From Dietzia sp. JS16-p6b (lineage in GTDB: Bacteria > Actinomycetota > Actinomycetes > Mycobacteriales > Mycobacteriaceae), in the NCBI RefSeq assembly GCF_003052165.1, contig NZ_CP024869.1, forward strand, positions 3,072,001-3,136,000: a stretch of DNA of 64,000 bases, in the 5' to 3' direction. Below the pieces are notes generated by a model that did not search any database, was not told the DNA's origin, and saw only the letters and a list, made by a program, of their open reading frames with translations. This document shows positions 1-64,000 of this stretch, piece after piece (position 1 is the first letter of the stretch; each line of letters opens with the position of its first letter). Both the position numbers and the translations under genes were made by a program.

Positions 1-22
1 GGTGATGGCTTTCGGAGGAGCT

Positions 23-652
23 ATGCGGATTCGACACGCGGCCACCGCGCTGGTCGCCCTCGGTTCCGCCTCCGCCTGTGCACTGGGCGCGACGCTCGTC
101 CTCCAGGACCGCGGGGAGGACGCCCGCGAGCAGGCCCTGCGCAGTTCATCCTGGTCCGTGCAGGCCTCCACCGACTTCGGCACCACCTGGACCGCGCCCA
201 TCTCCAGCTACGGGGGGCACTTCCCCGTCCGGGTGGACACCGCGGCGCTGCGCACCCGGTCCGCGTACCAGCCCCTGACCCTCCGGACGAGCGTCGACTC
301 CCGCGCGGATGCCCACGTGGTGATCGACAGGGGCGCGCTGGTGGAGGGAGACCCCACGACTGCCGCCGAGGTCAGGATCCGGGCCGTCACCACGAGTGGA
401 GGCGCCTGCGCCGCGCCCACGTTCGCCAGTGGCGCCCCCAGCATCCTGGTCGGCGACGCGGGCCAGCCCAAACCCGTGGACGCCGCCACCGCCGGCCAAC
501 CGATCGTGCTTCCCGCCGCCACCCGCACCACCGCGGGACCGCCCGTCACCGTGTGCCTCGAGCTGAGCATGGACTCGGCGTCCCCGGCCCCCGACTCGGT
601 ACTCATGCTCGCCTGGCCCATCGAGATCACCCGCGCAGACGCCGGAACCTGA
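23..652 (+). CDS. Exported protein, SipW-type signal peptide family (putative)
   Basis: Predicted exported protein of 209 residues, function unknown. The N-terminus has a basic start (MRIRH), then a hydrophobic stretch ending near residue 27, which resembles the signal region of SipW/camelysin-like proteins. The rest is beta-rich and low in charge, with two cysteines near residues 130 and 178 that could pair outside the cell. I start at the ATG at 23 because GGAGG lies directly before it; a GTG at 2 is in frame but has no visible ribosome site. The gene upstream is outside the window, so its partner (for example a SipW-like signal peptidase) cannot be checked. Confidence 0.65.
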   Translation: MRIRHAATALVALGSASACALGATLVLQDRGEDAREQALRSSSWSVQASTDFGTTWTAPISSYGGHFPVRVDTAALRTRSAYQPLTLRTSVDSRADAHVVIDRGALVEGDPTTAAEVRIRAVTTSGGACAAPTFASGAPSILVGDAGQPKPVDAATAGQPIVLPAATRTTAGPPVTVCLELSMDSASPAPDSVLMLAWPIEITRADAGT

Positions 653-670
653 CGCTCGCGACATCAGACC

Positions 671-1810
671 TCACGAGACGTCCCTGGCCGCCTCACGTCG
701 ACGGGCCGCGGCCCGGTACACCCGCTCATGCGTGGCCATCACCGTCCTGGGATCGGCGCCCACGACGCGCGGCGGCGCCGACCGGGGTTCGTCGATCGCG
801 GTGTGCACCGCCCACGTCAGACTGCCGGGATCCCGGGGGTCGTACACCTCACCCGAGTGCTCGTCCGGATCGCAGCGGTCGAACCACTGCTCGCGCAGGA
901 ACCCCACGGCCGGGAGCACCGGCGCCACCCCCAGGTCCCGGCACATCTCCAACCAGGTGGAGTGGGTGGCGAAGCGGTACGGCAGCACGCACACGTCCAG
1001 GGCGGCGAACTCGGCGAGCAACGGCCCGAGGTCCCGGGCCTCGTACCGGGTCAGCCGCACCGACTCCCACCCGCCCTCCGCCGCGAGCTCGGCGACCAGG
1101 TGGTGCCCGCCGCTCTCGCGGTCCTCGCCGCACGCGTCGCGCCAGGCCTGGGACTCCACGACGATCCGCAGGTGCGCACCGCGTCGGCCGGCCGCCACCG
1201 GCGCCAGCAGGTCCAGGAGCTCCGGGCCCTCGATGTTCTCGCCCATCCGTTCCAACAACACCCCCACCACGATGTCCCCGGGAGCCCGGAGATGGCGGGA
1301 CGCGCGGATGGCAGCGGAGATCTCCGCCTCGTCGAGCAGCCTGGGATGCGGCACCACCATGGCGTCCACGCCCCACCGCACCCACAGTTCCCGCGCCGCG
1401 ACCTCGGTGAGCGTCAGCACCTGGGTCGCGGCCCCGACGAGCATGCCGGTGTGACTGCGGTGTGGCTGCGCGTCCTCGTGGGAGGGGTAGACGATGTCGT
1501 GCACGGTCAACACCATCGGCACACCGGCCCGTGACAGGCGTTCGATCACGTCCCGGGCGCTCTCCGGATTGAGGTAGTCGTAGCCGAAGTGGACGTGGGC
1601 CACGTCCACGTGGTCCAGGTCCTGATCGGGGGGTGGAGCGGGGTCCCTCGCGTACGTACCGGGGTGCGATTCACCGTTCACCACGCCCGGCCGCATCGGC
1701 ACGATCTCGATCTGCTCCGAGCACCCCAGCCCGGTGATGCGCCGCACGGCGGGGTGCGCGGCGGGCAGCACCGCCACCCTCGTCCGGGACGCGCCGCCAT
1801 GTGACCGCAT
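671..1810 (-). CDS. Glycosyltransferase (GT4-like)
   Basis: Predicted cytosolic glycosyltransferase of 379 residues. The N-terminal half carries a Rossmann-like region with an HVHFGYDYLNPE segment and LTVHDIVYPS, the pattern of an acceptor-binding GT4/GT-B enzyme. The C-terminal half contains VVGVLLERMGENIEGPELL and an LPYRFATHSTWLEM segment, which matches the usual place of the nucleotide-sugar site. The donor and acceptor cannot be read from the sequence. It starts only a few bases after the stop of metZ on the same strand, so the two are probably co-transcribed. Confidence 0.65.
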   Translation of the reverse strand: MRSHGGASRTRVAVLPAAHPAVRRITGLGCSEQIEIVPMRPGVVNGESHPGTYARDPAPPPDQDLDHVDVAHVHFGYDYLNPESARDVIERLSRAGVPMVLTVHDIVYPSHEDAQPHRSHTGMLVGAATQVLTLTEVAARELWVRWGVDAMVVPHPRLLDEAEISAAIRASRHLRAPGDIVVGVLLERMGENIEGPELLDLLAPVAAGRRGAHLRIVVESQAWRDACGEDRESGGHHLVAELAAEGGWESVRLTRYEARDLGPLLAEFAALDVCVLPYRFATHSTWLEMCRDLGVAPVLPAVGFLREQWFDRCDPDEHSGEVYDPRDPGSLTWAVHTAIDEPRSAPPRVVGADPRTVMATHERVYRAAARRREAARDVS

Positions 1811-1815
1811 GAAAC

Positions 1816-3024
1816 TTAGTTTAGACCCCTACGCAAGTCGTCGATGAGGTCTCCGGCGAATTCCAGGCCCACCGAGAGGCGGACGACGTTGTCCGCGATG
1901 CCCACGGCGGCGCGCGCCTCGGGCTCCATCGACGCGTGGGTGGTGGTCGCGGGATGGGTGACCAGGGTCTTGGCGTCGCCCAGATTGTTGGAGATATCGA
2001 TGATCCTCAGCGCGTTGAGCAGCGAGAAGCACCGTCCCTTGCCCCGGTCCGCCTCGTCGTCGTCGAACTTCAGGCCGAACGTCACCACCGACCCCCCGCC
2101 CGACATCTGCTGCCTCGCCAGGTCGTACTGGGGGTGCGAGGGCAGCATCGAGTACCGGACCCAGTCCACCGCGTCGTGTGACTCGAGGAACCGCGCCACC
2201 TCGAGCGCGTTGGCGGACATCCGCTCGACCCGCAGGCCCATGGTCTCCAGGCCCTTGAGCAACACCCAGGCGTTGAAGGCGCTCATACCGAACCCTGCGT
2301 GACGCATCAGGTTCTGCACGGGTCCGGCGATGTACTCCTCCGGGCCCAACACGGCACCGCCCAGGACCCGGCCCTGACCGTCGATGTGCTTGGTGGCGGA
2401 GTAGACCACGATGTCCGCGCCCAGCTCGAGTGGCTTCTGGTGCAGGACGGTGGCGAAGACGTTGTCCACCACCACCTGCGCGCCGGCCTCGTGCGCCAGG
2501 TCGCACACCGCCCGCACGTCCACCAGTTCCTGCATGGGGTTGGAGGGGGTCTCGAAGAACACGGCGTCGGTCGGCTGGCTGAGTGCCTCGCGCCACTGGT
2601 CCAGGTCGGCGCCGTCAACGAACACCGTCTCCACGCCCCACCGGGGCAGGATCTCCGCGCAGATGACGTAGCAGGAGCCGAACAACGCTCGCGAGGCCAC
2701 GAGCCGCGAACCGTTGCCGAGCAGCGCGGCCAGCGAGACGAACACCGCCGACATGCCGGAGCTGGTGGCGAAGCACGCCTCGGCGCCCTCGATCTGTCGT
2801 AGCCGCTCCTGAAACATCGCCACGGTGGGGTTGCCGTAGCGGGAGTAGACGAACCGCTGGATGTCGCCGTTGAACGACGCCTCGGCCGCCTCGGCGGACT
2901 CGTAGACGTAGCCGGAGTTGAGGAACATCGGCTCGGTGGTCTCCTCGAAACCGGTGCGCATCTGCCCGGCCCGCACGCCCAGCGTGTCGGGGTGGAGTCC
3001 GTCGGGGAGCTCGTTGTTTCTCAT
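1816..3024 (-). CDS. metZ: O-succinylhomoserine sulfhydrylase MetZ
   Basis: Pyridoxal-phosphate enzyme of 402 residues that makes homocysteine from an activated homoserine and sulfide in methionine synthesis. Visible signs: the Cys/Met metabolism fold, YSRYGNPT near residue 60, and the PLP-lysine motif SATKHIDGQGRVLGG near residue 210. The QGRVLGG extension favours MetZ over cystathionine gamma-synthase, though O-acetylhomoserine use cannot be excluded. The ATG has AGGAAAG upstream. The rhodanese gene lies just upstream on the same strand, the same neighbour as in M. tuberculosis (Rv0390-Rv0391), which suggests a sulfur-metabolism unit. Confidence 0.9.
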   Translation of the reverse strand: MRNNELPDGLHPDTLGVRAGQMRTGFEETTEPMFLNSGYVYESAEAAEASFNGDIQRFVYSRYGNPTVAMFQERLRQIEGAEACFATSSGMSAVFVSLAALLGNGSRLVASRALFGSCYVICAEILPRWGVETVFVDGADLDQWREALSQPTDAVFFETPSNPMQELVDVRAVCDLAHEAGAQVVVDNVFATVLHQKPLELGADIVVYSATKHIDGQGRVLGGAVLGPEEYIAGPVQNLMRHAGFGMSAFNAWVLLKGLETMGLRVERMSANALEVARFLESHDAVDWVRYSMLPSHPQYDLARQQMSGGGSVVTFGLKFDDDEADRGKGRCFSLLNALRIIDISNNLGDAKTLVTHPATTTHASMEPEARAAVGIADNVVRLSVGLEFAGDLIDDLRRGLN

Positions 3025-3091
3025 CCGCTGCTTTCCTGTGTGTTGTCGGTGTTGCGGGTGGCGGGTCGGTACTCGCGGCCGGTCAGGCGGA

Positions 3092-3508
3092 TCAGGACTG
3101 TCGCCAGGGCAGGCCCGCGACCTTCCACCCGTTCACCGAACCGCGGTGGCCCTGCTCGTCCGGATCTCCCTCGAACCCCTCGGCGACGTTGTAGGCGGGA
3201 CCCAGTCCGGCGGCGGTGGCGGCGCTCGCCGCGGCGGCCGACCGGTGCCCGCTGCGGCACAGGAACAACACCGGCGTGTCGGAGTCCACCCCCGCCTGCG
3301 CGAGCTGTTCCAGGAAGCGGTGATTGGGCTCCCCCGCCGAGGTCATCCACTCGATTCCCACCACGCGCCTGCCCAGCTCGGACAGGTCCGCGCCCCCGAC
3401 CCACTGCCACTCGGCGCTCGTGCGCACGTCCACCAGGACGGCGGAGGGGTCGGTGGCGAGCAGATCCCACGCCTGGTGCGGCGCGAGGTCCCCGGCGTAA
3501 TCGCTCAT
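3092..3508 (-). CDS. Single-domain rhodanese
   Basis: Sulfurtransferase domain protein of 138 residues. One rhodanese domain fills the chain: VLVDVRTSAEW near residue 25 and the active-site loop FLCRSGHRS near residue 85, with Cys as the likely persulfide carrier. It has no signal peptide or membrane segment, so it should act in the cytosol. It precedes metZ by 67 bases and is probably in the same transcript, supplying or recycling sulfur. It is divergent from fprA, with about 79 bases of shared control region. Confidence 0.85.
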   Translation of the reverse strand: MSDYAGDLAPHQAWDLLATDPSAVLVDVRTSAEWQWVGGADLSELGRRVVGIEWMTSAGEPNHRFLEQLAQAGVDSDTPVLFLCRSGHRSAAAASAATAAGLGPAYNVAEGFEGDPDEQGHRGSVNGWKVAGLPWRQS

Positions 3509-3587
3509 GGGCCCTGATTATGCTCCCCCCGCCACCAGTCCGCCCGGTCGAGGTCCGCCGGACGCGCCCCCGTGCCATGATCGGGCC

Positions 3588-5096
3588 ATGGCACCGACCC
3601 CCTCCGCCGCCCCCATCAGAGTGGCCGTCGTCGGATCCGGACCGGCGGGCGTCTACTCCTGCGAGGCCCTGCTGGCGTGGGCCGACCAGCACGGCAGGGA
3701 CATCGTCGTGGACTGCCTGGACAAACTGCCCGTACCGTACGGTCTGCTGCGCCACGGTGTCGCACCGGACCACCCCCGGATCAAGGGCATCGCCCGCACG
3801 CTGGAGGCGATCGTCACCGATCCGCGGATCCGATTCCTCGGCAACGTGGAGTTCGGCCGGGACCTGACGGTGGACGACGTGCCCCGGCTCTACCACGCGG
3901 TCATCCTGGCCACCGGCGCCCTGGCCGACCGCGAACTCGGCATCCCCGGGGAGCACCTCGAGGGCTCCTACGGCGCCGCGCAGTTCGTCACCTGGTACGA
4001 CGGCCACCCCGACGCGGACCGCACGTGGGCCCTGACCGCCGAGCGCGCCGCGGTGGTGGGTGTGGGCAACGTCGCGCTCGACATCGCGCGGATGTTGGTG
4101 CGCACCCCCGAGCAGCTCGAGGCCACCGACATTCCCGCCCACGTCCGCGAGGGCTTCGGCACCAGCGCCACCCGGGTCGTCACCGTGACCGGTCGGCGCG
4201 GCCCGGCCTACGCCAAGTTCACCCCGTTGGAGCTGCGGGAGATGGACAAGGTGGAGGGTGTGACGATCGTCGTGGATCCGGCCGACCTGGAGTACGACGA
4301 CGATGCCCGCGAGCACCTGGAACACGATCGCCGGGCCGGCCAGGTCTGCGATCAGCTGGCCAAGTGGGCGGCCGCGCAGGCGGAGGCGGGACACGAGTCC
4401 CCCGACGCGGCGGAGCAGGCCGCTCTCGCCGCCGGCGGGCGCGTGGTGCGGTTCCGCTTCCACCGCAGTCCCGTCGAGGTCCTCGGCCGCGACGGCCGCG
4501 TCACGGGCCTGCGACTGGAGCGCACCGAGCCGGACGGGATCCGGGTGCGCGGCACCGGCGACTACGAGGAACTCGAGGTCGATGCGGTGTACCGCGCGGT
4601 GGGCTATCGCTCCGACGCTCTGCGGGGTGTGCCCTTCGACGACGCGACCGCCACCATCCCCAACGACGGTGGCCGGGTTCTCACCGGCCCGGGCGGGGAG
4701 CCCGTGCCGGGCCTGTTCGTCGCCGGGTGGGTCAAGCGCGGGCCCACCGGAGTGATCGGCACCAACCGTCACTGCGCGGTGGACACGGTGGACACCCTCA
4801 CCGACGACATCGAGGCCGGCGCCCTGGCCGAGCCCACCGAGACCGACCCGCAGGCCGTCCGCGACCTGCTCGCCGAGCGAGGTGTGTCGGTGATCGACGA
4901 CGAGGGGTGGGCGGCGATCGACTCCCGCGAGCGCGCCCTCGGCCGGGAGGGTGGCCGCGAGCGCACCAAACTCGGGGGCCGGGTGGAGATGCTCGCCGCG
5001 GCCCAGCACCCCGCCGGCTCGGCCGGTGCCGACCATTCGGCCGGCTCGGCCGGCTCGGCCGGTGCCGCCGGTTCCTCCGAGGTCCCCGGGGTATAG
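3588..5096 (+). CDS. fprA: Ferredoxin/adrenodoxin-like NADP reductase FprA
   Basis: FAD-dependent NADPH:ferredoxin reductase of 502 residues, of the adrenodoxin-reductase type that feeds electrons to ferredoxins and P450s. It shows the FAD dinucleotide motif VVGSGPAGVYSCEALL near residue 13, YGLLRHGVAPDH, an NADP site VVGVGNVALDIARML near residue 156, and GWVKRGPTGVIGTNR near residue 385. The C-terminal 30 residues are a simple Ser/Ala/Gly-rich tail and look dispensable. I chose the ATG at 3588, immediately before the conserved beta strand, not the longer upstream reading. Cytosolic; no local partner ferredoxin is seen. Confidence 0.88.
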   Translation: MAPTPSAAPIRVAVVGSGPAGVYSCEALLAWADQHGRDIVVDCLDKLPVPYGLLRHGVAPDHPRIKGIARTLEAIVTDPRIRFLGNVEFGRDLTVDDVPRLYHAVILATGALADRELGIPGEHLEGSYGAAQFVTWYDGHPDADRTWALTAERAAVVGVGNVALDIARMLVRTPEQLEATDIPAHVREGFGTSATRVVTVTGRRGPAYAKFTPLELREMDKVEGVTIVVDPADLEYDDDAREHLEHDRRAGQVCDQLAKWAAAQAEAGHESPDAAEQAALAAGGRVVRFRFHRSPVEVLGRDGRVTGLRLERTEPDGIRVRGTGDYEELEVDAVYRAVGYRSDALRGVPFDDATATIPNDGGRVLTGPGGEPVPGLFVAGWVKRGPTGVIGTNRHCAVDTVDTLTDDIEAGALAEPTETDPQAVRDLLAERGVSVIDDEGWAAIDSRERALGREGGRERTKLGGRVEMLAAAQHPAGSAGADHSAGSAGSAGAAGSSEVPGV

Positions 5097-5109
5097 CCGA
5101 TCCGGGGGG

Positions 5110-6573
5110 TCAGTCCCGATCCGCGACGAGCCTCCCGAGTTCGGCAAGCGACACCGTCCCGCGGTCGAAGTAGGCCGAGTGCACACCCCGGCTCGACCCC
5201 GGCCCGGACCCGGGTTCGGTGACGTCGACCCCGAGCCCGCCGAAGTCCTCCGTCCCCGGCCGCTCGCCCAGCACCCCGGTGGTCGACCACCACGGCACCG
5301 GATCCCACCGCGAGGCCACACCCACCACGTCGCGGTCCTCGGCTCGGCGCGCGGTCCCACCCTCGTCGAGCCACTGCTGAGCGACCGAGTCGACGGTTGC
5401 GCCGGGGCTGCCCACGTGGATCATCCGGTCCGCGGCCAGACCGCTCGGATCCGCCGCGGCCGCGCCCAGGACCGCGGATCCGTAGCTGTAGCCCACCGCC
5501 GCGTGCGGGGAGTCCACGCCGTCCATCCTCTCGACGGCATCCAGGCCGGCGGCGAAGGTCCTCAGGTCATGGGCATGCGCACGCGCGGGCGCTGCCGACA
5601 ACCCCGCTTCGCTGACCTTCTCCGGGGCGTCGTATCCCTGCCACGACACAGAGACACACGACCCGGTGTTCGGGACCGCGCCCTCGTCACACATCGCTCT
5701 CGCGCGCTCGGCCGTGCGATCAATCGACTGGATCGACGAGCCCGTGCCGGGGATGAGCGTCACCACGGTGTCCGCACCGTCGGGGTCCCCGCTCGCCACC
5801 ACCGCCCGACCGTCCCGATGGAGCGCGAGCAGGTGCCGGCCTGGGTCCTCGGCGAGGTGGTCGCCCAGCGCGACGAGCCCGGGAGTCGCCCCCGCCTCCG
5901 TGAGCCTGCGGAGCCGCGTCCGGTTGATCGCGTCCCGGGTCGCGGAGGACAACCCGGCCACCGAACCCAGATCCGGGTGGTCCCGCGCGAGTCGTTCCCT
6001 CTCCGCCGGCCCGAGAGAGTGCCACAACCCGGCCACGACGCGAGGATCATCGTCGGTCGTCCCGGACAGATCGAGGCAGGCCACCGTCGCGGCATCCGTG
6101 TATCCGGCGAGCGAGTCGGCCGCGTCGCGCAACCGGACCGACAGGGCCAGGTCGGCGTCGATGACCTCCGTGTCGTCTCCCCCACCCGGGCGCACCTGCT
6201 CGTCGTCCGCCCACGCGATCAGCGCCCTCGCCAGCCTCGAACCCTCCACCCGCAGCACGTCCGCCAGGTAGAGACAGGCCCCGGAGAGCATCCTGGCCTC
6301 GGCGGCCGCATCTCCGACGCGAGCACGCGCACGCGCTCCAGCGTGACCGGACCAACCAGCCGAACCACCGGGTCCCTCACGCGCGCCCGCTGCGGAAGCG
6401 GGACCCCCTGCGGAACCGAAAGCCCTGGCAGCGCCGGAGCCCCCTCCGAGCCTGCGGGCCACGGAGTCCAGGTCCGCGGCCGTCTCCGCGGTCTCCCGCC
6501 CCACCGACGCGGCGGTGGACTCGGCGTGGTCCAGAGCGATGACCAGCGCCTCAACCCGCTGCGCCGGAGACAC
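5110..6573 (-). CDS. Alpha/beta hydrolase, DUF1023 family
   Basis: Predicted serine hydrolase of 487 residues. The C-terminal half matches the DUF1023 alpha/beta hydrolase family, with the nucleophile elbow GYSYGS near residue 380. The N-terminal 200 residues are helical and Ala-rich, as in WXG100-like or ESX-associated proteins. The GTG at 6573 has AGGAGG 9 bases upstream, which decides the start. It overlaps the end of the upstream gene (6551-6913) by 23 bases, so they form one operon. In actinobacteria this pair is commonly linked to type VII secretion, but no secretion gene is present here. Substrate unknown. Confidence 0.75.
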   Translation of the reverse strand: MSPAQRVEALVIALDHAESTAASVGRETAETAADLDSVARRLGGGSGAARAFGSAGGPASAAGAREGPGGSAGWSGHAGARARARVGDAAAEARMLSGACLYLADVLRVEGSRLARALIAWADDEQVRPGGGDDTEVIDADLALSVRLRDAADSLAGYTDAATVACLDLSGTTDDDPRVVAGLWHSLGPAERERLARDHPDLGSVAGLSSATRDAINRTRLRRLTEAGATPGLVALGDHLAEDPGRHLLALHRDGRAVVASGDPDGADTVVTLIPGTGSSIQSIDRTAERARAMCDEGAVPNTGSCVSVSWQGYDAPEKVSEAGLSAAPARAHAHDLRTFAAGLDAVERMDGVDSPHAAVGYSYGSAVLGAAAADPSGLAADRMIHVGSPGATVDSVAQQWLDEGGTARRAEDRDVVGVASRWDPVPWWSTTGVLGERPGTEDFGGLGVDVTEPGSGPGSSRGVHSAYFDRGTVSLAELGRLVADRD

Positions 6574-6913
6574 CTCGGGCCACCTCCTCATCGGCTCCGA
6601 CCAGGAGATCCGCCGCCCTCTCCATGTTCTCAGCGATCCGGCCGGTCTCCTGGGCCTCGTCCCGCGCCCGGCGCAGCAGCAACGCCGCACACTCCGCCAG
6701 CGCCGCCCCGCTGAGCAGGCCACCGGGCGGCCCGGCCCCCGAGCAGCCGGCCGCCTCGCCCGCCTGCCCCAGCACGGCGGCCAGCGAGTCCGCCCCGGCG
6801 GCCGCGTGCTCCCCGGCTGCGCGGACCCGGGTCGCCTCAGCCGCCACCGCGACCCGTTCGAACGCCACCAGGGCCGCCGCGACCGGCCCCACCTCCGCTT
6901 CTGATCCCGCCAT
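6551..6913 (-). CDS. Small helical protein preceding DUF1023 hydrolase
   Basis: Unknown protein of 120 residues, almost entirely Ala/Gly/Glu-rich helix, with no signal peptide and no clear membrane segment. Size, composition and position just before a DUF1023 hydrolase fit an ESX-associated or WXG100-like partner, but there is no exact WXG motif. The ATG at 6913 opens the operon and its stop lies inside the next gene, so translation is probably coupled. A function cannot be given. Confidence 0.55.
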   Translation of the reverse strand: MAGSEAEVGPVAAALVAFERVAVAAEATRVRAAGEHAAAGADSLAAVLGQAGEAAGCSGAGPPGGLLSGAALAECAALLLRRARDEAQETGRIAENMERAADLLVGADEEVARGVSGAAG

Positions 6914-7037
6914 CGGTCCCGCCCCCTCTCGAGCCCGTGGGTACGGGCCGCTCGAGTAGTGACGCTAGGGGGGAGGGTCGGGCCGGGTCAGGCCCCTCAG
7001 AGGGGGCGGTGGATAGATCCGACGACCATCCACAGGC

Positions 7038-7604
7038 TCAGTCCAGGTCGGGGTCCTCGGCGTACCGATCACCGACGTACATCCGGAGCAGTACCGCGAC
7101 CATGCCCGCGCCGAACAGCCCCGTACCGCCGAGGAGCAGACCCCCCGGCATCCGCTGGTCCGGCGACTCGGAGGCGATCACGATCCCCACCTGCATCGCC
7201 ACCAGGAGCGCGAGTGTGACCACCACGATCAGCCACAGGTCCTCACGGACCAGTCGCTCGAATCTGCGCAACCTCGAGGCGGTCGACGTCCACCACTGCT
7301 TGTTTGGCCCGTTGATGAGTTCCGGTGCCCGCAGGACGAGCAACGACGTGAGCGGGACCAACGCCAACACGGTGAGCGGCAGCACCCCTGAGAACGCCAA
7401 CGCCCCGGCCTTGCCGGACCACCCGTCAGCCCGCCCCCCGGAACCGAAATGGATCGGGACCCGCTCGGGGAGCACCATCACCTGCCAGGCGAGCACCGCC
7501 AGCCAGATCAGCAGGGTGGACACGACGAGTGCACGGATCCACGGACCGGACGGCTCCCTGGGCAGCCCGCGGGCCTCGTCGGCGACCGAGTTCGTCGTCG
7601 TCAT
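7038..7604 (-). CDS. DUF1648 membrane protein
   Basis: Integral membrane protein of 188 residues. The first helix (about residues 24-44) is followed by LPERVPIHFGSGGRADGW, the diagnostic loop of the DUF1648 family. Three further hydrophobic helices follow near residues 70-90, 120-142 and 150-172. DUF1648 proteins are often linked to envelope or transport functions, but the role is not established. It stands alone between the DUF1023 pair and purT. Confidence 0.75.
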   Translation of the reverse strand: MTTTNSVADEARGLPREPSGPWIRALVVSTLLIWLAVLAWQVMVLPERVPIHFGSGGRADGWSGKAGALAFSGVLPLTVLALVPLTSLLVLRAPELINGPNKQWWTSTASRLRRFERLVREDLWLIVVVTLALLVAMQVGIVIASESPDQRMPGGLLLGGTGLFGAGMVAVLLRMYVGDRYAEDPDLD

Positions 7605-7645
7605 CTCACCAGCCTGCCGAACCGACGGCTGCGCCCCCGCACGTC

Positions 7646-8929
7646 CTACTTCACCACCGTCACGCGGGAGGCGGCCTCGCGGGCCCGTTCCCTCGCGGTC
7701 TCCACGTCCTCGGCGGTCGCCACGGCCACTCCCATACGGCGGAACTCGCTGGCCGAGGGCTTGCCGAACAGTCGCAGATCCGATTCCGGGACCGCGAGCG
7801 CACGGGCCACGCCCTCGAACCCCACGCCCTCGACCACACCGCTCGAGCCGCCCTCGGGGTCACCCTCAGGATCGTGCGCGATGCCGGCGCCGCCGTAGAT
7901 CACCGCAGACGCTCCCGGGCTGGACATCGTGGTGACCACGGGCAGACCCAGGACGGCGCGGGCGTGCATGTCGAACTCGCTGAGCACCTGGCTGCGCAGC
8001 GTCACCAGGCCGGTGTCGTGCGGCCGCGGGCTGACCTCGGAGAAGTAGACGTCGACGCCCTGCACGAACAGTTCCACCCCGAACACCCCGACCCCACCGA
8101 GTGCGCCGGTCACGCGCGCCGCGACCGAGCGCGCCGAATCGTAGGCGTCCTGGGTCATGGCCTGGGGCTGCCACGACTCGACGTAGTCCCCGCGCTCCTG
8201 ACGGTGACCGATCGGCTCGCAGAAATCCGTTCGGATCGCTCCGGTGGCCGGGTCCACGCTGCGGACGGTGAGCAGGGTGATCTCGTACTCGAAGTCCACG
8301 AACGACTCCACGATCACCCGCGCCCCCGTCACCCGCGCACCCGACTGCGCATAAGCCCAGGCGGCCTCCACGTCCTCGGGGGCGTGGAGGGAGGACTGCC
8401 CCTTTCCCGACGACGACATCGTGGGCTTGACCAGGCACGGGAACCCGATCCGGTCGCATGCCTCCTGCAACTCCTCCAGCGACGAGGCGAACGCGTAGCG
8501 ACTCGTGGGCAGGCCCAGCTCCTCGGCGGCCAGGCGCCGGATCCCCTCGCGGTCCATGGTCAGCTGCACTGCGCGGGCCGTGGGGACGACTCGCGCCAGC
8601 CCGTCCTGTTCGATCTGCGCCAACGCGGCGGTGGCGATGGCCTCGATCTCCGGTAGGATCACGTGCGGCTCCTCGAGCTCCACCACCCGCCGCACCTCGC
8701 CTGAGTCGGTCATGTCGATCGTGTGGCTGCGGTGGGCGACCTGGTGGGCGGGGGCGCCGGAGTACCGGTCGACCGCGATCACCTCGACACCCAGGCGCTG
8801 CAGCGCAATGGTGACCTCTTTGCCCAGCTCGCCCGAGCCCAGGAGCATCACGCGCGTCGCGCCGGGACTCCCCGGCGTGCCGAGGCGGTCGACGACTGGC
8901 GGGGCGAGGGGATCGTGCGCTGCGGTCAT
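7646..8929 (-). CDS. purT: Formate-dependent GAR transformylase PurT
   Basis: ATP-grasp enzyme of 427 residues that converts glycinamide ribonucleotide to the N-formyl product with formate and ATP in purine synthesis. Sequence signs: [19 protein letters not shown] near residue 25, the ATP-grasp core [17 protein letters not shown] near residue 160, and the metal site region [10 protein letters not shown] near residue 295. The start MTAAHDPL fits the family, while the open frame runs much further upstream without conserved sequence. In M. tuberculosis purT is beside the rhodanese and metZ genes (Rv0389-Rv0391), so this is a conserved neighbourhood split by the genes at 3.5-7.6 kb. Confidence 0.93.
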
Positions 8930-9040
8930 GGCGCCCACGCTAGTAGAGGCCCGCCGACGCGGGTCCTTTCGCATGCTCCCCGGCTCACGCGGATCGGCAG
9001 GCGATACCGTGTGTGCAACGCCACACGAAAGGGCACACCT

Positions 9041-10138
9041 GTGACCACTGCCTCCCCCGGCCCCCTGGCCGGCATCCGCGTCGTCGAACTCAACGGCATC
9101 GGCCCCGGCCCCCACGCCTGCATGATGCTCGCCGATCTGGGCGCCGACGTCGTGACCGTCATGCGTCCCGGCGAACTCGCCACCCAGGTCGGCGGCTGGG
9201 CGCACATCACCCGGCGCGGCCGGACCGTGGTGGAGGCGAACCTCAAGAGCGACGACGGGTTGGCGCAGGTCCGCGGTCTGATCGCCAAGGCCGACGTGCT
9301 GGTCGAGGGCTTCCGGCCCGGGGTGACCGAACGTATGGGACTCGGCCCCGACGAGTGCCTCGAGCTCAACCCGCGGCTCGTCTACGCACGGATGACCGGG
9401 TGGGGTCAGCACGGCCCGCTCGCCCACACGGCCGGTCACGACCTCAACTACATCTCGCTCACCGGTCACCTCAACGCCACCGCCCGCAAGGGCGAGCGCC
9501 CGGTGCCTCCGCTCAACCTGGTCGGCGACTTCGGCGGTGGGTCGATGTTCCTCGTCCAGGGCATCCTCGCCGCCATCATCGAACGCGCCACCTCGGGCAG
9601 CGGCCAGGTCATCGACGCCGCGATGACCGACGGCGCCTCCGTACTGGGCCAGTTCCAGTGGGCCATGCGCGCACGGGACCAGTGGTCGGACGTCGCCGGG
9701 ACGAACATGCTCGACACCGGGTTCCCGTTCTACGATGTCTACACCTGCTCCGACGGCAAGTTCATGGCAGTGGGCTGTCTGGAGCCGCAGTTCTATGCGG
9801 AGTTCGCCCGGCTGCTCGGCATCGACGGCGACGGCATGCCCGGCCAGTTCGACATGGATCGTTGGGACGAGTTGCGGGAGATCATCGCCGCCACGTTCGC
9901 CGAGAAGCCCCGCGACGAGTGGGCCGAGCTCTTCTACGGCACCGACGCCTGCACGACCCCGGTGCTGACCTACACGGAGGCGCTGTCCCATCCCCACATG
10001 ACGGCGAGGGAGACCTTCGTCGAGGTCGGCGGGGACATGGGGCCCGCGCCCGCGCCGCGGTTCTCGCGTACCCCTGCGCCCGCCGTCCCGGCGGCGCCGC
10101 CGCGTGAGGTGACCGCGATCGATCAGGTCTGGGCCTGA
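9041..10138 (+). CDS. Family III CoA transferase (alpha-methylacyl-CoA racemase-like)
   Basis: CaiB/BaiF-type enzyme of 365 residues, closest to alpha-methylacyl-CoA racemase, which interconverts 2-methylacyl-CoA epimers in branched-chain and sterol side-chain breakdown. Visible: [27 protein letters not shown] at the start, the His loop [12 protein letters not shown] near residue 130, and the catalytic Asp region [12 protein letters not shown] near residue 190. GTG start, AAAGG upstream. It diverges from purT and is followed at once by a GntR regulator. A CoA-transferase activity cannot be excluded. Confidence 0.82.
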
Positions 10139-10197
10139 GCATGGGCGAGCCGGGGGCCACGTCTCACTCTCCGGGCAGTGGCTCCCGGGTGGCCGGC

Positions 10198-10557
10198 ATG
10201 ACCCTGGCCGTGGACCCGGCCTCAGCGGAGCCGCCGTTCCGCCAGCTCAAAGGGCAGATCGTCGAGGGAGTCCGGCGCGGCTTACTCACGGCGGGCACGC
10301 GGATGCCCGCCGTGCGCACACTCGCGGAGGAGGTCGGGGTCTCCACCGCGACGGCCGCGAAGGTCTATCGCGAACTAGAGGAGTCGGGCGTGTTGGAGGG
10401 TCGCGGCCGCTCGGGAACGTTCGTCTCCGCCGCTGACCTGCCCGGGGCGGTGCTGACCCGGGCCGCGGAGGAGTTCGCAGAGCGGGCCGCGGGGGCGGGA
10501 TTCGACGTCGAGGACGCCGCGGACGCGGTCCGCAACGCCTTCCGGCACCTGCGCTGA
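10198..10557 (+). CDS. GntR-family regulator (YtrA-like, short)
   Basis: Small DNA-binding regulator of about 119 residues. It carries the GntR winged helix ([39 protein letters not shown], then GRGRSGTFV) with only a short C-terminal helix, as in YtrA-type regulators. The in-frame ATG at 10141 is an alternative start; the one at 10198 has GGTGG upstream and begins at the family's usual first residues. It follows the racemase-like gene closely and may be co-transcribed. No ABC transporter gene, the normal YtrA target, is next to it. Confidence 0.75.
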
Positions 10558-10697
10558 CCGCCCGGGGCGATTCGGCCCGATTCTTCGCGATCCTGGACGC
10601 ATCGGCCGAGTAGACCTCTCGCAGACCGTGACCCCGTTTCACAGAAGGCGATGGGTTCCAGCGAATGCGATCGGCGTGCAGTGGCTGGCATCGGAGT

Positions 10698-11060
10698 TCA
10701 CTGGGGGCGACCCGGTCGACCGGGTTGCTCCCACCCTTGCTTCTCGAATGCCCCGTGGACGAATCGGGTGAGCGTCCGCGGAGTGTTCAGCAGCCCTTGC
10801 GTCACTCGCCTCACCTCCCATCCGAGGGACGCCAGGCGCAGCATCGCCACGGAGTCCGCGTCTCGACGGGCTCTGGCCAGGTGTTCGTGGCCGTCATACT
10901 GCAATCCGACCTTCCACTTGCGGTTTGCCGGGTCGAGCCGCGACACCAGTCCTCCGAATCGCGACCGAGCGCATTCGGCGAAAACTGGTCTCAATCCGGG
11001 AATCGTCGGCGAGTTCTGAGATGGGCCCACTCGGCCGACACCTCCAGGAACGCGCTGCAT
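10698..11060 (-). pseudogene. Decayed DUF559-like (Vsr-fold) protein, 3' remnant
   Basis: A stretch of about 80 codons reads like the C-terminal part of actinobacterial DUF559 proteins with an endonuclease-like fold: KWKVGLQYDGHEHL, then RRDADSVAMLRLASLGWEVRRVT. The expected N-terminal half is not in this frame. A piece resembling the preceding helix (DSRIETSFRRM) appears in another minus-strand frame over the same bases, which suggests one or more frameshifts. I read it as a broken gene. About 140 bases on either side hold nothing else I can identify. Confidence 0.35.
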
Positions 11061-11149
11061 TTCCGGCTCGCGAGGGTGTGGGGCATTCCCCGGACCAGTC
11101 CGGCAGGCCCATAGGTAATGCCGAACGGCCGCGCCGCGATAGTGGGGGC

Positions 11150-11428
11150 ATGATCACGAGAACCGCCACCGCTGCCACCGCTCTCGCCCTGGCCGCTGCC
11201 ACCACCGTCGCCGTCGCCCCCGCTCACGCCGGACCTGCGCCGGAAGGCCACGTCGCCTACGTCGCGCAGGCGTCGGGTTCCGCAGACGGCGGCTCGTTGG
11301 ACAACCCGATCATCGGAGCCGGGCTGCTCATCATCGCGGGGCTTGGTGTCTCGGCGGTTCTGGCCATCGGCGCGGGGGTGGCGGGTGGCGCATTCGAACT
11401 CCCACCCTTCCCGGGCCTGCCGTCGTGA
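11150..11428 (+). CDS. Small exported or membrane protein
   Basis: Protein of 92 residues, function unknown. A signal peptide (MITRTATAATALAL... cleaved near AHA-G, residue 26) is followed by a short polar part with GGSLDNP and one hydrophobic helix at about residues 56-80, then a Pro-rich end. It is probably secreted into or across the cell envelope. The ATG at 11150 is preceded by a weak GTGGGGG. A strong inverted repeat follows directly (11446-11484) and ends the transcript. Confidence 0.6.
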   Translation: MITRTATAATALALAAATTVAVAPAHAGPAPEGHVAYVAQASGSADGGSLDNPIIGAGLLIIAGLGVSAVLAIGAGVAGGAFELPPFPGLPS

Positions 11429-11445
11429 ACTGACGACATCACGCA

Positions 11446-11484
11446 GCACCGCCCCCGGCTCCACGAGGTGGCCGGGGGCGGTGC
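11446..11484. terminator. Bidirectional stem-loop terminator
   Basis: Perfect 14-base inverted repeat GCACCGCCCCCGGC / GCCGGGGGCGGTGC with an 11-base loop, between two convergent genes. There is no T-run, as is usual in high-GC actinobacteria, so this is inferred from position and stem strength. Confidence 0.7.
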
Positions 11485-11502
11485 TGGGTATGGACGGTTC
11501 GC

Positions 11503-12087
11503 TCAGCTCCCGAGCGAACCCGTCGTCCGGGCCACGGAACCAGAGCTTCCGAGGCCGGCCAGAGCGGAATCCAACGAACCGAGACCGGCCGGGACACCGG
11601 CCCCAGCAGAGATCTCCATCTCGATGTACTCGTCGCCCGCAGAGCAGATCGCGAGAGCGGACGGAGTGAAGGACCCGTCGGTGAGCGTGGCGTTCGTATC
11701 GTAGAAGCCAGGCGACAACGTGGCGGTCTCCCCGTCTTCGACACCGCCCGTGAAGAGGCCGAGCTGCCCGTTCACCAGCGCCTCGGTCACCTTCGCCTCC
11801 AGTGCCGGGGGCGGTGACGCATCCGGATCCTGTGTCCGCAAGACGGCGTACATCTCCGACAGCAGACTGCCCGGCCCGCCGTACGCGATACAGAACAGAT
11901 CCTGGCCGGACCTGTTGGTGTAGGAGATCTCGGTGTTCGCGCCCTTGCCACTGACGCTCACGCTGCTCGGGCTGTCGAGTACGGGATCGGCGCCTTGGGC
12001 CCCGGCCACTCCGGCCCCGGCGAGGACGGTGGCAGAGGCGATGGCTGTGGCTGCGGCGGCGACGCCGAACCTGGTGAGAGTGCGCAT
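11503..12087 (-). CDS. Exported protein with C-terminal TGSLGS tail
   Basis: Predicted secreted protein of 194 residues. A signal peptide ends in AGA-Q near residue 30. The mature part has NRSGQDLFC around residue 66 and a second Cys in LAICSAGDEY around residue 150, which could form one disulfide. It ends in RTTGSLGS. The same layout (asparagine-containing strand plus Cys, a central helical part, a late Cys after a hydrophobic run, Gly-Ser-Leu tail) occurs in three exported proteins at 26.8-29.3 kb, so I take it as a distant paralog. Function unknown; envelope location is an inference. Confidence 0.7.
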   Translation of the reverse strand: MRTLTRFGVAAAATAIASATVLAGAGVAGAQGADPVLDSPSSVSVSGKGANTEISYTNRSGQDLFCIAYGGPGSLLSEMYAVLRTQDPDASPPPALEAKVTEALVNGQLGLFTGGVEDGETATLSPGFYDTNATLTDGSFTPSALAICSAGDEYIEMEISAGAGVPAGLGSLDSALAGLGSSGSVARTTGSLGS

Positions 12088-12251
12088 ATGGTGCTCCGAT
12101 CTGGAGAGGAAGCGACCGGCCGGTCGCCTGACTCCGACTTCACCTCAACGGCTCAGAAAGCACTATCGGACGAACACACGACATGTGTCATCCGTTCACA
12201 TGAAACCGATTCACAACGTACACAACGGGCTCACCCGCCCCACGCGAGCAA

Positions 12252-12309
12252 CGAGAAGAGCGTCCCGCGCACCCGCCTCTCGGCCAATGCGTTCGGGACG
12301 CTCTTCTCG
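12252..12309. terminator. Stem-loop downstream of purA
   Basis: Perfect 16-base inverted repeat CGAGAAGAGCGTCCCG / CGGGACGCTCTTCTCG with a 26-base loop, just past the purA stop. It probably ends the purA transcript. The remaining 12088-12251 holds only the upstream region of the exported protein, with an AT-richer stretch and a GACATGTGTC palindrome at 12179-12188. Confidence 0.6.
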
Positions 12310-12327
12310 ACGTGGTGGTCGATCGAC

Positions 12328-13614
12328 TCAGCCCAGGATGTCGCGCCGCACCACGTTCTCGTCGCGGCCCGGCCCCACTCCGATATACGACATGTGGCAG
12401 CCGGCCAGCTCCTCGAGCCGCAGCACGTAGTCGCGGGCCTCCGGCGGCAGATCACCGAACTCGCGCGCACCGCGGATGTCGTCCTCCCAGCCGGGCATGG
12501 TCTCGTAGATCGGCGTGGCGTGATGGAAATCGGTCTGCGACATGGGCATCTCGTCGTGCCGCACGCCGTCGACGTCGTAGGCCACGCAGATCGGGATCTC
12601 GCCGATGCCGGTGAGCACGTCCAGCTTGGTGAGGAAGTAATCGGTGAAGCCGTTGACGCGCGCGGCATAGCGGGCGATCACGGCGTCGTACCACCCGCAA
12701 CGTCGGGTGCGACCGGTGTTGACGCCCACCTCACCACCGGTGACCTGCAGGTACTCACCCCACTTGTCAAAGAGCTCGGTGGGGAACGGGCCTGCTCCCA
12801 CGCGCGTGGTGTACGCCTTGACGATGCCCAGCGAGTGCGTGATCTTGGTGGGGCCGACGCCCGACCCCACGCAGGCGCCGCCGGCGGTGGGGTTGGACGA
12901 GGTGACGAACGGATAGGTGCCGTGGTCGACGTCCAGCATGGTGGCCTGGCCGCCCTCCATGAGAACGGATTCGCCGCGCTCCAGGGCCTGGTTGAGCATG
13001 AGGGCGGTGTCGCTGACCATGGGACGGAGCCGGTCGGCGTAGCCGAGGAAGTACTCGACCATCTCCTCGACCTCGACCGCCCGGCGGTTGTAGATCTTGA
13101 CGAAGATCTGGTTCTTGAGGTGCAGCGCGCCCTCGATCTTCTGCCGCAGGATGGATTCGTCGAAGACGTCCTGCACGCGGATCCCCACCCGCGAGACCTT
13201 GTCCGCGTAGGTGGGGCCGATGCCTCGACCGGTGGTCCCGATGGCCTTCTTGCCCAGGAACCGCTCGGTCACCTTGTCCAGCGCCTGGTGATACGGGGCC
13301 ACCAGGTGGGCGTCGGCGGAGATGCGCAGCCGCGAGGTGTCGGCGCCGCGGGCCTCGAGGCCGTCGATCTCCTCGAACAGCGCCTCGAGGTTGACCACCA
13401 CACCGTTGCCGATCACCGGCACGGCCGTGGGCGAGAGGATGCCGGCGGGCAGGAGCTTGAGCTCGTACTTCTCGCCACCCACCACCACGGTGTGCCCGGC
13501 GTTGTTGCCGCCGTTGGGCTTGACCACGTACTCGACGCGGCCACCGAGGATGTCGGTGGCCTTACCCTTGCCCTCGTCGCCCCATTGGGCGCCGATCAGG
13601 ACGATCGCTGGCAT
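12328..13614 (-). CDS. purA: Adenylosuccinate synthetase PurA
   Basis: GTP-dependent enzyme of 428 residues that joins IMP and aspartate to give adenylosuccinate, the first step to AMP. Clear motifs: [11 protein letters not shown] at residues 7-17 with the catalytic Asp and GTP loop, NGGNNAGHT near residue 35, [14 protein letters not shown] near residue 127, and the C-terminal [10 protein letters not shown]. Length matches the family. Cytosolic. It heads a minus-strand unit and is followed by a strong stem-loop. Confidence 0.96.
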
Positions 13615-13736
13615 GGTTCGCTTTCACCTCGAAAAGTGTCGTCATTCGGTGAGGGACGAAAACCGGCCCGCAGGCGGTGACTCCGCGCACACCAACGGAC
13701 CAAGGTACCTGGTCCCGCCTCGGCTACCCTAGTCGG

Positions 13737-14648
13737 TCAGTCCGACACCCTCCGGAAGCTCACCGGCGCTCCCGGCAGGAGCTGGGACAGGGCGTCCGAG
13801 GACCGCGAGGTCAGCACCCCGATCACCGGGTACCCGCCCGTGACGGGGTGATCGGGCCCGAACACGACGGGCGCCCCGTCCGCCGGGATCTGCACGGCGC
13901 CGCGGACCATCCCCTCGCTGGGGATCTCCCCGGTGCTCGACCGGGGGACGGGTCCGGCGGGGTCGATGCGCACCCCGACCCGGTCCGCGTGCGCGCTGAC
14001 GTGCCCGGTCTCCGCCAGAACCCGCCACGCGGCGGGCGGGAAGAGGTCGTCGCGCGGGCCGGGGATCACGTCCAGCACGAGGCGTCGGGGGCGTCTCCCC
14101 CGACTTTCCGACCCCGCCCCCAGCCGCGGATCCCCGCCCGACGCGTGCCAGTCGTCCGCCCAGGGGCCCACGACGGCGTCGCCCACGGCCAGCACGTCCC
14201 CGGCCTCCAGTGGCGGAGGCCCGAGCCCGGAGAGGGTGTCGCGCGACCTGCTGCCCAACACCGGCGGCACCTCGATCCCGCCGCGCACCCCGACGTAGGT
14301 GCGGACTCCGACGTCCGGCCGGCCGATCTCGAGCGTCGAACCGGCGTCCAACCTCAACACCTCGCCGGCGGCGGCGGTTCGTCGGGACCCGGCAGAGGTG
14401 GTGACGACGACGAGGCCCCGCGCACCCGTCACCGCGACCACCGCCGGCGCGTCCGTCATGAGCACCAACCCGCCCAGCAACACCTCGAGCACCGCCGCCC
14501 CGGGGTCGGTCCCGACGCAGCGCAGGGCGAGCGCGGCGGCGGCGCGGTCGGCGGCGCCCGAGCTTGTGACCCCGAGCGCGGCGCGGCCGGGTCTGCCGAG
14601 GTCCTGCACCAGTGCGGCCGGGCCGGCGCGGAGGACCATCAGGCTCAT
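13737..14648 (-). CDS. pxpC: 5-oxoprolinase subunit PxpC
   Basis: Subunit of the prokaryotic ATP-dependent 5-oxoprolinase, which opens pyroglutamate to glutamate (303 residues). It shows the KipA/biotin-dependent carboxyltransferase-like start LVQDLGRPGRAALGVTSSGAADRAA, and later GPDHPVTGGYPVIGVL near residue 270. It overlaps the end of pxpB by 4 bases (ATGA), so translation is coupled. Start ATG chosen at the conserved MSLMVLRAGP. The three-subunit set fits pyroglutamate recycling; older names are KipA or AHS2. Confidence 0.88.
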   Translation of the reverse strand: MSLMVLRAGPAALVQDLGRPGRAALGVTSSGAADRAAAALALRCVGTDPGAAVLEVLLGGLVLMTDAPAVVAVTGARGLVVVTTSAGSRRTAAAGEVLRLDAGSTLEIGRPDVGVRTYVGVRGGIEVPPVLGSRSRDTLSGLGPPPLEAGDVLAVGDAVVGPWADDWHASGGDPRLGAGSESRGRRPRRLVLDVIPGPRDDLFPPAAWRVLAETGHVSAHADRVGVRIDPAGPVPRSSTGEIPSEGMVRGAVQIPADGAPVVFGPDHPVTGGYPVIGVLTSRSSDALSQLLPGAPVSFRRVSD

Positions 14649-15424
14649 CGGGAGCCGCCCTGCGGGTGAACCGACCTGAACCGGACGCGGTCGCCGGGGG
14701 CCAGCAGCGCCGGCTCCGGGCGGTCCGGGTCCCAGAGCGGGGCGTCGGTGGTGCCGATCAGTCGCCAGCCTCCGGGGGAGGCGCCGGGATAGACGGCGCA
14801 GAAGCGGTCGGCCAGCCCCACCGATCCCGCCGGGACCCGTGGCCGCGGGGCGCCCAGCCGCGGGACCACGGGCAGGCGCTCGGGCGGCCGCCCACCCGCG
14901 GGGGCCCGCCCACCGTTCGCTCCGGTGGCGGCGCGGTCGCCCCGCGATACGGTCCCATCCCCGGTCAGGTCCCGCTCGTCCACGAGATAGAAGAACCCGG
15001 GCGCGAATCCACCGAACGCGGCGCGCCAGGTGATCGCTTGGTGTCGGCGGATCAGAGCGTCCGTCGAGAGTTCGGCGAGATCGGCGACCTCGCTCAGGTC
15101 GGGGCCGTCGTAGCGGACGTCGAGGACCACGTCGCGGACCCGCCCGCCGTCGTGATGTCCGGAGTCGTGAGTACCGCCTGGGGGGCGCTCGGCCGGCGCC
15201 GCACGCGTGTCCCGCGCCAGCAACTCCTCGAGCCTGCCGCGCAACGCGGGGAGGGCCGTGGCATCCCGGGCGGTCACCAGAACCGTCCGGGCCCCGGCGA
15301 CCACGTCCACCGCCTCCGGGCACCGCTGCTCCACGCGCCGCGCCAGCTCCACCGCCGCGGACAGGTCAGCACAGTCGAGCATCAGCGCCGCTTCGCCGCA
15401 GGGGCGGATCCTCGTCGTCGTCAT
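14645..15424 (-). CDS. pxpB: 5-oxoprolinase subunit PxpB
   Basis: PxpB/KipI-type subunit of 259 residues. Family signs are IRPCGEAALMLD at the start, DVRYDGPDLSEVA near residue 118, FGGFAPGFFYL, and VGLADRFCAVYPGASPGGWRLIGTT near residue 215. A Gly/Arg/Pro-rich insertion near residues 165-195 is longer than usual. It overlaps pxpA and pxpC by 4 bases each, so the three are made together. Cytosolic. Confidence 0.88.
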   Translation of the reverse strand: MTTTRIRPCGEAALMLDCADLSAAVELARRVEQRCPEAVDVVAGARTVLVTARDATALPALRGRLEELLARDTRAAPAERPPGGTHDSGHHDGGRVRDVVLDVRYDGPDLSEVADLAELSTDALIRRHQAITWRAAFGGFAPGFFYLVDERDLTGDGTVSRGDRAATGANGGRAPAGGRPPERLPVVPRLGAPRPRVPAGSVGLADRFCAVYPGASPGGWRLIGTTDAPLWDPDRPEPALLAPGDRVRFRSVHPQGGSR

Positions 15425-16338
15425 CGGGGCCCGTCCCTCGCGCCGGCCCGGTCGCCGTCCTCCTGCGGCGACCCGCGCGGCGGGGGTGGCACTGACGGCA
15501 GGGGCGGTGCGGACACCGACCCGGTGAACGGCGCCACCTCCACCCCGGCCGCCTCGAGCGCCCGGCGGACCCGGCGGGCCAACCCGAGTGCGCCGGGGGT
15601 GTCGCCGTGCACGCACACCGACTGCGCGGACACCACGATCCGCGAACCGTCGTCGGCGCTGATCTCCCGTTCTCTCGCGATGTCCACGACGCGGGCGGCG
15701 ACCTCGTCCGCGTCGGTGATCACCGCCCCGGGCCGACCGCGCGGCACCAGCGTCCCGTCAGCGCGGTACCCGCGGTCCGCGAAGGCCTCCGAGACGGCGG
15801 CGATCCCCACCGACGCGGCGTGCGAGAGCACCACCGAACCCGGCAGGCCGAGGATGGGCAGGGGATCCTCGTCGGCGAGGTCCGCATATCGCAGGACGGC
15901 GTCCACCACGCCGGCGGCCTGATCGGAATCGTGGGCGATCCGGTTGTACAGGGCGCCGTGCGGTTTGACGTACCGGACCCGCGTCCCCCGCCTCCGCGCC
16001 GCCATGTCCAGCTCCACGAGTTGGAAGTACACGTGGTCGGCGAGTTCGCCGCGCGTGATCTCCATCTCGGTCCGCCCGAAGTTCGCCGCGTCCCGATAGG
16101 AGGGGTGCGCGCCCAACGCCACCCCCCGTTCCGCCGCGGCCGCGGCGGTCGCGGACATCGTGGGGCGGTTGCCCGCGTGGAAGCCACACGCGACGTTGGC
16201 GGAGGTCACCACGTCCAGCAGGGCCGCGTCGCCGGGATCGGGTCCGGATCGCGCGCCCAGCGACCATGACCACCTCAGCGTCCCCCGGCGGGCCTCCCCG
16301 AGGTCGCAGTTGAGGTCGATACGGTGCACGTTGTCCAT
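15421..16338 (-). CDS. pxpA: 5-oxoprolinase subunit PxpA (LamB/YcsF family)
   Basis: PxpA subunit of 305 residues. Motifs: IDLNCDLGEA at the start, ANVACGFHAGNRPTM near residue 45, GAHPSYRDAANFGR near residue 75, YVKPHGALYN near residue 115 and SVCVHGDTPGA near residue 250. The start MDNVHRIDLN is the family's usual beginning. The last 25 residues are a Pro-rich extension. First gene of pxpABC; it diverges from the gene at 16397, leaving only 58 bases for two promoters. Confidence 0.9.
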   Translation of the reverse strand: MDNVHRIDLNCDLGEARRGTLRWSWSLGARSGPDPGDAALLDVVTSANVACGFHAGNRPTMSATAAAAAERGVALGAHPSYRDAANFGRTEMEITRGELADHVYFQLVELDMAARRRGTRVRYVKPHGALYNRIAHDSDQAAGVVDAVLRYADLADEDPLPILGLPGSVVLSHAASVGIAAVSEAFADRGYRADGTLVPRGRPGAVITDADEVAARVVDIAREREISADDGSRIVVSAQSVCVHGDTPGALGLARRVRRALEAAGVEVAPFTGSVSAPPLPSVPPPPRGSPQEDGDRAGARDGPR

Positions 16339-16396
16339 CCTGCCGTCATCGTGGCCCGGGTTCGACCGCGAGCGCCGGTGAGTCCATGATGGAGGC

Positions 16397-17053
16397 ATGA
16401 TCGTCCTCCGCTGCGGCTCGGCGCCGGTCCCGACCGTCCTCGGCGAGCACCCGCGAGTCGAATGCAGCGAGATGCCCACCAAAGACGACGTCAACCGAGC
16501 GCTCTACGAGGTCGGACCTCGTCGCCGCGTGGTGGTGTGCGGCACCGACGCCGGCCTGGCCGCCCTGCTCACGCGCCTGATGCGGTCGGAGAACCTGGAC
16601 GTCGAGGTCGCGTACGTCGCGGAGGACCCCACCCCGGCGACCCGCGCCTACGACCTGCCCACCGGTTCGGCCGCGGCCAAGCTCGGCGTCCGGGGCGAGG
16701 CCCGCGAGGTGCCACTGATCCGGGACGAGACCGGAACCGTCCTGGTGGGCGAGGCCACCGTGACCGGGCCGGGCGGCGCCCACCTGGTGGGCGAGGCCTA
16801 CGCCGACGACGAGCGGATCTTCTCCGGGGAGATCGACACCCTCACCGTCCGACCGACACCGGAGCTGCCCGGAGTCCGCGCCACCGCGGCGCGACCGCGC
16901 AGGGTGCTGCGGCGCTCGTGGCTCGCCGCCCGCGCGGTGCAGCTGGGCACGGAGGCGGGGGTGATCACACGGGACGGCGTGACCGGCCGGCGGGCGGTCA
17001 AGAGGACCTCTTTCTATCGTCATATCGAGCCATGGAGGCTCGTGTCGCCCTGA
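16397..17053 (+). CDS. Conserved actinobacterial protein (Rv0358-like)
   Basis: Protein of 218 residues, no known function. Central part VVVCGTDAGLAALLTRLMR and EVAYVAEDPTPATRAYDLPTG resembles the start of lipid or NAD kinase-like folds, but the glycine-rich nucleotide loop is not convincing. It sits between purA and a DUF3151 gene, as Rv0358 does in M. tuberculosis, and has a similar length. No signal peptide. The last 56 bases overlap the end of the FUSC gene on the other strand. ATG at 16472 is an alternative start. Confidence 0.65.
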   Translation: MIVLRCGSAPVPTVLGEHPRVECSEMPTKDDVNRALYEVGPRRRVVVCGTDAGLAALLTRLMRSENLDVEVAYVAEDPTPATRAYDLPTGSAAAKLGVRGEAREVPLIRDETGTVLVGEATVTGPGGAHLVGEAYADDERIFSGEIDTLTVRPTPELPGVRATAARPRRVLRRSWLAARAVQLGTEAGVITRDGVTGRRAVKRTSFYRHIEPWRLVSP

Positions 17054-18287
17054 GCGGGGGAACGACGTTCGGGGGCCGGTCCGGGTTCTCCGGCCACTCC
17101 TCCAGCAGTTCCGGCTCCACGGCGGGCGTGCGGACGGTGGGGGGCAGCGTGGCCAGCGCGGAGATCTTGCTCAGCCCCGCGACCTGCATCATGTCCACGA
17201 GGATCGAGCGGATCTGCGCCAGCATCACGGTCTCGGTGAGGCCGGACCCCGGCACCAGCTCCCGCTTGGCCCGTGCCGCCACCCCGCGCAGGGCCCGGTG
17301 GACCTGGGCGTCGGTGGGAGCGGTCGGGTCGGCGGCCACGCGGCGCGTGAGCAACTCCAGCGCCTCTCCCAGCGCCCCGATCAGCGAGCTCAGCGCCGGC
17401 GGGACGTCGACCTGGTCGTCGACCGCCACGATGGCCCGCCGGGCCAGGACACGGATGTTGCGGATCCCGTTGTCGAGCGGGTTGAGCACGCCCGTCAGCA
17501 CGATCTCCTCCGGCCGGCGCCGCCGGTAGAACGGCGAGATCCGCACCAGTTCGCGAGCGCCGGCGAGCTGCTCGGCGATCTCGTCGACCGCCGGCTGGGT
17601 GTCGCGGGCCTCCTGCAGGGCGGAGCGGATGAGTTCCGAATCCCGGTGGTCCAGACCCTGGGCGACCTCGGCCAGCACCGACGAGGCCACGCCCAGGAGC
17701 GAGGCCGCCTCGCGGCGGGCCCGGCGCAGAGGGTGAACGGGCATCAGCGCCATGGCCACCAGCGCGACGACGCCGCCGACGGCCGCGTCGACCATCCGCT
17801 CGTACCCACCCGCGCTCCCCGGAGGCAGGAGCGTGGCCACGAGGATCGCCGACGACGCGGCCTGCGTCCCGACGAGCGCCCCGCGGTCGAGGAACACCGC
17901 CGCGGACATGGCCAGGATCACCACCGCGGTGATCTGCCACGGACCGGAGCCGATCTGGGCGATCAGGAGGTCGCCCAGACCCACCCCCACCACCACACCG
18001 ATCACCAGCTCGACGCCCCGGCGGATCCGGCGACCCATGCCCGTACCCAGAGCCAGGGCGGCGGCGATGGGCGCGAAGAACGGCGCCGGGTGGCCCAGCA
18101 CGTCGTGGGCGAGGAACCAGGCGATCCCCGCGGCGAGGCCGCACTGCACGATCGGCAGGAAGGCGTACGCGAGTCTCCGGGTCCGCGCCCTCAGTGGGGC
18201 CGGGAGCGCGCCGTAGACGCCCTGCGTGCGGGCGTCCAGTCGGTCACGCCAGGCCGAGAGGCGCGGCGGCGTGCGGGTCCGACTCAT
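16998..18287 (-). CDS. FUSC-family membrane protein
   Basis: Membrane protein of 429 residues with the fusaric-acid-resistance/aromatic acid exporter layout. About six hydrophobic helices lie between residues 30 and 180, followed by a long soluble helical domain to the end. A second membrane block, seen in full-length members, is absent. It may export aromatic or amphipathic compounds. The start at 18287 overlaps the end of the DUF3151 gene by 44 bases, suggesting one transcript. Its 3' end overlaps the convergent Rv0358-like gene. Confidence 0.75.
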   Translation of the reverse strand: MSRTRTPPRLSAWRDRLDARTQGVYGALPAPLRARTRRLAYAFLPIVQCGLAAGIAWFLAHDVLGHPAPFFAPIAAALALGTGMGRRIRRGVELVIGVVVGVGLGDLLIAQIGSGPWQITAVVILAMSAAVFLDRGALVGTQAASSAILVATLLPPGSAGGYERMVDAAVGGVVALVAMALMPVHPLRRARREAASLLGVASSVLAEVAQGLDHRDSELIRSALQEARDTQPAVDEIAEQLAGARELVRISPFYRRRRPEEIVLTGVLNPLDNGIRNIRVLARRAIVAVDDQVDVPPALSSLIGALGEALELLTRRVAADPTAPTDAQVHRALRGVAARAKRELVPGSGLTETVMLAQIRSILVDMMQVAGLSKISALATLPPTVRTPAVEPELLEEWPENPDRPPNVVPPLRATRASMARYDDRKRSS

Positions 18288-18660
18288 TGACCAGGTCCAG
18301 ACACCGGATGTACTCCTCCTCCTCGCCGATCGACTGCGCGGCGCGGGCCAGGGCGGCCACGCACCGCAGGAAGCCACGGTTGGGTTCGTGATCGAAGGGC
18401 ACCGGCCCGAATCCCTTCCAGCCATGACGTCGCAGCTGGTCGAGCCCGCGGTGGTAGCCGGTGCGGGCGAATGCATAGGCGCCGATCACGTCACCGGCGT
18501 CGAGCGCGCGCTCGGCGAGTTCCGCCCAGGCGATCGACGCGGTGGGATGAGACGCCGCCACGGCGCGGGGATCGTCACCAGCGGCGATGGCGTCCTCCGC
18601 CTCGGGGTCGCCGGTGAGACGGGTGGGCGGGGGGCCGAGGAGATCTCCGAACTGGGTCAT
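18244..18660 (-). CDS. DUF3151 protein
   Basis: Cytosolic protein of 138 residues in the DUF3151 family of mycolic-acid bacteria and relatives. It is recognisable by VAASHPTASIAWAELAERAL near residue 40, TGYHRGLDQLRRHGWKGFGPVP near residue 70 and NRGFLRCVAALARAAQSIGE near residue 100. Role unknown. Start MTQFGDLLG is chosen over an upstream in-frame ATG because it is the family's usual beginning. The gene lies in the fba neighbourhood as in M. tuberculosis (Rv0360c). Confidence 0.85.
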   Translation of the reverse strand: MTQFGDLLGPPPTRLTGDPEAEDAIAAGDDPRAVAASHPTASIAWAELAERALDAGDVIGAYAFARTGYHRGLDQLRRHGWKGFGPVPFDHEPNRGFLRCVAALARAAQSIGEEEEYIRCLDLVNESDPHAAAPLGLA

Positions 18661-18863
18661 GCCCCCATTGTCCACGATCCCACGACACCCGAGCGCCACC
18701 CGGCCAGCGGCCGACCCCCCGGCATCACCTCGAGGGCCGCGAAGGCCGGCCCGGGTGCGCTCGCGAGGGCTGGGGAGGGCCCGAGTGGATGCGGCGGTGA
18801 ACTCTCCGTGACAAATCAGTGGGTTTTCTCACCTACCGACCGCGGGTGGGGTGAACTGGACGC

Positions 18864-20543
18864 ATGGATCCTGCCGCCCGCACCGGGACTACGCCCACCA
18901 CCACCGGTCTCGCCCGTCGGACCGTCCTCAAGGCCGGGGCCCTGGCCGGGGCCGCGGTGGGCACGAGTGCGCTGGCGGGCCGGTCCGCGGTCGCGGGCGC
19001 CGACGTGGCGGTGTTCCAGCACGGGGTCGCGTCCGGCGACCCCATGCCCGATCGCGTCATCCTGTGGACAAGGGTGACCCCCGCGCCCGACGCGTTCGCG
19101 GGTTCGGGCCGCGGAGTGCCCGTCACCGTCAGTTGGGAGATCGCCAACGACCCCGGTTTCTCCCAGGTCGTCCGGACCGGTTCGCTCGTCACCGACGCCG
19201 GCCGCGACCACACCGTCAAGTTCGACTGCACCGGCCTGGCCCCCGACCGCTGGTACCACTACCGCTTCCGTGCGCTCGGTCAGACCTCGCCCACCGGTCG
19301 CACCCGCACCGCCCCGGCGGACGGGGCGCTGCCCTCCACCGGCCGCTGGCGCATCGGGGTGGTCTCCTGCTCCAACTGGGAGGCGGGGTACTTCTCCGGG
19401 TACCGCCATCTCGAGGCGCGCGGGGACCTCGACGCGATCGTCGAACTGGGCGACTACATCTACGAGTACGGCCGCGATGAGTACACGGGCAAGTTCGGGG
19501 CGGTGCGGCCCCATGATCCCCCGCACGACACCGTGACCCTGGCCGACTACCGGATCCGCCTGGCCCAGTACCACACCGACCCGGACCTCCAGTCCCTGCA
19601 CGCGCACGTCCCGTGGATCTGCACCTGGGACGACCACGAGCTCGCGAACGACAACTGGTCCGACGGGGCCGAGAACCACCACCCACACCAGGGGCCGTTC
19701 GCCGACCGCAAGGCCGCCAGCTCCCAGGCCTACTTCGAGTGGATGCCGGTGCGGCCCGAGTCCCTCCGCGACGGTGGCCACCTCTACCGGCGGTTGCGCT
19801 GGGGCTCGCTCGCCGAGATCAGCATGCTGGACCTGCGCTCGTACCGCACGGAGGGGCCGGACCGCTTCGACGGCCACGCGATCGACGTCACGGGCACGAT
19901 CACCGGCACCGAGCAGTTCGACTGGCTGGCCCGTGGGCTCAGGTCATCGACCGCCCGCTGGAACGTCATCGGCAACTCGGTGATGATCACGCCCGTGCTC
20001 CTGCCCCCTCTCGATCCGCGGACCACCGCCGCGCTCACCGAGTTGCTGGGCGTCCCGCGCGAGGGCATCACCTACAACCCCGACCAGTGGGACGGCTACG
20101 CGGGTGAGCGCCGCAGACTGATGGAGGTCATCCGCGCCGCCGGCACCCGCAACACCGTCTTCCTCACCGGTGACATCCACACTTCCTGGGCCAACGAGGT
20201 GCCGTTCGAGCCCGCGGACTACCCGGGCGCGGGCGTCGGTGCGATCGAGTTCGTGACCCCGTCGATCACCAGCAACAACATCGACGACATGGTCAACCTG
20301 CCGGAGGGCAACCCGCTGTCCCAGACCGCGCAGGGGGCCCTCACGCAGGTCAACCGCCATGTGCGGTGGGTGGATCTGGACCGCCACGGTTTCACGGTGG
20401 TCGAGTTCACCACCGACTTCGCCCACGCCGACTACTGGGCGCTGGTCGCGCGCGAGGACCCGGCCAGCGGCGCCTACCCCCTCGCCAGCTGGCGGGTGCG
20501 GCACGGGACCGACCAGCTGGAGCCGGCCGGCCCGCTGCCCTGA
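18864..20543 (+). CDS. phoD: Tat-exported alkaline phosphatase D (PhoD)
   Basis: Secreted phosphodiesterase/phosphatase of 559 residues that releases phosphate from organic esters. A twin-arginine signal (ARRTVLKAGALAG, residues 17-29) precedes an AVAGAD cleavage region, fitting export of a folded metal enzyme. The PhoD family is shown by FQHGVASGDPMPDRVILWTR, SCSNWEAGYF, ELGDYIYEYG, TWDDHELANDN and FLTGDIHTSW, which supply the metal ligands. GGTGAAC appears at 18796 and 18850; the reverse complement GTTCACC resembles half-sites of actinobacterial PhoP boxes, so phosphate control is possible but not shown. Confidence 0.92.
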   Translation: MDPAARTGTTPTTTGLARRTVLKAGALAGAAVGTSALAGRSAVAGADVAVFQHGVASGDPMPDRVILWTRVTPAPDAFAGSGRGVPVTVSWEIANDPGFSQVVRTGSLVTDAGRDHTVKFDCTGLAPDRWYHYRFRALGQTSPTGRTRTAPADGALPSTGRWRIGVVSCSNWEAGYFSGYRHLEARGDLDAIVELGDYIYEYGRDEYTGKFGAVRPHDPPHDTVTLADYRIRLAQYHTDPDLQSLHAHVPWICTWDDHELANDNWSDGAENHHPHQGPFADRKAASSQAYFEWMPVRPESLRDGGHLYRRLRWGSLAEISMLDLRSYRTEGPDRFDGHAIDVTGTITGTEQFDWLARGLRSSTARWNVIGNSVMITPVLLPPLDPRTTAALTELLGVPREGITYNPDQWDGYAGERRRLMEVIRAAGTRNTVFLTGDIHTSWANEVPFEPADYPGAGVGAIEFVTPSITSNNIDDMVNLPEGNPLSQTAQGALTQVNRHVRWVDLDRHGFTVVEFTTDFAHADYWALVAREDPASGAYPLASWRVRHGTDQLEPAGPLP

Positions 20544-20717
20544 CCCAGCCCACGCCAGCGCACCCCGGACCGTCCCCCTACCGTGACCCACCGCACCGTG
20601 CGTGAGCCGCGCGGCGCCGCCCGAGGTGGCGCTCACTCCCGATTCACACCGTCGTCGGCTACGGTGGCGGGTCGATGCGCCCCGTCCGGGGGCCCGAGAC
20701 GGTACCGGGAGTGATGG

Positions 20718-21269
20718 ATGACGACGACGAACCAGCAGCCACCCGACGGCGAGCCCGATCCCGGGGATCCCCGCACCGGCGGCGGCCGCCCGCGCGGCGG
20801 GCTCCGGGTGGCGCTGGCCGCCGCGGCCGTCGTCGTCGCCGTGGTCGTCGGTGCGCTCGTGTGGCTCGTCGCGGCCGGGCCGATGTCCTCCTCCGCCCGG
20901 GCGGAACGCGCGGTCGAGCAGACCCTGCGCGACATGACCGGGTCGGAATCGTTCTCGGAGTTCAACAGCCACCTGTGCGCCGAGAACCGGGTTCCCCAGG
21001 ACCTCGTCGACAACATCACCGCCTCCGGCGAGCAGACCGGTACCGACCTCGACGCGATGCTGCGCGAGTCCATCGCGGGGTCGTTCCCGCAGGACCTCGT
21101 CGTCACCGGGGTGGAGATCGACGGCGACGTGGCCACCGCCACCGTGGAGTCGGAGTCCGATGAGTCCGCCCCGGAGCAGGTGCGGATGCTCGACGAGGAC
21201 GGCGTCTGGAAGGTGTGCGAACCCGGTGTGGGAATGGGCGCGGTGCCGCAGGGAGATCAGCCCGGCTGA
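20718..21269 (+). CDS. Membrane-anchored conserved protein (Rv0361-like)
   Basis: Protein of 183 residues: a Pro/Gly-rich cytosolic start, one transmembrane helix (about residues 32-56), and an extracytoplasmic domain with two cysteines near residues 92 and 173 that resembles the DUF4878/lumazine-binding-like folds. GGGAG precedes the ATG. It lies directly next to fba, the position of Rv0361 in M. tuberculosis. Function unknown. A stem-loop follows at 21302-21337. Confidence 0.7.
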   Translation: MTTTNQQPPDGEPDPGDPRTGGGRPRGGLRVALAAAAVVVAVVVGALVWLVAAGPMSSSARAERAVEQTLRDMTGSESFSEFNSHLCAENRVPQDLVDNITASGEQTGTDLDAMLRESIAGSFPQDLVVTGVEIDGDVATATVESESDESAPEQVRMLDEDGVWKVCEPGVGMGAVPQGDQPG

Positions 21270-21301
21270 GGCGTCTCCGCCCGGGTGGTCCCGGCACACG
21301 A

Positions 21302-21337
21302 CAGCGGCGTCCCTCCGCTGACGGAGGGACGCCGCTG
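21302..21337. terminator. Stem-loop between convergent Rv0361-like gene and fba
   Basis: Perfect 16-base inverted repeat CAGCGGCGTCCCTCCG / CGGAGGGACGCCGCTG with a 4-base loop. It lies between convergent genes and can end both transcripts. No T-run. Confidence 0.75.
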
Positions 21338-21419
21338 AAGGCACCGACCCGTCGGGGCGCCTCGAGTCGGGTCAGGCCGGGGCCTCCGGTCCGGTGGAGG
21401 CGGTTCAGTCAGAGGCGGT

Positions 21420-22463
21420 TCAGGCAGAGGCGCCCTTCGACTTGCCGGCCGACTTGAGGTCGTTGCACGCCTCGACGACGCGCTCGGACATCGCCTGCTC
21501 CGCCTTCTTGAGGTACGAGCGCGGGTCGTAGACCTTCTTGTTGCCGACCTCACCGTCGACCTTGAGGACGCCGTCGTAGTTGCCGAACATGTGCGCGGCG
21601 ATCGGACGGGTGAACGCGTACTGGGTGTCGGTGTCGACGTTCATCTTGATGACGCCGTAGGACAGCGCCTCCTCGATCTCGGACTTGGCCGAGCCCGAAC
21701 CACCGTGGAAGACGAAGTCGAACGGAAGGTCGCCCTGGTTCAGCCCGAGCTTCTCGACCGCGACGTCCTGGCCCATCTTCAGCACCTCGGGCTTGAGCTT
21801 GACATTTCCGGGCTTGTACACGCCGTGGACGTTGCCGAAGGTCGCCGCCAGCAGGTAACGCTGTCCGGTGTTGCCCGCGCCGAGCGCGTCGATGGTGGCC
21901 TCGAAGTCCTCGCGGGAGGTGTAGAGCTTCTCGTTGATCTCGTTCTCGACCCCGTCCTCCTCGCCGCCGACGACGCCGATCTCGATCTCGAGGATCTGCT
22001 TGGCGTTGGCCGTCTTCTCGAGCAGCTCCTTGGCGATCTCGAGGTTACGGTCGAGCGGGGTGGCCGAGCCGTCCCACATGTGCGACTGGAACAGCGGGTT
22101 CTCGCCGCGGTCGACGCGTTCCTGGGAGATCTCGATGAGCGGACGCACGAAGCCGTCCAGCTTGTCCTCGGGGCAGTGGTCGGTGTGCAGCGCGACCAGG
22201 ATGTCGTACTTCGCCGCGATGACGTGTGCGAACTCGGCGAGCGCGACGGCACCGGTGACCATGTCCTTGACGTTCAGCCCGGAGCCGAACTCGGAACCGC
22301 CGGTGGAGAACTGGATGATGCCGTCGGAGCCGGCGTCGGCGAAACCCTTGATGGCCGCGTTGATGGTCTCGGACGACGTGCAGTTGATCGCGGGGTAGGC
22401 GAAGCCCTCGTTACGGGCCCGGTCGAGCATGTCCTTGTACTGCTCCGGGGTGGCGATAGGCAT
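21420..22463 (-). CDS. fba: Class II fructose-bisphosphate aldolase
   Basis: Zinc-dependent glycolytic aldolase of 347 residues, cleaving fructose 1,6-bisphosphate to two triose phosphates. Visible: AINCTSSETINAAI at residue 25, the substrate loop IIQFSTGGSEFGSG near residue 50, the zinc and catalytic site LVALHTDHCPEDKLDG near residue 95, and the phosphate loop FVFHGGSGS near residue 250. Length fits the type A mycobacterial form. Monocistronic by position, between a terminator and the CobW-family gene. Confidence 0.96.
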   Translation of the reverse strand: MPIATPEQYKDMLDRARNEGFAYPAINCTSSETINAAIKGFADAGSDGIIQFSTGGSEFGSGLNVKDMVTGAVALAEFAHVIAAKYDILVALHTDHCPEDKLDGFVRPLIEISQERVDRGENPLFQSHMWDGSATPLDRNLEIAKELLEKTANAKQILEIEIGVVGGEEDGVENEINEKLYTSREDFEATIDALGAGNTGQRYLLAATFGNVHGVYKPGNVKLKPEVLKMGQDVAVEKLGLNQGDLPFDFVFHGGSGSAKSEIEEALSYGVIKMNVDTDTQYAFTRPIAAHMFGNYDGVLKVDGEVGNKKVYDPRSYLKKAEQAMSERVVEACNDLKSAGKSKGASA

Positions 22464-22596
22464 TGACGATCCTCCAGTTTTTCGGCGCTGTGACTCATCC
22501 CATCCTACGAGGTAGCGCCAGGGGGCGGGTCGCGGTGGACCGGCGGGGGCACGGTGGGCTCGCGACGGTGTCACGGCGCCCGGCGGACACCGGCGG

Positions 22597-23706
22597 TCAG
22601 CGGGCCAATCCGAGTCCCGGAACCGCCGAGGGCATCGCCGCCAACTCGTCATCGGTGAGCAGGGCGCCACGGAGCGCGGATCGCACCGCGGCGTGGTCGA
22701 GCTTCACCCCGATGAGCACGATCTCCTGCCCCGGGCGGACGTCTGGTACGCGCGCCCACTCCTGGGCGATCTGGAGATCGTAGTTGGGCCCGGCCTGGGA
22801 CCACACCACCGCATGGTGCGGATGCGACGACAACCAGCAGTAGCCTTTGGACCTCACCAGACCGCGGGTGGACCTGAGGGCCGCCTCGAGCCGAGCCGGG
22901 TCGAACGGCCGCCCGGACCGGAATACCGTCGACGAGATGCCGTACTCCTCCGTCTCCGGGGTGTGCGGGGTGGCGAGTTCCTCCGCGTACCCCTCCGCCT
23001 GCGCGGCGACCGCGGGGTCGAACAAACCGGTGTCCACCACGTCGGCGACATCGATCCTGCCGCGGTCGAGTCGGCGCACGCGGGCGCGGGGGTTGAGGGC
23101 CCGGATCATCTGCTCGGTCGCGCCCGCCACCTGCTCCGAGGCCAGATCCGTCTTGGACACCAGCACGAGGTCCGCGAACTCGACCTGGTCCACCAGGAGG
23201 TCGGCGATCGTCCGCTCGTCGCCCTCGCCCGCGGCCATGTCGTGCTGGTCCAGTCGGTCCCCGCGGGCGATCGCACCGAGGAACGTCGAGGCGTCGACGA
23301 CCGTGACCATGGTGTCCAACCTGGCCAGATCGTCGAGGCGGAACCCGCCGGTGAACTCCCACTCGAAGGTCGCGGCGACCGGCATGGGCTCGGAGATACC
23401 CGTCGACTCCACGACGATGGCGTCGAACGACCCGTCGCGGGCCAGACGGGCCACGGATTCCACGAGGTCTTCGCGGAGCGTGCAGCAGATGCAGCCGTTG
23501 GTGAGCTCCACCAGCTTCTCCTCGCCGCGCTCGACATGCCCCTCACCGGCCACCAGGGCGGCGTCGATGTTGATCTCGGACATGTCGTTGACGATGACGG
23601 CGATGCGGCGACCGTCCCGGTTGGACAGGAGATGGTTGAGAAGGGTCGTCTTGCCGGCCCCGAGGAAGCCGGACAGGACGGTGACGGGGATGCGGGAATC
23701 AGCCAT
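22597..23706 (-). CDS. CobW/COG0523-family GTPase (zinc-responsive)
   Basis: Putative metallochaperone GTPase of 369 residues. The G domain shows [16 protein letters not shown] at residue 11, [13 protein letters not shown], the metal motif [11 protein letters not shown] near residue 73 (CxCC), and [11 protein letters not shown] CobW C-terminal domain follows, with [12 protein letters not shown] (His-rich) near residue 300. COG0523 proteins behind a Zur box are known to help deliver zinc to enzymes in zinc shortage, and this one has such a box just before its start (23712-23732). The target protein is unknown. Confidence 0.88.
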
Positions 23707-23711
23707 GGTCC

Positions 23712-23732
23712 TAATGATAACCATTTCCATTA
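23712..23732 (-). promoter_or_regulatory. Zur-like operator before the CobW GTPase gene
   Basis: Interrupted palindrome: TAATGATAAC then CATTTCCATTA on the plus strand, whose outer arms TAATG/CATTA match exactly. The AT-rich composition contrasts with surrounding DNA. It resembles the Zur (FurB) box of mycobacteria and corynebacteria. It ends 6 bases from the start codon, so the mRNA is likely nearly leaderless and repressed by zinc-loaded Zur. Confidence 0.7.
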
Positions 23733-23761
23733 AGGCTGCGGCGCCGGGACCGTCGTGGACG

Positions 23762-24466
23762 TCAGAGGGGGGCGGCGTGCTCGCGGATCCACGCGTGCAT
23801 CGCGATCCCGGCGGCCACGCCGGCGTTGATCGATCGGGTCGAACCGAACTGGGCGATCGACACCGTCCGGGCCGCCCGCAGGCGCGCGTCCGCACTGACA
23901 CCGGGCCCCTCCTGCCCGAACAGCAGTACACACTCGCGCGGCAGGCGGGCGGTCTCGAGCGGCTCGGCACCGGGGAGATTATCGACGGCGACCACGGGCA
24001 GTCCCTCGGCCTCGGCCCACGCCATCAGCGCGGACACGTCCTCGTGGTGCCGCAGGTGCTGGTAACGATCGGTCACCATCGCCCCGCGGCGGTTCCAGCG
24101 GCGTCGACCCACGATGTGCACCTCGGCCGCGAGGAAGGCGTTGGCCGTGCGGACCACGGTGCCGATGTTGGCATCGTGGCCGAAGTTCTCGATGGCCACG
24201 TGGAACGGGTGCCGCCGGGTGTCGAGGTCGGCCACGATGGCCTCGCGCCGCCAGTAGCGGTAGCGGTCGACCACGTTGCGGCGGTCGCCCGAGTCGAGCA
24301 GTTCCGGGTCCCAGCGGTCGCCGGACGGCCGGGGCTCCCCGGGGCGCTCGAGCTCCCACGGGCCCACCCCGACGAGGCCCTCACCCCATTCGGTGGGCCC
24401 GGCGGAGGGATCCGCTGCTGCGGGGTCCGCGGTCGCGGCCTCCGGGTCGGGGGTGGGCCCGGTCAC
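23762..24466 (-). CDS. TrmH/SpoU-family RNA methyltransferase
   Basis: SAM-dependent 2'-O-ribose methyltransferase of tRNA or rRNA, 234 residues, with the SPOUT knot. Motif 1 is [22 protein letters not shown] near residue 75, motif 2 [12 protein letters not shown] near residue 175, and motif 3 [21 protein letters not shown] near residue 195. The exact RNA target is not visible. The GTG start overlaps the stop of the SDR gene by 4 bases (GTGA), so it is translationally coupled. The M. tuberculosis counterpart Rv0380c also lies next to pyrE. Confidence 0.88.
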
Positions 24467-25296
24467 GAGGTCAGGCGCCGATTGGCCAGTCGGATGATCC
24501 GCCCCGGCCCGACCTGAGACGCCAGGTACATCGCGGTGGCCTGGGTGCCCACAGGCCGGTGCACCTCGCGACCCACGACGCCCCGGATCCGCCCGAGCAG
24601 ACCGGACGTCGGGCGCCGCGTCTGCTCGGCGAGGCGCAGAACCTCGCCGGCCACGTCGCCCTCGGTCAGTCGGACGCCCATGTTCCGCATGCCTGCGGTG
24701 TTCACGCCCTCGAGCATCCCCGTGCCCACGTAGAGCGGCCACACCGAACACACGCGGATGCCCGTGGGACCCCACTCCAGGTCCAGCGCCTCGGTGATCC
24801 CCCGGACGGCGAACTTGGTGGCCGAGTACACGGCCATCTCGGCCTGGCCGTAGATCGCCGAGGCCGAGCAGAGGTTGACCACGACCGCGGACGAGGCCTT
24901 CTCCAGGTACGGGTGCGCCGCCCGGCAGCCGTACATCACGCCCTTGACGTTGACATCGACGAGCGCGGAGTCCTGCTCGTAGCTCGCGTCCACGAACGGC
25001 ATCCCGTACAACAGGCCGGCATTGTTGACCAGGACGTTCAGCGCGCCACCGGAGCGGGCCGTCACCTGTTCCAGTGCGGCCTCCCAGGCGGCGGGGTCGG
25101 TGACGTCCAGCGCTCCGGTGATCACGCGGTCATCCCCCGCCGCCCAGGCACACGGCTGCAGATCGAAGGCGCCCACCAGGTACCCGGCGTCGGCGAACCT
25201 GCGTGCGGTGGCCTCGCCGATCCCGCGGCCGGCGCCGGTGACGAGAACCGTGCGGACCGTGGATCCGGCCGGTGCACCCGCGCCAGTGGCACTCAC
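24463..25296 (-). CDS. Short-chain dehydrogenase/reductase
   Basis: NAD(P)-dependent oxidoreductase of 277 residues. Classical SDR marks: TVLVTGAGRGIGEATA at residue 15 (cofactor loop), NVLVNNAGLLYGMP near residue 90, a catalytic Ser in VVNLCSASAIYG near residue 138, and YSATKFAV (Tyr/Lys) near residue 151. Substrate unknown. It overlaps the genes on both sides by about 4 bases, so a lysoplasmalogenase-SDR-methyltransferase unit is likely. Confidence 0.85.
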   Translation of the reverse strand: MSATGAGAPAGSTVRTVLVTGAGRGIGEATARRFADAGYLVGAFDLQPCAWAAGDDRVITGALDVTDPAAWEAALEQVTARSGGALNVLVNNAGLLYGMPFVDASYEQDSALVDVNVKGVMYGCRAAHPYLEKASSAVVVNLCSASAIYGQAEMAVYSATKFAVRGITEALDLEWGPTGIRVCSVWPLYVGTGMLEGVNTAGMRNMGVRLTEGDVAGEVLRLAEQTRRPTSGLLGRIRGVVGREVHRPVGTQATAMYLASQVGPGRIIRLANRRLTS

Positions 25297-26072
25297 GCCG
25301 GTCGCCCGGCCGTGCGTGCCGCGGCCGCGGTCCCCGTGAGTAGGAGCAACGCGGCGGTGGCGTAGGTGTCGATCACACCGACGTCGAGGGCCCGCGCGAG
25401 CGCGGTCCCGCCCTCGGCCTTGCGTCGGACGAGGATCAGGCCGTCGCTGAGGAGGAAGACCGGGCCCGCCACGGCCAGCACCGAGGCCGCCGGCCCGGAT
25501 CGGCGATCCACAGAGGTCGCCAGCGCCGACAGGGCCGCCAGCAGTCCTCCGTACGCGGCGAGCGGAGCGTTGGCCCGATCCTCGGACAGGAGAATCGCGC
25601 CGGCGGCACCGGCCACCACCCCGTGGACCGCGGACTGGAGCGGCTTGAATCTCAGCCCGGACCGGAGCATCAGCCCGCCGAGCGCGAGATGGCCCACCCC
25701 GAACGCCGCCGCGCCCGAGACCAGGCGCGCCTTCGACCGGCTCGCATGTCCGCCCCCGAGCATGAGGATCACGTCGCCGGTGGTGTACGCCGCACCGGTG
25801 ACCGACAGCAGCATGGTCGCGAGCGGCCCGAGACCGCCGACTCCCGGTCGCCCAGCTCCCTCACCCCGAGCTCCGTCCCGCAGCGCGATTGCCAGCGCCG
25901 CCGGGACGATGAGCGGCTTGCAGAGCTTCTCCAGTGGGCCGAACCCGGTCGCCTTGGCGAGCTCCGTACCCGCCGCGGCGGCGAGGAACGCGGGACCCTC
26001 CGGGCGGGAGGTGTCCATGAGCGACAGCACCCGCTCGTTCAGTGCCCGCGTCACGACGGAGGGGAAGGTCAT
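25293..26072 (-). CDS. Lysoplasmalogenase-like membrane protein (YhhN family)
   Basis: Multi-pass membrane protein of 259 residues in the YhhN/TMEM86 family, some members of which cleave the vinyl-ether bond of lysoplasmalogens. Family marks: KLCKPLIVPAALAIAL near residue 50, TGDVILMLGG near residue 102, AAFGVGHLALGG near residue 123 and DGLILVRR near residue 220; six to eight helices. AGAGGA stands before the ATG at 26072, which favours it over the longer frame. The substrate in this organism is not known. Confidence 0.75.
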   Translation of the reverse strand: MTFPSVVTRALNERVLSLMDTSRPEGPAFLAAAAGTELAKATGFGPLEKLCKPLIVPAALAIALRDGARGEGAGRPGVGGLGPLATMLLSVTGAAYTTGDVILMLGGGHASRSKARLVSGAAAFGVGHLALGGLMLRSGLRFKPLQSAVHGVVAGAAGAILLSEDRANAPLAAYGGLLAALSALATSVDRRSGPAASVLAVAGPVFLLSDGLILVRRKAEGGTALARALDVGVIDTYATAALLLLTGTAAAARTAGRPA

Positions 26073-26124
26073 GGTCGTCCTCTCGGTTGTGCTGTTCCGT
26101 GCCCCCATCCATCCGTTTGCCATG

Positions 26125-26682
26125 TCACTCCAGCCCCAGGTCGGTCAGGCCGAGCAGGGCGCGGTAGTCCACGCCCTCTGCCCGGATCACGTCGTCCGCA
26201 CCGGTGGCCCGGTCGACGACGGTCGCCACGCCCACCACCTCGGCGCCCGCCTCCCGCAACGCGGTCACCGCGGTGAGCGGGGAGTTGCCGGTGGTCGTGG
26301 TGTCCTCGACCACCAGGACCCGCTTCCCCACGATGTCCGGACCCTCGATCCGGCGCTGCATCCCGTGCTTCTTCGCTTCCTTGCGCACGACGAACGCGTC
26401 GATCGGCCGGCCCGGCGCGTGCATGATGGCGGTCGCGACGGGGTCCGCCCCGAGGGTCAGCCCGCCCACGGCGTCGAAGTCCCAGTCCGCCGTCTGCTCG
26501 CGCAACAGACGTCCGATCAGCGGCGACGCCTCGTGATGCAGCGTCGCGCGGCGCAGGTCCACATAGTAATCGGCCTCCCGGCCGGAGGAGAGGGTGACGC
26601 GGCCGTGCACGACCGCGAGCTCGGCGACCAACTCGGCCAGTCGGGTTCTGGCCGCCGGATCGACGGTGGCGGGGGTGGGCAT
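26125..26682 (-). CDS. pyrE: Orotate phosphoribosyltransferase PyrE
   Basis: Pyrimidine synthesis enzyme of 185 residues that makes orotidine monophosphate from orotate and PRPP. Marks: GREADYYVDLRRATLH near residue 33, FVVRKEAKKHG near residue 95 and the PRPP motif VLVVEDTTTTGNS near residue 122. Length fits actinobacterial PyrE. Cytosolic. It probably leads the minus-strand unit down to the methyltransferase gene, 52 bases from the YhhN gene. Confidence 0.95.
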   Translation of the reverse strand: MPTPATVDPAARTRLAELVAELAVVHGRVTLSSGREADYYVDLRRATLHHEASPLIGRLLREQTADWDFDAVGGLTLGADPVATAIMHAPGRPIDAFVVRKEAKKHGMQRRIEGPDIVGKRVLVVEDTTTTGNSPLTAVTALREAGAEVVGVATVVDRATGADDVIRAEGVDYRALLGLTDLGLE

Positions 26683-26764
26683 CGGGCTCCTCTGATCGGC
26701 GGGCGGGACGGTGATCGGTCTCGGAGTCGACTCTAGACGCGGGCCACGAGATCACGACGCGAAG

Positions 26765-26803
26765 AGGGACGGGCCGGCCGCGTGATGCGGCCGGCCCGTC
26801 CCT
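26765..26803. terminator. Stem-loop downstream of the exported-protein cluster
   Basis: Perfect 17-base inverted repeat (AGGGACGGGCCGGCCGC and its complement) with a 5-base loop, just past the stop of the gene at 26839 on the minus strand. It ends that cluster before pyrE. Confidence 0.75.
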
Positions 26804-26838
26804 CCGTCAGCTCGTCGTCCTGCTCGAGCCCACGACGG

Positions 26839-27705
26839 TCAGGGCTCCAGGGTGTCCCCGTCGTCGTCCCCCGGCGGAACCTCATCGACCGGCGGCTCCG
26901 GATCGACGGGATCGGTGCCACTGCTCCCCAGCGACCCGAGGGACCCGCTCCCGAGGCTGCCGGTGTTCTCGGGGACGACGACCGGCGGCGGCCATCCGTC
27001 CTCGAACGTGGACCAGGCGTACAGCTGACCGTTGCCCTGCGCGGCCGCGGAGTTGGTCCCCTGGGCGCACATGGTGAAGAAGCCGATCAGATCCTCGCCG
27101 CGGGGCTGGGTGGCCGGCGGCCCGAGCGTGATGGTCCGGTTGACCGTCTGACCGTTGGTCATCTGGAAAGACCCGGTGGTGCCGAACAGTCCCTCGACCT
27201 TCGCCCGGGTGTTCTGCTCGGTGATGCGCGAGCGGAGCTGGACCGCTTCGGTCGCCATGTCGCCCAGGCTGCCCTGCGGGAAGAACTGGGTGAGCGGCCA
27301 CAGGGGCATGGTGATGGTCGAGCCGGACGCGGTGATGCTGACCGTCTCCGCCCGGACGTTCTGGTACCGCGAGTAGTACTCGGCCGACATCTCGACGACG
27401 GGCGCCGTCGAGACGGTACCGCCGGGCCGGGCGCCCGCGGCGGTGTCCGGGTTGGGCGCCTCACAGAAGACCGTGAAGCCGAGGTTGTTGGTCATCGAGA
27501 CCTGAACGGTGCCCGCGGCCCGGTCGACGTTGACGATGTCGACGGTCATCCCCGGGTTGTTGACGACGACGGTGCGGCCGTCACCGTTGTCACCGGGGAC
27601 GACGGTCACGGCGTTCTGCGCGGCCGCGGTCCCGGCCATACCGAGCACCATGAGGGCGCTCGCGGACGCCGCTGTGAAGCCCTTGAGGGCGCGTGAGGTG
27701 GACAT
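26839..27705 (-). CDS. Exported protein, two-Cys family with internal GSLGS repeats
   Basis: Predicted secreted protein of 288 residues, function unknown. A signal peptide ends in TAAAQN near residue 31. The mature part holds AAGTVQVSMTNNLGFTVFC near residue 68, VSTAPVVEMSAEYYSRYQ, and a late Cys in FFTMCAQG near residue 216. Near residue 248 a TGSLGSGSLGSLGS run begins, followed by an acidic Pro-rich end (DPVDPEPP ... DGDTLEP). It shares this plan with the next two genes. AAGGAGA precedes the ATG at 27705. Last gene of a three-gene minus-strand set. A cell-surface location is inferred. Confidence 0.75.
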   Translation of the reverse strand: MSTSRALKGFTAASASALMVLGMAGTAAAQNAVTVVPGDNGDGRTVVVNNPGMTVDIVNVDRAAGTVQVSMTNNLGFTVFCEAPNPDTAAGARPGGTVSTAPVVEMSAEYYSRYQNVRAETVSITASGSTITMPLWPLTQFFPQGSLGDMATEAVQLRSRITEQNTRAKVEGLFGTTGSFQMTNGQTVNRTITLGPPATQPRGEDLIGFFTMCAQGTNSAAAQGNGQLYAWSTFEDGWPPPVVVPENTGSLGSGSLGSLGSSGTDPVDPEPPVDEVPPGDDDGDTLEP

Positions 27706-27736
27706 GAGTCTCCTTGAGAATTCGGTCTGAAGGGGG

Positions 27737-28474
27737 TTACGAGCCGACGGAGCCGGCACCGAGGCTTCCCGTCGTGCTGGGGTCGGGCGCCGGGTTCGGG
27801 TCCTCGATGTCCTCGAGACCGATGTAGAGGAACCAGTCGTTGGTCACCATGTTGCGGCACATGAACACCGCGGCGGCCCTCCATTCGCCACGGTCGCCGG
27901 TGGCCGGGACACCGAGCGGGGCCGTGTAGTCCACGGTGCCACCGGCCGGGACGGTGAACTGGAGCGCGTTGTTCACCCGGGGGTCACCCGTGCGTCCGGC
28001 GACCCGTGCCTCGTTGTGCGCCTGTCGTGGTCCGGCCTCCGCCGAGCCGATGGCGCTGCCCGCAGGGAAGACGTCGAGGGCCGACCCGAAGGACACCAGG
28101 TCGCCGTTGGCGTTGGTGTCGGTGGGGCCGGTGAACACCCGGGTCCGGTAGTACTCCCGGACCTCCTCGGCCGCCGCGGCGGTGGTCACCTGGCCGTAAC
28201 CGAGCGCCGTGTTCTGACCTCCGATGTTGAACTGGGGGACCTCACAGCGGAAGTTCGCATCGGTGGTGTTCTGGATCGATCCGGTGATCGTCGTGGGCGC
28301 CTCCCCCTTGTCGTTGACCGTGACGACGAGGGAGGTGTCGTCGACCTTGATGACGTAGCCGCCGGGGTTGCCGCCGGGCACCTGGGCGAGCGCGGGGGCC
28401 GCGCCGGCCACGAGAGCCAGTGCGGCAGCCGCAGCGACAGCCCCGCGCACTGCTGTGGTGGTGGTTGAGATCAT
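27737..28474 (-). CDS. Exported protein, two-Cys family with TGSLG tail
   Basis: Predicted secreted protein of 245 residues, function unknown. The signal peptide ends in ALAQ near residue 31. Mature sequence: GNPGGYVIKVDDTSLVV, then a strand ending in NTTDANFRC near residue 78, GQVTTAAAAEEVREYYR near residue 98, a late Cys in AAVFMCRNM near residue 212, and the end PSTTGSLGAGSVGS. AGGAG is upstream of the ATG. It matches the neighbours at 26839 and 28564 in cysteine spacing and tail rather than in overall identity. Confidence 0.75.
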   Translation of the reverse strand: MISTTTTAVRGAVAAAAALALVAGAAPALAQVPGGNPGGYVIKVDDTSLVVTVNDKGEAPTTITGSIQNTTDANFRCEVPQFNIGGQNTALGYGQVTTAAAAEEVREYYRTRVFTGPTDTNANGDLVSFGSALDVFPAGSAIGSAEAGPRQAHNEARVAGRTGDPRVNNALQFTVPAGGTVDYTAPLGVPATGDRGEWRAAAVFMCRNMVTNDWFLYIGLEDIEDPNPAPDPSTTGSLGAGSVGS

Positions 28475-28563
28475 TCTTCACTGCTCCTGTCGTACCGGCC
28501 ATCGTGGAGAGACCGGGGTCCTATCGGATTGCTCTGGTCGCGGTCTGACCGCGGGGGTGACTG

Positions 28564-29289
28564 TCAGCTGCCGAGGCCGGCGCTGCCGAGGCTGCCCGTC
28601 GAGGTATTGGTCGCGTAGTTGGGCTTCACGCCCCCCTCGTACGCGTGGAAGGCGTAGCGCTGGCCGGCGATGGTGCAGGTCATGAACACGCCGGTCTGGA
28701 AGTCCGCGCGCTGACCCTCGACAGGATGATCGAGACGGACGTTCTGCTCGAACGCCGAGGTGGCGGGGATGGTGATGTTCGTCCCGAAGACGCCGTAGTG
28801 GCCGGCGAGACGCGCCTGCTCGAGGGCGGCCTCGTTCTGGTTGAGGGCGTCCCACTCCGGATTGAAGAACTCCGCAGCACTTCCGGCCTGGACCTGGGCC
28901 GATCCGAGGCCGATGTTCTGCGCGCCACCCGCGGCGGACGGGAGATTGAGGGTGAGATCAGCGAGCTCGGAGAGCGGGTACTGCGTGAAGTAGTCGATCG
29001 ACCGGGCCACGACCTCGGCGGTGGTGACCGTCGCCGCCGGCCCGCCATCGATACCGGTGCAGTTGAGGTTGGTCCCGGTGTTGTTCTGCATCACGACCCG
29101 GACGGTCCCGGCCGCCTGGTCGAGGGGGTAGACGGCGAGTTGGATCTGCGTGTTGTCGACCGGATACACCGTGGTGCGGGGGTTGTTACCCGGGATCTGG
29201 GCAGTGGCGGCCGGCGCCGCGGCGGCGACGAACGCCGCGGCTAGTCCGAGCGCCGCGATTCTGGCTGAAGGGTGCCACGTACGTGCCAT
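28564..29289 (-). CDS. Exported protein, two-Cys family with TGSLGS tail
   Basis: Predicted secreted protein of 241 residues and first gene of the set. The signal peptide ends in ATAQ near residue 31. The mature protein begins IPGNNPRTTVYPVDNTQIQL, has AAGTVRVVMQNNTGTNLNC near residue 65, TTAEVVARSIDYFTQY near residue 90, a late Cys in GVFMTCTIAG near residue 210, and ends STGSLGSAGLGS. AAGGAG is upstream of the ATG. The stretch AAGTV-V-M-NN-G is nearly the same as in the gene at 26839, which supports common descent. Function unknown. Confidence 0.75.
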   Translation of the reverse strand: MARTWHPSARIAALGLAAAFVAAAAPAATAQIPGNNPRTTVYPVDNTQIQLAVYPLDQAAGTVRVVMQNNTGTNLNCTGIDGGPAATVTTAEVVARSIDYFTQYPLSELADLTLNLPSAAGGAQNIGLGSAQVQAGSAAEFFNPEWDALNQNEAALEQARLAGHYGVFGTNITIPATSAFEQNVRLDHPVEGQRADFQTGVFMTCTIAGQRYAFHAYEGGVKPNYATNTSTGSLGSAGLGS

Positions 29290-29758
29290 GGATCGTTCTC
29301 CTTAACATTGGCTTAGATCTGGATGAAGTCGGATCCCGGGCCATCGGGGGCGACGACCGGCCTTCGTCTCAGATAGGTAGTCCCGGCAAGTGTGACATGG
29401 CGCACAGCATTGTCACAGCCGCCTTATTATTTAGATCCGATAACACTTCGCCCCAATTTTCCCTAGTTGCACTACTGACCCGTCCTTAACAAATTGGACA
29501 CATTTCGGTACGCGTGTCCTTTGCCTGCGGTTTTGACGACGGTCAGCGACCGGGCCAGCGTTTCGGCGAATAAGCACCTCGTCCAACTAAGACGTCGTAT
29601 ACCGTTGGTACTCCCTAGTGGTTTATGTCACACTTCCCCTGTCACGACGTTCGCTCAGCAGACGAACAGACAACCCGAACGCCCATACCGGGCCGCCGAA
29701 CGGCCCTCAGCGCCACCCGTCGCACGGCGCTGATGACCACAGAGATAAAGGACTCCCC
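29290..29758. other. AT-richer intergenic control region of exported genes
   Basis: 469 bases between divergent exported-protein genes with no supportable gene. It is visibly richer in A/T than its surroundings, mostly 29400-29500. At 29391-29406 lies TGTGACATGGCGCACA, close to the GlxR/CRP-type consensus TGTGA-N6-TCACA (one mismatch). GTCAC occurs twice at about 29627-29645. It must hold promoters for both sides; I do not assign -10/-35 boxes. Confidence 0.5.
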
Positions 29759-31021
29759 ATGATGTTGACACGCGCTACGGCGCTGGTGGCCGGAGCCACC
29801 CTGCCGCTGGCCACCGCCATCGCCCTCGCCCCGGCGGCCACGGCCCAGAACTCACCCACCACCACCGGGACGGTCGAGGTCACCTACACCTGCACTCCCG
29901 ACAACGCTCTGAACATCGGGGGCGTGAACACCTGGACCAACACGGTCGAGGTCACCTACCCCACGTTCGTCTCTCCGGGCGAGTTCTTCGAGGTCTCGAT
30001 CCAGCCGGGGCCGATGCAGCCCAACACGGTGCGGGTCGGCCGGATCACCTACGACATCCAGGCGCCGAGCAACGCCGACTACCGCACCCAGACGCTGACG
30101 AGCGGCGCCACCGGGATCACCGCCGGCAGCCCCTCGCTGGCCGAGGTCAGCCCGACGACCAAGGCGACCCAGGCGGGGTCCAACACCGTTCGGATCTGGG
30201 GTGGACAATCCGCCCGCTACGGGACGAACACCGGCACGTCCATCAACACCGGCCTGCAGAAGAACAACAACCTGTCGTTCCAGCTGCCCGAGGTCACCTT
30301 CAGCATGCGCGCACCGAACACCCCCAGCCAGCAGATCGTCTTCGGGCTGCCCGGGGCCGGAGCCGCCGCCGCCACCGATGCGGCGTCGACCCAGTTCCAG
30401 TACACCCGCGGAACCACGGCGGGTGGCACCGGCACCACCGGCGCCCAGGTGGAGTGTGCCGCCAGTGCCAATGCGGCCGCCCTCACCACCACCACGATCA
30501 CCAACGCCCCGTGGGTCCCCTTCCAGTGGAACACCAACCTGAACGTCCAGGCCCAGCCCGGCGCGCTCGACGAGGATTCGCTCGCGGTCAACGTGGTGAC
30601 CTCCTTCCAGCGGCCCTCGAACAACTTCCCCGCCGGCACGATGGTCACGATCCTCCGTGACGGCGTCGAGGTCGGGCAGGTCGAGATGCCGGGGTCAGGC
30701 ACCACCGTCGCCTTCGCGGACGACATCCCCCGTACGGCCGACACGCAGGTGTACCGCTACACGGCCGTGTTGAACAACCAGGACACACTGGGCGACACCT
30801 GGGTCGGAACCACCGCGACCTCGTCTCCCGTCATCGTCGCCGGCACCAACCCCGGAGCGGGCGGAGGCGGCACCGGCTCGCTGGACCCCGGCTCCGTCAT
30901 CAACCCGATCGACTCGGCCATCGGCGGCTCCCTCACCGCGGGCCTGTCCGGATCGGTCGGATATGACGTCGCGCCGCTGTCGAGCCCGACCGTCACGGGC
31001 CTGCTGAGCTCCGCGAGCTGA
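29759..31021 (+). CDS. Large exported protein, possible surface protein
   Basis: Predicted secreted protein of 420 residues, function unknown. The signal peptide ends in AATAQN near residue 30. The mature part is rich in Thr, Asn and Gly and short beta strands: TVEVTYTCTPDNALNIGG at the start, a second Cys in AQVECAASAN near residue 233, and an Ig-like stretch near residues 275-360 (TMVTILRDGVEVGQVE). The end is Gly/Ser-rich with GGTGSLDPGSV and an uncharged tail ending LLSSAS. AAAGGA precedes the ATG. Divergent from the two-Cys cluster, with which it may share regulation. Confidence 0.7.
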   Translation: MMLTRATALVAGATLPLATAIALAPAATAQNSPTTTGTVEVTYTCTPDNALNIGGVNTWTNTVEVTYPTFVSPGEFFEVSIQPGPMQPNTVRVGRITYDIQAPSNADYRTQTLTSGATGITAGSPSLAEVSPTTKATQAGSNTVRIWGGQSARYGTNTGTSINTGLQKNNNLSFQLPEVTFSMRAPNTPSQQIVFGLPGAGAAAATDAASTQFQYTRGTTAGGTGTTGAQVECAASANAAALTTTTITNAPWVPFQWNTNLNVQAQPGALDEDSLAVNVVTSFQRPSNNFPAGTMVTILRDGVEVGQVEMPGSGTTVAFADDIPRTADTQVYRYTAVLNNQDTLGDTWVGTTATSSPVIVAGTNPGAGGGGTGSLDPGSVINPIDSAIGGSLTAGLSGSVGYDVAPLSSPTVTGLLSSAS

Positions 31022-31036
31022 CACACCCCGCACAAT

Positions 31037-31079
31037 CGAGAGGACCCGTCCGCGCCTGATGCGCGGACGGGTCCTCTCG
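31037..31079. terminator. Bidirectional stem-loop terminator
   Basis: Perfect 19-base inverted repeat (CGAGAGGACCCGTCCGCGC and complement) with a 5-base loop, between convergent genes ending at 31021 and 31090. Confidence 0.8.
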
Positions 31080-31089
31080 TCGCGGTAGG

Positions 31090-33015
31090 TCAGTCCCGGA
31101 TATCCGGGGGCAACCGGAGGCGAGCGGTCTGTTCGACGTCCGGGTCCACACCCGGGCGCTCCCGGCCGGTACCCGTCGCGTCGCTTCCGCCGGACGCGGC
31201 CTGTTCGTCCTCCGGGTCCGCGCGCCGGTGCTTGCCGCTGCCGGCCCGGGACGGCACAGGCGTCACCTCGGGCCGCAGCCAGACCGGGGTCTGATCGTCA
31301 GCGGGCTGGGCGTGGCGACCCCCCGTTCCCGAGTCGAGGTCCGACCCGCCGTCGATGCGGGCCGCGTCGAAACGCTCGACCTCGGTACGGATCTCGTCCT
31401 CGTCGTCCTGAGACCCGAGCGGCTTGATCCCCGACCCTCCCGTGGTCACGCCCGCGGCGAGTGGAGGGACCGAAGCGTCCTCGGGATAGGCCTGGCCGAC
31501 ACCGCGGGTCGGGCGTGACAGCGGCGGGCGCTCGGGCAGGTGATCCGCGGCCACGTCGCCGCGAGCCGGGACCGGCCCGGAGGGTTCCATGATCTCGGCG
31601 AAGGGATCCGGTTCCTCCGCCACGGCGGGCGCCACGAACGCCGCGTCGGCGGATTTGTCGGCGGCGGCGTTGTCGGCGGCCTCGTCGTCGGAGTCGGCGG
31701 CGGCGTCGTCCGGGAACGCGTCTCCGCGGTCGGCCACCACGGGCACGTCGGCGAGGTCGCGCGCACCCTTGCGCTCGGGGACCAACCTCAGGTGTCCGGC
31801 CCGTCGGGGCTCGGCCTGGAAGGGCTCGGGCGCCTCGTCCCGTGCGTCGGGGTCGGTGGTCTGCGCGGCCACCTCCACCGGACCGAGTTGCGGAACGCCG
31901 CCTGCGTCGGCCGGATCCGACACGTCAGCAGATGATTCTGTCTGCGAGGCAACGGGTGTGATCTCCCCGTGGGTGGCGGTCCCGACCTCGCCGTCCATAC
32001 CCACCGTGGGGTCCGCCTCCGGGCCGTCGGCGGAGCCGGGCGAACCGGGATCGATCTCGAGGGGCAGGGCACGGGCCCGTCCACCGATGGGGGGAAGCGG
32101 GGCCACGACGTCGGCCGCCGCGTGCAGAGCCATGACGACGTCATCCCAACCGGACGGGTCGTCGACGCCGTCGACCGTCGCCGCAACCCACTCCCCTTCG
32201 GCCCAGATCCGGCGTACCTCGGCGGGGACGTCGCTGACGGCAGTGGTCAGACGATCCCGGTCGATCAGGGTGAGCCTGCCGTAGTCGGAGGTCCGCGCCT
32301 CGAGCAACGCCACCTGCCCGGCATCGTGGAAGCCGGGTTCGGCGTCGACGTCGGGGCGGCTGAGGTCCAACACCACGTCCGAGACCGTGTCGCGGCGCAG
32401 TGCGAGGACCGTCCGGCCCCCGGTGACGCCCATGATCGCCCGCCGCCCGCGGAACATGCCGTGGGACACCGTCCCGAGGGCGCTGAGACCACCTGCGAAA
32501 TCCCCGTGCCGGAACTCGGGCGCCGGGGTGGGGGTCGGCTCGAACTCCCGGTCCTCCAACCACCTCACCACCGGCGAGTCGGCGAGCGGATCGACGGCGG
32601 GCGCCGCCGGTCGCTCGGGCTGGCGCATGGCCCGCCCGCGCGCCGGGAGCAGGCTCCGGACCCGGTCCAGCAGCCGCGGCGAGGAGTCAGTGTCGGTGAG
32701 CGGCCCGGCGGAATCGTCGGGCGGCGCGTCGGCCGGGCCGACCGCCCGCTGGAACGGGGCGAGTCGCGGGGCACCGGAGCCGTCCGGACACTGCTCGGCC
32801 GAGTCGTCTCGATCACCCGACGGCGGGGTGACGGGCGGGGCCTCGTCGTCGTCGGAAGGGCTGCTCGCGTCCTCCGCCGACCCGGCGTCACTCACCGGCG
32901 ACGTCGTCGAGACCTCACCCGCCGCGGCGCCGCGGCGTTGCCTTGCGTCCAGACGCAGGAGGAGGAGCGCCGCGGCGAGCAGCACGAGGGCCAGGAGGAA
33001 CCAGAACACGACCAT
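31090..33015 (-). CDS. Membrane-anchored protein with long acidic low-complexity part (Rv0383c-like)
   Basis: Protein of about 641 residues, function unknown. One N-terminal transmembrane helix (VVFWFLLALVLLAAALLLL) is followed by an acidic Asp/Ser/Pro-rich linker to residue 150, a folded part at about 155-330 (VVRWLEDREFEPTP, FAGGLSALGTVSHGMFRGRRAIMG, GRLTLIDRDRL), and a long disordered acidic tail. The folded core and position near pyrE and clpB recall Rv0383c, but this protein is over twice as long because of low-complexity sequence. I use the ATG at 33015; an in-frame GTG lies two codons upstream. Confidence 0.65.
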   Translation of the reverse strand: MVVFWFLLALVLLAAALLLLRLDARQRRGAAAGEVSTTSPVSDAGSAEDASSPSDDDEAPPVTPPSGDRDDSAEQCPDGSGAPRLAPFQRAVGPADAPPDDSAGPLTDTDSSPRLLDRVRSLLPARGRAMRQPERPAAPAVDPLADSPVVRWLEDREFEPTPTPAPEFRHGDFAGGLSALGTVSHGMFRGRRAIMGVTGGRTVLALRRDTVSDVVLDLSRPDVDAEPGFHDAGQVALLEARTSDYGRLTLIDRDRLTTAVSDVPAEVRRIWAEGEWVAATVDGVDDPSGWDDVVMALHAAADVVAPLPPIGGRARALPLEIDPGSPGSADGPEADPTVGMDGEVGTATHGEITPVASQTESSADVSDPADAGGVPQLGPVEVAAQTTDPDARDEAPEPFQAEPRRAGHLRLVPERKGARDLADVPVVADRGDAFPDDAAADSDDEAADNAAADKSADAAFVAPAVAEEPDPFAEIMEPSGPVPARGDVAADHLPERPPLSRPTRGVGQAYPEDASVPPLAAGVTTGGSGIKPLGSQDDEDEIRTEVERFDAARIDGGSDLDSGTGGRHAQPADDQTPVWLRPEVTPVPSRAGSGKHRRADPEDEQAASGGSDATGTGRERPGVDPDVEQTARLRLPPDIRD

Positions 33016-33109
33016 GTCCACAGAGGGTAGTCAGCGCTGGTGGGGTTACCCGCCAGGCACCGCGGCGCTGCGTGACCTGGATGCCCCCGGGAGCCGGCGC
33101 GGGCGCGGG

Positions 33110-33994
33110 CTAGCGGGGGTCCTCCCCCAGGGCGATCGGCCGCCGACGATCCGCCGACCACTGCGACCACGACCCCGGGAACAGCCTCCCCGCCTCGATC
33201 CCGGCCACCTCCATCGCCGCGAGCGCATGGCAGGCGTGGATGCCGGAACCGCAGTAGACCACGGTGTTCTTTCCGCTGGTCACCCCCACGTCGGCGAACA
33301 TCTGACGGATGCGCTCGGCGGGAAGGAACCGCCCGCTCTCGTCGAGGAACGACGACGTGGGCAGATTGACGGCGCCCGGGATGTGGCCGGCCCGCGAATC
33401 CATCGGCTCGGTGTGGCCGGCATAGCGCTCGGCAGCGCGGACATCGATCAGGACGCCCTCCTCGGGGCTGGCCTCCGTCTCGTCGATGTCGGCCGTGCGC
33501 ATGTGATCGAGCCTGAAGGTGAAGTCGCCGCGCTCGACCGGGTTGCCCGGCCCCACCGCCAGGTCCTCGCCCTCGGCGATCCACGCCTTGAGACCGCCGT
33601 CGAGGAGGTAGACGTCCTCCTTGCCGGCCCAGCGCATCAGCCACCAGGCGCGCGCCGCGGAGGTGTTACCGGAGTCGTCGTAGATCACCACGCGGCTGTC
33701 GTTGTCCACCCCGGCACGACGCAGGGCGTCCTCGAGATCATCGGGCGAGGGCAGCGGGTGGCGGCCCTCGCGGACGTTGCGCTGGCCCGCGAGCTCGGTG
33801 GGTAGATCGACGTACTGCGCGCCGGGGATGTGGCCGGAGTAGTAGTGCTCCCGGCCGCGGGCATCGCCGAGCCGCCAGCGCACGTCGAGGATCACAGGGG
33901 TGGGAAGGCTCGCCACGTCGCTGATCAACTCGCGCGCCGTGACGAGGAGGGGACTGACCTGGGTGTCGGATGCGGGTGCGGTGGCTCTGGTCAC
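33110..33994 (-). CDS. sseA: Thiosulfate/mercaptopyruvate-type sulfurtransferase
   Basis: Two-domain rhodanese of 294 residues that moves sulfur from a donor to a thiol acceptor. The N-terminal inactive domain (VILDVRWRLGDARGREHYYSGHIPGAQYVDLPTEL, split over residues 34-67) is followed by a catalytic domain with the Cys loop VVYCGSGIHACHAL near residue 235. The loop CGSGI fits thiosulfate use, but mercaptopyruvate cannot be ruled out. GTG start; an ATG 8 bases upstream is out of frame. Cytosolic. The symbol follows the mycobacterial naming of this family. Confidence 0.85.
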   Translation of the reverse strand: MTRATAPASDTQVSPLLVTARELISDVASLPTPVILDVRWRLGDARGREHYYSGHIPGAQYVDLPTELAGQRNVREGRHPLPSPDDLEDALRRAGVDNDSRVVIYDDSGNTSAARAWWLMRWAGKEDVYLLDGGLKAWIAEGEDLAVGPGNPVERGDFTFRLDHMRTADIDETEASPEEGVLIDVRAAERYAGHTEPMDSRAGHIPGAVNLPTSSFLDESGRFLPAERIRQMFADVGVTSGKNTVVYCGSGIHACHALAAMEVAGIEAGRLFPGSWSQWSADRRRPIALGEDPR

Positions 33995-34421
33995 GGTTCC
34001 ATGGTAGACGCGTCGACACCGGGGCGGATCCCCTCCTCGGGGGCTGATCCCTCACACCGGGCGCGTCGCGGCAGGACCGGAAGCTACGCATGGAGCTCCC
34101 AACGGCCTGATGGCCCACCGACTCGCCGCGTCGTCTCCAACGCCTAATCGTTTGCGCTGCGTAGGAGGGTAGTTCTGACCCGAATTAGTGGATTTGACTG
34201 GCAGGACAGGCCCGCGAGCCGAGCAAAGACTCTTACTCGACGACGACTGGCCAACTCCACAGGGGGGGCCATTGATATCTCGATCGAAGGGCGAGAACGG
34301 TTCCGGGGCGATTCCGTCCTTCTAATCCTGCAATTGCTCGAAATGTGCGACGTGTCGTATGTTCGGATGAAGATCGCCAGAGTTTATTGTGGGCGCCTGG
34401 ACGGTGTACAACACTACAGGC
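33995..34421. other. Intergenic region, AT-richer from 34140
   Basis: 427 bases without a supportable gene. From about 34140 the base composition shifts to more A/T, continuing into the gene at 34422. A TTTATT (34383) and TACAAC (34407) pair, 18 bases apart, could be a promoter for that gene, but both are weak matches. Confidence 0.35.
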
Positions 34422-35105
34422 ATGCGACCTTCCTCATCCTTTACGAAATTCATCGCGGTCATCGCCGCATCCGCGACCATCGTCGGAATTGCGCCCGGAA
34501 CATCGTCGGCACAACTTCCGCCGCTGCCGCCCCTCCCGAGCATCGAGGAGATTCAAGCAGGTGCGGCGGCCGCAGCCGTCGTCATCGCAGCCGCTGCAGC
34601 AGCGTCTTCTCAGCTGAACGAGACGGGCGGCATCAACAGCGACTCACTCGGCAACACCGTGAGCGGATCCCAGAACCAGGGACCGGGGAATCCCCCGATT
34701 CCCGGGACGCAGACTACCTATCTGCGCGCTATGCAGACAGTTCGAGGCGGAGCAGAACCCACCAAAGGGTCAGTCAACATCAACGGCAGGACATATGCCC
34801 AGTCGGTGTACACCAGCCAATTCATGACTACGTCGACAAACTATCAGTACGACCTGGGCAAGAACTGGAGCAATTTCCGAGCTACTATCGGCCTTTCTGA
34901 TACTTCTCACCCCGATGCGAGATATCAGTTCAGAGTATTCGTCGACGACCAGCAACGTGGATCGTGGGCGATGAGGCTCGGACAAGCTCAGGACATCAAC
35001 ATCAACGTTTCCGGTGGCCTCCGCCTGAAACTCGAGGTGACAAAGACCGCAGCAAACGGCAACAACGCCAATGCAGCCTGGGGCGACGCTCGCGTCACGC
35101 GCTGA
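34422..35105 (+). CDS. Exported protein with NPCBM-like domain
   Basis: Predicted secreted protein of 227 residues. The signal peptide ends in SSAQ near residue 31, then comes a Pro run, an Ala-rich hydrophobic segment (about 45-65), and a C-terminal domain from about residue 95. That domain looks like NPCBM/NEW2, a carbohydrate-binding jelly roll: VNINGRTYAQSVYT, YQYDLGKNWSNFRATIGLSD and YQFRVFVDDQQRG. No catalytic domain is attached, so it may bind wall or capsule sugar. Codon use and base composition are less GC-rich than in the neighbours, which suggests transfer or relaxed codon selection. Confidence 0.65.
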   Translation: MRPSSSFTKFIAVIAASATIVGIAPGTSSAQLPPLPPLPSIEEIQAGAAAAAVVIAAAAAASSQLNETGGINSDSLGNTVSGSQNQGPGNPPIPGTQTTYLRAMQTVRGGAEPTKGSVNINGRTYAQSVYTSQFMTTSTNYQYDLGKNWSNFRATIGLSDTSHPDARYQFRVFVDDQQRGSWAMRLGQAQDININVSGGLRLKLEVTKTAANGNNANAAWGDARVTR

Positions 35106-35150
35106 CCGGCTGACACGACCACCTCCAATTATGAAAGGCTAGGGATCACG

Positions 35151-35321
35151 GTGATCGGTTGCGATCAAGCGGGCCCCGGACAGAATTGCGTACCTCCCGA
35201 CGTGGCGATGAGTGAGGCAATGAGGAGCCTTCTCCCTACGATCGACGTCTTCGGAATGCCGATGGACCTCGGCTGGATCGTCATTCCGGCGATGCTCCTC
35301 GTGGTCCTCACCATCGCGTAG
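35151..35321 (+). CDS. Small protein with C-terminal membrane helix
   Basis: Possible gene of 56 codons plus stop, 45 bases after the NPCBM-like gene on the same strand. The GTG start is preceded by AGGG. The translation has two Cys near residues 4 and 13, a polar helix, and a hydrophobic C-terminal segment (WIVIPAMLLVVLTIA) able to span the membrane. Its position suggests an operon with the exported protein. No known family; it could also be a chance frame. Confidence 0.4.
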   Translation: MIGCDQAGPGQNCVPPDVAMSEAMRSLLPTIDVFGMPMDLGWIVIPAMLLVVLTIA

Positions 35322-35494
35322 AACACTCTTCGGGGGACCAGTGGGTTGCCCGCGCGAAGGGCTCAGCTGACATCGCACCGGAGTCGTGCCGGAGCGCTGA
35401 TGCAGCGAGCCCAGAGCCACCACGGGAAAATTGAACGGGCCCGACTGCTACCTCGTGGTGGTCGAACGGCTCAGTGATTGTGGATCCACACCAC

Positions 35495-35526
35495 GGGCCC
35501 GGCCACCTCGAAAGGTGGCCGGGCCC
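35495..35526. terminator. Stem-loop downstream of clpB
   Basis: Perfect 14-base inverted repeat GGGCCCGGCCACCT / AGGTGGCCGGGCCC with a 4-base CGAA loop, 15 bases past the clpB stop. No T-run. It could also end the plus-strand transcript from 34422. The remaining 35322-35494 shows nothing I can name. Confidence 0.75.
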
Positions 35527-35540
35527 CTATCCGGACATCA

Positions 35541-38093
<2,553 letters not shown>

Positions 38094-38118
38094 CGACCGG
38101 TCCTTTCTTCGACGTGTT

Positions 38119-38139
38119 CTTGAGCGTACTCGGATCAAT
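38119..38139 (-). promoter_or_regulatory. Degenerate HAIR element upstream of clpB
   Basis: CTTGAGC-N7-GATCAAT: the left arm matches the HAIR half-site (CTTGAGT/C) and the right arm matches 5 of 7 bases of GCTCAAG, with the correct 7-base spacer. It is 26 bases from the clpB start and so likely overlaps the promoter. Confidence 0.5.
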
Positions 38140-38183
38140 ACCGGCCCACAGCAGGACCGGACAGTACGTAGAACCTCGCGAGC

Positions 38184-38204
38184 CTTGAGCCTATTCCGCT
38201 CAAG
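38184..38204 (-). promoter_or_regulatory. HAIR element (HspR operator) upstream of clpB
   Basis: CTTGAGC-CTATTCC-GCTCAAG, a perfect inverted repeat with a 7-base spacer, matching the HAIR consensus CTTGAGT-N7-ACTCAAG apart from one symmetrical base in each arm. It is 91 bases upstream of the clpB start codon. Confidence 0.85.
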
Positions 38205-38309
38205 TTAAGAGATCGGGGACGAATGCCGACACCACCGCAGCCTTCGCCCGCGCTGGGCCATGGCGACCAGTTCGCGCTCCGCCTGGTGGGAAGCCTCTGA
38301 CGATCCCCC

Positions 38310-38923
38310 TCAAAGGGTGGTGACGACCTCGTCGTAGTCGAGCCGGGGCAGTCGGTCGAACCAGGCGTTCTCGGCCGGTGTGCCGATGTTGATGGCCACC
38401 AGGACACGATGGCGGCCGTCGGGGAAGAACTCCCGGGCGATCGCCGGGCGTCGAACCCGGTCATCGGCCCGGCGGCGAGACCCGCAGCGCGGATGCCCAG
38501 GATGGTGTACCCCACCTGCAGGCTCGCGTTGAGCTCGGCCGCGCCGGCCCGCGCGGCCTCGTCGGAGAACAGGTCACGGGCCCCGGGGAAGTGGGGGAAG
38601 AGCCGGGGCAACTCGTCGTGGAAGTCCACGTCAGCGGCGAGTAGCGCGACGGCGGGGGCGGAGGCGGTCTTTGCCCGGTTCCCCTCGGCGAGGTGCGGGA
38701 GCAGGCGGGCCTTGGCCTCCTCGGAGCGCAGCACGACGATCCTCAGCGGCTGGTTGTTCATCGACGTCGGCGCCCACTTGACCAGGTCGTAGATCGCGCG
38801 GAGTTGCTCGTCGGTCACGGGCTCGTCGGTGAACGCGTTAGCGGAACGGGCCTGGCGGAAGAGCAGGTCCTGAGCAGCGGAGTCCAGCTGTAGGGAGGCC
38901 TGAGCCTCAAAAGATGTTGTCAT
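38310..38923 (-). pseudogene. Nitroreductase-family (RutE-like) gene with frameshift
   Basis: FMN-dependent reductase of the malonic semialdehyde reductase/RutE type. The first 160 codons read normally from the ATG at 38923: ANAFTDEPVTDEQLRAIYDLV, WAPTSMNNQPLRIVVLRS, GIRAAGLAAGPMTGFDA. Near 38446 the frame breaks after GFDA. The next plus-one frame gives the expected end IAREFFPDGRHRVLVAINIG ... DYDEVVTTL and a stop at 38310. The total of 614 bases is not a multiple of 3, consistent with one lost base. Either a real inactivating mutation or a sequencing error. Confidence 0.8.
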
Positions 38924-39050
38924 ATCTACTAGAACTCGGGGAGGGCCCATCCGAATCCCGGCCGAACGGTGACGTCCGTCACCCTGCGGGCCTACGCTCA
39001 CCTCATCATCCGCTCACCTCATCGTCGTCGTCACGCTCCGGAGGTCCGCC

Positions 39051-39350
39051 ATGCCCACCCGCCACCGCCCCGCGATACTGACCGCCACCGCGACCGCCGC
39101 CGCGCTGTCCCTGGCCCTCGTCTCCGGCTGCGCCGCACTGGACCCCAACCAGGGCGGTGACACCACCTGCGCCGATTACATGGAGATGCCGCCCGAGGAC
39201 CAGCGCGAGGTGATCACCACCTTCCTCGACGAGAAAGGACAGTCTGATCCCGCCGGCATGGAGGTGACGCTGAACCAGGAGTCCGCCAAGCTGTACTGCA
39301 GCACCGTGGGCCAGGCGAGCGACCCGATCCGCAACATTGACACGGGTTAG
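39051..39350 (+). CDS. Small lipoprotein (HdeA-like family)
   Basis: Predicted lipoprotein of 99 residues. The signal peptide ends in the lipobox LVSGC (Cys at residue 27). The mature domain holds TTCADYMEMPPEDQREVITTFL and KLYCSTVGQ, the two-Cys pattern of small actinobacterial secreted proteins distantly like HdeA. Function unknown; anchored outside the membrane. GGAGG precedes the ATG. Confidence 0.75.
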   Translation: MPTRHRPAILTATATAAALSLALVSGCAALDPNQGGDTTCADYMEMPPEDQREVITTFLDEKGQSDPAGMEVTLNQESAKLYCSTVGQASDPIRNIDTG

Positions 39351-39425
39351 TCCCCAGCACACCCATTCGCCCGCCCGCTACGAACTATTGGTGACAATGG
39401 TCGGAGTGGAACAGGAGGCGATCTG

Positions 39426-40217
39426 ATGAGGAACGGCGTGGTCGTCGACATCGGCGGCAGCGGGACGCGCATCGGTGCCGTCATCGACGGCCGTGTGGTC
39501 GGGGTGCACGGGGCCGAGGTGGCCACCGCAGAGGACCTGGCCGGCGTCATCCGCGCCGTCGATCCCTCCCCCAGCGGCGTCGGCGTCTCGGTGAGCGGAC
39601 ACGTCGACGCCGACCGCGGGGTCATCGAGGCCTCCCGGGCCGCCGCCTGGGCTGAGGGACCGATGCGCTCCCAGTTGGTCGACCTCCTGGACGCCCCGGT
39701 GTCCGTGATCGGCCACGGCGATGCCCATGCCCTGGCCCTGACGCAACTGCCCGACGTCGAGTTCGGCGGCATCGCCATCTCGCTGGGGACCACCCTGTCC
39801 TTCGGCGCGCTCAACCGCCACGGTGCGCTCATCCATCCGTGCGGCCACACCGGGTGGGACCTCGGTCACTGGCGCCTGGTAGTGGACGGCGGCACCACCG
39901 AGGCGTGGTGGGGCCTGGGCGGGCACGGACTCTACGACCTCGAGCGGGAACACGGCGACGGCGCCGCCGAGATCTACGCCCATCGAGTGGGATCCTTCGT
40001 CGTCGACGCCGTCCAGCTGTTCCGGCCCCGCACGGTCCTGCTCACCGGCGGGATCGTTGTGGGCCTGGGCGAGGCTCTGCACGGGCCGGTCGCCGAGCAG
40101 CTGCACACGCTGCCGCACACGATTCCGGCGCCGCGGGTCGTCTTCTCCCCCTCGCGGGACACCGCGCTGTTCGGGGCCGCGGTGGCCGCGGGGTTGGCGA
40201 TGCCGGCGGTGCGGTGA
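39426..40217 (+). CDS. ROK-family sugar kinase-like protein
   Basis: Probable sugar kinase of 263 residues with the actin-like ATPase fold. The phosphate-1 motif is [14 protein letters not shown] at residue 6, a second phosphate motif is ISLGTTLSFGAL near residue 118, and the adenosine region is VLLTGGIVVGLGEAL near residue 205. The usual ROK zinc motif (CxCGxxGC) is absent; HPCGHTG is all that stands in that region. The chain is shorter than typical ROK proteins (about 300). AGGAGG lies 8 bases before the ATG. Substrate unknown. Confidence 0.7.
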   Translation: MRNGVVVDIGGSGTRIGAVIDGRVVGVHGAEVATAEDLAGVIRAVDPSPSGVGVSVSGHVDADRGVIEASRAAAWAEGPMRSQLVDLLDAPVSVIGHGDAHALALTQLPDVEFGGIAISLGTTLSFGALNRHGALIHPCGHTGWDLGHWRLVVDGGTTEAWWGLGGHGLYDLEREHGDGAAEIYAHRVGSFVVDAVQLFRPRTVLLTGGIVVGLGEALHGPVAEQLHTLPHTIPAPRVVFSPSRDTALFGAAVAAGLAMPAVR

Positions 40218-40220
40218 CCC

Positions 40221-43200
40221 CTACTCGATCAACCCCCGCAGGTCCTCGGCGGTGAGCGCGGCGGAGAAGTGCTCCCCGCTGTCCAGCACGGAGGCGAAGA
40301 GCTCGGCCTTTCGGCGCTGGAGCTCGATGACCCGTTCCTCGATGGTGTCGCGGGCGACCATCCGGTACACCAGCACGGGCCGGGTCTGACCGATGCGGTG
40401 CGCCCGGTCCACGGCCTGCGCCTCGGTGGCCGGATTCCACCAGGGGTCCAGCAGGAAGACGTAGTCGGCGCCCACGAGGTTCAGTCCCACTCCCCCGGCC
40501 TTGAGGCTCAGGCAGAACACCTGCGCGCCGCCCTCGGTGAACTCGCCGACGGCACCGGCCCGGTCGGTGGTGCTGCCGTCGAGGTGAGCGACGGTGATCC
40601 CTTCGGCGTGCAGTCTGTCGACCACTGTGTCGAGGTAGCTGGTGAACTGGCTGAACACCAGCGCCCGGTGCCCCTCGGCCACGACTTCACGCAGCGAGGC
40701 GACCAGCTCGTCGGTCTTGGCGGAAGGGATGGAGGAGTGTCCCGGGTCCACCAGCGAGGGGTCCAGGCACAGCCGTCGCAGGACGGTCAGCCCGGCGAGG
40801 ATGCTGATGCGGTTGGAGTCGAAATCGTCGAGCAGCGCCAGCAGCGAGGCCCGCTGCCGGGCGAGTTCGCGTTCGTAGACCCTCCGGTGCGCAACCGTGA
40901 GCTCGACCTCCAGCACCGCGTCGGTCCGGGGTGGCAACTCTCCGGCCACCAGCTCCTTGCGGCGCCGCAGGAGGAACGGCCGGAGTCGGCGGCGCAGGCG
41001 ACGCAGTGCCTCCGCGTCCCCGTCCTTCTCGATGGGGGTCCTGAACAGCGCGCGGAAATCCGCGGCGTCGGGCAGGACTCCGCGGCAGGACAGGGCCGCG
41101 ATCGCCCACAGCTCGGTGAGGTTGTTCTCCATGGGGGTGCCGGTGACGGCGAGCAGGAAGTCCGCGCGCAACCCCGCGAGCGCGGCGAACAGCTTGGACG
41201 AGGGGTTCTTGGCCTGCTGGGCCTCGTCCAGGATCACTCCGGCCCACCCGATCCCCGCGTAGGCCTCGGCATTGAGCCGCAGCACCGTCGCGGAGGTCAC
41301 GACGATGTCATGCGCGGCCGCGTCCTCGGCCACGGTGGTGGGCGACGTGGTCTCGGTGGCGGAGCGGCGGGCCACGCGCAGTGAGGGCACGAACCTGCGG
41401 GCCTCGGCCTCCCAGTTGGGCACCACGGACGAGGGCGCCACCACGAGGAACGGCCCCGGGGAGTCGGAGACCGCCTCGGCGACCGTCCCGGCGCCGGAGG
41501 CGGGGCGGTCCTCATGAGCCTCGTGCGCGTGAGCGATCAGCGCGAGCGCCTGGACCGTCTTGCCGAGCCCCATGTCGTCGGCCAGGATCCCGCCGATTCG
41601 GTGCCGCCACAGCATGGCCAGCCAGTCCAGTCCCTGTTGTTGATACGGCCTGAGCTCGGCCTTCAGCGCGGCGGGCACCGGAACCGGCTGGGGACTGTCC
41701 GAGGCGAGCTCGAGCAGCGCCTGCGCCCGGCCGGTGGGCGGCGCGAGGTCGTCGGCCAGCTCGGCCAGGTCCGACCAGAGCCCGGCCTGGCCGAGCCCGA
41801 TCCGGATGTCACCCGCCCCGTCGACCCCGTCGGGCCCGCGGGCGCGGGCGGCGGACGCCGCGAGCGCCTCATCGAGCAGGGTGCGCAGTTCCCCGAAGCG
41901 CTCCAGGTCCACCGGGACCAGAACGCCATCGTCGGTGACGAACTCCGGTTGCCCGCTCACCACCGCCCGGAACACCGTGGCGAACGGCACCGGCCGCCCC
42001 TCGACGGTCACGCTCACCGACAGTCCCAGCCAGTCGATCCCGGACCGGTCCTCCTCGGCAGCCACCCGGATCCGCGGCCCCTCGGCGGCACGACGGATCT
42101 CCGGGACCCCCTCGTGCACGCTCACCCGCACGCCATCGAGGGCGCGTAGCGCGGCCACCCCGTCCGCCAGTAGCACCGCCGCGTCGTGCCCGGCGATCCG
42201 CACGCGTCCGGGAGCGACGATCCATCCCCACCCGGCATCCTCGGCTCTCCCCGCGAGATCCAGCGACTCGCGGTCCGCCAGGGTCAGCCCCGCGTCCCCC
42301 GGGTCCACGGGAGTCAGCGGCCGACGTCGTGTCGTCTCCGTGCCGTCGCCCATCCGCAACACCTCGAGCCTGGACCACTCCGCGAGGAGATCCGGCCCGT
42401 CCGCGGAACCGGGTCCGGCGTAGCGGCGGATCACCAGGTCGAACTCGACGCGGTCGAGTTCGGGCAACTCCAGGCGACCGGCCCTGTCGACGACGGGGAA
42501 CGCGTCGGCCAGACCGGGGAGGAAGTCGCCGCAGAACTCGGCCACGGACCGATCCGGGATGGCCAGCTCGCGCCATCGGCGCAGATCGCGAGCCACCCCG
42601 TGGTCGAGCCGCCCGACGGGGCACAGCTCCAGCACCCTGTTGCGGACCACCGCGACGAGGTCACCGCGGTCACCCACGAGCGCGCCGGGCAGGGGTCGGT
42701 CGATCGCCTCACCGTCGGGCGTCGTCTGATCGCCGTCCGCCGTCATCACGTCGTCGTCGGTCATCATCGGGTCGCCGTCGGCGGGCAGCATCTCCGCCGC
42801 GGCGGTGACCACCACCTCCCGGCCGTCGGGCGACCAGGCCGTGAGCCCCACGCGCCGGCGTGGCCCGGGCCGGACGTCGTGCAGTCCGTCGCCGGGGACG
42901 ATCTCCACCTCCGCCTCGGCAGCGGTGGCGATGAGCGGCCACAGCGCGGGTACCTCGGCATCGCACAGGTCCAACCAGACCCGGGCCTGACGACGACTAC
43001 GAGCCAAGGCGTCCACGGCGCGGAACCAGCTGGTCTGCGCGGCGCTCATATCCGCTGTCCACCCGTAGCGCAGCCGGTCCCACTCGACGCCCGCCGACTT
43101 CCACCGGCCGCCACGGCCCGGCACGACGATGCGGGCGCGGAGCCGGTTGCCCAGCCCGGGCCTCAGCCCGCCCGTCCAGCCGTCGTCCACGGTCTCGTCC

Positions 43201-43694
43201 GCCACCACCGACAGCTGCAGGCCGTAGACCTCCGACTCGCGCGGCGGGGACTGCGTCACCATCTGGTGCAGCGTCTCCTCGATCCGCCTCCGCCAGTCGG
43301 TCAGTGGGGAATCGGGCACGGGGTAGTCGGATTCGGGGTAGTCGGATCCGGGGCAGTCGGATCCGGGATCGTCCGCCGCGGCGAACAGCATGAGCGCCGC
43401 GGCGTGCTTGCACCGCATCGCCACGGGGCAGGTGCAGGTGCTGAGCTTCGGACGGGACCAGCCGTCCTGATCGGGAGTCCCGAAGGCGACCTCGGTCCGG
43501 TACCGGCGGCCCCCACTTCCCGCGACCGAGGCCGACAGGGTCCGCGAACCAGGGGTGTATCCCACGTCGCCGATGGCGTCCGCATTGACGTACGGCCGCG
43601 ACCGAGCCAGCGCCGCGGACCCCACGAACCGCTCGACCTCGGACTCCGGGACCCTCACGCTCGACCGCACGCCCCAAGGGTAGGGCCGACCCAC
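40221..43694 (-). CDS. SNF2-family helicase with SWIM zinc finger
   Basis: DNA-dependent ATPase of 1157 residues. An N-terminal SWIM finger (CTCPVAMRCKH near residue 83) is followed by an uncharacterised middle and a C-terminal SNF2 motor: DDMGLGKTVQAL near residue 715 (Walker A), ILDEAQQAKNPSS near residue 824, SLKAGGVGLNLVGADYV, and QAVDRAHRIGQTRPVLVYR near residue 1105. Bacterial SNF2-SWIM proteins are linked to DNA repair or RNA polymerase recycling, but the role here is not known. GTG start at 43694; a second GTG eight codons on is possible. Ends 3 bases from the convergent ROK gene. Confidence 0.88.
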   Translation of the reverse strand: MGRPYPWGVRSSVRVPESEVERFVGSAALARSRPYVNADAIGDVGYTPGSRTLSASVAGSGGRRYRTEVAFGTPDQDGWSRPKLSTCTCPVAMRCKHAAALMLFAAADDPGSDCPGSDYPESDYPVPDSPLTDWRRRIEETLHQMVTQSPPRESEVYGLQLSVVADETVDDGWTGGLRPGLGNRLRARIVVPGRGGRWKSAGVEWDRLRYGWTADMSAAQTSWFRAVDALARSRRQARVWLDLCDAEVPALWPLIATAAEAEVEIVPGDGLHDVRPGPRRRVGLTAWSPDGREVVVTAAAEMLPADGDPMMTDDDVMTADGDQTTPDGEAIDRPLPGALVGDRGDLVAVVRNRVLELCPVGRLDHGVARDLRRWRELAIPDRSVAEFCGDFLPGLADAFPVVDRAGRLELPELDRVEFDLVIRRYAGPGSADGPDLLAEWSRLEVLRMGDGTETTRRRPLTPVDPGDAGLTLADRESLDLAGRAEDAGWGWIVAPGRVRIAGHDAAVLLADGVAALRALDGVRVSVHEGVPEIRRAAEGPRIRVAAEEDRSGIDWLGLSVSVTVEGRPVPFATVFRAVVSGQPEFVTDDGVLVPVDLERFGELRTLLDEALAASAARARGPDGVDGAGDIRIGLGQAGLWSDLAELADDLAPPTGRAQALLELASDSPQPVPVPAALKAELRPYQQQGLDWLAMLWRHRIGGILADDMGLGKTVQALALIAHAHEAHEDRPASGAGTVAEAVSDSPGPFLVVAPSSVVPNWEAEARRFVPSLRVARRSATETTSPTTVAEDAAAHDIVVTSATVLRLNAEAYAGIGWAGVILDEAQQAKNPSSKLFAALAGLRADFLLAVTGTPMENNLTELWAIAALSCRGVLPDAADFRALFRTPIEKDGDAEALRRLRRRLRPFLLRRRKELVAGELPPRTDAVLEVELTVAHRRVYERELARQRASLLALLDDFDSNRISILAGLTVLRRLCLDPSLVDPGHSSIPSAKTDELVASLREVVAEGHRALVFSQFTSYLDTVVDRLHAEGITVAHLDGSTTDRAGAVGEFTEGGAQVFCLSLKAGGVGLNLVGADYVFLLDPWWNPATEAQAVDRAHRIGQTRPVLVYRMVARDTIEERVIELQRRKAELFASVLDSGEHFSAALTAEDLRGLIE

Positions 43695-43724
43695 GACACC
43701 GGGCGCGCGAGTTCGGCCGCACCG

Positions 43725-43770
43725 TTGACGTACTGACGACGCAGGCCTAATGTGAAACCAAATGGTTTCA
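43725..43770 (+). promoter_or_regulatory. Leaderless promoter with palindromic operator over the start codon
   Basis: TTGACG (43725-43730), a 17-base spacer, and TAATGT (43748-43753) form a good sigma-70-type promoter. The -10 ends 8 bases before the ATG at 43762, so transcription should begin at or next to the start codon. A perfect palindrome TGAAACCA-AA-TGGTTTCA (43753-43770) covers the ATG and is the likely operator of the ArsR-type regulator encoded here. Confidence 0.75.
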
Positions 43771-44109
43771 TATCACACGCACGAGGTGGATCTCAGTGAC
43801 GACGACGTGGATCGGTTGTTCCGGGCGCTGGCAGACGCCACGCGCCGGGACATCGTCCGTCGCACGCTCACCGACGAGTACTCCATCTCCGATCTCGCCC
43901 ATCACTACGACATGTCGTTCGCGGCGGTCCGCAAGCACGTCAACGTCCTCGAGGAGGCCGGGCTCGTGACCGACGACCGCCACGGCCGGGAGCGCCGCAT
44001 CCGGGGCAATCCCGAGGCGATTCGCCGTGCCCAGAGCCTGCTGGACGGCTTCGAACGCCTCTGGCGGGGGCGCATCGACAGGCTCGACGCCTTACTCGCC
44101 GAGGACTGA
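43762..44109 (+). CDS. ArsR-family regulator
   Basis: DNA-binding regulator of 115 residues with a winged helix: LFRALADATRRDIVRRTL, YSISDLAHHYDMSFAAVRKHVNVLEEAGLV (residues 40-70) and a wing DDRHGRERRIRGN. There are no cysteine metal ligands, so it is not a metal sensor of the classical type. It belongs to the ArsR group found with SRPBCC genes. The operator overlapping its start codon suggests autoregulation of the three-gene unit 43762-45838. Confidence 0.88.
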   Translation: MVSYHTHEVDLSDDDVDRLFRALADATRRDIVRRTLTDEYSISDLAHHYDMSFAAVRKHVNVLEEAGLVTDDRHGRERRIRGNPEAIRRAQSLLDGFERLWRGRIDRLDALLAED

Positions 44110-44193
44110 CCCCGAATCCGAACCCGACCCTCACCCTGACCACCACACCCAGACCGCACCCCGAGAGACCCACCACGAGGAAAGAGGCCGACC

Positions 44194-45177
44194 ATGCCAG
44201 TCACATCCGTCGACAAGGACCTCGAGGAGTTGACGATGACCATCGTCGCCGACTTCCCCGTGACGGTCCGCCGACTCTGGGACGCGTATGCGGATCCACG
44301 CCAGCTCGAGAGGTTCTGGGGTCCGCCCCAGTGGCCGGCCACCTTCACCCGTCACGACTTCTGCCCCGGCGGCAGGTCCGAGTACCACATGACCGGACCC
44401 GACGGCACCCGCAGCGGCGGCTACTGGGAATTCCTCTCGGTGGTCGAGGGGGTCTCGTTCGAGGTCCTGGACGGCTTCACCAGCGCGGACGGCGTGCCCG
44501 ATCCGGAGATGCCGACGATGCGGGCGGTGTTCTCCTTCGAGGAGACCGACAGCGGCGCTCGTCTGACCACCACAACGTACTTCGCCGGCCTCGACCAGCT
44601 CGAGCAACTCCTCGGCATGGGCATGGAGGAGGGCACCCGGTCCGCGATGGCCCAGATCGACGACGTCCTGACCGACCTGCGCTCCTTCGCCGCCGACCGA
44701 GCGGCCGGCGCACAACTCCTCGGGGACACGCAGGTCCGGATCAGCCGTGTACTGCGCGGGACACCCCGGCAGATCTGGGACGCGCACCATGACCCTGAGC
44801 TACTGAGCCGGTGGTTCCACGGACCCGACGGCTGGGCACTGGTCAGCTGCCGGGTCGCCTCTGCACCCGGCGAGATCACCCGCTTCGAGTGGGCCCCCGC
44901 CGCCGGCGTCGAGGGAGAGGCCTTCGCCCTGACCGGCGAGTTGCTCGCGTCCGATCCGCCGCACCGGGAGGTCTTCACCGAGACGATGGAGGGGGTCGAG
45001 GGCCCGCCCACGCACAACGAGCAGACGCTCACGGCCGTCGCGGACGGGACGCTGATGACGCTCGTCATCACCTACGACAGCGCCGAGCTCCGCGACATCA
45101 TCCTCGGCACCGGAATGGTCGAGGGCATGGAGGCCGGCTACCGACGGCTCGAGACGGAGGTCCTGGCTCCCGGTTGA
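44194..45177 (+). CDS. Tandem SRPBCC (AHSA1-like) protein
   Basis: Protein of 327 residues made of two START-like hydrophobic-cavity domains, about 10-155 and 170-322. The first shows VRRLWDAYADPRQLERFWGP and GYWEFLSVVEG; the second shows PRQIWDAHHDPELLSRWFHGPDGW. Such domains bind lipids or hydrophobic ligands. GAGGAAAGAGG precedes the ATG. The ArsR-SRPBCC pairing is common, and the SRPBCC protein may sense the ligand or act on it; neither is shown. Confidence 0.82.
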   Translation: MPVTSVDKDLEELTMTIVADFPVTVRRLWDAYADPRQLERFWGPPQWPATFTRHDFCPGGRSEYHMTGPDGTRSGGYWEFLSVVEGVSFEVLDGFTSADGVPDPEMPTMRAVFSFEETDSGARLTTTTYFAGLDQLEQLLGMGMEEGTRSAMAQIDDVLTDLRSFAADRAAGAQLLGDTQVRISRVLRGTPRQIWDAHHDPELLSRWFHGPDGWALVSCRVASAPGEITRFEWAPAAGVEGEAFALTGELLASDPPHREVFTETMEGVEGPPTHNEQTLTAVADGTLMTLVITYDSAELRDIILGTGMVEGMEAGYRRLETEVLAPG

Positions 45178-45250
45178 GCCGCAGCCGGAGACCGCCGAAC
45201 AGCACGCCACCCCCCACAGGACGTCACCACTCCACAGCGAAAGGACCGCC

Positions 45251-45838
45251 ATGCGCACGCTCATCATCACCGCCTTCATGTCCCTCGACGGGGTCATGGA
45301 GGCGCCCGGCGGGGAAGAGGGTTATCGCAACGCCGGATGGACCTTCCGGGACATCCCCTTCGACGAGGCCGCGTACGAGATCAAGGGACGCGAACAGGAC
45401 GAGGCCACCGCGCTCCTGCTCGGGCGCCGCAGCTACCAGGCGTTCTCGCCGGTCTGGCCGAGCATGACGGAGGATTTCGCCCGGTACAACGAGCTGCCCA
45501 AGTACGTGGTGTCGTCCACCCTCACCGACGCGGACCTCGTGGACGACTGGGGACCGACGTCCATCCTGCGCTCGGTCGAGGAGGTGGCCGGGCTCAAAGA
45601 GAGCGACGGCGGCCCGATCATCGTCCACGGCAGCGCGACCCTCGGCCACGCCCTGTCCGAGGCGGGCCTGGTCGACCGCTACCACCTTCTGGTCTTCCCG
45701 CTCCTGCTGGGCGCGGGAAAGCGCCTCTTCGGCACGGCCGACGTCGACGCCATTCCGCTGGCCCTCACCGAGCACGAGGCCTACGGCAACGGCGTCCAGA
45801 AGATGGTCTTCGACGTCGTCCGGAAGGCGGGCGACTGA
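45251..45838 (+). CDS. Dihydrofolate reductase-family (RibD C-terminal) protein
   Basis: Probable NADPH-dependent reductase of 195 residues with the RibD C-terminal fold: ITAFMSLDGVMEAPGG at residue 5, LLLGRRSYQAFSPVWPSM near residue 56, VVSSTLTDADL near residue 84 and HGSATLGHALSEAGLVDRYHLLVFPLLLGAGKRLF near residues 126-160. AAAGGA precedes the ATG. Third gene of the ArsR unit. Substrate unknown; true folate reduction is unlikely for this branch. Confidence 0.82.
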   Translation: MRTLIITAFMSLDGVMEAPGGEEGYRNAGWTFRDIPFDEAAYEIKGREQDEATALLLGRRSYQAFSPVWPSMTEDFARYNELPKYVVSSTLTDADLVDDWGPTSILRSVEEVAGLKESDGGPIIVHGSATLGHALSEAGLVDRYHLLVFPLLLGAGKRLFGTADVDAIPLALTEHEAYGNGVQKMVFDVVRKAGD

Positions 45839-45860
45839 CGACCGCGGAGGGAGGAGCCGG

Positions 45861-46544
45861 TCAGCCGAGTATCCGGGCGAGTGCCAGCATGCCCTCGTCC
45901 TCGGTCGGCAGGGTGACGCGGATGAGGGCCCTGAGGGTGGCCGTCAGCCGTGAGGCGAGTTCGTCGATCGTCTCGTCCTGATCTCCCCCGTCGAGCCAGG
46001 CGAGCGTCTGCACCTCGATGCACGTCAACCAGGAGCGGACGGTCAACCTGGCCAGGCGGGTCGGTTCGCCGATTCCGACGCGGCGGTAGATCTCCTGCTC
46101 AGCCCGCAGGAAGACCATCGAGACCACGGAATCGTCCGTGCCCGGGAGACGTGAGTTCCGCAGCAGCGCACGAGCGGGCAGCCTCACCTCCTGACATGTG
46201 TAGAGGAAGTCGTGGAGAACCCGGCCGAGTTCGGCGTCCTGATCGTCGGTGGTCTCGAGCCGGAGGCGGTCGACGAAATCCTGGGCGACGAGGTCCACAA
46301 CGGACTGGAAGACCTCGTCCACCGACGAGTAGTGGCGGTAGAACAGCGCCCGGGACACACCCGCCCGGTTGACGATGTCCGCGACGGTGACCTTCTCGGA
46401 GATCGTCGCGGCGAACAGGGCGGACGCCGCTGAGGTGATCTGGCGCATCCGATCACGGGGCGGGAGCCGTCGACGCTGCCCGGAGGGCCCGTCGGCTCCC
46501 CGGCCGGACGTGGCGGTCCCGGTGTCGTCCCTCTGCCCACTCAC
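45861..46544 (-). CDS. TetR-family regulator
   Basis: Repressor of 227 residues. The N-terminal HTH shows QITSAASALFAATISEKVTVADIVNRAGVSRALFYRHY (residues 34-72 in pieces); the C-terminal helical ligand domain is unspecific. GTG start with GGTGG before it. It is the last gene of the minus-strand operon 45861-51212, 35 bases after the reductase gene. It is the obvious candidate to bind the inverted repeats at 51204-51240 in front of the first gene. Confidence 0.85.
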   Translation of the reverse strand: MSGQRDDTGTATSGRGADGPSGQRRRLPPRDRMRQITSAASALFAATISEKVTVADIVNRAGVSRALFYRHYSSVDEVFQSVVDLVAQDFVDRLRLETTDDQDAELGRVLHDFLYTCQEVRLPARALLRNSRLPGTDDSVVSMVFLRAEQEIYRRVGIGEPTRLARLTVRSWLTCIEVQTLAWLDGGDQDETIDELASRLTATLRALIRVTLPTEDEGMLALARILG

Positions 46545-46579
46545 GGGCACCACCCTAGTGGGGCGGGGTCGGCCGACCA

Positions 46580-47632
46580 CTAGAGGTCCACGGTGAGGCC
46601 GACGCCCTCCGCGCGGTCCGTGCACAGCAGCATCTCCCGCGCCCCCGGCCGGCCGGGCCCGCCCGCGCGCCCGCGTCGCTCGACGGTGCCGTCGCACACC
46701 TGCACGCGGCAGGTGCCGCAGAACCCCTGGCGGCAGGAGTACGGGGTGTCGGGAACGGCGTCCAGGACGACGTCGAGCGCGCTCCGGTCGGCCGGGACCT
46801 GAAGCGTGAGTCCCGCGCGCGCCAGGGTCACGTCGAACTCCCGCCCGGAGATCACCGGTGGTGGCGCGAAACGCTCGTAGTGCAGTGGCGCACGGACCGG
46901 GCCCCGTGCCGTCCGTACCAGGTCGAGGAGCGGGGTGGGACCGCAGCAGTAGACGGCGGTGTCCGCGTCCGCCCACCCGAGAACCTCTTTGACCGACGGG
47001 TACCGCTCACGCTCCTCGTCGACGAGGAGCGTGAGCCGGCTCCCCGCGAGGGCGACCAGCTCGTCGAGGAACGGCATCGACGCGCGGGTCCGTCCGGCAT
47101 AGACCAGGTGCCAGTCCAGCCCACGGGTCGCGCACTCGCGCGCCATGGTCACGATCGGCGTGATCCCTATTCCACCGGCGACGAGCAGCACCCGCGGCTC
47201 GCCGCAGAACGGGAACGCCGTCCGCGGACCCTGGACGCGCAGGACGTCCCCCTCGCGCACCCGCTCATGGATCTCCGATGAGGCGGCACCGACGCGCCGG
47301 ACCGCCACCATGAGACGGGTCGGGTCGGCGCCGCACAGCGAATACTGTCGGCGCAGTCCGGACGGGAGGGTCAGGTCCAGGTGTGCCCCCGGTGACCAGG
47401 ACGGGGTGGGCGTCCCGTCCGCCGGTTCGAGAACCAGCCCGACCACGTCGTCGGCGAGGCCCGGCGTGTCAACGACCCGCATCGGGCGCACCCGGTCGAC
47501 CGGCCGGACCCGGTCGGTCGACCACCCCTCGGACCGCCCGGGCAGGAACGCCACCGACGCGATCGCGCCGAGCAGCCGGTACCCGAGGATCCCCTGACCG
47601 TCCGCCTTCAGTTCCCTCGGGATGGCCGCCAT
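46580..47632 (-). CDS. [2Fe-2S] oxidoreductase (PDR/VanB type)
   Basis: Electron-transfer reductase of 350 residues: flavin domain (LRRQYSLCGADPTR near residue 110), NAD domain (LLVAGGIGITPIVTM near residue 165) and a C-terminal plant-type ferredoxin with ligands C-x4-C-x2-C in YSCRQGFCGTCRVQVCDG and a fourth Cys in MLLCTDRA. It should pass electrons from NAD(P)H to a terminal oxygenase. One base separates it from the di-iron protein gene upstream, making that protein the likely acceptor. Confidence 0.88.
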   Translation of the reverse strand: MAAIPRELKADGQGILGYRLLGAIASVAFLPGRSEGWSTDRVRPVDRVRPMRVVDTPGLADDVVGLVLEPADGTPTPSWSPGAHLDLTLPSGLRRQYSLCGADPTRLMVAVRRVGAASSEIHERVREGDVLRVQGPRTAFPFCGEPRVLLVAGGIGITPIVTMARECATRGLDWHLVYAGRTRASMPFLDELVALAGSRLTLLVDEERERYPSVKEVLGWADADTAVYCCGPTPLLDLVRTARGPVRAPLHYERFAPPPVISGREFDVTLARAGLTLQVPADRSALDVVLDAVPDTPYSCRQGFCGTCRVQVCDGTVERRGRAGGPGRPGAREMLLCTDRAEGVGLTVDL

Positions 47633-47633
47633 G

Positions 47634-48527
47634 TCAGTGCCCTGCCCGCGCGGCCGGCGAGGTGGCAAGGTAGCGGATCGCGGGTTCCACCGATCCCTGT
47701 TGGTTCGGATGGTATCCCCGACGCAGGTAGGGCACGATCTCGCGGAGCAGCAGGGCGGGGTGGGGCAGCAGGCCGCGTCGGGCCGCCGCCGCCCAGTCCC
47801 GCCACCGGGCCCTGCGGTCGACCTCGGGGTCGACGGCCATGAGGAACCGGACGCCCCGGACCCACAGCCAGAACAAGGCGGGGGTGACGAGGAGATAGGC
47901 GCGTACTCTACGGATGTATGAGCTGTCCAGGTGGGTGAGCAGATCAAAGCACACCGCGCGGTGCTCCACCTCCTCGGCGCCGTGCCACCGGAGCAGGTCG
48001 AGCATCGTGGGGTCGGCCCCCGCCCGGTCGAGCGCCGGGGAGTCGAGGACCCAGTCACCGAGGACGGCCGTGTAGTGCTCGATCGCGGCGATGAGCGCGA
48101 TCCGCTCGACCAACCAGTTCTCGGCGCGACGCCCGCGGAGGTCACGGCCTCCGAGCAGGGTCCGGAACGCCCAGTCGACCTGCCGCGTGTAGGCGGCGAC
48201 GTCGACACCGGCGGCCGCGAAGTGGCCGAGCACGCCGCCGTGGGCCTGCGAGTGCATGGCCTCCTGGCCGATGAACCCCAGGACGTCCTCCCGGACCCGG
48301 TCGTCCCTGATCATGGGCAAGGCCTCCTGGAGAACCCGTACGAACCAGTCCTCACCGGCGGGCAGCAACAGGTGCATGACGTTGAACGTGTGCGTGATGA
48401 CCGGGTCACCGGGGATCCAGTGCCACGGCAGATCCGACCAGTCGAACTCGACCTCTCGGGCGACCAGAACGAGCTGCTCCTCGTCGTGCTGCGGGCGCCC
48501 GCCCTGCGTTCCGGTGGTGGTGGCCAT
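47634..48527 (-). CDS. Di-iron protein, metal-dependent hydrolase family (PF10118)
   Basis: Protein of 297 residues in the family labelled metal-dependent hydrolase. The sequence shows ferritin-like metal motifs: FIGQEAMHSQAH near residue 90, AIEHYTAVL near residue 150 and GAEEVEHRAVCFDL near residue 185. These are E-x2-H and Glu ligands spaced as in non-heme di-iron oxygenases. A hydrophobic segment near residue 215 (YLLVTPALFWLWV) suggests membrane contact. With a [2Fe-2S] reductase directly downstream, I infer oxygenase or desaturase activity on a lipid-like substrate. Confidence 0.78.
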   Translation of the reverse strand: MATTTGTQGGRPQHDEEQLVLVAREVEFDWSDLPWHWIPGDPVITHTFNVMHLLLPAGEDWFVRVLQEALPMIRDDRVREDVLGFIGQEAMHSQAHGGVLGHFAAAGVDVAAYTRQVDWAFRTLLGGRDLRGRRAENWLVERIALIAAIEHYTAVLGDWVLDSPALDRAGADPTMLDLLRWHGAEEVEHRAVCFDLLTHLDSSYIRRVRAYLLVTPALFWLWVRGVRFLMAVDPEVDRRARWRDWAAAARRGLLPHPALLLREIVPYLRRGYHPNQQGSVEPAIRYLATSPAARAGH

Positions 48528-48567
48528 GGGGTTCCTTTCCGGTTTCGTGCGGTGGGGAGGGTGGGGT

Positions 48568-50322
48568 TCAGCCCGGGGTGAGGTCGGCGCGCGCGAGAAC
48601 GCGCAGCAACCCGGGTGCCAGTCCGTGGAGCCGCATCCCGATCCGGGACTCGGCGGTCACCGCGACGACGGCGCGGTTATCGTCGGCGGCGCGCACGATC
48701 GCACGGGCGACCTTCTCCGGGCTGTAGTTGCGCCGGGCGTACTGCCCGGACGCGGCGCGCCGGGTCCTCTCCTGGGAGTCCTCGTCCATGCCGACGTAGC
48801 GGGTGGAGCGGCTGATGCCGGTGTTGACGAAGCCGGGACACACCACGGTGACGCCGATCCCGTGGCGGGCCAGGTCGGCACGAAGGGACTCGCTCAGGGC
48901 CAGCACGGCGGCCTTGGTGGTGCCGTAGGCGGGCAGGATGCGCGAGGGGAGGAACGCCGCCGCCGAGGACACGTTGACGAGCTGGCCGCCGGTCCCGTGG
49001 TCGCGCATCATCTCGCCGAAGACCCGGCAGCCGTGGATGACACCCCACAGGTTGACGTCGATGACCGCCTGCCAGTCCCGGAGGGTGGTCTCGAGGAAAC
49101 CACCACCCATCCCGATTCCCGCGTTGTTGATCACGACGTCCGGGACGCCGTGGCGCTCCTTCAGATGGTCGGCGAACTCCTGCCACGCGTCGGAGTCGGT
49201 CACGTCGAGCAGGTACGGCACACCCGTGCCTCCGACGAGTCCGACCTGGCGGGCCGTGCGCTCCGCGCCGTCGAGGTCGCGGTCGGCGATGACCACGGTG
49301 GCCCCGCGCGATCCGTACTCGACGGCCGTGGCGCGGCCGATGCCGCTGCCCGCGCCCGTGATGACGACGAGCTCTGCGAGCCGCCCGTCGACGGCCCGCG
49401 CGTTCTCCGTCCCCCCGGATCCGCTGACGGACCGTATGTGCTCGTCGACCAGTGCGGCGACCACCGCGGGCCGGTCGCTCACCACCCAGTGCCCGCCGAC
49501 GACGGGACGCACGTGGACGTCCTCCGCACCGAGCCGCGCGCATTCCTGCAGGGCGGGCGTGACGAACACGTCCCGGGTCGGGGTCAGGACCTGCACCGGG
49601 ACCGAGGTGTGACGCCGCCGGGGGCGTAAGAGGTGGCGGCGCATGTTGGCGCGGTACATCTCGAGCCCGTTGACCAGATCGCGCTCCGGGCGCGCGACAT
49701 CGTCCGGGGACACCTCGGCGGCTCCGCGTCCGATCGCGACGATCCGGCGCCCGAGCCCGGCCCCCACGCTGCTGCGCCACAGGGCCTCGGGCAACCACGG
49801 GAGGTGGAACCATCCGATGTAGGTGGAGGACAGGGACTGGGTGAGCATCGGGGCGGTGCGCTCGCGCCCCTCGCCGGTAATCCACAGGGCGACCAGGTCG
49901 AGGCACGGACCCGAGATCGACGTGAAGCTCGCCGCACGCGAGGCCGCGCCGTCCCCGGTGACGGCGTGCCACGTCTGGATCGATCCCCAGTCGTGCCCGA
50001 GCAGGTGCACCGGCCTGTCCGGAGACACTGCGTCGATGACGGAGTCCAGGTCGGCGGCGAGCTGGTCGGTGGAGTAGCCGGCCCGCGAGGAGGGCGCCTC
50101 GGAGTCCCCGGCACCGCGGACGTCGTAACTGACGACCCGGTAGCGGTCGGCGAGTTCGTGGGCGAGGCCGTCCCAGACGCTGCGGTTGTCGGGATAGCCG
50201 TGGATGCAGACGAGGGTCGGGGCGTCGGCCGGGCCGGTGATCGAGACCGCAAGAGAGAGGCCGTCGGTGGTCGACACGGTGGTCAGCTGTGTGTCTGCGA
50301 CCTGCCTATCGGCGCCGCTCAC
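48568..50322 (-). CDS. EphD-like alpha/beta hydrolase - SDR fusion
   Basis: Two-domain enzyme of 584 residues. Residues 1-290 form an epoxide-hydrolase-type domain with HGYPDN and the nucleophile elbow LLGHDWGSIQ (Asp nucleophile). Residues 310-584 form an SDR with VITGAGSGIGRATA, NNAGIGMGGGF, VNVSSAAAFLPS and YGTTKAAVLALS. This is the layout of mycobacterial EphD, whose SDR domain acts in mycolic acid modification. GTG start overlaps the stop of the M24 gene by 4 bases. Substrate unknown. Confidence 0.85.
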   Translation of the reverse strand: MSGADRQVADTQLTTVSTTDGLSLAVSITGPADAPTLVCIHGYPDNRSVWDGLAHELADRYRVVSYDVRGAGDSEAPSSRAGYSTDQLAADLDSVIDAVSPDRPVHLLGHDWGSIQTWHAVTGDGAASRAASFTSISGPCLDLVALWITGEGRERTAPMLTQSLSSTYIGWFHLPWLPEALWRSSVGAGLGRRIVAIGRGAAEVSPDDVARPERDLVNGLEMYRANMRRHLLRPRRRHTSVPVQVLTPTRDVFVTPALQECARLGAEDVHVRPVVGGHWVVSDRPAVVAALVDEHIRSVSGSGGTENARAVDGRLAELVVITGAGSGIGRATAVEYGSRGATVVIADRDLDGAERTARQVGLVGGTGVPYLLDVTDSDAWQEFADHLKERHGVPDVVINNAGIGMGGGFLETTLRDWQAVIDVNLWGVIHGCRVFGEMMRDHGTGGQLVNVSSAAAFLPSRILPAYGTTKAAVLALSESLRADLARHGIGVTVVCPGFVNTGISRSTRYVGMDEDSQERTRRAASGQYARRNYSPEKVARAIVRAADDNRAVVAVTAESRIGMRLHGLAPGLLRVLARADLTPG

Positions 50323-51212
50323 GCCGCGGCCTCCGAGGTCGTCGTGGTCTCGGGCGTCCCCGGAGCCTCCCCCGACCCGCAGGCCAGACCCTGCCGCCTC
50401 CACCGGCGCACGTGGGGGGTCTCGTCGTCGAGCCACACGGCCGACCCGTCCGGCCGTACCAGCAACGCCTCCTCGAACTTGACCCCGACGTCGCGGAAGC
50501 CGATGTGCGGTTCGACCGCCCACAGCCCGGGTTCCGGGCGGTGGTCGGAGATCTTCCCGGACGCCCACAGCGGTGACCGGTTGTGCGCACGCTCGACCAT
50601 GAGGTCGCCGACGAGCGTCCGCACGGCGCGACTGCCGAAACCGAACGCGATGAAGCGGGGGATGCGGGACTCGATGTCGCCGACCTGATGGGCGATGACT
50701 CGACCGGGGTAGACGCGGTGCCGGTTGTCATATCCCTGCCGACGGATGAGCTCGTCGACCTCGAGGTAGACCTCACGCAGTGTCGCGCCCTCGGTGATGA
50801 GTCGCGGGATGAGGTCCCGGTGGGCGGCCAGATCGGTCATCAACTCGTCGTGGATCGCGTTCTCGCCGAGGACGCGGGCGTAGCCGATGTCCCCCACGGC
50901 GCGGTCCAGGACCGGTGCGACGTCCAGGATGTAGGGCATCCCCTCGCCCAGTCGGCGACGGGTCGGGAAGAAGTGAACGGGCGTTGCGAAGCCGCGGAAG
51001 GCGGTCCGGTCGCCGAACCACGCGAACGGGGTGTGGAACCACTCGCGTACTCCCCGGTCGGTGAGCCACTCGTGCAGCCGCGCGGCCACCTCTCGTTCGG
51101 TGACCCCCTCGTCGAGGGTCGCGGCAACGCTCTCGGCGCAGTCGTAGGACAGTCGCTGCACGGTCCGGTAGCGCTGCAGGAACGTGGCATCCGTCACATC
51201 ACTATGAGACAT
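50319..51212 (-). CDS. M24-family metallopeptidase-fold protein
   Basis: Creatinase/aminopeptidase-fold protein of 297 residues. Likely metal ligands are in ILDVAPVLDRAVGDIGYA (two Asp, near residue 108), RVIAHQVGD (His), WAVEPHIGF (Glu) and VKFEEALLV (Glu). The N-terminal creatinase domain is absent, as in methionine aminopeptidase-size members. The real reaction may not be peptidolysis, given its place as first gene in an oxidation-type operon. The ATG at 51212 lies inside an inverted repeat. Confidence 0.75.
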   Translation of the reverse strand: MSHSDVTDATFLQRYRTVQRLSYDCAESVAATLDEGVTEREVAARLHEWLTDRGVREWFHTPFAWFGDRTAFRGFATPVHFFPTRRRLGEGMPYILDVAPVLDRAVGDIGYARVLGENAIHDELMTDLAAHRDLIPRLITEGATLREVYLEVDELIRRQGYDNRHRVYPGRVIAHQVGDIESRIPRFIAFGFGSRAVRTLVGDLMVERAHNRSPLWASGKISDHRPEPGLWAVEPHIGFRDVGVKFEEALLVRPDGSAVWLDDETPHVRRWRRQGLACGSGEAPGTPETTTTSEAAA

Positions 51213-51240
51213 GGCGTCCATCATAGACACCATGTCTCAT
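51204..51240 (-). promoter_or_regulatory. Nested inverted repeats, probable TetR operator
   Basis: Arms ATGAGACAT (51204-51212) and ATGTCTCAT (51232-51240) are perfect complements 19 bases apart. A second perfect repeat AGACA-CCA-TGTCT lies inside at 51225-51237. The left arm contains the start codon of the first operon gene. Position and symmetry suit the TetR protein encoded at the operon's end. Confidence 0.65.
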
Positions 51241-51291
51241 TAAGCAAGGGCTGTCCCGCGGACAGCTCGAGCCGGCCTGTCGGGGAGCTTC

Positions 51292-52368
51292 CTATTCACG
51301 ATCCTCGAGGGCCGTGACCCGCGGGTCCGGGTCGGTCGTCGCGGCCTTGTCGGCGACCACCCGCTCGACGACCAGGACGATCACCACCACCACGACGCCG
51401 GCGGCCACCGCGGCCAGGACCACCGGCCAGTCGGAGCCCGGAGCCAGGACGTCGGCCTCCTCGGTCTGCCACGGCCACAGGGCTCGCAGGGACCCGAGCA
51501 TCAAGCCGGCCATGGCGATGAGTGTGGGCTTGCGGAAGTCCTCCAGCAGCCGGTCGAGGATCTTGACGAACAGAGAGATGCCGACCAGCGCGCCGAGCGC
51601 GAACACCCCGAGGTAGGCGACGTTCCGGTCGTCCACCGCGCCGAGTGTCGGGGCGTACAGGCCCATCGCCAGCAGCAGGTACGAACCCGAGACCCCGGGC
51701 AGGACCAGCGCGCAGATCGCCACCGCCGCGGCCACGAACACCAGCAGGTAGGAGGGGTCGCTGATCGCCCCGCTCGGCAGCCCGGACAGCACGAACGCCA
51801 GTGCCGCACCGCCCGCGAAGATCAGTCCCAGCGCCCAGCTCCGTCCACCCGGGGTGGCCCGCGCCATCCCCAGCGGCACCGCGATACTCGCCGCGACCAT
51901 GCCGAGGAACAGGCCGCGGGCGAGCTCCGGGCTGCCCTCGACGAAGCCCTTGAGGACTCCGGCCAGGGTGAAGACCATCGCGAGCATGCCGACGGCGAGC
52001 GGCAGTAACAGCCACCAGTCCACGTGGCGGAAGGCCGCCGCCGTCCGCTCCCGACGGTCCGGACCGAGGACCGCCGACCTCATCCCGTCCACCACGTGCG
52101 CGCCGGAGTCCAACAACCGCGGGTACACGCCGGTCACCAGGGCGACGGTGCCGCCCGAGACGCCGGGGACAAGCTCGGCCATGCCGATCAACCCGCCCCG
52201 GATTCCGTTACCGACCACCCCGAGCGGTCCGGGCCGGGCGGGCAGGGGCGACCGCGGGTCCAGATCCGCGTCGGCGACAGGGTCGTGGTGGACCGACTCC
52301 GCTGCGGGGCCGGGGGGCGTGCCTCCGGGTTCAGGGGTGGACGCGGGCCGTGGTGACTCGACTGACAT
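51292..52368 (-). CDS. DUF368 membrane protein
   Basis: Polytopic membrane protein of 358 residues. DUF368 proteins carry two related motifs, seen here as AELVPGVSGGTVALVTG near residue 62 and ALVLPGVSGSYLLLAMGLY near residue 220. Some members have recently been tied to polyprenyl-phosphate recycling across the membrane; I treat that as possible only. About nine helices. The Pro-rich start (residues 1-45) is poorly conserved. ATG at 52368 fits the domain better than upstream starts. Confidence 0.85.
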   Translation of the reverse strand: MSVESPRPASTPEPGGTPPGPAAESVHHDPVADADLDPRSPLPARPGPLGVVGNGIRGGLIGMAELVPGVSGGTVALVTGVYPRLLDSGAHVVDGMRSAVLGPDRRERTAAAFRHVDWWLLLPLAVGMLAMVFTLAGVLKGFVEGSPELARGLFLGMVAASIAVPLGMARATPGGRSWALGLIFAGGAALAFVLSGLPSGAISDPSYLLVFVAAAVAICALVLPGVSGSYLLLAMGLYAPTLGAVDDRNVAYLGVFALGALVGISLFVKILDRLLEDFRKPTLIAMAGLMLGSLRALWPWQTEEADVLAPGSDWPVVLAAVAAGVVVVVIVLVVERVVADKAATTDPDPRVTALEDRE

Positions 52369-52524
52369 CTCTCCAGTTTCCCCGACGACCCGCCCCGAAG
52401 CCCAGTCACCACCCCGTCCATGCGCGATCAGGGTGACCAACCCGTCACCTCCCGGCCGTCTAGACTCGGCCGGACCGAGGAAGCGCACTGGTGCGAGGGT
52501 CCACGGCGAGGAGGGGAGCGCGTC

Positions 52525-53211
52525 ATGCCGATGCACTACCCGCCGCTGTCCGACGGCACCTACCGCTACGGCGATCCACCGCGGCCCCTACCCTCCCCCG
52601 TCCCGGGCCCGGATCCCGCCGAGCAGGCCCCGCACCCCCACGAACGACATGAGCAGTCCGGCTCACACCCGCCGTCCGGACCGGGGGGCGGGCCGGGCGG
52701 CGAGCGGTCGAGCGGCAGGACCGCGGCCGCCGTGATCGTCGGGGGGTTGGCGCTCGTCGTCGTCGTCATCCTCGGCGCGGCACTCACCGGCCCCGGCTCC
52801 GACTCCGGCACGGGGCCCGCCGATTCTCCCCGGGGACCGTTGCCGCCGCAGGCCTGGCAGGCCCCCGAGCGCGCGCCGGGCGGGCTGTTCGACGTCGAGG
52901 GGCGGTTCACCGTGATGTCCTCCCCCGGCGAACCGGTCTCCGGCGACGGATCGGGCTGCGACCTGCCCCTCACGCTCTCGGACATCGGCGAGGGCACGCG
53001 GATCACGCTGTCCCAGGGGGTCTCGACGCCGCTCGGCAGCACCATGCTCGCCTACGAGGGGGGCGACCTCTCCTCCTGCACCTTCACCTTCGACTTCGGC
53101 GAGGTCCCTTCGGGTGCGCCCTTCTACCTGATCGAGATCCCCGGACGCGGTCAGCTCACCTACACCGAGGACGAATTGCGCGCGGGCGTGGACATCACGC
53201 TCGGGCGGTGA
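52525..53211 (+). CDS. Membrane-anchored protein with extracytoplasmic domain
   Basis: Protein of 228 residues, function unknown: a Pro/His/Gly-rich cytosolic part to residue 66, one transmembrane helix (AAAVIVGGLALVVVVILGAAL, slightly over residues 66-87), a Pro-rich linker, and a compact outer domain with Cys near residues 150 and 194. GGAGGGG precedes the ATG. Divergent from DUF368. It looks like a MmpS- or DUF4307-like plan but matches neither clearly. Confidence 0.65.
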   Translation: MPMHYPPLSDGTYRYGDPPRPLPSPVPGPDPAEQAPHPHERHEQSGSHPPSGPGGGPGGERSSGRTAAAVIVGGLALVVVVILGAALTGPGSDSGTGPADSPRGPLPPQAWQAPERAPGGLFDVEGRFTVMSSPGEPVSGDGSGCDLPLTLSDIGEGTRITLSQGVSTPLGSTMLAYEGGDLSSCTFTFDFGEVPSGAPFYLIEIPGRGQLTYTEDELRAGVDITLGR

Positions 53212-53270
53212 GGCACCCGGGTCCGCCGCGCCGGCTCGGCGGGACCCCATCGCCCGTCACCCCGCCGACC

Positions 53271-53311
53271 GGTTGACCTGGTGACCTGGTGGCCTGATGA
53301 CCAGGTGAACC
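53271..53311. repeat. Imperfect inverted repeat upstream of the beta-propeller gene
   Basis: GGTTGACCTGGT (53271-53282) and ACCAGGTGAACC (53300-53311) pair at 11 of 12 positions with a 17-base loop that itself repeats CCTGGTGRCCTG. It follows the gene ending at 53211 and may be its terminator or an operator for the next gene. Confidence 0.5.
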
Positions 53312-53393
53312 GTTGACCGCGCGAACCTCGCTCCGTACACTCCCCAATGCCAACCGGACACTTGTCCAGAAGACGTTGCCCTCGGGAGCCGCC

Positions 53394-54716
53394 GTGAACC
53401 GCCCGTCCGTCCTCGCCCGTGCCGCCGGCGCCCTCGCGCTCGCGGCGGCCACCGCTCTCGCCGGCGTCGTGTCCGCGCCGTCAGTCTCCGCCGCGACCGC
53501 CGAGTCCCCCTACGTGAACCCGGCCGAGGGCCTACGCAATGTGCTGTGGGTGGGCAACAACTGGGAGGGCACCGCGGACGCCGTGCAGCCGGACGGCGAC
53601 TACCATCGGATCGCGCGGATCAACATCATCCCGGACCGCAACGAGCGCCTGGTGGAGATCCACCGCGACCCCGCCCGCCTCGCCCTGTACTACGGCATCC
53701 GCCAGATGGTCGGCGAGGGCCACGACCAGTACGTGGACGACATGTACTCGACCAAGGACGGCCGGAACCTCATCGTGTCCCGGCCCAGCTTCGCCGACGT
53801 GGTCTCGATCGACATCGTCACGGGCGAGATCGCCTGGCGGTTCCCCGTCCAGGGGTTCCGTTCCGACCACATGGCGGTGAGCCCGGACGGGTCGCAGGTC
53901 GCCGTCAGCGCCTCGACGGCCAAGGTCGTCCACGTCCTCGACACCGCCACCGGCCGGGAGATCGGCACCTTCCCCTCGGGGGACAACGCGCACGAGAACG
54001 CCTACATCAAGGGCGGCACCCAGATCGTCAACGAGTCGATCGGCAACGTGTGGACCCCGCTCGACCAGCCGTGGGCGGACGTCACCAAGGGCGAGCGGGT
54101 GCTGCAGTTCGTCGACGCCGAGACGCTGCAGATCATCAGGCGCGTCGACCTGCGCGCCCGGCTCGCCGAGGCCGGCCGACCCGAGCTCAGCATCGGGGTG
54201 CGACCGATGACCTTCTCCCCGGACTACCGGTTCATGTACTTCCAGGTCTCGTTCTTCCACGGCTTCATCGAGTACGACATCGACGCCGACAAGATCACCC
54301 GCATCGTGGACCTGCCCATCACACCCGCCGGCGACGTACCCCGGGAGGCCCACCTGCTGGACTCCGGCCACCACGGAATCTCGATGAACCCCCAGGGCAC
54401 CAAGATCTGCGTCGCGGGCACCATGAGCGACTACGCCACCGTGGTCGACCGGGAGACCCTGCAGCACGGGCCGCTGGTCTCGACCGGGCTCAAGTCCTAC
54501 TGGGTCACCACCGACCTCACCGGGGACCACTGCTTCGTGTCCTGGGCCAAGAGCAACACGGTCAGCGTGCTGTCCTTCGAGACCGGAGAGGAGGTGGCCC
54601 AGATCCCCGTCGGGTACCACCCCCAGCGCATGAGGATCGGCGTGGCGCCGCGGGAATGGAACGGCAACCCGGTCCCGCTCCCCGAGCCGGGAAACCCCCT
54701 GCCCGTGTTCTCCTGA
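53394..54716 (+). CDS. Exported YVTN-type beta-propeller protein
   Basis: Predicted secreted protein of 440 residues. The signal peptide ends at SVSA-AT near residue 32. The rest is a repeated beta-propeller: MYSTKDGRNLIVSRPSFADVVSIDIVTGE, MAVSPDGSQVAVSASTAKVVHVLDTATG, and TFSPDYRFMYFQVSFFHG, each a blade with a D-G turn. GTG start with GGGAG upstream. Such proteins often bind partners on the cell surface; no catalytic site is evident. Confidence 0.75.
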   Translation: MNRPSVLARAAGALALAAATALAGVVSAPSVSAATAESPYVNPAEGLRNVLWVGNNWEGTADAVQPDGDYHRIARINIIPDRNERLVEIHRDPARLALYYGIRQMVGEGHDQYVDDMYSTKDGRNLIVSRPSFADVVSIDIVTGEIAWRFPVQGFRSDHMAVSPDGSQVAVSASTAKVVHVLDTATGREIGTFPSGDNAHENAYIKGGTQIVNESIGNVWTPLDQPWADVTKGERVLQFVDAETLQIIRRVDLRARLAEAGRPELSIGVRPMTFSPDYRFMYFQVSFFHGFIEYDIDADKITRIVDLPITPAGDVPREAHLLDSGHHGISMNPQGTKICVAGTMSDYATVVDRETLQHGPLVSTGLKSYWVTTDLTGDHCFVSWAKSNTVSVLSFETGEEVAQIPVGYHPQRMRIGVAPREWNGNPVPLPEPGNPLPVFS

Positions 54717-54780
54717 CCGCCGGGACCGGCGCCGGCCGCTATCCTGGGGCACCGGCGGACACCGACGGCAGGGAGGAGGC

Positions 54781-56112
54781 GTGGGGGTGGTCAGAATCCC
54801 AGGGGAGGACGCCGACGACGCCCACTCCCGAGCCACGGACGACTTCTCCCGACCCACGGACGTCGAGCGCCTCGTGTCGGATATCGACCTGTCGCCGTTC
54901 CTCGGTCGGCCCGCCGACCCGGTGGAGACCCCGCTTCCCGATCCCGTCCCGGTCTCCCCGGCCACCCCCCCGCTCCTGGCGCTCCGGGACCTCCTCCTCG
55001 ATCCGAGGTTCACCGGCCTGTTCGCCCGCGCCCTGCGGGAGGCCGACCCGGGTTTCCGCGAAATGTTCCCGCGTGACGCCTCCGGGGTACTCGGCGAATT
55101 CGTGCGCGCCATGACGTGGGCGCTCGAGACCGTCGAGAACGCCCGGGGGAACGAGGCCGAGGTAGCCCAGGTGGTGGAGTTCGCCCGCCACCTCGGCGCG
55201 GACCACCGCAAACTCGAACTGTCCGCCCGCCACCACGAGCGCTTCGGCGACGCCCTCACCAGCACTCTCCGCCACCTGGCCGGCCCCGGCTGGGACGACC
55301 GGTTGGCCACCACGTTGGGCACGGTGTACCGGGTGCTGACGACCGCGCTCCGGGAGGGGGCGGCGGCCGGGCACGGACCGGCGAGGGTCGGCGCGACCGT
55401 GGTGGAGGTTCTCCGGCCGACCCGCGACGTCGTGGTGGTCCGATTGATCACCGATGTGATGGTGGAGTACCACCCCGGCCAGTACCTCAGCGTCCTGACC
55501 CCGTACACCGCGGGCGTGTGGCGCCGGTTCAGTCCGGCGATCCCGGCGAATCCGGCGGGCCAGATCGAGTTCCACGTCCGCGACGTCCCCGGCGGCACCC
55601 TCAGCGGGTCCCTGGTCCGCGGCGTCGGGGTGGGCGACCGGTGGGTCCTCGCGCGGCCGCTCGGGCTGCTCGAGGTGGACCGCACCGAACCCGTCCGCGA
55701 CGTGCTGATGATCGCCGGTGGCACCGGGATCGCCCCGCTGCGCTGCCTGCTGATGGACATGATGCGTCACGGTGCCAACCCACGGGTGCACCTGTTCTAC
55801 GGCGCGCGTCACCCGGGCGACCTCTACGACCTGCCCACCCTCGTTGACCTGGCCGCCACCGCACCCTGGCTCACCATCCAGCCGGTCTCCGAGCAGGACA
55901 CCGACCCGTGGTGGGCCGGCGCGCGGCAGGAACTGCCCCGCACCCTGCACCGCCGGCAGACCGGGACACTGGTGGACGTGGTGACCGGCTGGGGGTCGTG
56001 GGCGGACCGGCAGGTGCTCATGGCCGGGTCACCCGAGATGCTCCGCGCCACCGTCCGCGGGATGGTCGCGGTCGGCACCCCGCGGGAGAACATCAGCTTC
56101 GACCGGCCCTGA
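54781..56112 (+). CDS. Flavohemoprotein-like globin-reductase
   Basis: Protein of 443 residues with an N-terminal globin-like domain (about 60-200) and a C-terminal ferredoxin-reductase module. The likely heme His is in VVEFARHLGADHRKL near residue 140. Flavin contact is GVWRRFSPAIPANPAG near residue 245, and the NAD site is MIAGGTGIAPLRCLL near residue 315. This plan fits nitric-oxide dioxygenase or a related haemoglobin reductase. GGAGGAGG precedes the GTG at 54781. A 55-residue acidic front extension is unusual for flavohemoglobins. Confidence 0.8.
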   Translation: MGVVRIPGEDADDAHSRATDDFSRPTDVERLVSDIDLSPFLGRPADPVETPLPDPVPVSPATPPLLALRDLLLDPRFTGLFARALREADPGFREMFPRDASGVLGEFVRAMTWALETVENARGNEAEVAQVVEFARHLGADHRKLELSARHHERFGDALTSTLRHLAGPGWDDRLATTLGTVYRVLTTALREGAAAGHGPARVGATVVEVLRPTRDVVVVRLITDVMVEYHPGQYLSVLTPYTAGVWRRFSPAIPANPAGQIEFHVRDVPGGTLSGSLVRGVGVGDRWVLARPLGLLEVDRTEPVRDVLMIAGGTGIAPLRCLLMDMMRHGANPRVHLFYGARHPGDLYDLPTLVDLAATAPWLTIQPVSEQDTDPWWAGARQELPRTLHRRQTGTLVDVVTGWGSWADRQVLMAGSPEMLRATVRGMVAVGTPRENISFDRP

Positions 56113-56147
56113 CCCGACGGCCGCGCCCACGCGGGCCCGGCCGTGGC

Positions 56148-57158
56148 TCAGGCTTCTGCGGCGTCGTCTGCGCCCGCATCGGCGGCTCCGGCCGCGACGT
56201 CGTCGCCCGCGGCCGTGCCCTCGCCGAACCCGCCGGCACCCGGGACCGCAGGCGGCGCCGCGCCCTGCGCCGGGACGGTGTCTTGCGTTGCGGGGGTGCC
56301 TTGCGTCGCGGGCGCGCCTTGCGTCGCGGGGGTTGTCGGCGCCGGGCTCGTCGGGCTGGTCGTGGTGGCCGGTGTGGTCGGGCTGGTCGTGGGCGCCGCG
56401 CAGGGCTGGAACACGCGGCGGAACCGGTCCGGGACGCCCAGTTGCTCCAACTGCTCGCGGCACACGTCGGACGACGGCTCCGCCAGGAAGACCCACGAGT
56501 CCTCGCGCCAGGACAGCAGCTCGAGTTCGCCGTCCCGGCCACTGACCAGCAGGAACCGCCCGTCGCACTCACGTACGGTCGTGCCGTCTCCCAGCTCCCC
56601 GGCCACGAACTCCGGCGAACAACGCTCGGCGACCCCGGGCGGGCCTGTCGTGGTGGGTGTGGTCGGACGCGGGGTGGTGCGGGGCGTCGAGGTCGTGGTC
56701 TCGGTGGTGGTCGTGGGTGTGGCCACGGGCTCGCGGTCGCCGCCCCCAGCGGTGACCAGCCACACGATCAACCCCGCGACCAGTGCCACCGCGAGCAGGA
56801 TCGCCAGAATGATCCACGGGGTCTGACCGCCGCCGTTCCTCCAGTCGCCGCCGTCGCCGTCGCCACCGTCGCCCGGGGGTGGCACGTCCCCGGGCGGGGG
56901 CACGTGGGACTGCGACGGCAGGTCACCGGTCGGGAAAGCGCTGGTCGGGTAGGCGCCGGTGGGCGCCGCCGCGGCGGGCCCGGCGGGATACTGTGACCAC
57001 GCGGTCCCCGTACCCTCGCCCTCGACCGGCGGGAGACTCTCGGTGGGCGGTTCCGTGGGCGCATTCGGTTCGGTGGGCGGGTCCGTGGGCGCATTCGGCT
57101 CGGTGGGCGGGTCGACCTCGCCGCCGCCATCCTCACCGCCGTCGCGTGGCCCGGTCAC
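56148..57158 (-). CDS. Membrane protein with Thr/Pro- and Ala-rich low-complexity ends
   Basis: Protein of 336 residues, unknown function. A Pro/Glu-rich repeat (PTEPNAPT) opens it, followed by a cytosolic Pro-rich part, one transmembrane helix near residue 115 (WIILAILLAVALVAGLIVWLV), a Thr/Pro linker, and an outer domain with Cys near residues 180, 192, 230 and 248. The end repeats ATQGAP/ATQGTP and becomes Ala/Gly-rich. GTG start overlaps the upstream hydrolase stop by 4 bases. Confidence 0.65.
   Translation of the reverse strand: MTGPRDGGEDGGGEVDPPTEPNAPTDPPTEPNAPTEPPTESLPPVEGEGTGTAWSQYPAGPAAAAPTGAYPTSAFPTGDLPSQSHVPPPGDVPPPGDGGDGDGGDWRNGGGQTPWIILAILLAVALVAGLIVWLVTAGGGDREPVATPTTTTETTTSTPRTTPRPTTPTTTGPPGVAERCSPEFVAGELGDGTTVRECDGRFLLVSGRDGELELLSWREDSWVFLAEPSSDVCREQLEQLGVPDRFRRVFQPCAAPTTSPTTPATTTSPTSPAPTTPATQGAPATQGTPATQDTVPAQGAAPPAVPGAGGFGEGTAAGDDVAAGAADAGADDAAEA
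57041..57113. repeat. 30-base tandem repeat inside the membrane-protein gene
   Basis: Two 30-base units (57041-57070 and 57071-57100) and part of a third differ at only two positions. They encode the PTEPNAPT-type repeat of the gene at 56148-57158. Unit number could vary between strains through slippage. Confidence 0.75.
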
Positions 57159-58027
57159 CGCACGACCTCCGCGGCCGACTCCCCGGGGGACGACTCCTCG
57201 GTGATCCTGCCGTTCGCGAGGACGGGGATCTTCTCCCGGATGACGGCCACCTCGTCGTCGTCGATCTCGAACAGCGCCAGTTCCGCTCCGGGGCCCGCCT
57301 CCTCGCGCACTGTCCCGTCCGGTCCCACGAGCACGGAGTGTCCGACGCCAGTCGGGGCACCGCTCGTGACTTCCACTCCCTCCGCCTCGGGGTCGGCCTG
57401 ACCGACGGCGACCAGGAACGTGGTGGCGTCGAGCGCGCGGGCGCGGGCCAGCAGCCGCCACTGGTCCACCTTCCCGGGCCCCGGCCCCCAGGACGCGGCG
57501 CAGATCGTGACGCGCGCCCCCTTTGCGGCGAGTGCCCGGTACTGGCCGGGGAAGCGGATGTCGTAGCAGACACTCAGGCCGATCCCCACCCCGTCGACGG
57601 TCACCACGCGGGTCCTGTCACCGGGTTCGACGGTGTCGGACTCGGCGAACCCGAACGCGTCGAACAGGTGGATCTTGTCGTAACCCAGGTGGAGGTCGCG
57701 GTCGGGGCCGCCCACGTTCTCGCCCCCGGCCGGTCCGGTCACCAGGAGGGTGTTACGGACCCGGCCGCCCTGGCCGGGCGTGAACATCCCGACGACGACG
57801 ACGACCCCGTACTCGCGGGCGATCGCGGCGACCTCGCTCGCCCAGGGGCCGTCGAGGGGCTCCGCGACCTCGTCGAGACGGCCCGCCCCGAAGGCCCGCA
57901 TCGTCGCCTCGGGCAGCACCACGATCCGGGCCCCCCGGGCGGCGGCCTCCGCCGCGGAATCGCGGACCATGCGGAGGTTGACCGCGGGGTCGCGTCCGGA
58001 CAGGATCTGGGCTGCGGCGATGCGCAC
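57155..58027 (-). CDS. Carbon-nitrogen hydrolase (nitrilase superfamily)
   Basis: Amidase-type enzyme of 290 residues with the Glu-Lys-Cys triad visible: IVVLPEATMRAFG (Glu near 46), HLGYDKIHLFDAFGF (Lys near 120) and GIGLSVCYDIRFPGQY (Cys near 155). The closest known group hydrolyses deaminated glutathione or related omega-amides; the exact substrate is not decided by sequence. AGGAGA stands before the GTG at 58027. Co-translated with the downstream membrane protein. Confidence 0.85.
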   Translation of the reverse strand: MRIAAAQILSGRDPAVNLRMVRDSAAEAAARGARIVVLPEATMRAFGAGRLDEVAEPLDGPWASEVAAIAREYGVVVVVGMFTPGQGGRVRNTLLVTGPAGGENVGGPDRDLHLGYDKIHLFDAFGFAESDTVEPGDRTRVVTVDGVGIGLSVCYDIRFPGQYRALAAKGARVTICAASWGPGPGKVDQWRLLARARALDATTFLVAVGQADPEAEGVEVTSGAPTGVGHSVLVGPDGTVREEAGPGAELALFEIDDDEVAVIREKIPVLANGRITEESSPGESAAEVVR

Positions 58028-58088
58028 GGCGGTTCTCCTGGGGCTCTCGGGGTCGGGCGGGCTGGCGGCCGGGTGCTCGCCCCCGACG

Positions 58089-60716
58089 CTACCCGCGCCG
58101 CAGCGCTCGGGCGGCCTGTGGTGCGGACCTGCGGACCGCCCGGGCACCCCGCTCCCAGAGCGCCCAGACGAGCAGCCCCACGACCACCGACGCCGCGAAG
58201 GACAGCCACACGTGGCCGGCGTCGCGGATCGGGGGGTAGACCAGGAAGTGGGTGAGATAGATGAACAGCGAGGCCGCGGCGAGCGGGGTGAGCACCCGGA
58301 CGACCGGACGTGGCAGCCGGACGGACGGGATCCAGATCAGCGCGAGCAGTCCGAGCACGATGACGACCTCGCGCCCCGGGTCACCGAACCATCCCGGCAC
58401 GCAGAGCAGGGCGACGGCCGAGCACGTGACGCGGTACAACAGCGCGCGGGAGGGAGAGACCGCGCGGCCGGGGGCGGCGCAGCGGGCGATCGCCCAGCCC
58501 AGGCCGAAGAGCCACAGCACTGCCGGTGCCGAGTACCAGACCTGCGGACCCCCACCGAGGTCGATCAGCCCGAACCGCACGGTGAGCCCGGCGGCGACGA
58601 CCGCGGCCGGCAGGGCGAGCGGCCAGCGGCGGTCGAGGTTGCTCACCGCGGGGACGGCCATGAGAGCCGCCACGAGCAGGAGCGCGTAGACCACCGCCTC
58701 GATGAACCACATCTGCCACGGGTTCCACCAGCGGTCCTCCCACCACGAGCGGGGCCCGAACAGATTGGTGGCCAACAACGGCGAGTACCAGTGATACCGG
58801 CTGGTCAACGGGGTGACGATCAGGAGCCAGAGCACTGCGGGAACGGCGATACGGCCGGCGGTGCGCAGCACTCCGAGCGCGCGGTCGCGGGCGTCGGTGG
58901 CGTGGAGGCGGAACCTGGCCAGCGAGTACCCCGCCAGCGCCACCAGGACGTGGGCGCCGCCGATGATCGCGATGGCCCGCGTGTGGGACCCGACGATCGC
59001 CAGGATGAACAGCGCACGCAGGACGATCGAGGTGTCGACCCGCGCCCACGCGCGCCACGGCGCCCACCACCGGGCAGCCGCGGGAACGGAGACGCGGGCC
59101 AGCTCGTCGAGCTCTCCAACCGGACGCAGGTGCCAGTCACGGGGCAGACCCGGCACCAGGTCCTCGAGTCGCGTGGACAGCACGACGTAGGTCAGCGAGT
59201 CCCCGCCGAGGTCGACGAAGGTCGCGGCGGGGTCGATCTCACCGGCGTCCAGCCCGAGGGCGTGCGCGATGAGTTCACCGGGGGTCCCGTGCGCGTCCGC
59301 GGGGCAGGTGCGCCCCCTCTCGGCCACGAGCTCGCGAAGTGCCGGTTGGTCGATCTTCCCCGCCGGGGTCCGCGGCGGCTCGTCCACCAGCAGGACCTCG
59401 ACCGCCGAGGCGGGCAGCCCAGAGGAAGCCGCCGCGCCCGAGACCGCGTGCTGCGCGGGCGTGTCCTGCTTCGTCACCACCACCAGTCGGTCGGGCTCGC
59501 CGACACACCAGGCGTCCAGGCCGCGGTCGGCCAGAGCGGCCTCGACCCGCCCGAGGTCGATCCGGTGGCCGAAGATCTTGGCCTCGCGCCCCATGCGGCC
59601 CACGATCTCCACCAGGCCGTCCGCGGCGATCCGCGCGAGGTCCCCGGTCCGTAGCTCCGTCAACTCGGGGCCGCGGGCCAGGTCGGCCGACTCGCGGGCA
59701 TAGCCCATCATCACGTTGGGGCCGCTGTAGACCAGCTCGCCCGGGGCGTCCGGATCGCTGCCCTTCGGCCGGTCCACGCGGAAGGCGCCGCCGGGGATCG
59801 CGACGCCGATCGCCCCGGCGCGGCTGCGGGCGAGTTGCGGGGGGAGGTAGCCCATGCGTGCGGTGGCCTCGGTCTGGCCGTACATCACCACGAGCTCGGC
59901 GCCCCTGGCCTCGAGCCGCTCGGCGAGGGTGCGCACCTTCTCGGGGGCCAGTCGACCGCCGGCCTGGGTGAGGTAGCGCAGGCGGGTGAGGTGGTCCAGC
60001 CGGTCCAGACCCACCCGCTCGAGCAACTCCACGGTGTGGGGGACGGCGGCGAAGGTCGTCACGCCGTGGGCGCCCGCGCGTTCCCAGAACTCGGGGCTCG
60101 CCACGGAGTCCTCGTTGAGCACCACCGAGGCGCCCGCGAGCAGGTGGCTGTGGATCACCGACAGCCCGTAGCAGTAGTGCGGGGGGAGGGTGGTGATGGC
60201 GCGGTCGGCGGGCACGATGCGGAGGTACTCGGTGATCGCCGCGGCATTCGACAGCACGGCCCGGCGCGACTGCCGGACGAGTTTGGGCGACCCGGTGGAC
60301 CCCGAGGTGCTGAGCAGCAGCGCCAGGTCCGGGTGCAGATCGTGCCGCGGCGGGGTGTGGTGCGCGGATGCCGGGATCGACTGACCCGCGCCCGCGAGGA
60401 CGTCCGGGGTCCACGACTCGACGAGAGCCCGCGTGGCCGCGCTCTCCGGCGGCAGGAGCAGGACGACGTGGCCCGCCTCGTGCGCGGCGAGATAGTCGAT
60501 GAGGAAGTCGGTGGTGTTGCCCCCGATCAGGCCGACCATCCGTCGTCCGGAGTCGAGCGACGGATACTCGGCTGCGCGGGCGGCGACCCGGAGGGCGAGA
60601 TCGGTGTAGGTGAGGGTGGTGTCGTCGCTGATCACGGCCACCGCACGGCCACGGGCGGCGAGAGGCCCCGCCAGCCCGCCCACCCGTCGGGTGTGGCCCA
60701 CCTGCTCGATCGTCAC
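58089..60716 (-). CDS. Adenylation - carrier - membrane acyltransferase fusion
   Basis: Three-part protein of 875 residues. Residues 1-460 are an AMP-forming adenylation domain (LLSTSGSTGSPKL, YGQTEATARM, LRTGDLARIAADG, TPAGKID). Residues about 470-540 are a carrier domain with the phosphopantetheine serine in DLGGDSLTYVVLS. Residues 565-860 are about ten membrane helices like the acyltransferase-3 family (IVLRALFILAIVGSHTRA, LVALAGYSLARF). It could load an acid on itself and transfer it across or within the membrane. An iron-box sequence precedes its GTG start. Product unknown. Confidence 0.8.
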   Translation of the reverse strand: MTIEQVGHTRRVGGLAGPLAARGRAVAVISDDTTLTYTDLALRVAARAAEYPSLDSGRRMVGLIGGNTTDFLIDYLAAHEAGHVVLLLPPESAATRALVESWTPDVLAGAGQSIPASAHHTPPRHDLHPDLALLLSTSGSTGSPKLVRQSRRAVLSNAAAITEYLRIVPADRAITTLPPHYCYGLSVIHSHLLAGASVVLNEDSVASPEFWERAGAHGVTTFAAVPHTVELLERVGLDRLDHLTRLRYLTQAGGRLAPEKVRTLAERLEARGAELVVMYGQTEATARMGYLPPQLARSRAGAIGVAIPGGAFRVDRPKGSDPDAPGELVYSGPNVMMGYARESADLARGPELTELRTGDLARIAADGLVEIVGRMGREAKIFGHRIDLGRVEAALADRGLDAWCVGEPDRLVVVTKQDTPAQHAVSGAAASSGLPASAVEVLLVDEPPRTPAGKIDQPALRELVAERGRTCPADAHGTPGELIAHALGLDAGEIDPAATFVDLGGDSLTYVVLSTRLEDLVPGLPRDWHLRPVGELDELARVSVPAAARWWAPWRAWARVDTSIVLRALFILAIVGSHTRAIAIIGGAHVLVALAGYSLARFRLHATDARDRALGVLRTAGRIAVPAVLWLLIVTPLTSRYHWYSPLLATNLFGPRSWWEDRWWNPWQMWFIEAVVYALLLVAALMAVPAVSNLDRRWPLALPAAVVAAGLTVRFGLIDLGGGPQVWYSAPAVLWLFGLGWAIARCAAPGRAVSPSRALLYRVTCSAVALLCVPGWFGDPGREVVIVLGLLALIWIPSVRLPRPVVRVLTPLAAASLFIYLTHFLVYPPIRDAGHVWLSFAASVVVGLLVWALWERGARAVRRSAPQAARALRRG

Positions 60717-60728
60717 CGGACCACTGTA

Positions 60729-60747
60729 AGAGGTAAGCCTATCCTAG
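60729..60747 (-). promoter_or_regulatory. IdeR/DtxR-like iron box
   Basis: On the minus strand CTAGGATAGGCTTACCTCT agrees with the IdeR consensus TTAGGTTAGGCTAACCTAA at 14 of 19 positions, with the core TAGG-TAGGCT-ACCT intact. It ends 13 bases before the start of the adenylation-carrier fusion gene and probably represses it when iron is plentiful. Confidence 0.7.
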
Positions 60748-60779
60748 GACAATTCGTTCATCATCCACTGGATCGGACG

Positions 60780-61202
60780 TCAGTGGTCCCCGCGCTGGTG
60801 GCGGGGTCGCCAGACCACGACCGAGGTCGAGCGCGGCACGTGGACCAGTTCACCGCCGACGCGTCCCCGGCCCGAACCGGAACGGAGCTCCGCGAGTTCG
60901 TCGGTCAACTCGCGGACCCGGGACTGGAGGGCGTCGACCTGGTTGGTGAGCTGGATGATGCGTTTGATGCCGGCGAGGTTCACGCCCTCGTCCTGGCTCA
61001 GTCGCTGCACCTCGCGCAGCATCGCCACGTCGCGCAGGGAGTAACGCCGGCCGCCACCGCTGGTGCGTTCGGGCGTGACGATCCCCAGTCGGTCGTAGGT
61101 GCGCAGGGTCTGGGCGTGCAGGCCCGACAGCTCGGCGGCCACGGAGATCACCAGGACGCTGTCGTCCGGGGCCAGGTCCCCCACGTCCCGCCGGGGGCTC
61201 AT
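60780..61202 (-). CDS. hspR: Heat-shock repressor HspR
   Basis: MerR-family repressor of 140 residues. The HTH reads VISVAAELSGLHAQTLRTYDRLGIV, then RRYSLRDVAMLREVQRLSQDEGVNLAGIKRIIQL, with a short coiled-coil end. HspR binds HAIR inverted repeats with DnaK as co-repressor. The ATG overlaps the dnaJ stop by 4 bases, so it is the last gene of the dnaK operon. HAIR sites near clpB (38119-38204) are probable targets. Confidence 0.93.
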   Translation of the reverse strand: MSPRRDVGDLAPDDSVLVISVAAELSGLHAQTLRTYDRLGIVTPERTSGGGRRYSLRDVAMLREVQRLSQDEGVNLAGIKRIIQLTNQVDALQSRVRELTDELAELRSGSGRGRVGGELVHVPRSTSVVVWRPRHQRGDH

Positions 61203-62392
61203 GCCGACCCGGCCCAGCCAGACCGTGGATCGAAGCCCGCCGCCCGCAACGCCTCGTCATAGGCTGCGAGCTCGGCCTCGGCCATCCCGGCGGGGGGCGT
61301 CGCCACCCGGAGCGTGACCTTGAGGTCACCGGTCCCGGTCTTGCGTGCGATTCCGCGACCGCGGACCCGCAGGATCTGCCCGTCCCTGGACCCGGCCGGG
61401 ATCTTGACCGTCACCCGTCCGGTGAGCGTGGGCACCGACACCTGGGCGCCGCGGACGAGCTCGGGATAGGAGACCGGGAGCTCTACCAGCAGGTCCGCGC
61501 CGTCACGGTCGAACACGGCGTCCTTCGACACGGTGACCGTGACGTACAGGTCGCCCGACGGGGCCCCGCGGAACCCGGCCTCCCCCTGACCCGAGAGCCG
61601 GATGCGTTGACCGTCCTGGACCCCGGCGGGCACCTTGACGTTGATCGTGCGGGCGCGGTCGGTGACGCCGCTGCCCGAACAGTCCGGGCACGGGTCGTCG
61701 ATCTTGGATCCGGTGCCGCCGCAGTCCGTGCAGGGTTCTGCGAAACTGAACGCGCCCTGGGAGCGCTGGGTGACCCCTGCCCCGTGACAGGTGCTGCACA
61801 CCTTGGGGCTGGTGCCAGGGCGGGCACCGCTGCCGTGACAGGTCAGGCAGGGAGAGGCGGACGAGAGCCTGATCTGCACGGTCTCGCCCAGTGCGGCCTC
61901 GCGGAACGACAGGGTGAGAGAGGTCTCGACGTCCTGCCCGCCCTGCGGTCGCTGCGCCCGGCCCCGACCCGCGCCGGGGGCGCCGCCGCCACGGCTCTGG
62001 GTGAACAGGCCACCGAAGAGGTCGGAGAAACCACCGGATCCCCCGGCGCCGCCGGCCCCGGCCGCACCTCCGAAGAGGTCGCCGATGTCGAAGTCGCCGC
62101 TGGTCGTGGTGAACCTGCCGCCCCCCGGGGGCGCGAAGCCACCGAACCCTCCGGAGGAGACCTGCGCCCGGAACTCGTCGTACTCCTTACGTTTGGCGGG
62201 GTCGCCGATGACGCTGTTGGCCTCGCCGACCCGCTTGAACTTCTCCTCGGCGGCCGCGTTCCCCGGGTTCTTGTCCGGGTGGTTGTCGCTCGCGAGCTTG
62301 CGGTATGCCTTGCGGATCTCGTCCGCCGTGGCGTTCTTGGAGACGCCCAGCTCGGCGTAGTAGTCCTTCTCGACCCATTCGCGCTGACTCAC
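61199..62392 (-). CDS. dnaJ: Chaperone DnaJ (DnaJ1 type)
   Basis: Hsp40 of 397 residues that delivers unfolded proteins to DnaK and stimulates its ATPase. It has the J domain with HPD in ASDNHPDKNPGN near residue 40, a Gly/Phe-rich part (about 75-140), four CxxCxGxG zinc motifs (CLTCHGSG, CSTCHGAG, CTDCGGTG, CPDCSGSG) and the C-terminal substrate domains. GTG start at 62392 with AAGGAGG upstream. It is followed directly by hspR. Confidence 0.95.
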   Translation of the reverse strand: MSQREWVEKDYYAELGVSKNATADEIRKAYRKLASDNHPDKNPGNAAAEEKFKRVGEANSVIGDPAKRKEYDEFRAQVSSGGFGGFAPPGGGRFTTTSGDFDIGDLFGGAAGAGGAGGSGGFSDLFGGLFTQSRGGGAPGAGRGRAQRPQGGQDVETSLTLSFREAALGETVQIRLSSASPCLTCHGSGARPGTSPKVCSTCHGAGVTQRSQGAFSFAEPCTDCGGTGSKIDDPCPDCSGSGVTDRARTINVKVPAGVQDGQRIRLSGQGEAGFRGAPSGDLYVTVTVSKDAVFDRDGADLLVELPVSYPELVRGAQVSVPTLTGRVTVKIPAGSRDGQILRVRGRGIARKTGTGDLKVTLRVATPPAGMAEAELAAYDEALRAAGFDPRSGWAGSA

Positions 62393-62450
62393 CAGACGCC
62401 TCCTTCCTTGATCGGGTCTGACAGATCTCGAGTACTCATTCTCCACCTCG

Positions 62451-62484
62451 ACCGCCGGTGTGCGGGTGACCGCACACCGGCGGT
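62451..62484. other. Stem-loop in the grpE-dnaJ gap
   Basis: Perfect 15-base inverted repeat ACCGCCGGTGTGCGG / CCGCACACCGGCGGT with a 4-base GTGA loop, inside the 105-base gap between grpE and dnaJ. It may partly end transcription or mark an mRNA processing or stability site, lowering dnaJ-hspR relative to dnaK-grpE. Confidence 0.6.
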
Positions 62485-62497
62485 GGGTCGGAACAGG

Positions 62498-63124
62498 TCA
62501 GCGGACGGTGACCATCGCCGATCGCAGGGTCCGCTCACCGTGGCGGTAGCCCTTGCGCAGGATCGTGCCCAGCACGGGCTCGGAACCCTCCGACTCGTCC
62601 TGCACGGCCTCGTGCACGGCCGGGTCGAACGCATCGCCTTCCTCGCCGAAGGACTCGACCCCCTGGGAGGCCAGCAAGGCGTGGACCCTGTCGGCGAAGG
62701 CCTTGAGCGGCCCCTCCTCCAGATCCCCGTGCGCGCGTGCCCGCTCCAGGTCGTCGACGATCGTCAGGAGCTCGGCGAGGACCGACCCCTTGGCGGTGTC
62801 GATGATGGCCTGGCGGTCCCGCTCGACGCGGCGGCGGTAGTTGGCGAACTCCGCCGACACGCGCTGCAGGTCCGCCGTCCGCTCATCGAGCTGGGCCTGC
62901 AGAGCGGCCGAAGCATCCTGTGACGACGGATCACCGGCGCCCTCGTCGGCGCCACCATCGGCGGACGGGGCGGGATCGTCCTCGACGATCTCCCCTTCCA
63001 CGGCCTCCGGGGCCGCGGCGCCGGACTCCTCGTCCACAGCCCGGGCGGCGGCCACGTCCTCGGCGTCACCACCGGCCCAGGCGGCCTTGTCCGTCTCCGG
63101 ACCGTCAGCGTGTGGCGTGGTCAC
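62498..63124 (-). CDS. grpE: Nucleotide exchange factor GrpE
   Basis: Cofactor of 208 residues that releases ADP from DnaK. The long acidic N-terminus (to about residue 75) leads to a helix with [21 protein letters not shown], then [30 protein letters not shown] and the beta domain [12 protein letters not shown] and [17 protein letters not shown]. The GTG start overlaps a 65-codon ORF by 4 bases, so translation may be coupled to it. Confidence 0.94.
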
Positions 63125-63314
63125 TGGAACTCACCCCTGACTGTCTCGTCGTCTTCTGCCGCGGCCTCGACTTCGTCGGGAGCGACGTCGGCCGCGCCTT
63201 CTGCCACGATCTCGGCCTCGGGGGCGACGGGGGCGTCCTGGACGTACTTCTCGTCCACGGCCTCCTCGTCGGTGGCCTCCGGGTCGCCGGGATCGGGCAC
63301 TCCGGTCACCTCCG

Positions 63315-63318
<4 letters not shown>
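63121..63318 (-). CDS. Small acidic protein between dnaK and grpE
   Basis: ORF of 65 codons with a GTG start overlapping the dnaK stop by 4 bases and a stop overlapping the grpE start by 4 bases (GTGA at both joints). The product is strongly acidic (many Glu/Asp, Ala), with no hydrophobic core. It is either a real, coupled small protein or the original GrpE N-terminus separated by a frameshift; the exact GTGA overlap on both sides favours a translated gene. No known family. Confidence 0.5.

Positions 63319-64000
<682 letters not shown>

Follow-up and report, generated by a model that had tools for sequence, protein, structure and literature searches.

Genes of the locus

The window, i.e., the whole stretch of 64,000 nucleotides of Dietzia sp. 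JS16-p6b that was analysed, contains four open reading frames for exported proteins, A, B, C and D, located exactly where the original prediction had placed them, and a further exported gene, E (Table 1). D is the first gene of the tandem D-C-B. Homologues of E are confined to Dietzia among the 61 genomes compared, and its orthologues carry either LLSSAS ends or GSLGS-like tails. No Pfam or NCBIfam family, MspA porins included, was matched over its curated cut-off by A, B, C, D or E, which is compatible with a shared fold.

Table 1. Positions of the genes and C-terminal elements within the window.
Feature	Positions	Strand	Description	Evidence
Gene A	11503-12087	minus	Exported two-Cys protein, 194 aa; distant member of the same superfamily	ORF, homologue and profile comparisons
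Gene B	26839-27705	minus	Two-Cys paralogue with signal peptide, 288 aa, start codon ATG at 27705; 25 more residues after the GSL motifs	ORF, homologues
Gene C	27737-28474	minus	Two-Cys paralogue with signal peptide, 245 aa; ends in tail TTGSLGAGSVGS	ORF, homologues, alignment
Gene D	28564-29289	minus	Exported two-Cys protein, 241 aa, tail STGSLGSAGLGS	ORF, orthologues, paralogues, alignment
Gene E	29759-31021	plus	Exported protein, divergent from D; GSL motifs and LLSSAS end	ORF, homologues
A tail	11506-11598	minus	31 residues ending TTGSLGS; purifying selection	Codon comparison
B motif TGSLGSGSLGSLGSSG	26917-26964	minus	Upstream of the acidic end	Read from sequence
C tail TGSLGAGSVGS	27740-27772	minus		Sequence, row counts, codon comparison
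D tail TGSLGSAGLGS	28567-28599	minus	Gly-Ser end in 19/19 D-type rows	Sequence, codon comparison

A two-cysteine domain common to A, B, C and D

Direct reading of the sequences confirmed the plan that had been proposed for the four exported proteins, namely a signal peptide, two cysteines in the same order and the tail. The signal peptides end in GVAGAQ (A), GTAAAQ (B), PALAQ (C) and ATAQ (D). The first cysteine lies in the contexts NRSGQDLFC, NNLGFTVFC, NTTDANFRC, in which Asp replaces Gly, and NNTGTNLNC, and the second in SALAIC, GFFTMC, AAVFMC and VFMTC, respectively. The overall identity is as low as anticipated, i.e., 24-30% to A in a MAFFT alignment. Compared with the whole genome, D finds B at an E-value of 1.1e-12 and C at 1.0e-8, and the search with A yields no paralogue at E-values up to 1.

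B, C and D are tandem paralogues, which A joins by profile comparison and via a bridge formed by the Dietzia group F, chosen by eye from open reading frames adjoining A-like genes for its cysteines and tails. A first comparison of A, with the tails left on, gave a probability of 8% only. With signal peptide and tail cut, A scores 36.8 against the B/C/D profile (maximum of 60 column shuffles: 14.7) and group F scores 55.0 against B/C/D and 42.0 against A (maxima of 60 shuffles: 15.8 and 15.5), the cut being a rough one at 22 residues after the last cysteine, so that the F rows and some A rows retain the first tail residues and some B/C/D rows retain part of the signal peptide. The local match between A and B/C/D falls outside these leftover parts. 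That A is linked to B, C and D through the tail alone was rejected, since in larger alignments the match with tail and signal peptide cut is nearly full-length.

The cysteines of A-type, F and B/C/D proteins are mutually aligned in the profile comparisons. Cys77 and Cys205 (D numbering) are invariant in 24/24 B/C/D rows, and so are both cysteines in 7/7 A rows and in 5/5 F rows, one of which is D-like; if two longer relatives are added to the A rows, the first cysteine column alone stays invariant. The claim of one family is thereby supported at the level of a homologous two-cysteine domain, with the clearest link via group F. Judged from their sequences, A, B, C and D belong to a Dietzia superfamily of Sec-exported two-cysteine-domain proteins, as defined in this analysis, in which the two cysteines are most likely closed by one disulfide.

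Outside Dietzia, the search with D gave weak matches at E-values of 0.048 and above and the search with A gave matches in the genomes G024 (E 0.0011) and G026 (E 0.0032), none of which was counted as a member. The open reading frame at L096, taken from the weak A matches, ends without the tail. Weak matches of group F include L158 and L161, which resemble PCu(A)C copper chaperones, and L159, antisense to a dUTPase-like open reading frame; these were likewise not counted.

The structure model of D is usable (mean pLDDT 65) and predicts a beta-sandwich, mainly beta with two helices, in which residues 197-210 of the tail region are modelled as disordered (pLDDT < 50). The single-sequence model of A (pLDDT 32.6) was not usable, and the best match of C in the PDB has an E-value of 0.16. 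Read by eye, the tails of A, C and D are rich in Gly and Ser, their Leu residues stand singly and a hydrophobic segment is lacking.

Conservation of the tail

A ends in ARTTGSLGS, and C and D end in TTGSLGAGSVGS and STGSLGSAGLGS, in all three cases directly before the stop codon. In B the motif is internal, as NTGSLGSGSLGSLGSSG precedes a final stretch of 25 residues that are mostly acidic or Pro/Gly. The original prediction of a tail that persists in the orthologues of each protein held in part. It is kept in 6/6 close A orthologues (window included), whereas distant A relatives show scattered GSL motifs only. In the first cluster it is kept in 8/10 C-type and 9/11 D-type rows by a loose rule that also passes tail-less rows (L135 and L140 of non-Dietzia PhoX and the C-type L057), and these rows are not independent as they comprise close species and L042, a second copy within genome G002. 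In B additional residues follow the motif, and in a second paralogous cluster of other species the tail reads GRFGS or GSTGNR or is absent from most C-type proteins.

The last residues are kept more widely. Gly-Ser stands at the C-terminus of 19/19 D-type rows, even where GSLGS turned into GRFGS or GRFPGS. A and five close orthologues end in Ser, as do 8/10 first-cluster C-type rows and 0/10 first-cluster B-type rows, the row counts omitting two B-type open reading frames without a usable Met start (L015, L044). Further tails without a C-terminal Ser are GSLGR or GSLTR in PhoX and GSTGNR or GSVGRR in B-type proteins.

For the background rate, 20 stretches of 20 kb, spread evenly over the genome, were read together with the window. 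The tail rules were matched by 4/382 predicted genes, all four being A-D, and by 0/267 genes without a predicted signal peptide, where the gene finder and the signal-peptide predictor were crude scripts and the 115 genes called exported include membrane proteins. The window was picked for its tail and therefore this sample sets the background rate only. A near miss, the open reading frame at positions 6659-7339 of locus L064, ends in FAGSLG, outside the tail rules. At the DNA level, the GSLGS-stop pattern gave 8 matches compared to 17 for the control, and the real genes read among them are A and PhoX only. No description of the tail was found in the openly licensed literature searched: GSLGS together with Rhodococcus returned nothing, and the papers combining GSLGS with C-terminal and secreted were unrelated by title and abstract.

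The A tail is far better conserved than the A domain and is under purifying selection. Among close orthologues, 5 of its 31 codons are residue-changing and 23 synonymous-only, compared to 91 and 33 of the 132 core codons (Fisher P 7.3e-8; five of the six close orthologues were compared, as L084 is nearly the same as L083). With A, C and D pooled, the final ten codons give 6:19 compared to 257:181 in the core (P 7.6e-4). With C and D alone, the P value of the tail is only 0.058 against the linker and 0.080 against the core.

The tail on unrelated exported proteins

The tail is not confined to the two-cysteine proteins. A tail of the type GSLxx...GSLGS ends the PhoX phosphatase in 17/18 Dietzia loci read (one place, G057, yielded no locus and is omitted) and is absent from 12/12 non-Dietzia PhoX proteins read. 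The Dietzia PhoX proteins extend 18-35 residues beyond the last Trp, compared to 2-11 residues in 10/12 non-Dietzia proteins, the other two being without that Trp. One antigen-85-like esterase has a looser Gly-Ser-x tail at its end in 21/21 Dietzia loci and in 0/10 more distant open reading frames, counted over 30 loci read out of more than 100 places matched, with Dietzia paralogues lacking a locus left out. This esterase matches PF00756, the family including antigen 85, at an E-value of 1.4e-21, and reaches 20.8 bits compared to a cut-off of 150 for the NCBIfam polyhydroxyalkanoate depolymerase; that it is a mycoloyltransferase is our reading. PF00756 matches at eight places in the genome, one of which bears the tail itself. 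Two exported open reading frames of L064 consist mostly of GSL repeats, with 48 GSL after residue 40 at positions 12414-14045 and 12 GSL at positions 6659-7339; neither has a Pfam family at E-values up to 1.

The GSLxx...GSLGS tail is thus a separate module of Dietzia that also occurs on unrelated exported proteins, its restriction to the genus resting on the families described here together with PhoX and the esterase. Because the tail is also found on PhoX and the esterase, sorting or anchoring fits better than family membership.

Proposed function of the tail

The explanation that we favour, at a probability of roughly one in three, is a two-cysteine superfamily with a genus-specific tail module that anchors its carriers in the envelope, most likely via an O-mycoloylated C-terminal serine. 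It joins what is established, i.e., the domain common to the four proteins, their export signals as read from the sequence, the presence of the tail on unrelated enzymes and the selection on the A tail, with a disulfide, an envelope location, an acylation, an acceptor serine and an enzyme that we infer. The tail would leave the folded two-cysteine domain free and hold the protein in the envelope of Dietzia by way of the C-terminal serine, which would most likely be O-mycoloylated by an antigen-85-type protein mycoloyltransferase. The C-terminal serine of the exported proteins C, D and A, the Gly-Ser end kept in all D-type rows, the disorder of the tail in the D model, the lack of a hydrophobic anchor and the PF00756 places of the genome support this. 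The acceptor would occupy a position comparable to that of the penultimate serine in Corynebacterium glutamicum PorH and ProtX. Counting against mycoloylation, the penultimate residue of GSLGS is Gly where PorH has Ser. The tails without a C-terminal serine, the freely varying esterase tails of period 3 and the P values for C and D alone also speak against this explanation.

In the paper mapping the ProtX site, the known mycoloylation sites are PorA Ser15 and two penultimate serines, PorH Ser56 (end NFSS) and ProtX Ser37; PorB also ends in NFSS, and the three sites then known are said to show no obvious consensus (PMC5310785). C. glutamicum, of the same mycolate-bearing order, has O-mycoloylated proteins, PorA, PorH and ProtX and probably PorB and PorC, and the modified serine of PorH and ProtX lies one residue from the C-terminus (PMC5310785). 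C, D and A likewise carry a serine at or near the end. In C. glutamicum, mycoloylation is dispensable for the retention of PorA and PorH in the envelope, and the single loss of PorH Ser56 or PorA Ser15 leaves surface exposure unaffected (PMC5310785, PMC12632848), whereas mycoloylation favours envelope association of PorB and PorC (PMC5310785). Therefore, PorB and PorC excepted, a mycoloyl anchor is unestablished even in the model proteins. These proteins are small and the Dietzia proteins are larger: PorB and PorC are small all-helical domains of 126 and 123 residues with one disulfide, and D, at 241 residues, is modelled as mainly beta.

A broader version of this explanation, in which G-[SR]-[LF]-G-S-COOH on at least one GSLxx unit is a Dietzia envelope signal and mycoloyltransferase recognition site attachable to any exported protein, appears rather doubtful; if true, protein mycoloylation would have its first consensus. 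The tail as a mark of all mycomembrane proteins was rejected. HtaA, LIP and PhoD family members are reported to have been detected and changed in mycomembrane vesicles of Dietzia (strain DQ12-45-1b; vesicle protein data at figshare 10.6084/m9.figshare.12465311, named in PMC8027190), and a prediction set beforehand failed for them, as the corresponding proteins of this genome, used in place of the vesicle proteins themselves, carry the C-terminal tail in 0/12 open reading frames at all 12 places found (HtaA 1, LIP 9, PhoD 2). Since it is absent in this genome from three vesicle-reported families, the tail is no universal mycomembrane signal. The end of the HtaA protein reads as a transmembrane segment, and the LIP proteins L222 and L226 have Gly-Ser motifs directly after the signal peptide.

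Alternatively, the tail might be a flexible low-complexity Gly-Ser extension that arises by repeat slippage and is tolerated on Dietzia exports without any specific partner, a tentative reading that we regard as somewhat unlikely. It would account for the PhoX tails, whose lengths after VVAW are 18, 23, 28 or 33 in 12/17, i.e., in steps of five, and whose GSL-type spacings are 5 in 37/41, for the esterase tails, which have period 3 (GSx) and vary freely in sequence and length, for the two exported L064 proteins made largely of GSL repeats and for the disorder modelled in the D tail. In contrast to the esterase tails, those of A, C and D are strict: they are constant in length among aligned close orthologues with mostly synonymous changes, the A tail is better conserved than its core and the D-type Gly-Ser end is kept throughout, all of which argues against slippage. 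A likeness to pentapeptide-repeat proteins is seen in the longer tails and in the repeat protein of L064, which have G-S-L-x-x at period 5; in contrast to such proteins, the C and D tails hold about two units only and are too short for a repeat-profile test, and the esterase period is 3. GSL motifs on exported proteins of widely differing length, the two repeat proteins included, are also what a lipid-free docking motif might produce, by which GSL tails would bind each other or GSL-repeat exports and E, D, C, B and others would build a surface layer or fibre. E adjoins D divergently, its orthologues have GSL-rich or LLSSAS ends, and three tandem paralogues of one plan suggest a multi-subunit assembly. 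Nevertheless, an enzyme, PhoX, is tailed as well, and we consider such putative docking unlikely.

LPXTG sortase substrates carry the LPXTG motif, a hydrophobic segment and a basic end, and they share with the Dietzia tail, as do other sorting tails, a short C-terminal motif on otherwise unrelated exports of one lineage. A processing or attachment enzyme that recognises the tail and links it covalently to arabinogalactan or peptidoglycan in the style of cell-wall sorting would need exactly such a conserved motif, and a C. glutamicum preprint can be cited in its favour (PMC12632848). However, A-D contain no LPXTG, transmembrane segment or basic end, and the B motif is internal, which makes covalent attachment to the wall quite improbable. 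The PS2-type anchor, as described in PMC12021427, is also C-terminal, follows a disordered stretch and occurs on several unrelated corynebacterial surface proteins, similar to the Dietzia tail. In contrast, PS2 has a hydrophobic segment of about 25 residues and an invariant terminal Phe (F, P or K in others; PMC12021427), whereas in A, C and D the tail lacks such a segment and terminates in Ser.

It is an open question how proteins reach the mycomembrane and are retained there. A recurring tail on unrelated exports of one genus, which in A is more constrained than the domain that it follows, provides a tangible candidate for such a signal, one that is amenable to transfer, deletion and mass measurement. 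The Gly-Ser-Leu tail of exported Dietzia proteins may be a label that destines them for the outer cell envelope.

Homology and distribution of the exported two-cysteine proteins

The four exported two-cysteine proteins A, B, C and D carry the signal peptides, cysteine contexts and tails that the original prediction had described, except that the Gly-Ser-Leu (GSL) motifs of B are not terminal: 25 more residues follow, with a high content of Asp, Glu, Pro and Gly. On the minus strand D, C and B follow one another head to tail, separated by 89 and 31 bases. The window, G000:C1:3072001-3136000, comes from a genome of one 3.72-Mb contig. A search of this genome with D returned B at E 1.1e-12 and C at E 1.0e-8, and none of the curated cut-offs of Pfam and NCBIfam was reached by B, C or D. 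Both cysteines are invariant across 24 aligned B/C/D members. A scan of named genomes with two short gene D peptide patterns gave four loci, all from Dietzia (D. alimentaria 72, Dietzia sp. SLG310A2-38A2, D. aurantiaca J3 and an uncultured Dietzia). The search covered 23 Dietzia genomes, the own one counted, and 13 of them contained D relatives (E <= 7e-9); the best match in 38 genomes outside the genus reached only E 0.048. Three consecutive family genes in D-C-B order were found in 16 of 20 loci extracted around D matches; the others hold one gene at a contig end (L043, L015), a single D-type gene (L045) or none (L058). A second, diverged triplet is present in five species (G002, G012, G013, G016, G017).

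Of 61 genomes searched, 18 contain gene E, which is divergent from D, and every one of them belongs to Dietzia; its end SPTVTGLLSSAS is common to some species, and others have GSLGS-like ends. The E orthologue in L052 gives a weak bacterial Ig-like domain match below the cut-off. The two-contig genome G002 has the E-D-C-B group again (L042) on its small separate contig C2 (26.6 kb), perhaps a plasmid. In L041, L049, L051 and L057 a further exported-looking protein with GSxG motifs comes after the diverged second triplet.

Features discussed, with their locations
Feature	Location	Strand	Remark
A	window 11503-12087	-	exported, two cysteines
B	window 26839-27705	-	exported, two cysteines
C	window 27737-28474	-	exported, two cysteines
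D	window 28564-29289	-	exported, two cysteines
Gene E	window 29759-31021	+	exported, adjoins D
PhoD-type phosphatase	window 19356-20435	+	PF09423, E 5.3e-110; tail-less
Group F examples	L092:2407-2814; L097:612-1031		
Exported protein	L083:307-768		end GSLSLGSLDVFGSLGS
GSL-repeat ORF, exported	L064:12414-14045 (G000:C1 258414-260045)		48 GSL after residue 40
GSL-repeat ORF, exported	L064:6659-7339 (G000:C1 252659-253339)		12 GSL after residue 40

An initial comparison of A with fewer sequences and the tails left on was weak (8%). Group F, whose ORFs adjoin A-like genes in other species, has the two-cysteine plan of A to D and ends such as GSLDMGSLGS; its proteins start with SLGSLG or GSLDSL once the predicted signal peptide is removed. 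With signal peptides and all residues more than 22 past the last cysteine removed, hhalign matched F with B/C/D at 95% (score 55.0; maximum of 60 column shuffles 15.8), F with A at 89% (42.0; 15.5) and A with B/C/D at 70% (36.8; 14.7), the last over 118 columns; both cysteines are paired in the profile alignments, and reversed-profile controls gave 0 to 3%. In genome searches the F profile contained the D-like protein of L045, so its matches on B/C/D are partly circular, and its non-circular matches on A-family loci reached E 1.4e-5 (G003), 1.4e-4 (G002) and 4.2e-4 (G001). Since the trimmed profiles score far above the shuffles and pair both cysteines, the proposal of one family holds, with A and B/C/D as remote homologues. 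The F profile also weakly matched L158 and L161 (E 3.3e-4 and 0.0096) over the first-cysteine strand region; these proteins, presumably PCu(A)C copper chaperone lipoproteins, may hint at a common beta-sandwich fold.

Anatomy, conservation and spread of the tail

The usual tail consists of two or more GSLxx pentads and a closing GSLGS, as in C orthologues (GSLSAGSLGS), D (GSLGSAGLGS) and PhoX (GSLSGGSLPAGSLGS). Successive G-[SR]-[LFMV] motifs are spaced by five in 37 of 41 cases in PhoX, 15 of 31 in B/C/D and 9 of 35 in the A/F set. All 19 D-type rows end in Gly-Ser, including those with GRFGS or GRFPGS replacing GSLGS. By a loose text rule, C-type rows are tailed in 8/10 (first cluster) and 2/8 (second cluster), and B-type rows at the very end in 0/10 and 2/5, respectively. 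TTGSLGS ends all six close A orthologues (A included; E < 1e-50), and distant A relatives retain GSL motifs near the end and not this ending.

Across five A orthologues, the final 31 codons contain 5 columns that change the residue and 23 with synonymous differences alone, compared with 91 and 33 in the 132 ungapped core columns (Fisher P 7.3e-8). For six orthologues each, the last ten codons gave 2:7 in D (core 85:75) and 3:5 in C (core 81:73); pooled, the D and C tails differed from the linker only at P 0.058 and from the core only at P 0.080, and A, C and D together gave P 7.6e-4 for tail versus core. All these counts are non-independent, as the species are related. Even so, neutral filler does not explain the A tail, and at least in A the tail is under selection.

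The GSLGS end is also found on the PhoX alkaline phosphatase (PF05787) of this genome. Among 30 PhoX loci, 17 of 18 from Dietzia carry 18-35 residues, mostly GSL repeats, past the last Trp, the tail-less one (G011) being the most diverged (63% identity). The 12 proteins from other genera all lack this extension, including two (L135, L140) that pass the loose rule. One antigen-85-like esterase of this genome (PF00756, L187) ends in GSAGSLGSTGSAGSLGG. Gly-Ser-x repeats end this orthologue in 21/21 Dietzia loci, with a period of three (105 of at least 145 GS-GS spacings), and end none of ten more distant ORFs from nine loci. In two of the 21 (L198 of G022, L199 of G021) a TAG breaks the frame and the tail lies on the second piece; both genomes' matches score equally. 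The exported L083 protein, whose cysteine layout differs by eye, is tailed too, so that at least three unrelated kinds of protein share this tail type. The original prediction was a real observation and partly correct: there is one family, and the tail is a separate module of the genus Dietzia that extends beyond it. Two secreted LIP lipases (L222, L226) have Gly-Ser motifs just past the signal peptide, not C-terminally.

Possible roles of the tail

A sorting, assembly or mycomembrane-insertion signal had been proposed; the roles considered here are candidates and unproven. The tails may simply be flexible repeats, or they may dock to GSL-repeat proteins. Two exported ORFs of L064, built from tandem DNA units of 15, 45 and 243 bases and matching no Pfam family, are a possible surface scaffold; they account for 12 of 15 and 48 of 68 GSL counted in their protein classes of the genome sample, where crude sorting placed the longer one with membrane proteins.

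Ranked first, at roughly one chance in three, is C-terminal acylation. Dietzia is described as mycolate-bearing and releasing mycomembrane vesicles (PMC8027190). For C. glutamicum, mycoloylation was mapped to PorA Ser15, PorH Ser56 and ProtX Ser37, the latter two each one residue from the C-terminus; the PorB end resembles that of PorH, and the authors report seeing no consensus (PMC5310785). A preprint regards PorH and ProtX as likely cell-wall-linked (PMC12632848). PS2 and certain other surface proteins rely on a hydrophobic segment at the C-terminus (PMC12021427), which the A, C and D tails lack. Against acylation, several tails miss the terminal Ser, B extends beyond its GSL motifs, and PorA and PorH are reported to remain envelope-located without mycoloylation (PMC5310785). 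An advance prediction that HtaA, LIP and PhoD proteins would be tailed also failed, those of this genome being without tail. Acylation is placed first because the tails of A, C and D are free of a hydrophobic segment, finish with Ser and belong to exported proteins.
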